From Acidobacteriota bacterium (GTDB lineage Bacteria; Acidobacteriota; Terriglobia; UBA7540), in NCBI GenBank assembly GCA_021838785.1, contig JAKCCV010000027.1:1-33114 (forward strand): DNA of 33,114 bases. Direction: 5' to 3'. The notes below the pieces were generated by a model. That model worked only from the letters and a program-made list of their open reading frames with translations, made no database searches and was not told the origin of the DNA. Made by a program: the position numbers and the translations under genes. Shown here one piece after another: positions 1 to 33,114 of the stretch; the stretch's first letter is position 1, and each line of letters opens with the position of its first letter.

Positions 1-27
1 AGAAGGAAGCGCCCCGTGAGGCGCGCC

Positions 28-76
28 GTGGGCGCTAACCTCAGTCGCCCTACGGGCTCCTTCGGTTAGCGCCCAC
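28..76. repeat. 13-bp perfect inverted repeat with nested hairpin
   Basis: The arms at 28-40 and 64-76 are exact reverse complements (GTGGGCGCTAACC and its complement). The loop holds a second small hairpin, GCCC-TAC-GGGC, at 47-57. It lies about 140 bp beyond the 3' end of the polysaccharide operon, but the strand leaving the operon has no U-run after it, so it is not a canonical terminator. A REP-like palindromic unit is the simplest reading. Confidence 0.6.
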
Positions 77-119
77 AGGAACTACTTACTTTGCTAAGAA
101 CAGGAACTTCTTACTTTGC
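76..119. repeat. Two-copy direct repeat, 25-bp period
   Basis: A 19-base unit at 76-94 recurs at 101-119 with one mismatch (CAGGAACTACTTACTTTGC against CAGGAACTTCTTACTTTGC). The first copy starts on the last base of the neighbouring palindrome, so the two may form one composite repeat. No gene is visible in 1-213. Confidence 0.6.
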
Positions 120-213
120 CTTGACACGGCTAAAAGGTTAAAAGCCCCTCCGAAACCTCACAGCAAGGTCCACTGGATTCGCGGTTGCGGCCAACGCCCG
201 CGGGCGCCCCTCA

Positions 214-1425
214 TCAGCCTTCCAGGACTTTTTGGTAAGCAAGCTTTAGGGACAGTTTCTCGCGGTCCCAGTTCAATTCCTGCTCGATTCGTTTTCGTCC
301 GCGTGCTCCGAGCTCACGTCTTAGGTCGGCGGAATTGAGCAGGCGAAGCATCTGTCGCGCAAAGTCCGCGGGGTCGTTAGGCCGGGCATAGAGCGCCGCA
401 TCACTTGCAGCCCGACGGCCTTCGGTCAGGTCAAACAGCACGAGGGGCCGCGCATACGCCATCGCTTCCAGCACCTTGTTCATGGTGGATTTGTCATTCA
501 TCGGATTTTGGGGATCAGGCGCGACGGAGACATCGGCCGTCGAGAGATAGGCGGCGAGATCCTCCTCGGAGACGCGTCCTGGGAATCGCACGAAGGAACG
601 GAGTTGCATTTTGTTCGCTCGTTCCCGGAGACGCTCAAGTTCTATTCCACCGCCGATCAAGGCAAACAGCACATCGCTCCGCCGACTCACCACGTCCGCG
701 ATGGCCTCCAACAAGAGGTCGAGGCCTTCCTGTGGCCCCATCACGCCGTGGTAGGTAACCAAGTAAGCGCGGCCTTCTTTGAGTTCTGCGTGCGGCTCTC
801 CAAGCCGGATGCGGGCCAGGTCCGGCGAACTCCGTACCACCCAGACCCGATCCGGCTTCATGCCGCCGCGCTCGATAGCGATCTCGCGGTAAGATTCATT
901 CGGGGCAATCGAGACGTCGGCGGCACGGAAGGTTAATCGTTCCGCCAGTCGAACCAGCCGGTAGAGCCATCCGCGCCGCCCAAACTTCGCTTCAAACAGT
1001 TCAGGGTTCAGGTCATGGTGGTCAAAGACGAAGCGCGTGCCGAAGAACTTAAAAAATGCCGCGATGAGAAAGAGGGTGTCCGGGGGATTACACGCTTGGA
1101 GGACGCGGAAGCGAGAGCGACGATAGATGCGGAGAGCCATATAAAATTCAGCCACCAGCGCCCAGGCGTATTCGAACAAGTAGCCCCGCGGGCTGGCCGC
1201 TTCCCAAAGACGATGACGGTAAATCTCGATGCCCTCGATGTTCTCTTGGCTACTCTCGAATCCGCGCCCCTTCGGGGAGATGACGGCAACTCGATATCCC
1301 GCCTCAGCGAGCGCCCGGGCCTCCTGCCAGACGCGGCGATCAAATGGGACGGGCAAATTCTCAACGATAATTAGGATGGCAGGCTGAGGGGCAGGTATCT
1401 CGGGCTGGACATTCGGCGATCCCAT
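214..1425 (-). CDS. GT4-family glycosyltransferase
   Basis: Predicted retaining glycosyltransferase of the GT-B fold, adding a sugar to a lipid-linked glycan at the inner face of the membrane. The N-terminal domain opens with IVENLPVPFDRRVWQEA (about residues 20-36), typical of GT4 enzymes. The C-terminal half has the donor-binding features: YHGVMGPQEGLDLLLEAI near 225-242 and NDKSTMNKVLEAMAYARP near 310-326, whose acidic residues fit the E-x7-E-type motif. At 403 residues it is full length. It is the last gene of a minus-strand run; only 6 bp separate it from the asparagine-synthase-like gene upstream, which indicates co-transcription. The family call is firm. Sugar donor and acceptor cannot be told from sequence. 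Confidence 0.9.
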   Translation of the reverse strand: MGSPNVQPEIPAPQPAILIIVENLPVPFDRRVWQEARALAEAGYRVAVISPKGRGFESSQENIEGIEIYRHRLWEAASPRGYLFEYAWALVAEFYMALRIYRRSRFRVLQACNPPDTLFLIAAFFKFFGTRFVFDHHDLNPELFEAKFGRRGWLYRLVRLAERLTFRAADVSIAPNESYREIAIERGGMKPDRVWVVRSSPDLARIRLGEPHAELKEGRAYLVTYHGVMGPQEGLDLLLEAIADVVSRRSDVLFALIGGGIELERLRERANKMQLRSFVRFPGRVSEEDLAAYLSTADVSVAPDPQNPMNDKSTMNKVLEAMAYARPLVLFDLTEGRRAASDAALYARPNDPADFARQMLRLLNSADLRRELGARGRKRIEQELNWDREKLSLKLAYQKVLEG

Positions 1426-1431
1426 CGGTCT

Positions 1432-3291
1432 TTATCCGTTCCGGTGTCGCAGCCACAACTCGAAGTTCACGAGCGCCCAAAGCTGCTTCTGCCGGTCACG
1501 CACGCCGTTGAAATGCTCACGGACGAAATTTTCCATATTACGGGTGTTGAAGTAGTGGCGCGACTCCGCGCCGGGGGAGAGGACCAGGTCCGCCACCATG
1601 GATTGCAGCGATTTGCGGAACCAAAGGCCCACCGGTAAGGCAAAGCCGACTTTGCGCCGCCGCAGCGTTTCAGGCGGCAAGTACGGCTTGAGCGCTTGCT
1701 TTAGCAGCCATTTGGTTTGGAATCCGCGTGTCAACCATCGCGTGGGGATACGCGCCGCCAGTTCCACCAATTGATGGTCAAGAAAAGGGACGCGCTCTTC
1801 GATTGAAGCCGCCATGGTCATCTGATCGCCGCGGGCGAGAAGATTATCCGGCAACCAGACCTTGAGGTCGGCATAGAGCATGCGTTTGAGTGGAGAGCGG
1901 TCGCGCGCCTCGCCGAGATACTGAGCAAAGACGCGAGCCGGATGCGCTGGGTCCACCTGTGCCAAAAAGTCCCGGGAGAATAACGCCTCGCGTTCTTCGC
2001 GGGTAAACGACGCGAACCATGTGGTGGAGCGCTCCGCCTCGTCGGAGATGGAAAGCGCCTCCAATGCGATCTTGACCCGCCGTTGCCGGTAGGGAAGCCA
2101 ACGGACCAGGGCCTGCGTGGCCTCTTGAGGCAACGCGGAGACGACGCCCGCCAGCCGATCAGCCACGTACTTCGGGTAACCGGCGAAGAGTTCATCACCA
2201 CCCTCCCCGGCGAGCACCACTTTAACGTCATGCGCGGCGCGCTTGGACATCAGATAAAGCGCCATGTCGGTGGGCTCGGCGAGCGGCTCATCGCGAAAAG
2301 CTACCAGGCGCTCCAGATGTTCGGCGAGATCGCTCGCGCGCACGATGATTTCCACATGATCGGTGGCGAAGCGCCGGGCCACCCGCGCCGCGTGGGGCAA
2401 TTCGCTCTTTTCGGTTTCCTCAAACCCCACCGCAAAGGTCCGCAACGGCCTGACGTGCAGTTCCGCCATCAACGCCACAATCGCGCTTGAATCCACGCCA
2501 CCGCTCAAATAAACGCCGAGCGGCACATCCGCCATCAAGCGCAGCCGGACGGATTCGCGCAGGAGACTGAAGAGCTGCTCGGCGTATTCTTCCGCTGTAC
2601 GGGAGTTGCCGTCCTCGGGTGGAAGAGTCCAATAGCATTCCGTTTTGACGCCGTGCGCGTCGGCAACCAACACGTGAGCGGGAAGAAGCTTCTCAACGCC
2701 GCGATAGAGGGTGCTCGGAGCGGGAACGTATCGAAACCCAAAGAAATCGTACACCGCCTGGGGATCAATGTCGGTTGGCGAAGGGGAAAGTTCCCGCAGC
2801 GCCCTCAGCTCGGAGGCAAACGTGATGCGTCCGGGCTCGGGCCGATAAAAGAGCGGCTTGATGCCAAGCCGATCGCGTGCCAACAGAAGCCGTCGTTCGC
2901 GCCGGTCCCACAGCCCGAAGGCAAACATGCCCCGCAAGCGCTCAACGGCGGCCTGGCCATATTCCTCATAAAGGTGCACGACGACTTCCGTGTCGGTTCC
3001 TGTCCGCAGGCAATGACCCCGAGCAAGGAGTTCCGCCCGCAACTCGCGATAATTGTAGATTTCGCCATTGAAGGTAATCCAGACAGTCTCATCTTCGTTG
3101 GCAAGCGGTTGATGTCCCCCTCCCAGATCAATAATGCTCAATCGGCGATTTCCCAGGCCGACGGGGCCATCGAAATAAAAACCTTCATCATCCGGGCCGC
3201 GGTGAACCATGGCGCGAGCTGAGCGCTCGATCGCCGCGCGATCCGCCGGCGTGCCTGCTCCGTAATTAAAGATGCCGCAAATGCCGCACAT
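1432..3291 (-). CDS. asnB: Asparagine synthase (glutamine-hydrolysing), AsnB-type
   Basis: Two-domain glutamine amidotransferase. The protein starts MCGICGIFNYG, so Cys2 becomes the N-terminal nucleophile of a class-II glutaminase. RGPDDEG (31-37) and NGEIYNY (75-81) are further glutaminase-site motifs. The ATP-pyrophosphatase motif SGGVDSS is at 263-269. Length (619 residues) is normal and both active sites look intact. The reaction is ATP-dependent transfer of glutamine ammonia to a carboxylate, classically aspartate. It sits between a methyltransferase gene (12 bp away) and a glycosyltransferase gene (6 bp). AsnB paralogues in such clusters are often thought to amidate a sugar acid or related precursor, so the true substrate may not be aspartate; that is inference. 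Confidence 0.93.
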   Translation of the reverse strand: MCGICGIFNYGAGTPADRAAIERSARAMVHRGPDDEGFYFDGPVGLGNRRLSIIDLGGGHQPLANEDETVWITFNGEIYNYRELRAELLARGHCLRTGTDTEVVVHLYEEYGQAAVERLRGMFAFGLWDRRERRLLLARDRLGIKPLFYRPEPGRITFASELRALRELSPSPTDIDPQAVYDFFGFRYVPAPSTLYRGVEKLLPAHVLVADAHGVKTECYWTLPPEDGNSRTAEEYAEQLFSLLRESVRLRLMADVPLGVYLSGGVDSSAIVALMAELHVRPLRTFAVGFEETEKSELPHAARVARRFATDHVEIIVRASDLAEHLERLVAFRDEPLAEPTDMALYLMSKRAAHDVKVVLAGEGGDELFAGYPKYVADRLAGVVSALPQEATQALVRWLPYRQRRVKIALEALSISDEAERSTTWFASFTREEREALFSRDFLAQVDPAHPARVFAQYLGEARDRSPLKRMLYADLKVWLPDNLLARGDQMTMAASIEERVPFLDHQLVELAARIPTRWLTRGFQTKWLLKQALKPYLPPETLRRRKVGFALPVGLWFRKSLQSMVADLVLSPGAESRHYFNTRNMENFVREHFNGVRDRQKQLWALVNFELWLRHRNG

Positions 3292-3303
3292 AATCCAAGC
3301 CGG

Positions 3304-3969
3304 TTAATGGGCGCCGGCGACCCGCGAAGCATCTACCGAAAAAGCCACCAACGTCTCCGGCCAGAACGTCACGCGCACCCCAACAACACGGCTGCCTGGA
3401 AAGAGGGCGCGCATCTTGCGGGCCGAAAGAAGAGCGAGATGGGACACCTTGCCTTTCGGAATGTGGGTTCCAAGCCAGCGATTGTAACAGCGCTGGAGTT
3501 CACGCGGCATAAACTGAATGAAAGGCAAATGGTAATGGGTTTCAAACGGGAACCAATAATTTGGGGTTGTAACGAACCAGCTTCGCCCAACTCGCATAAT
3601 CTCTTGTGCAAAGCGTTGCTGCTGGTCGCCGGCGGGAAGGTGCTCAATGACGGCGTTGGAAAACACCAGATCAAATGACTTGTCAGGAAACGGCAAGGCG
3701 CACCCATCAAAAATCACATACTTCGCCTGCGGGTAGAGCCTTCGGGCGGTGAAAATCTCTACTCGTTCAATTCCTCCCGCCACCACCTGGCTGGGATAGG
3801 GGTAGTAGTCCTGAAAGGTGTAGGCCGTGAACGTGGTGCCGCTGGCTCCGATGTCCAGCACGCGGTCTTCCGGTCGAGGCCGAAAGACCTGGTTGAGCAA
3901 CTCAAATTTCCTTTGCCTCGACGCCCGGCTCAAGTGACGCAAGATTTGGCGGTAGAACGACAAACCCAT
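3304..3969 (-). CDS. Class I SAM-dependent methyltransferase
   Basis: A 221-residue Rossmann-fold methyltransferase of the Methyltransf_11 type. The SAM-binding motif I is VLDIGASGTT at residues 37-46. FDLVFSNAVIEHLP forms the post-motif region typical of this family, and FVTTPNYWFPFETHYHLPF follows. The N-terminal 35 residues are basic. Its start codon overlaps the stop of the upstream methyltransferase gene by one base, so translation is probably coupled. By context it methylates a sugar, lipid carrier or glycan end, but no acceptor-specific motif is recognisable. Confidence 0.88.
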   Translation of the reverse strand: MGLSFYRQILRHLSRASRQRKFELLNQVFRPRPEDRVLDIGASGTTFTAYTFQDYYPYPSQVVAGGIERVEIFTARRLYPQAKYVIFDGCALPFPDKSFDLVFSNAVIEHLPAGDQQQRFAQEIMRVGRSWFVTTPNYWFPFETHYHLPFIQFMPRELQRCYNRWLGTHIPKGKVSHLALLSARKMRALFPGSRVVGVRVTFWPETLVAFSVDASRVAGAH

Positions 3970-4790
3970 TACCTCTTATCTCCTTCGGTTGCAAGCTGGG
4001 CCTCCGAGGATGGCTTGATCCCAAGGGCAAAAAATGCCGGCGAAAAAGCACGGCTGTGAGGCCGCCAAGGCATCAAACGGAAGAGCAAGGATGCGCCGGC
4101 GCTGGCCGAGCGTAGCAGCCAGTAAACGCTCGCCCGCTGCCAAGCCGGCCCGCCGTAGGTTCCGCTCCATTGCTGGTTGCGTCCGACGTGGAGGAAAAAT
4201 GAGCCGAGATATCCGGAACGCACCCCTTCCAAGCCGAGTTGCTGGAAAATTCGGACCAAATCTGCCGGACCAAACACCACATGCCGGGACCACAGGCGCG
4301 GCGCGTACCGGCGATGGATCTTCCCCTGGACGCCCTGAAGATTAGGAACCGTCACCAGCAACCGCCCGCCCGGTTTGACCAACCGAAGATGCGCTGCGAG
4401 GACCCTTTGTAAATCCTCAAAATGCTCAATCACACCGGCCGAATAGACCACGTCAAAGGCGCCGTCCGCGAGCGAGGAGTGCAAGAAGTCCTCGCACACG
4501 ACATCGCCGCGAACTCCTTGCAGGCGGAAATTCTCCTTCAGCAAGTGGCACCCGCGAAGTGAAAAGTCCGACCCAACCGCGGGGTTGCCAAATTTCCGCG
4601 CCACATAGGGAAGGAGCCTTGATCCGCCGCCGCCAAGCTCGATGATTCTCGCGGTCGCGCCCCCCGCAGCTCGGGCAAGCCATTGGACGCTTTCGTAATC
4701 TTGGTCTCGGTAGAGCCAGCGCAGCCGCATCGGGCGTTGTGCGCTCCAACACTGTGCATCCCAAAAGGCAGCGTCGGTCAATGCCTTCAT
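3969..4790 (-). CDS. Class I SAM-dependent methyltransferase (second copy)
   Basis: A 273-residue SAM methyltransferase. Motif I is IIELGGGGSR (49-58); FDVVYSAGVIEHFEDL (112-127) and VKPGGRLLVTVPN (138-150) complete the fold. The last 60 residues are rich in hydrophobic and aromatic residues and may lie against the membrane. It is clearly different in sequence from the following methyltransferase, so this is not a recent duplication. Its start overlaps the stop of the flippase gene by 4 bp, and its stop overlaps the next start by 1 bp, the marks of a tight operon. The acceptor is unknown; a glycan or lipid-linked intermediate is likely from context. Confidence 0.88.
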   Translation of the reverse strand: MKALTDAAFWDAQCWSAQRPMRLRWLYRDQDYESVQWLARAAGGATARIIELGGGGSRLLPYVARKFGNPAVGSDFSLRGCHLLKENFRLQGVRGDVVCEDFLHSSLADGAFDVVYSAGVIEHFEDLQRVLAAHLRLVKPGGRLLVTVPNLQGVQGKIHRRYAPRLWSRHVVFGPADLVRIFQQLGLEGVRSGYLGSFFLHVGRNQQWSGTYGGPAWQRASVYWLLRSASAGASLLFRLMPWRPHSRAFSPAFFALGIKPSSEAQLATEGDKR

Positions 4791-6340
4791 GGTGTCTCAA
4801 TCCGCTGCCAAAGCGAGATTAGCTGAGAGGGTTTGACCACTCGCAGCACCCACAGAACGGCAAAAAACACCGCCAGCCCCATTCCGCACGCCTCGCAGAG
4901 GAAGAGAAAATTGGTGATGCCCGTGGTGGGGGATGGAGCTTCAAGAGCGACGGCCCAAACCGTCAAGGCCGCCATGCTGGCGGCGGTCGTCACCTTCAGA
5001 AGATAGGAGGCCAGAATTTTGTCGAAACTTTGGCGAAGGTCGCCCACGTTCTGCGCATAGGCCGTTCCGGCGGTCACAACGAGGCTTGTCAACAAAGCCA
5101 GCGGGATGCCGGCAGCCTGCCAATGGAACACACCCACATAGAGCAAATCCAGCGCGACATTGATTCCGTATTGCAGCATCGCTAAGCGCATGAAGGCGGC
5201 GGCTTGATTGCGGGCAAAGAGATAAAAATTGAGCACTCGAAGTGCGGCATAAAGGGCCATGCTGAGGGAATAACAGAAAAATACGCGCGCCATCAGCGAG
5301 GCCGCTTGGGCCGTGAAGTTGCCGCGCTCAAAGATCAGGCGAATGATGTCTCGCGGCAGCAACAAGCAGAAGACCATCGCGGGGAAAACGGTGAGCGCGC
5401 CGATTTCGACGACGTTGCGAAGCGCGCGTCGCACCTGTTCAGCCTCGTGGCGCGCATAAGCGCGCGCCAGGGTGGGCAGCGCCGCGGTTCCCAGACTCCC
5501 TGCCAGCACCTCCACTAGCGTGGACATTATCTTCATGCCGTAGGCCAGGGCCGTGAGCGTTCCGGGAGGGAGAAAAGAAGCGATGATGCGTTCGACCACC
5601 ACCAAACCTTGCCATCCCAACGCGGTTGTAAGTTGGGCAGCTCCCGCTCCGCGCAAGTTTCGAAACGGCTCGCCTGAACCGGCCAACGTCAAGGAGTAAC
5701 GAACGGGAAACAACCAAAGAAGCTGCACCAGAAGGATGGTCAATTGCACGCCATAACCGGCCAGATAGCCGAAAACGATACTGTAAAATCCTAGACGGCG
5801 AAAGGTGAGGAGAATGCTGGCAATGACGGTGATATTGCGAAAGAAATTGCCTGAAGCCGGCACCGCGAAGCGGTGTTGACTCAGGAGAAAGGACCGGATA
5901 GCTTCGGTCAGTCCCGCCGGCACGACCATTAGAAATAGCCAGCGGCAAAGCTCGGTGGCGAGCACCGTTTCCGACCGCGTGAAGCCGGGCGCGAGTCCAC
6001 GGATCAGCCACGGCGCCGCAAGAGCTCCTAAACCTGCAATACTTGCCATGCCCAGGAAAAGAGCGTTCGCGGCGTAACTGAACCCATGCCAAAGATCGGC
6101 GGCGCTCCGATGCAAATCCAAAGAGGAAAAGAAGGGCACCAACGAGAATTGTCCCGTTGCCTTGAGGAGGTTCGTCAGAATGTAAGGGAGGGTAAAGGCG
6201 ACATAGAACGTGTCTGAGCTCTTCGACAAGCCAAGCCGGGACGCGATGCTGATTTCAACCAGGATGCCGGTGAGACTTCCCAAAAAGGAAAGGACTCCCA
6301 CCACCATGGAACTGCGAAACATCTGTCGTTTGCCTTGCAT
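4787..6340 (-). CDS. MurJ/Wzx-like lipid-linked oligosaccharide flippase
   Basis: A 517-residue integral membrane protein of the MOP exporter superfamily, with roughly 12-14 hydrophobic segments spread over its whole length. The N-terminus (VVGVLSFLGSLTGILVEISI, then SRLGLSKSSDTFYVAFTLPY) matches the MurJ/MVF pattern. Such proteins flip undecaprenyl-linked oligosaccharides or lipid II to the outer face. Placed between an O-antigen-ligase-like gene and two methyltransferases, it is more likely a Wzx-type exporter for this cluster than the housekeeping MurJ, but sequence alone does not separate them. The ATG at 6340 has only a weak ribosome-binding site. The gene begins 33 bp after the ligase gene ends. 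Confidence 0.85.
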   Translation of the reverse strand: MQGKRQMFRSSMVVGVLSFLGSLTGILVEISIASRLGLSKSSDTFYVAFTLPYILTNLLKATGQFSLVPFFSSLDLHRSAADLWHGFSYAANALFLGMASIAGLGALAAPWLIRGLAPGFTRSETVLATELCRWLFLMVVPAGLTEAIRSFLLSQHRFAVPASGNFFRNITVIASILLTFRRLGFYSIVFGYLAGYGVQLTILLVQLLWLFPVRYSLTLAGSGEPFRNLRGAGAAQLTTALGWQGLVVVERIIASFLPPGTLTALAYGMKIMSTLVEVLAGSLGTAALPTLARAYARHEAEQVRRALRNVVEIGALTVFPAMVFCLLLPRDIIRLIFERGNFTAQAASLMARVFFCYSLSMALYAALRVLNFYLFARNQAAAFMRLAMLQYGINVALDLLYVGVFHWQAAGIPLALLTSLVVTAGTAYAQNVGDLRQSFDKILASYLLKVTTAASMAALTVWAVALEAPSPTTGITNFLFLCEACGMGLAVFFAVLWVLRVVKPSQLISLWQRIETP

Positions 6341-6373
6341 GGGAAGGCATCCCGAGCTGGAAAAGGGAAGTTT

Positions 6374-7639
6374 TCAACTCGAAGCGGTCGCCAAACCGCC
6401 GCCACGGCGTCTTTCGATAGACTCCACGATGAACGGCGTGGCCGCCACAAGAAGATAGAGCATGAGCACGGGTGAGGTTCCGAAGTTGAATTCGAACGCC
6501 CCTTCGGTCATGAGCGCCAGCCACCCTGCCATCGCGCCGTCAATCATCCATCTTCCCGAGGAGCAGGATTTCCGAGCTTGCAGGGTTTTCCGCGCAATCG
6601 CAATCATGAGCCAAAGCCAAAGGGCGAGGCAAGGAAGGCCCCGCTCGGCGGCGAACTGCACGTAGTCGCTATGCAGGTGGCCGTGATAGCCGCGATCCGG
6701 CATTTTGCCGGGAGGCAAATAGAGGTCATAGACTTCGGGGATGGTATTCGGCCCGACACCCAATAAAGGATGCTTCTTCATCATTCGCAACCCTACCCCC
6801 CACATCTCAAAGCGCATGGCGATGGAGGCGTCGCGGCTCGGATGCAGCACCGAGGTCACGCGATCCTGAGCAACTTTGGGCAGCAGCCCGTAGCCGATCA
6901 GCATGAGAATCGGGATTCCCCAGAGCACCCGCGGCTTCCACCGCGCCAGAAGATAGACGGCACCAACAAAGCAGCCCAGCCACACACCCCGCGTCATATT
7001 CAAAATGATGGCCACTCCAACGACCGCCGCAATCCACCACCAGATGCGGCCTCGATGCTTCTCAAAAAGCAGGAAGGCGATGAGCATCGTCATCACCAGC
7101 ATTTGCTGCCCGGCAAAGTTCATCCAATCACCCATGAAGCCCGTCATCCGCGTGTACGTCATGAATTGATAAATGTGATGCGGATGCTCCACCTTCACCT
7201 GTCGGTACTGCATGAAAAACTGGGCAATCCCAAGCAAACTCGCTACCGCTCCCTCCACGAACAGAGCTCGATAAAGCCATTCCAAGTGGCGTAGGCTCCG
7301 CACCAGGCTCACGGCAAAGAGCAATATCAGAAACAAGACAAGCTTCCGCACGGCAAACCACCCCACTCGGGGGTCACTCGAGCCCAGGACAGAAAGCACA
7401 GTCCAGCCGCAGAACAGCACGACGGGCCACCCCAAAGGAGGGAAACGCAGGGGATCGCGGTGCCGTATCCAGCCCGCCGCGTAAACCAGGCCAGCCGCAG
7501 CCAGAAAAGTTTGTGACGCTGCGATGGAAATCAGGTAAGAAAGGACCGACAGCGTAAAGAAAACCGAAGCCCACCACGCGAAGGTCTCGCGCGGCAGTTC
7601 CAGCCCCAGAGATTCGATGGATTTTCGCAGGCGCTTCAC
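6374..7639 (-). CDS. O-antigen ligase/polymerase family (Wzy/WaaL-like) membrane protein
   Basis: A 421-residue polytopic membrane protein with about ten hydrophobic segments and one large extracytoplasmic loop at roughly residues 265-345. That loop contains HPLLGVGPNTIPEVYDLY and, further on, HGHLHSDYVQFAAERGLP, the His-rich pattern of the O-antigen ligase (PF04932-type) family. These enzymes polymerise or transfer undecaprenyl-linked glycans on the periplasmic side. It is the first gene of the minus-strand polysaccharide run and starts with GTG at 7639 behind a weak ribosome-binding site. The 162 bp upstream, before the Lon gene, should hold the operon promoter, but I could not recognise a consensus. 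Polymerase versus ligase cannot be decided. Confidence 0.85.
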   Translation of the reverse strand: MKRLRKSIESLGLELPRETFAWWASVFFTLSVLSYLISIAASQTFLAAAGLVYAAGWIRHRDPLRFPPLGWPVVLFCGWTVLSVLGSSDPRVGWFAVRKLVLFLILLFAVSLVRSLRHLEWLYRALFVEGAVASLLGIAQFFMQYRQVKVEHPHHIYQFMTYTRMTGFMGDWMNFAGQQMLVMTMLIAFLLFEKHRGRIWWWIAAVVGVAIILNMTRGVWLGCFVGAVYLLARWKPRVLWGIPILMLIGYGLLPKVAQDRVTSVLHPSRDASIAMRFEMWGVGLRMMKKHPLLGVGPNTIPEVYDLYLPPGKMPDRGYHGHLHSDYVQFAAERGLPCLALWLWLMIAIARKTLQARKSCSSGRWMIDGAMAGWLALMTEGAFEFNFGTSPVLMLYLLVAATPFIVESIERRRGGGLATASS

Positions 7640-7801
7640 GCGGAGACTTAGAATTTAAGCAAGCGAAGGAGGAAATGCAAGCAGAAGCGTGTTAGCTCAC
7701 CCACCTCATCCTCGATTTATGTCGCGTTGCGCCGTCGGCCGAGAGTGAGAGGATGACGCGAGGCTCTCTTGCCAGGCGGCTGCGCCACAGCCCAATACCG
7801 C

Positions 7802-10225
7802 TCAGTTCGGGGGAGCGCTTGCCTGAACCAGTGCCGCCTCGGGAGCAACCTTCGGCGCGGCCTCGGCCACTGGCTGCTTTTCGAGGGCACCCTCGATAAC
7901 CTCGGGAATCGTTTTCACGTAATGCAGCTCCAAGCCTTCGCGTTGCTCAACAGGCAGGTCTTCCCGGACGTTAGGTTCATTCTCGGCGGGAAGGAAGATT
8001 TCCCTGACGCCCGCGCGACGAGCGGCGAGAACCTTCTCCTTAATTCCCCCCACGGGCAAGACTTGTCCACTCAGGGTAATTTCTCCCGTCATGGCGACCC
8101 GCTCTCGAACCGGCCGCCGCGTCAGCGCGGACACCAGCGCGGTCACCATCGTAATGCCGGCCGACGGCCCATCCTTTGGAATCGCCCCCGCGGGAACATG
8201 CATATGGATATCGTGATTTTGGAAGAATTCGGGATCAATTCCGTATTCGCTCGCATGGGAACGGACCCAAGCGAGCGCTGCCTGCATGGACTCCTGCATC
8301 ACCTGGCCCACGTTCCCGGTCATGGTGAAATTTTTGCCGCCTTTCATCATGGTGGCCTCGACAAAGAGCACGTCGCCGCCGGTCGGCGTCCACGCAAGAC
8401 CCACGGCGACCCCGGGCCGGCGAGTCCGCTCCACAATCTCGACCTCCGGCCGGAATTTCGGCACGCCGAGGAAGGTGCTGAGGTTGTCCGGGGTTACTTC
8501 CAGCTTCTCTTGGTTCCCTTCCGCAATGCGGCGCGCTTGCTTGCGGCAGATGGTGCCGATTTCGCGTTCCAGGTTGCGGACGCCCGCTTCCCGCGTGTAA
8601 TGGCGAATAATGCCGACAATGGCTTCCCGGTTGAAAACGATTTGGTCGCCCAAGGTGACGCCGTTTTCCGAACTTTGTTTTGGGATGAGGAACTTTTGCG
8701 CGATGTGGACTTTTTCCTCCTCCGTGTAGCCTTGGACTTCCAGCACCTCCATGCGGTCGAGAAGCGGTGGCGGAATGGTGTCGAGCACATTCGCGGTGCA
8801 AATGAACAACACGCGCGAGAGGTCGAATTGGACGTCCAAGTAGTTATCGCGGAAATGAGAGTTTTGCTCGGGGTCAAGAACTTCCAACAGGGCGGAAGAG
8901 GGATCGCCTCGGAAGTCTCGCCCAATCTTGTCCACCTCGTCGAGCATGAAAACCGGATCCCGGGTTTCCGCGCGGCGAATGCCCTGGATAATCTGACCCG
9001 GCAAGGCACCGATGTAAGTTCGACGATGACCGCGAATTTCCGCCTCGTCGTGGATTCCGCCCAACGACATGCGAACAAACTGCCGATCCAGGGCGCGCGC
9101 GATAGACTTCCCCAGCGACGTTTTGCCCACCCCCGGCGGCCCCACAAAGCACAAAATGGGCCCCTTGAGTTGAGGTTTCAATTGCAACACCGCCAGATAA
9201 TCCAGGATGCGCTCCTTGGCCTTTTCCAGATCGTAGTGGTCTTGGTCTAGCACGGCTTTGGCCTTAGCGAGGTCCACCTTGAAGTCGCTAACTTTGTTCC
9301 AAGGCAGCGCCACCAGCCAATCCAAGTAGGTTCGGGTCACATGGTAATCGGCCGCTGCGGGCGACATTTTGGCCAAACGGCCCAACTCGCGGAGCGCTTC
9401 CTTTTTGGCCTCTTCCGTCATGCCGGCCGCTTCAATTTTTTTCCGGAGATCCTCGATCTCCTGTTGCTCGTCGGCTTCCCCGAGTTCTTTCTGAATGGCT
9501 TTCAGTTGCTCTCGTAGGAAGTACTCTCGCTGGCTCTGGCTCACCTGGTCTTGAACGTCCGACTTGATCTTGGACTGGAGTTGTAAAATCTCCAATTCGC
9601 GCGCCAGTAAGTGGTTGAGCCGGTCCAGACGGACTCGCAGGTCCAGGCTCTCCAGCAGCTCCTGCCGTTCCGTGCTCGAAAAAGAAGGCAAATTGGCGGC
9701 GATGAAGTCCGCCAGCCGTCCCGGGCCCTCGATGTTCAGGACCACGGTTTGGAGATCGTCGGATAGGGTGGGGGATAATTGAACAATTTGCTGAAACTGC
9801 GTCGTCACGCTGCGTGCTAAAGCGGCGAAATCGGACGCTTCCTCCCCCGCCTCGACGTCCGGTAAAGCCTGCACCCGTGCCCGCAAGTAAGGCTCAAACT
9901 GCAGCACCTCCTCAATTCCAATCCGGTGCAACCCCTCCACAAAAATAAACAGGCTCTGCGTTGGCAGCTTGATAATCTTATGAACCACCGCGGCAGTCCC
10001 GATCTGGTAAAGGTCGGTGGGCTGGGGATTGTCCACGCGTGGATCGCGTTGCGCCACCACCCCAATAATTTTTTCACCCTCCGCCGGCAGGTCGCCAATC
10101 AAGCGCAGAGAGCTCTCGCGCCCGACCGTCAGGGTCAGGATGGCATTTGGGAACAACACCGTATCCCGAACCGGCAGAATGGGTAGTTCCGCCTCGGCGC
10201 GCAATTTGCTTCCTCGCTCGCTCAT
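7802..10225 (-). CDS. lon: ATP-dependent Lon protease
   Basis: Cytoplasmic AAA+ serine protease that degrades misfolded and regulatory proteins. Numbering from a possible upstream GTG at 10264 (820 residues): LON substrate-binding domain at about 25-220 (ELPILPVRDTVLFPNA), coiled coil at 220-300, Walker A GPPGVGKT 375-382, Walker B VFMLDEVDK 438-446, then the protease domain with PKDGPSAGITM (catalytic Ser701) and PVGGIKEK (Lys744). The Ser-Lys spacing of 43 equals that of E. coli Lon (679/722), so the enzyme should be active. I prefer the ATG at 10225, which leaves a short N-terminus before the LON domain; both candidate starts have an AAGG 9-10 nt upstream. A long open frame on the opposite strand is a shadow. 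Confidence 0.97.
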   Translation of the reverse strand: MSERGSKLRAEAELPILPVRDTVLFPNAILTLTVGRESSLRLIGDLPAEGEKIIGVVAQRDPRVDNPQPTDLYQIGTAAVVHKIIKLPTQSLFIFVEGLHRIGIEEVLQFEPYLRARVQALPDVEAGEEASDFAALARSVTTQFQQIVQLSPTLSDDLQTVVLNIEGPGRLADFIAANLPSFSSTERQELLESLDLRVRLDRLNHLLARELEILQLQSKIKSDVQDQVSQSQREYFLREQLKAIQKELGEADEQQEIEDLRKKIEAAGMTEEAKKEALRELGRLAKMSPAAADYHVTRTYLDWLVALPWNKVSDFKVDLAKAKAVLDQDHYDLEKAKERILDYLAVLQLKPQLKGPILCFVGPPGVGKTSLGKSIARALDRQFVRMSLGGIHDEAEIRGHRRTYIGALPGQIIQGIRRAETRDPVFMLDEVDKIGRDFRGDPSSALLEVLDPEQNSHFRDNYLDVQFDLSRVLFICTANVLDTIPPPLLDRMEVLEVQGYTEEEKVHIAQKFLIPKQSSENGVTLGDQIVFNREAIVGIIRHYTREAGVRNLEREIGTICRKQARRIAEGNQEKLEVTPDNLSTFLGVPKFRPEVEIVERTRRPGVAVGLAWTPTGGDVLFVEATMMKGGKNFTMTGNVGQVMQESMQAALAWVRSHASEYGIDPEFFQNHDIHMHVPAGAIPKDGPSAGITMVTALVSALTRRPVRERVAMTGEITLSGQVLPVGGIKEKVLAARRAGVREIFLPAENEPNVREDLPVEQREGLELHYVKTIPEVIEGALEKQPVAEAAPKVAPEAALVQASAPPN

Positions 10226-10344
10226 ATTAACTTCGCCTTGCCCGGAAGAGCGCAACGCCAACACAGGACCGGGCCTTCGCTTTTCTCCTCCTCTATCTTA
10301 TCACGTTATTCCCTTGCCCCACATGCTGGCCATCCGCCAAGGGT

Positions 10345-10443
10345 TTGGCTAAAGACGGTCAGGCATGGCTGCCGATGGAGGAGCTGATTGAGGAATCCAA
10401 GGCGGCGGTGGGTGAATTGACGGAGGTGCCGGGGCAGGTCACG
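10345..10443 (+). pseudogene. IS256-family transposase remnant
   Basis: The translated 33 codons begin LAKDGQAWLPMEELIEESK and align without gaps to residues 20-52 of the IS256-type transposase at 32377 in this window; I count 22 identical residues of 33. Similarity fades after about 10443, and no further transposase or terminal repeat is visible on either side. It lies between the Lon gene and the downstream end of the aroK operon. It is a short fossil, not a gene, showing an older insertion by a related element. Confidence 0.7.
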
Positions 10444-10480
10444 GTCGGACGGCGCGACCGAGCGTCACGCGCCGCGGCAC

Positions 10481-11200
10481 TTATCGGCGGACAGCCATTA
10501 ATTGAGCCGTCGGGATGGAGACACGTTCCAAATCTCCGGCCGAGTTGGTCCAGAGGTCAAGGCGGGCGAGGTCGGTGGTGACGATCAAGTGTCGGGCGTT
10601 TAGCTTGCCGCCCGCGACCGTGATTTTTTGGTTCGGGGCTTCACGGACGCTCACTCGGCCGGGGAGGGCCTCTTGAGGGATAAAGGCGGCAAAGCTTTGG
10701 CGTCGGCCTTGGGCGCGGAGGTAACGCCAGACCAGGATTTCGTAGTGAGAGAAAACGTTATCATCGAGCACCACCACGTTTTTGGGCAAGACGAACTTGC
10801 GGAGGTCGGTCTTCCCGTTCAGGATGCGATAGCGTGCGGTGACGGGCGAGGCGAGGAAGTTGATCTTGAGGCCGGAGGGGCGCGGCGCGATTTGTTCCCA
10901 TGTATAAGTGCGAGGCCAGAGCGTTGCATTGAGGACCAGGTCAGACACCGTGCGGAATTCTACCGCTCGGCCTGCTTGCTGGACGCGAATGTCCACTTCG
11001 CCCGCGGCCTCGATTCCATGGCGGCGCGGGCGAATTTGGAATTTTTCCGTCCCCACGTCCTTGCCCGCAATCGAAATGACCAAGGTTCCTTGATCCTCAA
11101 ATCGGTTCTGCACGGAGCGCGCCCGAGTTGGCTGCAACAAGCCGACCACCGCCGTCGCCAACATTCCACCGATAAAAAACCTTGCTCGCCTTGCCGCCAC
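10481..11200 (-). CDS. Secreted hypothetical protein (beta-rich)
   Basis: About 239 residues. The N-terminus AARRARFFIGGMLATAVVGL looks like a signal peptide with a twin-arginine flavour. The mature part is rich in alternating polar and hydrophobic residues that suggest beta strands, and it ends with LIVTTDLARLDLWTNSAGDLERV, resembling the end of periplasmic DUF3108-like proteins; I do not recognise a named family. A GTG at 11209 is possible, but the GTG at 11200 is better placed: AAGGAG at 11214-11209 ends 8 nt before it. That Shine-Dalgarno overlaps the aroK stop codon, so translation is probably coupled to aroK. A link to shikimate metabolism is not implied. Confidence 0.7.
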   Translation of the reverse strand: MAARRARFFIGGMLATAVVGLLQPTRARSVQNRFEDQGTLVISIAGKDVGTEKFQIRPRRHGIEAAGEVDIRVQQAGRAVEFRTVSDLVLNATLWPRTYTWEQIAPRPSGLKINFLASPVTARYRILNGKTDLRKFVLPKNVVVLDDNVFSHYEILVWRYLRAQGRRQSFAAFIPQEALPGRVSVREAPNQKITVAGGKLNARHLIVTTDLARLDLWTNSAGDLERVSIPTAQLMAVRR

Positions 11201-11212
11201 GCGCCTCACTCC

Positions 11213-11725
11213 TTAAAAGATTTGGGAACGCAGGATTTCGCGAGCGACCTCCTCCGGGCTTCGTCTGCCGGTCGAGACTCGATATTCAGCCTGACGATAG
11301 TAAGGAAGGCGCTCCTCCAGCAGCTTAGAGAAGCTTGACCGGTCGCGAAACAGGGGACGATTCTGAACCTTGGCGCAGCGATGCCACAGCTCTTCTTCCG
11401 GGCAGTCGAGCCAGATGGTGACGCCTTCCGTTTGACGTATCCATTCTGCATTCCAGGGCTGCGCAAAGGTGCCACCACCGAGAGCGATGACGGCCGGCTC
11501 GGCCTTGGAGACCTCCACGAGCGCCGCTTTCTCGAGTTGACGGAAAAAAGGCTCGCCCGCGCGCTCGAAAATTTCCCGTACGGTCGCGCGCTGGCCGGCC
11601 TCGATGACCGCATCCAGGTCAATAAACGGCCAACCGAGCGCCTCTGCTATCAGAGCGCCCACCGACGATTTACCGCTCCCCATGAAACCGACAAGATAAA
11701 TCTGGCGGCGTCGTTGACGGTTCAT
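11213..11725 (-). CDS. aroK: Shikimate kinase
   Basis: Cytoplasmic P-loop kinase making shikimate 3-phosphate from shikimate and ATP, the fifth step of chorismate synthesis. Walker A is GFMGSGKS (13-20); FIDLD (34-38) carries the shikimate-binding Asp; ALGGGTF is the GGG shikimate loop; NRPLF is the lid Arg; RLPYYRQAEYRVST is the typical C-terminal segment. With the ATG at 11725 the length is 170 residues, normal for AroK. A GTG at 11746 is possible, but it would lie almost at the transcription start predicted from the upstream promoter, so the ATG is preferred. It is followed immediately by a small secreted protein gene. Confidence 0.93.
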   Translation of the reverse strand: MNRQRRRQIYLVGFMGSGKSSVGALIAEALGWPFIDLDAVIEAGQRATVREIFERAGEPFFRQLEKAALVEVSKAEPAVIALGGGTFAQPWNAEWIRQTEGVTIWLDCPEEELWHRCAKVQNRPLFRDRSSFSKLLEERLPYYRQAEYRVSTGRRSPEEVAREILRSQIF

Positions 11726-11760
11726 TCCGGTCAGCTTGAAGACCACCTAACCCACTGCGC

Positions 11761-11789
11761 ATTATAGAGGGTCCGCGTAGCTTCGGCAA
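11761..11789 (-). promoter_or_regulatory. Sigma70-type promoter for aroK
   Basis: On the minus strand a perfect -10 hexamer TATAAT (11766-11761) is preceded by exactly 17 bp and the -35 hexamer TTGCCG (11789-11784; 4 of 6 matches to TTGACA). Transcription would start near 11754, giving a leader of about 29 nt before the ATG at 11725. This is the clearest housekeeping promoter I found in the window. Confidence 0.65.
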
Positions 11790-11857
11790 TTGGCGCCGAT
11801 GGAGAAAATCATCCATCGAGCTTTGCTGAGCCGCGGCCGATAACGGCACGTATGGGG

Positions 11858-12742
11858 TCAAGGCTCGGGGCGAATGCGGATGGTTCCGCTGAAAGACCGT
11901 AAGTCCACGGTCGCTTCACCGGTGCTGTGGGTGCCGAAAATGCTGTTGCCAACGCTGAAAGGCGAAGAGAAGCGGCGGCTTTCAGTCAAGGGGAAGTTAT
12001 TTTCGAGCTTGCCGCGAACTGTTTTGGCGTGTAACTCAAACGAGGCCTGGCGGGGGCAGAGAATCTCCATGCTGCCGCTGTAATCGGAAAGCACATACAC
12101 GCCGCCGGAAGCGAAATTGCCCTCATAGAAAATATCCCCGGAGTTCGTGCTCGCCCGGACTTCCGAACTGGTGGGATTGATGAGGCGAAGGTTGCCGTTG
12201 ATGGTGGTGGCTTCGATGCGGCCGGCGGCGCGCGTAATGCTAATGTCGCCGGTCAGCGTGCGAACCGCCAGGTGACCCCCGATATCGGCCACCACGACAG
12301 GCGCGCCGAACGATTCCACATCCGTGTCCCCGTCAATGCTTTGGACCTGCACGCTGCCCTCCGGGTCGTGGATGACGAGGCTGGCGCCGGAAGGAACTTC
12401 GAGGGTGAAGTCCGCCGCTCTCTGCTGGGGAAGGGCGGACGGGTCCACGGCGTGGGTGCTGAAATGGATATCTTGCGCGGGTCCCTGGAGCGGACGGGCG
12501 TCAAAGTCCACCACCACGCTTGGGGAGGCGAGCACGTACACGGCGTGAACCATTGGCCTGCTCCAACCCCGCACCATCACCCGGCCGCGCAGATTGGAGA
12601 GGGTGAGGCTGGGGTGGTTGGTCGTCCGAATAGTCTTTTCGACCCGCAGGGGTTGAGCGCCCAGCGCCGCGATGGGCAACAACAGACACAACTTCGGCAC
12701 AAGGCTCGAAAGACGCGACATTACATAGCGACGGTGCGACAC
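11858..12742 (-). CDS. DUF4097-family secreted beta-strand repeat protein
   Basis: About 294 residues with a signal peptide (LVPKLCLLLPIAALGAQ, about 14-30). The rest is a string of short beta-strand repeats of the DUF4097 (putative adhesin) type, such as GSVQVQSIDGDTDVES, GHLAVRTLTGDISI, GRIEATTINGNLRL and SEVRASTNSGDI, which fold as a right-handed beta solenoid. It lies 24 bp after the anti-sigma gene and is probably the third gene of the sigma/anti-sigma operon. Its role is unknown; by position it may be an envelope component or target of that regulon. The start is uncertain: GTG at 12742 or ATG at 12721, neither with a good Shine-Dalgarno. Confidence 0.8.
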   Translation of the reverse strand: MSHRRYVMSRLSSLVPKLCLLLPIAALGAQPLRVEKTIRTTNHPSLTLSNLRGRVMVRGWSRPMVHAVYVLASPSVVVDFDARPLQGPAQDIHFSTHAVDPSALPQQRAADFTLEVPSGASLVIHDPEGSVQVQSIDGDTDVESFGAPVVVADIGGHLAVRTLTGDISITRAAGRIEATTINGNLRLINPTSSEVRASTNSGDIFYEGNFASGGVYVLSDYSGSMEILCPRQASFELHAKTVRGKLENNFPLTESRRFSSPFSVGNSIFGTHSTGEATVDLRSFSGTIRIRPEP

Positions 12743-12766
12743 AGAATCTACTTTCTACCCGACGGC

Positions 12767-13462
12767 CTAGCGGCCTTGATATTCCAAGGCAGAAGCGAGA
12801 ATGGCGGCCTTCTGCGCATAAGCTTGCATGAGGTACTGCCGCGCCAGTAAATTATCTGGCGCTTGTTGAAGGGTCTCGTTGCACTCTCGAATGGAGTTAT
12901 CTAGCGATGCGATGCCCTTCTGATAATCTTCCCTGACGTCCGGATCCGTGAAATTGATTTGGCTGTGGTAGGCTTGCGCCATCTGGCGGACCGTGTGCTC
13001 GACGGAAATTTCCTGGGCGCTGTAATTGGCCTGCAGGGGAGTGGACGAGGAGGTCATCTCCAGCCTCGTGCCCATGTTCGAGTGGTGCGAGGAAGTCACC
13101 ACCAGCACGGTTGCTACGGCCAACACCGCGATGACACTTGCGGGGATGAGACGGCTGGGGAGGGTCAGTTGGTCGAGCCAGGATGCCCAGCGCCGCCGGC
13201 GGGCGTGAATGAGCCCTTCGGCGCGGAGACGGCTGCGCAATTGCACCCACATTTTCGGCGAAGGAGACTCCTCGGGAAGCTGGCGCGCCGCCGCTTGGAT
13301 CCCTCGCAACTGTTCGAGCACCGACCTGCACGCGCCACATTGCGCCGCATGGCCTTCAACCTGAGTGCTCGCCTCACCTTCCAGATAGCGCGGAAGTTCA
13401 AGGTCGAACCGCCGACACTCCGGAGGAATTTGAATTTGCCGGTCTGGCAAGGTCTCTCCCAT
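12767..13462 (-). CDS. Zinc-type anti-sigma factor, membrane bound
   Basis: Predicted inhibitor of the adjacent ECF sigma factor. From the ATG at 13462 the protein has 231 residues. HAAQCGAC (38-45) is the H-x3-C-x2-C motif of zinc anti-sigma domains, and one membrane segment lies at about 105-123 (LIPASVIAVLAVATVLVV). The periplasmic C-terminus has helical, TPR-like spacing. A longer open frame reaches 13540, but the ATG at 13462 has a strong AGGAGG 8-9 nt upstream and avoids overlap with the sigma gene, leaving an 11-bp gap. Release of the sigma factor would follow an envelope signal or proteolysis; the trigger is not visible. Confidence 0.87.
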   Translation of the reverse strand: MGETLPDRQIQIPPECRRFDLELPRYLEGEASTQVEGHAAQCGACRSVLEQLRGIQAAARQLPEESPSPKMWVQLRSRLRAEGLIHARRRRWASWLDQLTLPSRLIPASVIAVLAVATVLVVTSSHHSNMGTRLEMTSSSTPLQANYSAQEISVEHTVRQMAQAYHSQINFTDPDVREDYQKGIASLDNSIRECNETLQQAPDNLLARQYLMQAYAQKAAILASALEYQGR

Positions 13463-13473
13463 AGAGGCCCCTC

Positions 13474-14100
13474 CTACGTTTTCTCCTGCCGCCCTTCCGT
13501 TGCCGGGGATGGCTTTCTTTTCTGGTCTTGCAGGAGCCATTCCCGCAATTTCATTCTGGCCTTATGGAGCTGTGATTTTGAGTTACCCACAGAACAATTC
13601 ATAATTTCGGCGATCTCGTTATGCTCGTAGCCCTCGACATCGTGCAGGATAAAAACTGCTCGGTAACCGGGAGGCAACTCCGCGATGGCGCGATTAAGGC
13701 CGATGCGATCCACGGACATGGCCAGCCGCGGATCCGGTTGGCCGTAGTCGCGTCGGGTCGGCTCGCCCTGTGAATCGTCGGTCTCATCGAGGGAAACCTG
13801 CTGAAGGCCCTTCTTTCTCAGGTGCATCAGCACGACGTTCACCGCCAGCCGATGCAGCCACGTCGAGAAAGCGGACTCACCGCGAAAGGTGGAGATCTTC
13901 CGAAAGAGTTGCAAAAAAGCTTCTTGCGTCAGATCTTCGGCTTCCGCCGTGTTCCCGGTCATGCGCAGGCAGAGCGTATAGACGCGCCGCTTATGCGCCT
14001 CGAACAGGGCTTCAAACGCCTTCTCGTCGCCCTGCTGCGCACGAGCAATCAGCTGAGCCTCGGGAACGGCCTTAGGTTCGGTCGCTTTATCTGAGCTCAA
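13474..14100 (-). CDS. ECF RNA polymerase sigma factor
   Basis: A 208-residue group 4 (RpoE-like) sigma factor. Region 2 includes [16 protein letters not shown] and [20 protein letters not shown], which bind core enzyme and the -10 element; region 4 is [20 protein letters not shown] then [20 protein letters not shown], which binds the -35. The start is TTG at 14100; no later Met would keep region 2 whole. The anti-sigma gene follows after 11 bp, so the pair is almost certainly co-transcribed. The 124-bp upstream gap contains GGGGAAACCT, loosely like an ECF -35 element (GGAAC), so autoregulation is possible but not shown. Confidence 0.92.
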
Positions 14101-14224
14101 AGGTCCACGCTTCGGGCCGCACCCAGACTCGCTTGTTGTGATGCAGGGGTTTCTGCCGAAGTTGCATCCCCGCCTGCAGAGGTTTCCCCGGCCCCTCGCC
14201 CCGTTGCCCAGCCCACAGCTCGTT

Positions 14225-16528
14225 TTAGGGCTTAGTCCTTCGCGCTCCGGAGACCTCGATTAAAGCCTGCCCGACGCCGGTGTTGCCGGCGCTGTCCGTG
14301 GCTCGGAGAAGAAGGACATGCTCCCCGGGCTTCAGCCCGGAGAGCCGCAAGGTGAAACTCTCAGTCCGCGAGTCCACGATGCCGTCGTCAGATAAAATGT
14401 CTTTCCAACGACTACTATCCAACTTATACTCGGCACTTCGCAAGGGGGAAATCGCATCCCGGGCCCGGAACTGCACGACGGCTCGGTTTCCCGTTAAGGT
14501 TTGGCGGGCCACCCCGATCACGGGCGGCCGATTATCCACCCAAAAGGGCGCGCTGAGCATGGAAGTTCGGCGGGCCATGCTGGGCGGGTTCGAAGGGCTA
14601 TCGGAGGCGACGATTCGGGCGATATATTCGCCGTCCGCCAAAGCGTGAGGCGGAATCGTGTAACTGGGTATGGAGAGCCGAGATTTCAACAGGTGCCATT
14701 GCCGCTCTTCGGTGGAACGAACGTAAACCGAATACACCAACTTATCGTTGTTGGGGTCCGTCGCTTGCCAGCTTAGAGTCAGAGGAATTTTGGTGGCCGG
14801 CGCGGGGGTAGAGAGGGCCGGAGAGGTGAAACTGAACGCGCCCGTTGCGACCCCAACGGTGCCGGTGGGATTGATGCCCGTCGAAATGCCCACGGCAGGA
14901 TTGGTGCGCTGGCTCGCGGTGCTCACACTGACGGAGTGAATCACCGGTGGCAAATTCTCATTGAGGTAGGAAACGGAAACTTCCTCCAGCCGCGGGTCGG
15001 CGTTGGATGAGCCTTGAAGCGTGACTTTCCATTGGAGGTAGCGCGCCGGCGGGCATTCCAATTGGCTGCCGTTCGGATTGCGGTAAGGGCCGGACCAATG
15101 GCTCCAGGTGGAGTCAGGACGGGCGGAATTGCCCGAGCGGGCATAAAAAGTGGCGGAACTACCGGCGGGAAAATGACCTCGCCAAACGATCGCTCCCCAG
15201 TGCGAAATGAACCGTGTATCTTTGACCGGGGAGATGTAGGTTCCTTGCTCGGCTGGGCTGGTCCCGAGGCGAAATAATTTCCCCACATTGCTGGTGGCCA
15301 CGTAGAGATTGTCCCCTTGCAAAAGCAGGCGCGTGGCCATCGCTTCACGGGTTTCCGCGACTAAGGTCAGCTTTTCTCCGTAGCGGGAGGGTTCAAGTTG
15401 ATAAATCTTGCCATGGTTGTCGGTCGAGAAGAGCACTTGGCGACCGCGCACGGCGAGTCCGTAAGGGCTGGAGGTCTGCGACCTCCAGATGGTTTGGACG
15501 GTAGAATCAGGTGAGATTTCAATGACGGCACCGCGGCTTTGTGGCTTGAAGGCGAAAGGAGACACGACCGACGATGGAGCCGCATGGATAAAGCTGGGAG
15601 AGGGTTGGGGTTTAGCAGGGGCCGTTTTCTGGGCGCCTTTCGCCGCCGCAGAAGCTAGACCCGCCCCGAGGCTCCTGGCTCCGGTGACCGTTACCATCAT
15701 GGGCTGCATCGGTGTCGCGGCCCCCGGCAGAATCGGCGATGGAATGCCCAGCATCGAGGGGGGGCCTCCGGTGCCCAATGCCGCGGCAAAGATTTTGCCG
15801 TCAGGCCCCGTGGCAAGGGAATGAATCTCTGGCAAGCTGGATTGGTAAATCACAAATGCTTTACCGTCTGGATTAATGCGGTAAATCAGACCTCCGGGAT
15901 CGGTTCCTGCGAGCAAATTTCCTTGGGAATCAAAGGCCAAGCACATGATGTGAGTTTGATCGCTGGTGAAGAAAACCTTCCCTTGCCCATCCGGGCTGAT
16001 GCGGAAAATTTGCCCTTTGTTTCCCGTGGCCGCATAGAGGCGACCCTCGGAATCCAAGGCAAGGGCCCAGATATATTTTGCGTTCGGATTGTAGAAAACT
16101 GAGGATTTGCCGTCCGGGGTCACGCGATAAATTTTCCCATCGGGCGAGCTGCCTACAAACAGCGTGCCGTCGGGCCCAGCGGCTAAGGCGAAAATGTCAG
16201 GCTCGGGGGCCGTGAAGACAAGGGAAGATTTGCCGTTGGGCGTTACGCGGAACACCTTTCCCTGGTGCCCCGTCCCAAGGTAAAGAGCATGGTGAGGCCC
16301 CGCCGCGATGGAGAGAACGAGCGCCTGCTCGGGGTTAAAGACAACTTGAGGGGCGGGCGCCAAACTCAGCGTGCCCGTGTCACTGAGGGAGAGCCCTGAA
16401 AGTCGGCCTTGAATGAATTGCTTGAAAGAACTGAGCTGCCACACGCCGGTTTGAACCCCCCACAGTGGCACGCTCATAGCGAGCACACCAAACACCAGAG
16501 CCTTCATTTTCATCTTGGCGCCTTTCAT
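14225..16528 (-). CDS. Secreted beta-propeller and Ig/Fn3-like domain protein
   Basis: About 767 residues. ATGs at 16528 and 16513 both fit; the latter gives the clean signal peptide [19 protein letters not shown] with AAAGG 8 nt upstream. Residues from about 40 to 470 are NHL/SMP-30-like propeller blades of 40-45 residues, each with a VTPDGK-type turn ([55 protein letters not shown]). A WxxWS-containing beta domain follows near 500-550, then two Ig/Fn3-like domains ending [19 protein letters not shown]. Such proteins are exported and bind surfaces, sugars or partner proteins. It follows the S55-domain gene on the same strand, so the two may act together outside the cytoplasm. No catalytic motif is seen. 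Confidence 0.8.
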
Positions 16529-16664
16529 GTTTCCCCACGTAAGGTTCAGGGCGGCGTTTCCCCTGGGTGTTATCGAACGGCGAGCCAGGAGGCAGCCTTG
16601 CCGCGCTGCTTGCCCCGCTTCGGTCACCGTGTCCTTTCCTGTTCCCCTAGGTTGGGCATTTTTT

Positions 16665-18596
16665 TCAAACGCCTGAAGTATTCACCTTGAGCTGCAGAGT
16701 CTTCATCCCTTGAATCGAGTACAGCGTTGGAGGAGTCTCAAAGTCACCGATGACCGAAGTTCCGCTAAACATAAAGCCAGTGGACACAGCCGGATTAGCC
16801 AGAAAAGTCTGGATCAAAGACGGCGGCGGCGACGGATACTCCTCGCCTTGCAGGGTGAGAGACTGCTGGGGAGACATCACCAGCACATAGAGCCGGTTGT
16901 CGCGGCGCATGCGATTCAACGCGTACACGAGCTGATGCAGATTGCGAGGACCCGCCACCAGCGGCGCCAGGCGATTCTCAACCATGTTTAAGGCGGTCCC
17001 GCTGCCCACCACCAAAGAGATCATCTTGTCGGTGGTGCTGGCGGGGATCACCACCGGAATCTGCTCCGTGAGGGTTTTGCCAGAGGGCGTGCGAAGCAGC
17101 CCCGTCAGAATGATGTGGTCGCCCGGGCGAACCTCCGGCTGCGAGCTCCAAACCTGCTGTAACGTGGCCACATGCTTCTGATCGCTCGAGGTAATCCTCA
17201 GATCCACACCCTCAATCTTCATGTGAGGAAAGTTGCTCTCTAGAAGGTAAGTGAGCGGCATCGAGACATCGCCCCCTACCATGTTGGCCGTGGCCGCATC
17301 GCCGGAAATCACATTATCAAGGTTCACGGATTCGCCGTCCGCAAGGCGGATCGCTCCGCGAATTCGGAAAGTCGAGGGACCGACGGCACGCTCCGTGCTA
17401 GTGAGAGCCGAGACGACGCTGAGGTTCAGCAGGAGCGGAGAGAGAAAAGACTGTTGAATTATTTGGAAATGATAATCCTCTCGGCGATGGAGTGTGGACT
17501 TGACTTCGATGTGAACGGGGATGGTGGGCGCTTGCTCACCCACCACACCGTAAATAGCCCCAAAACGATCCTGACGGATGGTACCTACCAGCGGGCCGGG
17601 CGCATCCACCTTAAACGAACTGGCGAGGCTCGGGACCACGGTCAGAACGCTCGCCTGCGCAAAAGGGATTTCTGCGGGCCCCGTCATCATGAAGCGATGC
17701 CCGCAAGCGTAGAGGTTATTTCCCTCGCGCAGCGTGACCGTGCAGTCCACATTCATATTGAGATCACCCCTCACCAGCATCAGGCTGATCATGGAGCCGG
17801 GTTGTGGGCCGCCCGGAATGGGCGCGGCGGATTCGCCTGCCGACAAAATCCCGCCCTGCATGGGCTCAAAGCCCAGCCGCTCAAACAGCGGCGCATACGC
17901 ATCCATGGCCTGACTGGAGAAGCCGCCAAAATGTAACGGTAGTTGCATGCCAGTAAAAGGGCCCGCTGGGCTCGAACTCGGGAAGAGTTTCTCGACCACG
18001 GGCATTAATCCCTCGCTTAGCGGGGTTTCCGGAATCAGCCGGAGGGTTTGTTGACGGGCCACGCTCGCCGACACCAGCTTAAAGGGCGCAAGCCGTGGGA
18101 TCTCACCCTGCTGCGGGCCCTGAGCTGGCTTGCCTTGCCGCTTGGGAACCACCGCCAGCATCTCCTGAATCGGCGTAATGCCTGCGAGCGGCTCCTTTGA
18201 AAAGGGAAACGCCAACGCGACCGCGCCGACCAGCTTCCCATCAATGTAAACGGGGCTGCCACTCATCCCCGCCACCACGCCCGTTTGAGCCAACGGGCCG
18301 CCCGATAGCCGCGCCAAAATGACATCCTGCTTGGGGGCGAGGGCATTCTTCAACACCCCCAGAATATGCACCTGAAACTGTTGGACGTGATTACCCACAA
18401 AAATCGTTCGACCGATTCCCGTGAGACCCGGCCGCACCTGGCTCAACGGGAAAAATTGAGGTGGGGTTTTAGGTTGTGCGAAGGGAGCAGCGCCGTCCGC
18501 CGGTGCGCGGTCTTTCGGCTGATGGCTTTGTCCCAGTAGCCCAGGAGCAGAAGCGAGGAGAATGGCTGCCGTCAGCGTAAGGTAGTGGGATCGCAT
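16665..18596 (-). CDS. SpoIVB-type S55 peptidase-domain protein
   Basis: About 643 residues with a signal peptide (YLTLTAAILLASAPGLLGQ). In numbering from a GTG at 18614, the block at 66-152 has GRTIFVGN, FQVHILGVL and GVVAGMSGSPVYIDGK (112-127), the serine block of S55 peptidases such as SpoIVB. A second block follows at 288-372: NNLYACGHRF (His306), LVGTIRQDRFGAIYG and IPVHIEV, which resembles the region that precedes the serine block in SpoIVB. So the two halves appear in swapped order. A long beta-rich C-terminal region follows. Ser and His candidates are present, so activity is possible but unproven. The beta-propeller gene lies downstream. The ATG at 18596 is chosen because it puts the signal peptide at the start; neither start has a good ribosome-binding site. 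Confidence 0.82.
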   Translation of the reverse strand: MRSHYLTLTAAILLASAPGLLGQSHQPKDRAPADGAAPFAQPKTPPQFFPLSQVRPGLTGIGRTIFVGNHVQQFQVHILGVLKNALAPKQDVILARLSGGPLAQTGVVAGMSGSPVYIDGKLVGAVALAFPFSKEPLAGITPIQEMLAVVPKRQGKPAQGPQQGEIPRLAPFKLVSASVARQQTLRLIPETPLSEGLMPVVEKLFPSSSPAGPFTGMQLPLHFGGFSSQAMDAYAPLFERLGFEPMQGGILSAGESAAPIPGGPQPGSMISLMLVRGDLNMNVDCTVTLREGNNLYACGHRFMMTGPAEIPFAQASVLTVVPSLASSFKVDAPGPLVGTIRQDRFGAIYGVVGEQAPTIPVHIEVKSTLHRREDYHFQIIQQSFLSPLLLNLSVVSALTSTERAVGPSTFRIRGAIRLADGESVNLDNVISGDAATANMVGGDVSMPLTYLLESNFPHMKIEGVDLRITSSDQKHVATLQQVWSSQPEVRPGDHIILTGLLRTPSGKTLTEQIPVVIPASTTDKMISLVVGSGTALNMVENRLAPLVAGPRNLHQLVYALNRMRRDNRLYVLVMSPQQSLTLQGEEYPSPPPSLIQTFLANPAVSTGFMFSGTSVIGDFETPPTLYSIQGMKTLQLKVNTSGV

Positions 18597-18614
18597 CTTG
18601 GGGACTTGCTGCAC

Positions 18615-19235
18615 CCTAGCCCGCGTCTTCAGTCTAAGAGATGCGCACTCCGCCCGTCAAGGATGCACATCGAGTGGCAGCCGTTTCGGAAGTTTTGGTG
18701 GGAGAGGCTGCACGAAGCCGCCTTCGCTCGACGAACCCGCGACGGAAACGGCACCGTCGCGGCTACCAAGACGGGTAGCCGCGACACTGTTTTGTGTGTC
18801 GCGGGTTCTAATTTCGAGGCGTGAATTTTGGTGCGTAGTCACATGGGCGCAGCGCCGGAGCGTCCGTCGCCCGGAGCCCGGAAGTTAGCGGCCAGGCGCA
18901 CACGCTGGGTGGCGTATTTCCACGGGCGGCGCGGAGAAGGGCCCTTCGCCGGAGCTTCCTCTTCTTCTGCCGTTGCTGGCGGGCCAGCGCCAGCCGTTGG
19001 GCGTCGGCTGCCCACCCCTCGGCCACGGCCTGTTTAAGCTCCCGGCCGGCGTTGACCAGGCGCTGCCCCTCCCACACCTTCCTCCGGGAGGCGTTCGACC
19101 CGCTGGTGGCCGACTGCCCTAAAGGTGAGCAACCCGAAGGGGTGTCCCTTCCTATCCTTGGCACAGTGGCAAGTGGGCTGCACCGCTGCTCGTGCAGCCC
19201 CTGGCGAGCGTGACTTGCCGGCCAGCCCGAATATG
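18615..19235. other. Gene-poor intergenic region
   Basis: I see no convincing gene here. The region holds the nested palindrome at 18733-18808. A minus-strand open frame at 18808-19164 has a basic, Gln/Arg/Leu-rich stretch (EGQRLVNAGRELKQAVAEG) that could be a worn coiled-coil or YtxH-like tail, but there is no good start or ribosome-binding site, and compositional bias alone could explain it. Confidence 0.4.
18733..18808. repeat. Nested double palindrome
   Basis: Outer arms GAACCCGCGAC (18733-18743) and GTCGCGGGTTC (18798-18808) are perfect 11-bp complements. Inner arms GTCGCGGCTACC (18756-18767) and GGTAGCCGCGAC (18774-18785) are perfect 12-bp complements around a 6-nt loop. GTCGCGG starts the left inner arm and the right outer arm, so alternative pairings exist. 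No U-run follows on either strand. It looks like a dispersed palindromic repeat rather than a terminator. Confidence 0.65.
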
Positions 19236-19269
19236 CTACGGCCTACCAGGCCTGCCGCCACCATTGTTG

Positions 19270-20502
19270 TTACGTTGCGGTCGCTGCTGGCCGCCGCGTC
19301 CTCGCGCTTGGGTTGCGCACCCGCTGTGGCCGTTGCTGGGGCTGACGTGGCTGGAACGCCGGACGCTGCGCCTGCTGCTGCCGATTTCCGTTGTATTGAC
19401 GGAAAGTGGGTTGCTGTGGAGGTCTGTTCGGCTGAGCTTGCGGAGCGTTCTCCCGGAACGGCCGGAATTGAGTTGGCCGCTGGACAGCTTGGCCTTGCGG
19501 TGGCCGTGCCTGTTGCATCTGCGGACGCCCTCGCGCCGTGCTTCGTGTGGGCTGGCTGAACGAGTGCCAGCCTTGTCGCCCCTGCGGAGCCGGGCGGATA
19601 TTTCCGCGCCGCACCGGTGGCTCGCGATAGACGCCGCCCACTTGAGTGGCTCGCATCACGCCTTGGCCACGAAACATACCGGGTCGCGGCGTGGCCGCGA
19701 CTTCCGGACGGCCGTGGTTGATGGAAGCTCGCTGGTTCGGATCGCCTCGAGCGATCCGCTCTTGCTGGATTTGCTGCGCAACCATCCCTATGCGTCTCTG
19801 GCGCTCCGCAGCTATCTGCTCGTTCGTCGGACGGGCGAAGATTCCGCCTCGTCCGCCGTTGTAACTGACTCGGCTGTTATTATTTGTGATCACGGCCTGA
19901 CTGTAAACGTTGGTGATGTTCGTAACGTTGACGTTATTCACGTCGCGGTTGTAATAAAAACGCCGACCGCGCCAGTAACCACCGTAGTAGCCCTGGCCCG
20001 GGTAGCCATACCCGTAGTCAATTCCGCCATAGAACCCGACCCCGGGACCCCAGTAACCCGGATACCAGACAAAAGACGCGTAAACAGGGCTCCATCCCCA
20101 ATAACCCGGCGTCCACAATGCACCCTCATACGGTGGAAGCACCCACGTTCCCGGCACCCAGTAGTACCCGTAGCTCGGGTCCCAGGCCCAATAACCCGGC
20201 GTCCAGATATAGCCCGGACCAGGGCATATCGGCTGGGAATAATACGGGAGCGCCGGCGGACCGAAAGATACCATGATCATCACCGGTGGGGGCTGGGCCG
20301 CAGCTTGTTGAGCTGGCGCGAGCAGCATCCCGATTCCAATGACAACCGCCAGCGCTACGAGGAAGCCCGCGCGTGTCCTCGACGGCACGCGCCGCCCGGT
20401 TCCCGTTGCCGCGGCCTTGGGCTGTGGGTTGTTTGCTGTCAGATTGGCCCTTCGCGAATTGTCGAAATAGAGGTCAGTTCCTGAGCCGTTTTGAACTCTC
20501 AT
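19270..20502 (-). CDS. YXWGXW-repeat secreted protein
   Basis: About 410 residues from the ATG at 20502, which has AGGGGG 8 nt upstream; an open frame continues to 20631 but lacks comparable support. After a short tail there is an export signal or membrane anchor (FLVALAVVIGIGMLLAPAQQ). Next come aromatic repeats of the YXWGXW type: YIWTPGYWAWDPSYGYYWVP, LWTPGYWGWSPVYASFVWYP and GYWGPGVGFYGGIDYGYGYP. The C-terminal half is Gln/Arg/Pro/Asn-rich and probably disordered. Function is unknown; such proteins are exported and common in acidobacteria and proteobacteria. The last ~30 codons change composition (RVRNPSARTRRPAATAT), while another frame keeps the Gln/Arg/Gly/Asn-rich character to a stop at 19236, suggesting a frameshift near 19310-19330. 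Confidence 0.8.
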   Translation of the reverse strand: MRVQNGSGTDLYFDNSRRANLTANNPQPKAAATGTGRRVPSRTRAGFLVALAVVIGIGMLLAPAQQAAAQPPPVMIMVSFGPPALPYYSQPICPGPGYIWTPGYWAWDPSYGYYWVPGTWVLPPYEGALWTPGYWGWSPVYASFVWYPGYWGPGVGFYGGIDYGYGYPGQGYYGGYWRGRRFYYNRDVNNVNVTNITNVYSQAVITNNNSRVSYNGGRGGIFARPTNEQIAAERQRRIGMVAQQIQQERIARGDPNQRASINHGRPEVAATPRPGMFRGQGVMRATQVGGVYREPPVRRGNIRPAPQGRQGWHSFSQPTRSTARGRPQMQQARPPQGQAVQRPTQFRPFRENAPQAQPNRPPQQPTFRQYNGNRQQQAQRPAFQPRQPQQRPQRVRNPSARTRRPAATAT

Positions 20503-21039
20503 TGAACACCCCCTTCTCAGTGGTTTCACTGTGCGTCGCATCTTTTCTGCTCTCCGCATCGCGCCGCTCCGTTGAACCACACTCATGCTTAGACGGCGAT
20601 ACACCGTCCAAAGGATACATTTATTTAGCAAGCCATTTATTCACAACACGTTACGTTCACGCGGCCCGGCGAGGTCGCTTCCTACCTCTCGCTCTTCGCG
20701 CCGCTTCGTCACGCAGATCGTGCATCCCCAGCGGAACTTGCGCCGCAGTCGGCTCTTTCTGTGCATAGGGATTTCAGGTTGCCATTCGGGCCAGCCATGA
20801 GCTTCTAACGCGGCGAATCCTGACGAAGGCATTTCCTTGATTTTCCTGTGGCGGGATACTTCTCTCAACATATCATGCCCAACCCGCTTTTCGGCTCCCT
20901 CACGTTAGCTCTTCACGGTGGCGGCAGCAAGGACGTTGCAAGGTATTTTGCGAGAGGAGTGAAGGTTTGTAAATTGCCGGGGCATAGCCCGCGCTATGGG
21001 CCGGCCAGACCGCAGGGCGGCTCTGACGCGCGGACCAGG
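20503..21039. other. Intergenic region upstream of the YXWGXW gene
   Basis: Apart from the hairpin at 20977-21004 I see no supported feature. Short open frames in several directions lack ribosome-binding sites and recognisable motifs. The stretch around 20600-20650 is AT-richer than its surroundings and is the likely place for the promoter of the YXWGXW gene, although no consensus hexamers stand out. Confidence 0.4.
20977..21004 (-). terminator. Possible terminator hairpin after amt
   Basis: Perfect 6-bp arms CATAGC (20983-20988) and GCTATG (20993-20998) with a 4-nt loop, flanked by CCGG at 20977-20980 and 21001-21004 that can pair across a GG/GG mismatch. It lies 36 bp beyond the amt stop. 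On the minus strand only a short CAATTT follows, so termination strength would be modest. Confidence 0.35.
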
Positions 21040-22335
21040 CTAGCCTAGCGTGAATTCGTCGGTGTGGGTGATGAATTCGGGATACGCTCCGGCGCCGAGT
21101 TCGTAGAGGTCCATCCCCTGCCGCTCGCCTTCCGGCTCGACGCGGTAGGGATAAAACCGGTTGAGCAGCCGATTCAGTCCGTAAGTCAGCGGGAAGACAA
21201 AACCGAGGAGCGTGGCCACGCCCACCAGCTGCGCCAGCCACTGTCCCGCTCCGCCCTGAGCCGCGCGCGCGAAAAGGCCCACGGCCATCACACCCCAGAT
21301 GCCCGCGACGGCATGCACTGAGACCGCGCCGCCCGGGTCATCCACGCCCAGACGCGCTTCGAACCACTCGACCGACAAGGTCGCTAACGCTCCGGCGACC
21401 AAGCCGATGAAGGCCGCCGCCAGCGGCGTGACCAAGGCGCATCCCGCCGAGCCGGCCACCAGCCCGCTGACCCAGCCGTTGGCGGTGAGCGATGCGTCCG
21501 GCTTGCCGAAGCGGCTGAGCGTCATTCCCGCGGCAGCGAGCGCGCCCGCGCTGGCGGCTAACAGAGTATTGATGGCAACCACCGCCACGCGACTGGGTTC
21601 GATGCCAAGGAACAGAAGGCTTCCGGCGGCATTAAGACCGGTCCACCCGGGCAGCGCCACAAGACATCCAACCAGCACCAGGACGACGTTGTGACCGGGA
21701 AGGGCCGCGGGCATGCCGCCCGCTGCGTACTTGCCACGGCGCGGGCCGAGAATCCAGGCAATGGAGAGGGCCGTCAATCCTCCGACGGCCTGAATCGCGC
21801 TGGCCCCGCCCGCATCCACGAATCCTCGTCCAAGCCCGTAATCCGCGCCGAGCTGGGCCAGCCAGCCGCCACCCCAAACCCAGTGTGCGAATAATGGATA
21901 AGTCCACCCGGCCAGGACGACGGTGGATGCGCAACAGGCGCGAAGCTTCCAGCGTTCGGCGCCGCTGCCCAGGGGAATGATCGCCGCCAGTCCCACGCTC
22001 AGCATTCCAAGCCAGGCCGCCAGCGACGCCGGAGACCCGTCGAGCGCGAGCCCGCGCAGGAAGTAATGCCCCGTGCTAATCCAGTTCCAGGGCTTTCCCC
22101 GAAAGGCGATGGCGTGGCCCGGCAGCGAGCCATATCCCTGCCAAGCGAACCCGCAGATGAAATAGACGACCGCCGCCACCGCCATGACGCACAGTGACGC
22201 CATCATCGTGTGCGCGGCCGACCGCGACCGCCCCAAGCCGCTGTAAATCAATGCCAATCCTGCGACCGCCAGGGGAACAAGCAAGATGGAGAAAACGCAG
22301 AGGGCCGCAGCCGTTGAGGAGAGCATCGGGTGCAT
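21040..22335 (-). CDS. amt: Divergent Amt/Mep-family ammonium transporter
   Basis: An approximately 431-residue membrane protein with 11 expected helices. From the ATG at 22335, FVDAGGASAIQAVGGLTALS (172-191) aligns to the segment of E. coli AmtB carrying the first pore His (VVHxxxG), but the His position is Gln182. The acidic residue before it is kept (Asp174), and the second pore His is present in GAVSVHAVAGIWG (His341). The usual Phe-gate GWFGFN motif reads GWTGLN. The C-terminus GMDLYELGAGAYPEF is typical Amt. The start at 22335 lies 2 bp after the stop of a small membrane protein gene. No GlnK gene is nearby. Family is sure; transport mechanism or a sensing role is open. Confidence 0.9.
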   Translation of the reverse strand: MHPMLSSTAAALCVFSILLVPLAVAGLALIYSGLGRSRSAAHTMMASLCVMAVAAVVYFICGFAWQGYGSLPGHAIAFRGKPWNWISTGHYFLRGLALDGSPASLAAWLGMLSVGLAAIIPLGSGAERWKLRACCASTVVLAGWTYPLFAHWVWGGGWLAQLGADYGLGRGFVDAGGASAIQAVGGLTALSIAWILGPRRGKYAAGGMPAALPGHNVVLVLVGCLVALPGWTGLNAAGSLLFLGIEPSRVAVVAINTLLAASAGALAAAGMTLSRFGKPDASLTANGWVSGLVAGSAGCALVTPLAAAFIGLVAGALATLSVEWFEARLGVDDPGGAVSVHAVAGIWGVMAVGLFARAAQGGAGQWLAQLVGVATLLGFVFPLTYGLNRLLNRFYPYRVEPEGERQGMDLYELGAGAYPEFITHTDEFTLG

Positions 22336-22337
22336 GG

Positions 22338-22529
22338 TTACGCGGCTCCCCTTCGCGTGCCAAGGTGCGACCGAATCACGAGAACCCAACCCAGCGCTTC
22401 AACGGCCACACCCGCCAGCACAAAGCCCGTCCGTAAGGCCGGCAAGGAGAACAACACGACGGCGGTCAGAACAATGGTCCATCCCGCTACCGAAATCAAA
22501 AACCCTGCGAGCCTCATGCGCAAACCCAC
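22338..22529 (-). CDS. Small two-helix membrane protein next to amt
   Basis: 63 residues (59 if the ATG at 22517 is used): two hydrophobic segments, LAGFLISVAGWTIVLTAVVL and TGFVLAGVAVEALGWVLVI, joined by a short loop, with a basic tail (SHLGTRRGAA). The stop falls 2 bp before the amt start, so the pair could be translationally coupled. Neither candidate start has a strong Shine-Dalgarno, and GC-rich membrane-like frames can arise by chance, so confidence is moderate. If real, it may be a small partner or regulator of the transporter; I recognise no family. Confidence 0.5.
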   Translation of the reverse strand: MGLRMRLAGFLISVAGWTIVLTAVVLFSLPALRTGFVLAGVAVEALGWVLVIRSHLGTRRGAA

Positions 22530-22781
22530 AACGAGCTGGAGTGAGTGTTAGGAGTCCGACCACCGCCTACCATATCACAAACCCGAGGCAAGTGGCGTCC
22601 CTCCCACCCCGAGAGAGTCCACCAGGGTATCAAAAGTTTTTATGGTTCATAAAAAGGTAAACATCAGCATCAACTATATGAATTTGCTTATTACCTCGAT
22701 ACAAACTTTGACTTTTACACCCAGGTCAGAGTTTCTTACGCTGTGAGCGGGGGGAACACACCCAATCCAAGGAGAACCGAC

Positions 22782-24581
22782 ATGGCGGAGAATTCCGCAC
22801 CTGAGATGAAACCCACGCTAGGTTTAACGGGCGTCACCGTGAACGCGATGGCGCTGATTGCGCCGGGGGCGTTTCTCTGGCTCACCTTTGCTCCCCAAGC
22901 CACGGAAGGAGCCACGGCCCCGGCCATGTGGCTGGGCATTTTCGTGGCGTTGCTGCTCTGCTTGGCCACGGCGGTTAGTTACGCCGAGCTCGCCAAGCTG
23001 TATCCCGGCACGGGGAGCTCCTACTATTTCGCCGAGCAGTCCTTTCTGAATCACGATAAGGCTTGGCCCTATGCCCGCCTTTCCAAGTTCATCGTCGGCT
23101 GGGCCTCGCACCTTTACTACTGGATTTACCCAGGCGTGATGGTGGCGGTCATTGGCGTGTTTTGTGGCTATGTTGTGGGAACGCTGTGGCCAAGCTTCAT
23201 GAGCGCCTCGAATCCAGGACCGATGTTCATGATGGCCTGCGCCGTTGCGGCTTCGTTTGGCATTGCCTACATCGCCTACCGCGGTGTGACCGGTTCGACG
23301 GCGGTGAGCGTGGCCATCAATGTGATTCAGATCAGCGCCCTAATTGTTTTCTCGGTGATGGCCCTGTCGTATCGTCTGAACCATCCAGCCGGTAGCCCTG
23401 CGTGGCAGTTTGACTCTACCTCGGGTGACGCTTACAACTATGCATTCGCCACCACCAAAACCGTGGTCAACGGGCAGACGGTCGAGAACATCGTCCGCAA
23501 CGCGCAGGGTATCCCTCAGCCCAAGCTGGATGCTCAGGGTAAGCCGGTGCCCTATCGCATCAGTTATCCCACGCACGACGCGAGCGGCAACTTTCTGTCT
23601 CACCGGAATGCTCTCTCGGTCATCTCGCCGCACAATTGGGGGTGGGTCTTTGTCCAAGCGACCGTCGCTATCCTGATTCTGGTGGGATTTGAATCGTGCA
23701 CCTCGCTCGGCGGCGAAGCTAAAAATCCCAAGCGCGACATTCCCATCGCCGTGATTACGTCGTTGCTGATTCAAGGCGCGTTCTGCTATCTCTTCGAATA
23801 CTTCGCCACGAACTACGTCTTAAACAGCGGCTACACCATGGTCAATGCGCAGGGTTCGGCCGCGCCTATCGGCGACCTGATGATCATGGTGGGGGATGCG
23901 ATGTTCGGGCCGGGGCGCGGGCGGCTGTTCATGCTGGTGGAAGCTTTCACGGTGTTTCTGGCGCTGATCGGCACCACGCTGGCCTGCATCAACACCGGAG
24001 CGCGCGTGACTTACGCCATGGGGAAGGACAGGGAGGTGCCGGAACACTTCGGAATGCTGCACGGCAAAAACCTCACGCCACACCGAGCGATTTGGGTGCT
24101 GGCAACCATTTCGGCCGTCACCGGATGTTTGGGCGTGTCCATGCTGTTCGGCGACGCCGGCGCGCTCAGCGATGCCACGATTCAGGCTCTACCGCACGGC
24201 TTCTGGTCGAGCTTTGGTTATGTCTCTCACGCGACGATGGCGGCGATGCCCAATTCGCTGCTGACGGTCACGCTTTCCTCGAACTTCGGAACCTTCCTTC
24301 TGTATGGGTTCAGTTGCGTGGTGTGCATGGTGGCTTATCACAAACACCCGAACTTTAGTACGGTGAAGCATTTCCTGATCCCCTTGTTCGGGCTGCTGGC
24401 TAATTTGGCCTGCATGGCGTTCTATTTGATTGGCCCCTTCATGGGCTATGGCACGAAAATGGAGCCCTTGCTGGCCCTCGGTATCGCACTCGTCTGGGCG
24501 ATTTATGGTGGCATTTACTTTGTCCGGTCGAGCAAATCCAAGGGTCGGACAACCCTGGTGGAAAGCCGAGTTGAAGCGTGA
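22782..24581 (+). CDS. APC-superfamily amino acid permease with large external loop
   Basis: A 599-residue permease with about 12 membrane helices. The ATG at 22782 is chosen because AAGGAG lies 8 nt upstream. LGLTGVTVNAMALIAPGAFL matches the unwound helix 1 of APC transporters, and LILVGFESCTSLGGEAKNPK (about 298-317) is the helix 6/loop signature. Between helices 5 and 6 is a polar insert of about 89 residues (198-286) that should face outward; together with a C-terminal extension it makes the protein longer than the usual 430-500 residues. Substrate is unknown, probably an amino acid or amine. The upstream 250 bp is AT-rich, with TTGACT near 22710, but no matching -10 was found. Confidence 0.88.
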   Translation: MAENSAPEMKPTLGLTGVTVNAMALIAPGAFLWLTFAPQATEGATAPAMWLGIFVALLLCLATAVSYAELAKLYPGTGSSYYFAEQSFLNHDKAWPYARLSKFIVGWASHLYYWIYPGVMVAVIGVFCGYVVGTLWPSFMSASNPGPMFMMACAVAASFGIAYIAYRGVTGSTAVSVAINVIQISALIVFSVMALSYRLNHPAGSPAWQFDSTSGDAYNYAFATTKTVVNGQTVENIVRNAQGIPQPKLDAQGKPVPYRISYPTHDASGNFLSHRNALSVISPHNWGWVFVQATVAILILVGFESCTSLGGEAKNPKRDIPIAVITSLLIQGAFCYLFEYFATNYVLNSGYTMVNAQGSAAPIGDLMIMVGDAMFGPGRGRLFMLVEAFTVFLALIGTTLACINTGARVTYAMGKDREVPEHFGMLHGKNLTPHRAIWVLATISAVTGCLGVSMLFGDAGALSDATIQALPHGFWSSFGYVSHATMAAMPNSLLTVTLSSNFGTFLLYGFSCVVCMVAYHKHPNFSTVKHFLIPLFGLLANLACMAFYLIGPFMGYGTKMEPLLALGIALVWAIYGGIYFVRSSKSKGRTTLVESRVEA

Positions 24582-24659
24582 AAAATTGCGGCACCCGAGA
24601 TTGCTCCGTCGTCTCCGGAATAGGGCAGGGCTTTGGCCGGTCGCCTGTCCTAAACTGCC

Positions 24660-25460
24660 ATGTTGGACCTGGAATTCGCTGAGCTTTCCGATCTCGGAAA
24701 CGTGCGCGAGGGAAACGAGGATTACCTCGGCCATTTCGCCCCCGCCACGCCCGACGCGAGGCGTCGTCGTGGCTGGCTCTTCGTTCTGGCCGACGGAGTC
24801 GGCGGCCAGTCGCACGGCGAAGTGGCCGCGCGCACCGCGGTTGAAAGTCTGCTCGACGGATTCAGGGACGCGCCCCCTGGCGAGCCGGTCTCTTCCCTGT
24901 TGCCACGTCTGGTTCAGGACGCCAACACGCGGATTCTGGAGGCGAGCCACGCCGCGGGTCCGACCGGTTCTGACATGGCGACCACATTGGTCGCTTGCGC
25001 TCTGCGTTACGACCGCGCCACTGTGGCCCATGTAGGAGATTCGCGTTGCTATCTCATTCGCAACGGCCGTGCCCGCGCCCTGACGCGCGACCACACCGTG
25101 GCCGCCGAACAGGCGCGCCTGGGGCTGTTGGGCGAGGATGATGCGGCCAACGCGTTGACCCGGCACATGCTGAGCCGTTCCCTCGGAGGCGGATTGTTTG
25201 TGAGCGCCGAGTTGAGCGATTATCCCATCGTGCCGGGAGACGCGATCTTGCTGTGCTCGGACGGCCTGCACGGCGCCGTCACCGACCCGGAGATTGCTCC
25301 CATCGTGGCCCCGGACGCTGACTTGAGGAGCGCCGCTCAAAGGCTGGTGTCGCTTGCCAAGGAGCGGGACGGCAGTGATAATATTAGCGTCCAGCTCATC
25401 CGCGTTCGAAGCGTGGAGCGGGTGGGCATGTATCGCGGGCGGCCCTACAAGCTTCTTTAA
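24660..25460 (+). CDS. PP2C-family Ser/Thr protein phosphatase
   Basis: 266-residue metal-dependent phosphatase of the bacterial Stp1/PrpC type. Metal-site motifs are all visible: LGNVREGNED (12-21), VLADGVGG (42-49), VAHVGDSR (122-129), ILLCSDGL (196-203) and GSDNISV (238-244). It should remove phosphate from Ser/Thr on kinase substrates and on the kinase itself. The kinase gene starts 24 bp downstream, so the two form a classical antagonistic pair. The gene starts 78 bp after the permease stop and could be co-transcribed with it. No membrane segment is seen, so it is cytoplasmic. Confidence 0.93.
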   Translation: MLDLEFAELSDLGNVREGNEDYLGHFAPATPDARRRRGWLFVLADGVGGQSHGEVAARTAVESLLDGFRDAPPGEPVSSLLPRLVQDANTRILEASHAAGPTGSDMATTLVACALRYDRATVAHVGDSRCYLIRNGRARALTRDHTVAAEQARLGLLGEDDAANALTRHMLSRSLGGGLFVSAELSDYPIVPGDAILLCSDGLHGAVTDPEIAPIVAPDADLRSAAQRLVSLAKERDGSDNISVQLIRVRSVERVGMYRGRPYKLL

Positions 25461-25484
25461 CGGCTGTATCTTCATCCGTTGACG

Positions 25485-26453
25485 ATGACTCCAGTCCATC
25501 CGGGCGATCAGCTCGACCATTACCGCATTGAGAGCTTGGTCGCTCGGAGCGGCATGGCGTCTATTTTCCGCGCCACGGACTTGCGCACGGGCCATCCCGT
25601 CGCCATCAAGGTCCCCCATCCCGAAATGGAAAGCGACCCGGTGTTTTTTGAGCGGTTTCACCGCGAGGCCGCGATTGGCCGGCGGCTCGACCATCCGGGC
25701 GTGATGAAGATTCTTCCCGAAGACCAACCCAGCCGCATTTACCTGGCGATGGAGTGGGTGGAAGGGCGGCTGCTCCGGCAGATCCTGAATGAGGAAGGCA
25801 AACTTCCCATCGAGCGCGCCGTCCGCATCGCCCGCGGAATCTGCAATGCCCTTGAATACATCCACTCGCAAGGCGTTGTGCATCGGGATTTGAAACCAGA
25901 AAACATCATGGTGGACGCAAACGATCACATCAAGCTGATTGATTTCGGCATCGCTTCGAACGCCGGCGCGCGGCGCATTACTTTCACCAAACTGTCGAAC
26001 ACCATGGGCACGCCGGATTACATTTCGCCTGAGCAAGTGCGCGGGCTTCGCGGCGACGCTCGGAGCGACCTCTACGCTCTCGGCGTCATGCTCTACGAGA
26101 TGGTGACCGGTAAAGTTCCCTTCCGAGGGCCCAATGCCTTCGCCATTATGAATGACCGGTTGCTGAATAGTCCGGTTCCGCCGCGCGAGCTCAACACGGA
26201 AATCTCTCCCCAATTACAGGAGATTATTTATCGGGCCCTTGAGCGTGACCCTAAGAATCGCTACGCGAGTGCCAAGGAATTCGCCTGGGATTTGGAACAT
26301 CAGGACGAAGTCGGCGTGGCTGAGCGCGCCGAACTCCGGGATTGGAAACACCGGCGCGAGCCGCTCGGCCGAAAAATTCTTTTCTACGTTGTGCTGGCGC
26401 TGATTCCCATCCTGATTTTCGCGCTGATGCTCTACTTGGCTCACATCCTGTGA
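25485..26453 (+). CDS. Hanks-type Ser/Thr protein kinase with C-terminal membrane anchor
   Basis: A 322-residue kinase from the ATG at 25485 (a TTG at 25479 is possible). Catalytic Lys42 is in PVAIKVP; VHRDLKPEN (132-140) and LIDFGIA (151-157) are the catalytic and Mg loops; GTPDYISPEQVRG is the activation/P+1 segment. A single hydrophobic segment at about 297-320 ends the protein. Unlike PknB, there is no extracellular PASTA or other sensor domain, only a few residues beyond the helix. The glycine-rich loop reads VARSGMASIF, so two of the usual glycines are Ala and Ser. It pairs with the PP2C gene upstream. Targets are unknown. Confidence 0.92.
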   Translation: MTPVHPGDQLDHYRIESLVARSGMASIFRATDLRTGHPVAIKVPHPEMESDPVFFERFHREAAIGRRLDHPGVMKILPEDQPSRIYLAMEWVEGRLLRQILNEEGKLPIERAVRIARGICNALEYIHSQGVVHRDLKPENIMVDANDHIKLIDFGIASNAGARRITFTKLSNTMGTPDYISPEQVRGLRGDARSDLYALGVMLYEMVTGKVPFRGPNAFAIMNDRLLNSPVPPRELNTEISPQLQEIIYRALERDPKNRYASAKEFAWDLEHQDEVGVAERAELRDWKHRREPLGRKILFYVVLALIPILIFALMLYLAHIL

Positions 26454-26485
26454 GGGGCGCCTGCCGGCGGCAGCTCGCGCGCCCC
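26454..26485 (+). terminator. GC-rich hairpin after kinase gene
   Basis: Perfect arms GGGGCGC (26454-26460) and GCGCCCC (26479-26485) enclose a second perfect stem CTGCC/GGCAG (26461-26465 and 26469-26473). It starts directly after the kinase stop codon. There is no U-run (TTGCCATTCTG follows), so it may be a weak terminator or only an mRNA-end structure. Confidence 0.4.
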
Positions 26486-26520
26486 TTGCCATTCTGAGTG
26501 GTTCCGGCTATCGTGACCTC

Positions 26521-27222
26521 ATGCCGTCGCGGCCCAAGGCCTGGCTTTCCTGGTCAAGCGGAAAAGATAGCGCGTGGGCGCTCGAAGTGTTGCGTCGGCA
26601 GGGAGATTTTGAAGTCGTCGCCCTGCTGACGACGGTGAACCGCAAGTATGACCGTGTGGCCATGCATGCCGTGCGCGAAACCCTCCTGCGGCAGCAAGCG
26701 GAGAGCGCAGGTCTGCCGTTGGTCACCGTTCCCATTCCGTATCCATGCCCCAACGAGGCATACGAAAGCGCCATGGCAGCCGCTATCGAACGGGCTAAGG
26801 CGGAAGGCGTTCGGCATGTCGCCTTCGGAGACCTTTTTCTGGAGGATATCCGGCGCTATCGGGAAGAAAAAATGGCCGCTTGCGATATGACGCCCCTCTT
26901 TCCGGTCTGGGGTTTGGACACCCCAGCCTTGGCGCGCGAGATGATCTCGAATGGCGTCCGCGCCCTGCTGACATGTGTGAACCCCAAAAAATTGTCCGGA
27001 TCGTTTGCCGGCCGTGAGTTTGACGTTGAACTGCTGGCCCAGCTTCCCCCGGGCGTTGACCCTTGTGGCGAAAATGGAGAATTCCACAGCTTCGTTTATG
27101 CCGGCCCGATGTTTCAAAAGCCCATTTGCATTAAGAAAGGGGAGATTGTTGAACGGGACGGTTTCGTGTTTGCCGATGTCCTTCCCTTATCCGAGCCATC
27201 GCCTCAGAATGATGCACCCTAA
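26521..27222 (+). CDS. Dph6-like adenine nucleotide alpha-hydrolase (PP-loop ATPase)
   Basis: 233 residues of the COG2102/diphthine-ammonia-ligase-like family. WLSWSSGKDSA (8-18) is the PP-loop that binds ATP and releases pyrophosphate. Later conserved blocks are FGDLFLEDIRRYRE, FPVWGLDTPAL and CGENGEFHSFVYAGPMF, the last typical of this family. In archaea and eukaryotes the family amidates diphthine on EF2; bacteria lack diphthamide, so the bacterial role is unknown, probably ATP-dependent amidation or a similar adenylation. It starts 67 bp after the kinase gene. Context gives no substrate. The family assignment is confident; the function is not. Confidence 0.85.
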   Translation: MPSRPKAWLSWSSGKDSAWALEVLRRQGDFEVVALLTTVNRKYDRVAMHAVRETLLRQQAESAGLPLVTVPIPYPCPNEAYESAMAAAIERAKAEGVRHVAFGDLFLEDIRRYREEKMAACDMTPLFPVWGLDTPALAREMISNGVRALLTCVNPKKLSGSFAGREFDVELLAQLPPGVDPCGENGEFHSFVYAGPMFQKPICIKKGEIVERDGFVFADVLPLSEPSPQNDAP

Positions 27223-27450
27223 CCGAGCAGGCTTGCTCGCCGGCCGGTTAGGCAGGGGCTCGAACCCTCCTGGCGGGTTGGTTCGTGCGTCAGCTTTACA
27301 TGCCGGTGAGTAAGAATTCCATTCCTCAGACATGCCCTCTCTATGGATTTTCAAGAAGATATGAATGGAAACCAGGTTGCAAGAAGCCATCCACGAAGTG
27401 AGGCAAGGTGCAAACTGACTGAGAGGGATTAAGGAGGGTACTTTTCTCAC

Positions 27451-27703
27451 CCTGCGACGCCTTGGCCCATGAGCCTTGTCGCAGGAAAAACATCAGAGTT
27501 TCGTCCTCTCTCGCGAGCGAAGTGGCTTTCGGCTGTCGGATTGGGGCGGCTCCCGAATTCGGCTGGCGATTCCGATGCAAAGAGCCGCGATGTGGCAAGC
27601 CACGCGAGATGTGGACAACAAGTCACCCGAGCCGGGCAATAGTCCCCTCCCTCGCGCTCGGGAATCGGCCCGGATTGCATAGTCAGTCCGGGCCGATCTA
27701 TTT
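27451..27703 (+). ncRNA. Candidate structured RNA of unknown class
   Basis: Within 253 nt I find these perfect stems: 27451-27458/27478-27485 (8 bp); 27509-27514/27604-27609 (6 bp), stacked on 27522-27528/27597-27603 (7 bp) with a one-sided 7-nt bulge; inside that, 27546-27552/27582-27588 (7 bp) and a 4-bp stem 27559-27562/27572-27575; then 27626-27632/27656-27662 (7 bp); and 27664-27674/27687-27697 (11 bp) followed by a T-run. The order, with a terminator last on the plus strand, suggests an independent RNA or a long structured 3' UTR of the upstream gene. It shows none of the sequence signatures I know for tmRNA, RNase P or SRP RNA, and 6S was not matched. No promoter was identified, so the 5' end is arbitrary. 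Confidence 0.45.
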
Positions 27704-27705
27704 TT
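27664..27705 (+). terminator. Rho-independent terminator
   Basis: An 11-bp perfect stem (ATCGGCCCGGA with its complement) and 12-nt loop, followed on the plus strand by CTATTTTTAG. The minus strand has no U-run after the stem, so it acts on plus-strand transcripts. It lies 23 bp before the 3' end of the convergent lipid kinase gene. Confidence 0.7.
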
Positions 27706-27728
27706 AGCGGCTGGCGTTCTTAGAGGAT

Positions 27729-28676
27729 TCAGCTTGAGGACCGGTTCGGAGCGATCACTTTCAGACGAGCGGGCAAAACCGTGACTTCGAGCGGCAGCCT
27801 TCCGAGCGGCTCGCCGTCAATCTCGATTTTGGTCTCGTCATCGGCCTCGGCGCGCAATTGGCGCGCCCGCCAGTGGTGAGCTTGAGGACGCCGGTAGATG
27901 TTTCCCGAATAGAGAGGGCGAATCTCACGGATGAATTGGAGGCAGTTCATGTAGTCAATCACCGTGATTTCGAACATGCCGTCATCCAAAAGGGCGGTCG
28001 GACAAACGCACATGCCGCCGCCATAGAAGCGGCCATTGCCGACCGCGACGTCCGTGACAAAGGCCTGCACATCATCCTTTCCGTCGAGCGTCATGCGAAT
28101 CTCTTTCCCGCTGTAAATGATGAAGCTCTTCACGGTGGCCCAAAGAAACGCCGCGCGGCCCCCCAGAATGCGGGCGGGGTTTTTGGCGCGAGCCGCCACG
28201 TCGCCCCCTATGCCGAAACTCAGCAAGTTAATAAAATAGCGCGCCATCGGGCCGCCACCATGAGCGTCAAACGTTGCTTTGCCCACGTCTATCGCGCGGG
28301 TTTTTCCTTCGGCTAAGATTTCAGCGGCTGAATCAAGGTTTGGAGGAACGCCGAGCGTGCGGCGGAAGTCACCGCCGGTTCCAAACGGCAAAATGCCGAG
28401 ACATGCCTCGGGGTTGACAGGCTCGTCTTGTTCCAAAAAGCCGTTGGCGACTTCGTTGGCCGTGCCATCCCCCCCGGCGGCAATAATCAGGTCAAACCCT
28501 TCCCGTAACAAGGCGCGGGTGAGTTCCACGCCGGCGCCGGGCGCATCCGTCAAGCGCACCGTCACTGCTCCCAGCCGTCCGCGAAGACGATGTTCAATCT
28601 CCTTCCGCCGACGGCCGGCTTTGCCTCCTCCTGACCGAGGATTAAGGACGACGGCGATTTTCCGGTTCGGCTTCAT
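27729..28676 (-). CDS. YegS/diacylglycerol kinase family lipid kinase
   Basis: 315-residue soluble or peripheral lipid kinase. VVLNPRSGGGK (9-19) and AAGGDGTANEV (66-76) are the nucleotide-binding signatures, and LPFGTGGDFRRTLG (96-109) is the conserved PxGTGNDF-type block. The C-terminal domain is beta-rich (EITVIDYMNCLQ, ETKIEIDGEPLGRLPLEVTV), as in YegS and DgkB. It phosphorylates a lipid such as diacylglycerol or another lipid alcohol; sequence does not tell which. It lies 59 bp downstream of an epimerase/reductase gene on the same strand, so the two may be co-transcribed, perhaps in lipid modification. Confidence 0.9.
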   Translation of the reverse strand: MKPNRKIAVVLNPRSGGGKAGRRRKEIEHRLRGRLGAVTVRLTDAPGAGVELTRALLREGFDLIIAAGGDGTANEVANGFLEQDEPVNPEACLGILPFGTGGDFRRTLGVPPNLDSAAEILAEGKTRAIDVGKATFDAHGGGPMARYFINLLSFGIGGDVAARAKNPARILGGRAAFLWATVKSFIIYSGKEIRMTLDGKDDVQAFVTDVAVGNGRFYGGGMCVCPTALLDDGMFEITVIDYMNCLQFIREIRPLYSGNIYRRPQAHHWRARQLRAEADDETKIEIDGEPLGRLPLEVTVLPARLKVIAPNRSSS

Positions 28677-28735
28677 GATGGAAGATATTCCCAGGGTGAA
28701 GCGCTGATTTTTAACCGAACATTAATTCTATATTT

Positions 28736-29728
28736 CTATCTCCGCTGGGAGCCAAGGCGCTGCAGGACATCCTCGACCGTATCTTTCAGGGTCTCCAGGG
28801 GGTCGCGCGTCCTAAAACCCAACTCGTTTTTCGCTTTGGTTGAATCACAATACCAGAAGCAGGCGGACATTTGGATGGAGGCGTCGTCCAGCTTGAATGA
28901 TTTTCCTGCCAGGCGATAGAGGCGGCGCAGCCAGCGTGCGCCGCGCAGCGACGTTTGGAGCGAAGGCTCGAGCCGAGGCGCGCGCCGGCCGGAAATCCGC
29001 GCCACGGTCTCGATCAGCTCACGGAAGCTCCAGTTGACTCCGCCCAGCAGATAGCGCTCGCCCGGTCGTCCTCGTTCCATGGCGGCGATGGTGCCGGCGG
29101 CCGCGTCACGGACGTCCACAAAACTCAAGCCGCCGCGGGGGACAGCCAAAATCTGGCCTTCGAGAAAAAGCGCCACGTCGCGCGTGGAGGAGCCCCGATC
29201 GTCGCCTGGACCGAGAAGTAAACTCGGGTTGACGACCACCACGGGCAATCTACGTTGCGCAAAATACTCAAGGGCGAGTTTTTCCTCATAAACCTTGCTC
29301 AGGTAGTACGGCCAAGCGCCAATCACTTCATAGGGGTAGCCGGCGGTTTCATCTCGGACGACCGGTTCGCGGCTCACGGCGATGGTTCCAGAGGATGAAA
29401 CGACCAAAACTTTTTCCACTCCGTGTTCCAGTGCCACGTCGAGGACATGGCGAGTTCCCTCGACGTGGGTGCGGAACAGCCGCTCGGCGTCCCGCGGATC
29501 GCGTGAGACCATTCCGGCCAGATGATAGATTTCCTGGACGCCTTCCGCAGCGCGCCGAACGTGGTCACGGCGAACGACGTCTCCGCAAAAAATCTCAAAC
29601 CCTGTTTCTTGCTCCCACGGGGCCGCGCTTCGACACAGGATGCGCAGGCGGGCATCCGACCGCCGAAGCTGCTCAATCAAATGGCGGCCCAAAAAACCCG
29701 TGGCGCCAGTGACGAGGATAACCTTCAT
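28736..29728 (-). CDS. NAD-dependent epimerase/reductase (extended SDR)
   Basis: 330 residues of the extended short-chain dehydrogenase family. VTGATGFLGRH (6-16) binds NAD(P); VVSSSGTIA (109-117) gives the catalytic Ser; YYLSK (141-145) gives the Tyr-x3-Lys pair. YHLAGMVSRDP and LLGGVNWSFRELIE fit dihydroflavonol-4-reductase/HpnA-like proteins, known in bacteria from hopanoid and sugar metabolism. The substrate cannot be named. The leader (29729-29796) holds a 6-bp GGGCGG/CCGCCC stem. It is the upstream neighbour of the lipid kinase gene, and nothing in the sequence looks broken. Confidence 0.85.
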   Translation of the reverse strand: MKVILVTGATGFLGRHLIEQLRRSDARLRILCRSAAPWEQETGFEIFCGDVVRRDHVRRAAEGVQEIYHLAGMVSRDPRDAERLFRTHVEGTRHVLDVALEHGVEKVLVVSSSGTIAVSREPVVRDETAGYPYEVIGAWPYYLSKVYEEKLALEYFAQRRLPVVVVNPSLLLGPGDDRGSSTRDVALFLEGQILAVPRGGLSFVDVRDAAAGTIAAMERGRPGERYLLGGVNWSFRELIETVARISGRRAPRLEPSLQTSLRGARWLRRLYRLAGKSFKLDDASIQMSACFWYCDSTKAKNELGFRTRDPLETLKDTVEDVLQRLGSQRR

Positions 29729-29796
29729 TAGGAATGGGCCAGCGGGCGGCCAGACTCAACGACCGCCCATCAAATCAAACGGGGATTTACGGTCGT

Positions 29797-29991
29797 TTAA
29801 CCGCACACCGGGTTGGATCGTTCCCCGTGGGGCGACTTTCCAGTTAAACCGGTACTTTCACGCCAGGCCGGACGAGCGAGCACACGCCGCAGCAAATCAT
29901 GCCCCAGCGCCTTCCTGGGAACTCCTTGCTCGGCGCCCTGGCGCTTTAACTCCCGAAATAATCGGTCATCCAGGTCCAGCGTGGTTCTCAT
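29797..29991 (-). CDS. Orphan VapB-like ribbon-helix-helix antitoxin, probably decayed
   Basis: A 64-residue product from the ATG at 29991 (an upstream start at 30003 is possible). MRTTLDLDDRLFRELKRQGA is the ribbon-helix-helix DNA-binding start typical of VapB antitoxins, continuing EQGVPRKALGHDLLRRVLAR. The last 20 residues (STGLTGKSPHGERSNPVCG) do not look like a VapB tail, and no VapC PIN-domain gene follows on either strand. The adjacent DNA is transposase debris. The likely story is a VapBC locus whose toxin was lost by insertion and deletion. It could still bind operators of related VapBC loci, but that is speculation. Confidence 0.55.
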   Translation of the reverse strand: MRTTLDLDDRLFRELKRQGAEQGVPRKALGHDLLRRVLARPAWRESTGLTGKSPHGERSNPVCG

Positions 29992-30049
29992 CCGTAAAAC
30001 CATGCGACAACCACATATTTATGTCAAGCCCCTGTACTCGTCCAGTAGA

Positions 30050-30200
30050 TTAGTGACACAGGAGGTCCTTTCTTCGAGATGAGAATTGAGCGAGAAACTC
30101 CAGGGGGGTGAGGTAGCCGAGAGCTTGGTGAGGACGGACGGTGTTGTAGATTCGTTCCCAGGCCAGGAGTTCGCGGTTGAGTTGGGCAAGGTGGCATTCT
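30050..30200 (-). pseudogene. C-terminal fragment of IS481-like integrase-core transposase
   Basis: Reading the minus strand to a TAA at 30052-30050 gives LNRELLAWERIYNTVRPHQA then LGYLTPLEFLAQF, the conserved end of rve-type (DDE) transposases of IS481-like elements. Upstream of about 30200 the frame loses similarity, so only the last ~50 residues remain and the catalytic core is absent. It comes from a different element than the adjoining IS3 remnant. Confidence 0.75.
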
Positions 30201-30371
30201 ATCGGCTGGGAAGTCAAGAAAAAACACTCCCGCGACGGCTACGAGTGCCGTTGCGGAACTGCGGATGAACCGCATGAATGTGGCATGGCTGTTCACTGCC
30301 GCGGGCGGCTGTGGAAACAGCACGAAAAGCGCGTAGCTGTTGAGGTCTGTTCCCTCCGCCGTAGCCCTCGC

Positions 30372-30698
30372 GTCGGCCAGCGTCTCGATCACGTCCTGGC
30401 TTCCCACCCTGCGCGCCACGCGAATCGCCAGGCATTCCCGTGCCTATTCATCGATCAGGGTCAACAAACGTAGGGTCCTGCCACCGTGGGTCGCAGCCCT
30501 CACGAAGTCGTAGCTCCAAACATAGTTCGCCCCCTCCGGCCGCAGCCGCACGCCTGAGCCGTCGTTTAACCACAACCGGCAGGCGTGCCGTTCGGAAAGT
30601 CCATATTGCTTCCGTGCACGCTCTACCGCACAACGCCGCCGCTCGGGGCTTACAAGTTTCCCTGCGCCACGTCGCGCAGGATCTGCTTCTCCAGTCAA
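30372..30698 (-). pseudogene. IS3-family transposase orfB remnant (internal deletion, nonsense)
   Basis: The frame reads GKLVSPERRRCAVERARKQY then GLSERHACRLWLNDGSGVRL, continuing YVWSYDFVRAATHGG, LRLLTLIDE-stop-ARECLAI and ARRVGSQDVIETLADA. In intact IS3 orfB proteins about 60 residues separate HACRL from RLWLNDGS, so an internal deletion has joined them. A TAG at 30446-30444 replaces the usual Tyr codon of DEYTREC. Similarity stops at about 30372, with the rest of the DDE core missing. The product cannot be active. Confidence 0.8.
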
Positions 30699-30928
30699 AG
30701 TTCAGCCACGAACCGCTTCAACCGGCTGTTTTCTCTTTCCAGTTCCTTCAGCCGCTTCGCTGGATCGAGCTTGAGCCCGCCAAACTCCTTCCGCCAGCGA
30801 TAGTACGTCTGTGTGGGGATCCCCGCATCCCGGCAGGCTTGCGGGGTGGCTTTCCCGTTGGTAACCTCCACCTCCATCTGTCACAGCAGGTTCACAACCT
30901 GCTCCGGCTTAAACCTCTTCGTGGGGAT
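30650..30928 (-). pseudogene. IS3-family orfA remnant with two in-frame TGA codons
   Basis: The frame reads PTKRFKPEQVVNLL-stop-QMEVEVTNGKATPQA, then AGIPTQTYYRWRKEFGGLKL and RLKRFVAEL-stop-LEKQILRDVAQGNL-stop. This is the HTH protein of IS3 elements over its whole length. The stops are TGA at 30883-30881 and TGA at 30697-30695, and the expected start codon has become ATC (near 30928). Apart from these point changes it is co-linear with family members, so decay is fairly recent. It overlaps the orfB remnant in the usual -1 arrangement. Confidence 0.8.
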
Positions 30929-31063
30929 GATCGGTCCTACTCAAGTGGATTCTCTCTCACTTCACTTGGTACAAAAGAAGTCGCTCATCTCAATCCGCCG
31001 AGAATATTATGTGGCGCTCATCCGAAAGAATCTCCCTGGAAAACTAAAATTTCACAGGCAGCG

Positions 31064-31315
31064 TCACATAATTTCTTCCGTCACATAAGAGCGATGCGCA
31101 TCGCAGGTTTTGAAGGTGTCGGATGTTTCCGCCGCTGCAGGGAAGAAGCCTGCGGCGTCTGACCCGAGACGGCCACCACTGGCGAGGCCATTCGAAAATA
31201 TTTTGAGGTGACCCAGATAAATGCGAAGCATGTCGCTCCCGTCCGCAAGCAAATCGGTGAGCAAAAGCATCATGCCAATCGCCACGGCTATCATTAAAAT
31301 CACAAACTTCTTCAT
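31064..31315 (-). CDS. Small secreted or membrane-anchored hypothetical protein
   Basis: 83 residues. MKKFVILMIAVAIGMMLLLT is a clear signal peptide or single membrane helix, followed by a polar 60-residue part (DLLADGSDMLRIYLGHLKIF, then SNGLASGGRLGSDAAG) with a single late Cys. AGAGG lies 7 nt before the ATG at 31315, a good Shine-Dalgarno, which is the main reason to keep it. I do not recognise the family. It sits in decayed mobile DNA and could be a fragment or passenger gene. Confidence 0.45.
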   Translation of the reverse strand: MKKFVILMIAVAIGMMLLLTDLLADGSDMLRIYLGHLKIFSNGLASGGRLGSDAAGFFPAAAETSDTFKTCDAHRSYVTEEIM

Positions 31316-32309
31316 GCTTAACCTCTCTCCGGCTCAGCGCACGCCCTTCAGCTAAAGCCGGTTGCGTCCCTTGCGGTTTATCGGCAAATCCAAAATCAGC
31401 ATGAGAAGAAAACATTCACACCCCGCACACTTCGCGCGAATGACTCCTTGCAACTCCTACCGAACGACGATAACGACAATGTGGTGCAAACCCTGAGCAA
31501 GGATGTTTCCCGTGTTAACCTCCAAACTTGAACGGCGCGGGGGTGGCGGAACTGGAAGACGCAAAGGACTTAAACTCTTAAACCCGCCGTTTTGCACCAT
31601 TCCGCACCACAGCGCACGAGAGCGCCAATCGCCTGTTTTCATGCTGGTTCGATGCAAATCGGCCTTCTGCAGCGTTCCAAACACACCAACCTACAAACGG
31701 AACTGACACCACGGCGTGCCGTAAAGTTACACCAACAGCTTTGACACGCGCACCATTTTAGTGCAATGCGGCGTCGAACAGGGACAAGCCCTACGACGCC
31801 AGAGAAAATGCGCCAGCGGGGCGACAGGCTTCACGGCAACGGTTTTTGTCGGCACGCCGGATGACGAATTGGCGGTGCACCACTTATGGGAAGATCAAAT
31901 CGCCGTGGGTAGGCACGCATTTCGAGGCTCCGCTCGGAAGGATAAGGCTTGACCCGAAGTGAGCAACCGCATACCCGTTGGCCGGGCTAAGCGGAGTCCG
32001 GGCGGAGTACATACAAGAACAGTTTTGGAATAAGATTTACGATGAGGTTGAGCGAATCCAGAGAGACTTTAGGGCTGGCGAAGCGCCGGCAGCGGGAATA
32101 AACTGAACGCGCCGGGTGGAACGGAAGCCGTCCCGCCCAGCCGGGATGGAGAGCCACCGTGCCGCGGGATAACCCAGGGGGCTCATCGCGTCGGTGAAAT
32201 CGGGAGCGGGCAATTCGGCCGAAGCGGAATCCACGCACCCGTTCCCAATATCGTTTCCTGGACTTCATCGAACGAGAGGAAGGTGTCCTGATTTCCGTTA
32301 GAGGTTGAG
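31316..32309. other. About 1 kb without a convincing gene
   Basis: Short open frames occur in all directions, but none has both a ribosome-binding site and a recognisable motif. The only identifiable item is the tRNA-Leu 5' half at 31537-31580. The stretch probably records past insertion and deletion events between the IS3/IS481 debris and the IS256-type element. Confidence 0.5.
31537..31580 (+). pseudogene. tRNA-Leu(UAA) 5'-half fragment
   Basis: The DNA reads like the first half of a bacterial tRNA-Leu: acceptor strand GCGGGGG (31537-31543), TG, a D-arm (GCGGAACTGGAAGACGC), then an anticodon arm whose loop CTTAAAC (31569-31575) carries TAA. Four of five anticodon-stem positions pair (one G-T) and one is A-A. 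The long variable arm, T-arm (no GGTTCGA in register) and 3' acceptor strand CCCCCGC are missing. It cannot make a functional tRNA and may mark an old integration or recombination point. Confidence 0.65.
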
Positions 32310-32377
32310 CGACGGTTCTCTGACCCGGTTCGGATAGAATCGGGCTGGGAAAATCTCAACGAAAAGGAGAACCGTCG
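32310..32377 (+). promoter_or_regulatory. Hairpin covering the transposase ribosome-binding site
   Basis: CGACGGTTCTC (32310-32320) and GAGAACCGTCG (32367-32377) are perfect 11-bp complements. The 3' arm contains the last GAG of the Shine-Dalgarno AAGGAG (32364-32369) and the first base of the GTG start. The loop holds a second stem, CCCGGTT (32324-32330) with AATCGGG (32338-32344). A transcript entering from outside could fold this way and hide the start. Confidence 0.6.
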
Positions 32378-33114
32378 TGGAGAAACGATATCACATCGTG
32401 GGTAAGGGAAGCAGCGAAGCATGGGGGAGGTTGCTGGCGAAGAACGGACAGGCGCTGCTGCCGATGGTGGACCTGATCGAGGAATCGAAGTTGGCGGTGG
32501 ACGAATTGATGGACGTGCTGGGGCGGGCGACGATCGAGGCGGTGCTGCGTTTGTCGGCCGAAAGGATTGCCGGGCCGCCGCATCCAGGCAAGAAAGGCGG
32601 CGGCGCGGTCGGCTGGCACGGAGGCGAGCAAGGGACGGTGTGCCTGAAGGAGCGGAAGCTGCGGGTGAAGCGGCCGCGCTTGCGGAAGAAGGGCCAGGGC
32701 GAAGACGGCGAGGTGCCGCTTCCCGCCTATGAAGCGATGCGGTCGGAGGAGAAGTTGGGCGGCCGGAGGCTGGAGATTCTGTTGCGTGGCGTGTCCACGC
32801 GGCAGTATCGGGCGGTGCTGCCGGAGATGGCGGAAACGGTGGGGGTTTCACGATCCAGTGTGAGCCGGGAAGCGATCGAGGCCAGCGAGGAAGAATTGAA
32901 ACGCCTGTGCGAGCGGCACTTGGACGAGCTGGAATTGCTGATCCTTTATTTGGACGGGGTGATCTTCGGTGACCATCACGTGCTGGTGGCGGTGGAACGC
33001 CAGCCGCTCGCCCTGCCGACCCGGCCGAACGAACGCTGGACGATGGACTTTGTGGTTGACGGTATCCGTCCGGCGGATCCAGGTGGAGATTGCTGCGACA
33101 TGGATGAGGGATGT
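32377..33114 (+). pseudogene. IS256-family transposase fused to an IS3 orfB segment (partial, runs off window)
   Basis: The GTG at 32377 has AAGGAG 7 nt upstream and opens 246 codons to the window end. Residues 1 to about 206 are an IS256/Mutator-type transposase: LLAKNGQALLPMVDLIEESK, LRVKRPRLRKKG, LLRGVSTRQYRAVLPEM, VSRSSVSREAIEAS and ILYLDGVIFGDHHVLVAV with the first catalytic Asp at 193. The protein should then continue with its catalytic core. Instead, from about 32995 it reads RQPLALPTRPNERWTMDFVV, the start of the DDE core of IS3-family orfB. After about 33045 even that similarity is lost. The frame is kept through the joint, but with the IS256 catalytic domain replaced it is probably inactive. 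Confidence 0.8.

Follow-up and report, generated by a model that had tools for sequence, protein, structure and literature searches.

A candidate RpoN-dependent small RNA with a C-rich loop between the dph and yegS genes of Acidobacteria

The gene-free gap at 27223-27728 of the window, the whole 33,114-nucleotide stretch of acidobacterial DNA that was analysed, probably encodes a free-standing small RNA that would be started by RpoN and would block the Shine-Dalgarno regions of mRNAs with a C-rich loop. A first-pass annotation had proposed a new free-standing structured RNA ending in a terminator at this place, and this is borne out by conservation, covariation and an unchanging gene order across three genera, nine genomes altogether. 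The borders and the emphasis of that proposal have to be shifted, however. The predicted start lies at about 27392, behind a sigma-54-type element that had been overlooked, and the 3' module at 27613-27705 forms the conserved core. It is this module, and not the nested middle fold, that is the best-supported part of the RNA. Judged by sequence comparison, the RNA is a previously uncatalogued family of narrow distribution, found so far in three genera.

Table 1. Coordinates of the features in and around the gap (positions in the window).
Feature	Coordinates	Strand	Basis or remark
dph-like gene (PF01902)	26521-27222	+	conserved flanking neighbour in all nine genomes
Island I, CGTCAGCTTTACATGCCGGTGAGTAAGAATTCCA, with dyad TTAC-N10-GTAA at 27296-27313	27286-27322	+	conserved in the four genomes of the genus
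Island II, with sigma-54-type -24/-12 element ATGG-AAACCAGGTT-GCA at 27365-27381	27353-27382	+	conserved in the genus
Predicted small RNA, about 314 nt	27392-27705	+	start placed by the -12 element, end by the terminator
5' hairpin, CCTGCGACG...TGTCGCAGG	27451-27485	+	fold z
Helix P1, 5' strand (includes layers 1 and 2 of the first-pass annotation)	27503-27528	+	duplex search
Helix P1, 3' strand, immediately before hairpin A	27597-27616	+	duplex search
Hairpin A, with C-rich loop CAATAGTCCCCTCC at 27637-27650	27626-27662	+	stem and loop invariant in the genus except one T/A
Intrinsic terminator, 14-bp stem at 27664-27697 and CTATTTTT tail	27664-27705	+	terminator call; covariation
YegS/diacylglycerol-kinase-type gene	27729-28676	-	conserved convergent neighbour in all nine genomes

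Conserved islands and the 3' module

The gap is bounded by convergent genes. The host genome of the window has 3.4 Mb, and its nearest named relatives are metagenome-assembled Acidobacteria. The gap sequence is single-copy in this genome, so a REP-like repeat family was rejected. No tRNA or tmRNA was found in a search of the region.

The window genome was aligned with three genomes of the same genus (G001, G002 and G003) in which the gap and its neighbours are kept. Three islands stand out amid poorly conserved DNA, islands I and II (Table 1) and island III at the 3' module. The core of island III (27625-27673) has only two variable positions in 49 columns among the four genomes, and the coding ends adjoining the gap are less conserved than this core in the same alignment. 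Island III is 93 nt long and consists of hairpin A, the loop of which reads CAAUAGUCCCCUCC in the genus, and the intrinsic terminator to which the reported plus-strand T-run at the last stem belongs. Within the genus, three pairs of the terminator have changed on both sides.

The stem and the C-rich loop of hairpin A are retained across the three genera. In the members from the other genera, ACCCGAG-GCC-AGCGUCCCCC(CC)UCCCCAC-GGC-A-CUCGGG keeps the outer stem, has a bulge of one base on its 3' side and carries a C-rich loop on a short inner stem; it is followed by a strong terminator, GCCUGGG...CCCAGGC, with a U-tail. Between genera, 2 nt of the loop differ and its length changes in ways that break any frame, because of which a coding origin of island III was rejected; no reading frame is conserved.

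Compensatory changes in relatives, named as a check by the first-pass annotation, were found, and the stems covary across the nine genomes. In the nine-genome alignment 93.8% of the cells pair and 6 pairs have changed on both sides, which none of 500 shuffles reaches, and in slid control versions of the alignment the pairing falls to 16-47%. The covariation resides in five pairs of the terminator stem and one inner pair of hairpin A. Since hairpin A has an invariant outer stem, covariation, most of which belongs to the terminator, argues neither for nor against that stem.

Folding and the long-range helix

The excess of stems described earlier is real. The segment 27451-27703 contains 23 perfect 6-mer inverted pairs compared with 7.7 +/- 3.5 in dinucleotide shuffles (0 of 500 shuffles reach this number), and 12 perfect 7-mer pairs compared with 2.1. 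The nested stems TCTCGC/GCGAGA, GTGGCTT/AAGCCAC and GCGGCTC/GAGCCGC are all perfect at the positions assigned to them. The hairpins at 27451-27485, 27626-27662 and 27664-27697, which had been called free of mismatches, are present as well, but the first and the last have one G-U pair at full length. The segment 27451-27710 folds with z = -2.98 (0 of 200 shuffles as low). This value is unevenly distributed, with z = -4.0 in the 5' hairpin, 0.04 in the middle (27486-27612) and -5.2 in the 3' module (27613-27705), so that folding energy alone backs both ends of the RNA and not the nested middle. The middle, which contains the three-layer fold, lies exactly at the shuffle average. Shuffle-like energy and a lack of covariation, which were to speak against the RNA, characterise this middle segment alone and clearly not the whole. 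The 5' hairpin has one compensatory change, G-C to A-U, in G002, and is not recognisable in the remaining genomes.

The outer two of the three nested layers fall within a long-range helix, P1, that recurs in most homologues, but in G002, the nearest relative, a G-to-A change breaks a pair of the third layer, for which there is no counterpart elsewhere. The segment that pairs best with the 28 nt preceding hairpin A starts at RNA position ~110 in three genomes of the genus (the window, G001 and G002), and in the members from the two other genera it starts at ~70-90. P1 is formed in the window by GUCC, UCUCGCG and GUGGCUU with AAGCCAC, CGCGAGA and GGAC, in G001 by GUCC-GAUCCC with GGGAUC-A-GGAC, and in the other genera by GUUUCCC with GGGAAAC, where the GUUUUCC/GGGAAGC variants still pair via G-U. 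Counterparts of P1 appear to occupy the same relative place in most homologues. The support is moderate because the shuffle fractions range from 0/300 to 0.55 per genome, the pairing in G003 is a different one and a single pair of layer 2 is broken in G002.

Promoter elements and distribution

The 3' end of island II reads TGGAAACC.A.TTGCA, with the GG-N10-GC spacing of sigma-54 promoters, and the five members from the other genera carry TTGG-N10-GCT at the matching place, e.g. TTGGAACACCATTTGCTT. TGG-N10-GC is present upstream of the module in all nine genomes, with 176-258 nt between the -12 GC and the module, which gives predicted RNAs of ~254-340 nt. The sigma-54-type site and island III are the clearest blocks of the nine-way alignment, and conservation in the genus ends immediately past the -12 box. 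In seven of the nine genomes the site is the best within 350 nt upstream of the module, where 0.4-6% of shuffles reach it. The element is strong in five genomes, moderate in two and weak in the window and G002, whose 9/13 match is not significant alone. No sigma-70 promoter was found in 26900-28100. The genome has rpoN (G000:C35:60552-61019, E = 3.8e-55) and hfq. The dyad of island I lies ~87 bp before the predicted start, where enhancer-binding proteins are commonly located, and is a probable enhancer-binding (upstream activator) site; near matches to a second copy of the dyad in the genus were no commoner than those to a control pattern. The small RNA is apparently RpoN-dependent, its transcription and its use of sigma-54 being read from these elements.

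Homologues were sought at first with a covariance model of island III from the genus, which found five members beyond it in two further genera of the family, and later with a model built from all nine. When 299 genomes of the class were searched, every member, each of which is included in the latter model, matched with E <= 6.3e-26, and apart from the nine and the reverse-strand matches all others had E >= 3e-6. Those of the weak matches elsewhere in the class that were inspected are bare terminators or apparent coding frames and were not accepted as members. A pattern search across the class returned the genus only. All nine copies have dph on one side and yegS on the other, with the orientation unchanged. 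The RNA is absent from most genera of the family. In G014 dph and yegS are near each other and the module is absent. The same arrangement occurs in L021, where the dph-yegS gap of ~1.1 kb (3661-4739) lacks the RNA and appears to hold other genes, possibly a response-regulator/kinase module encoded on the opposite strand. In the other family genomes with a dph locus that were examined, neither yegS within the flank available nor a copy of the RNA was found.

Scans of the window region and seven homologous loci with Rfam 15, at gathering and at permissive thresholds, gave nothing convincing, in agreement with the earlier view that the RNA belongs to no known family. Acido-1 and Acido-Lenti-1, which are also structured RNAs from Acidobacteria, Qrr, CrcZ and all other Rfam families were without a covariance model match. 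The sigma-54-dependent RNAs Qrr, NrsZ and CrcZ of Proteobacteria resemble the predicted RNA in being free-standing and 100-400 nt long, with a -24/-12 promoter, an upstream activator region and an intrinsic terminator; NrsZ has 226 nt and CrcZ 407 nt, both with RpoN. They are, however, without sequence or model similarity to it, and its promoter is predicted. The 6C RNA (B11) of Mycobacterium and other Actinobacteria likewise has stable stems and an exposed C-rich hairpin loop, which in B11 pairs with G-rich ribosome-binding sites. It differs in having two such loops, whereas one is conserved here, and its Rfam model does not match; the sigma-54-type promoter and the other phylum also set the new RNA apart, and there is no sign of common descent.

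Sigma-54-driven small RNAs are known mainly from Proteobacteria, and the present findings suggest that they occur in Acidobacteria as well. Acidobacteria are abundant in soil and their regulatory RNAs are little known. One review lists four annotated small RNA families for the phylum (PMC9029176). The RNA described here would add a defined acidobacterial family with a promoter, a structure and a terminator that is directly testable.

The C-rich loop, its proposed action and the alternatives

The RNA most likely acts as a sigma-54-dependent small RNA combined with a 6C-like loop. RNA polymerase with sigma-54 (RpoN) would start near 27392 on the plus strand and run to the terminator (27664-27705); its activator would probably be an enhancer-binding protein that occupies the dyad near 27304. 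In its predicted fold the transcript has a variable part at the 5' end, a domain that the long-range helix closes, the hairpin presenting the C-rich loop, and the terminator stem, which a U-tail follows. The U-tail of a terminator is a usual site of Hfq, which would bind this RNA there. The C-rich loop contains UCCCCUCC, a complement of Shine-Dalgarno sequences, and is likely to be the mRNA pairing site; its pairing with the G-rich Shine-Dalgarno regions of mRNAs would block their translation. Pairing of C-rich loops with ribosome-binding sites is known from the B11/6C RNA of mycobacteria (PMC10470900). The intrinsic terminator with a U-tail and the lack of a conserved reading frame are features of trans-acting small RNAs.

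Long unique targets of the loop were no commoner than control. Two loop matches at start codons were examined, those of a hydrolase gene in the window genome and of pstS in G001. The pairing with pstS is strong in G001 and G003 and is not kept in the window's species or in G002, and for this reason pstS is not claimed as a target. The conserved ribosome-binding site of pstS, A(A/G)GGAGGATA(C/T)TTT(T/C)GTG, pairs with the C-rich loop in two of the four genomes. Repeated TTGTAACA boxes, which are Pho-box-like, occur ~20-100 nt before the pstS start in the genus (L217-L220).

The module could instead serve the dph-like mRNA as a 3' UTR made up of a protective hairpin and a terminator, perhaps processed to a small RNA of ~90 nt and lacking an RpoN promoter of its own. 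We regard this as unlikely. In each of the nine genomes the module does lie behind dph and on its strand, no other clear T-run terminator was found for dph, and the module is far better conserved than the remainder of the predicted RNA. Against this, islands I and II are also conserved, in a promoter-like layout 230-330 nt before the module and ~60-160 nt past the dph stop, and read-through from dph is compatible with a promoter of the RNA itself. Still less probable is that the C-rich loop binds a protein rather than mRNAs, so that an RNA driven by sigma-54 or otherwise would titrate it, for which CrcZ with Hfq/Crc is a precedent (PMC9308961). Titration would suit the invariance of the loop within the genus, although target sites should drift, and the absence of a clear mRNA target in the loop searches. 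Titrating RNAs, however, usually carry multiple copies of the bound motif, and the predicted RNA has a single C-rich loop. Titration of the CsrA or Crc type was rejected because each RNA contains few GGA motifs (1-9).

That the GC-rich gap holds no more than an ordinary terminator, with chance complementarity making up the rest, is very improbable. The shuffle-like folding of the middle region and the occurrence of similar bare terminators elsewhere in the class fit such a view, but it is largely refuted by the conserved islands far upstream, by the invariance of the C-rich loop and the outer stem across three genera, and by covariation that includes a pair of hairpin A.

The preferred reading, an RpoN-started small RNA that pairs with mRNAs, may tentatively be carried further. 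The family might be a broad translational brake, in which one C-rich loop would act on the strong Shine-Dalgarno sequences of many mRNAs in response to one nutrient or stress signal and, in the window's species, would possibly be held shut by the RNA's own 5' GGAGGG stretch (27433-27438) until release.

Several minor observations concern the RNA and its surroundings. The sequence GGAGGGTACTTTTC at 27433-27446, in the 5' part of the predicted RNA, matches the C-rich loop as its complement, GGAGGG facing CCCTCC, and could keep it closed; GGAGGG is also present in G003 and not clearly in G001 or the other genera. The group II intron model of Rfam has a sub-threshold match at 27774-27976 (24.9 bits, cut-off 34.5), which spans the full model, sits in the yegS coding frame on the opposite strand and is probably due to chance. 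Just 5' of dph, at 24660-26453, genes for a PP2C-type phosphatase and a Ser/Thr protein kinase lie side by side and are likely to form a signalling pair.
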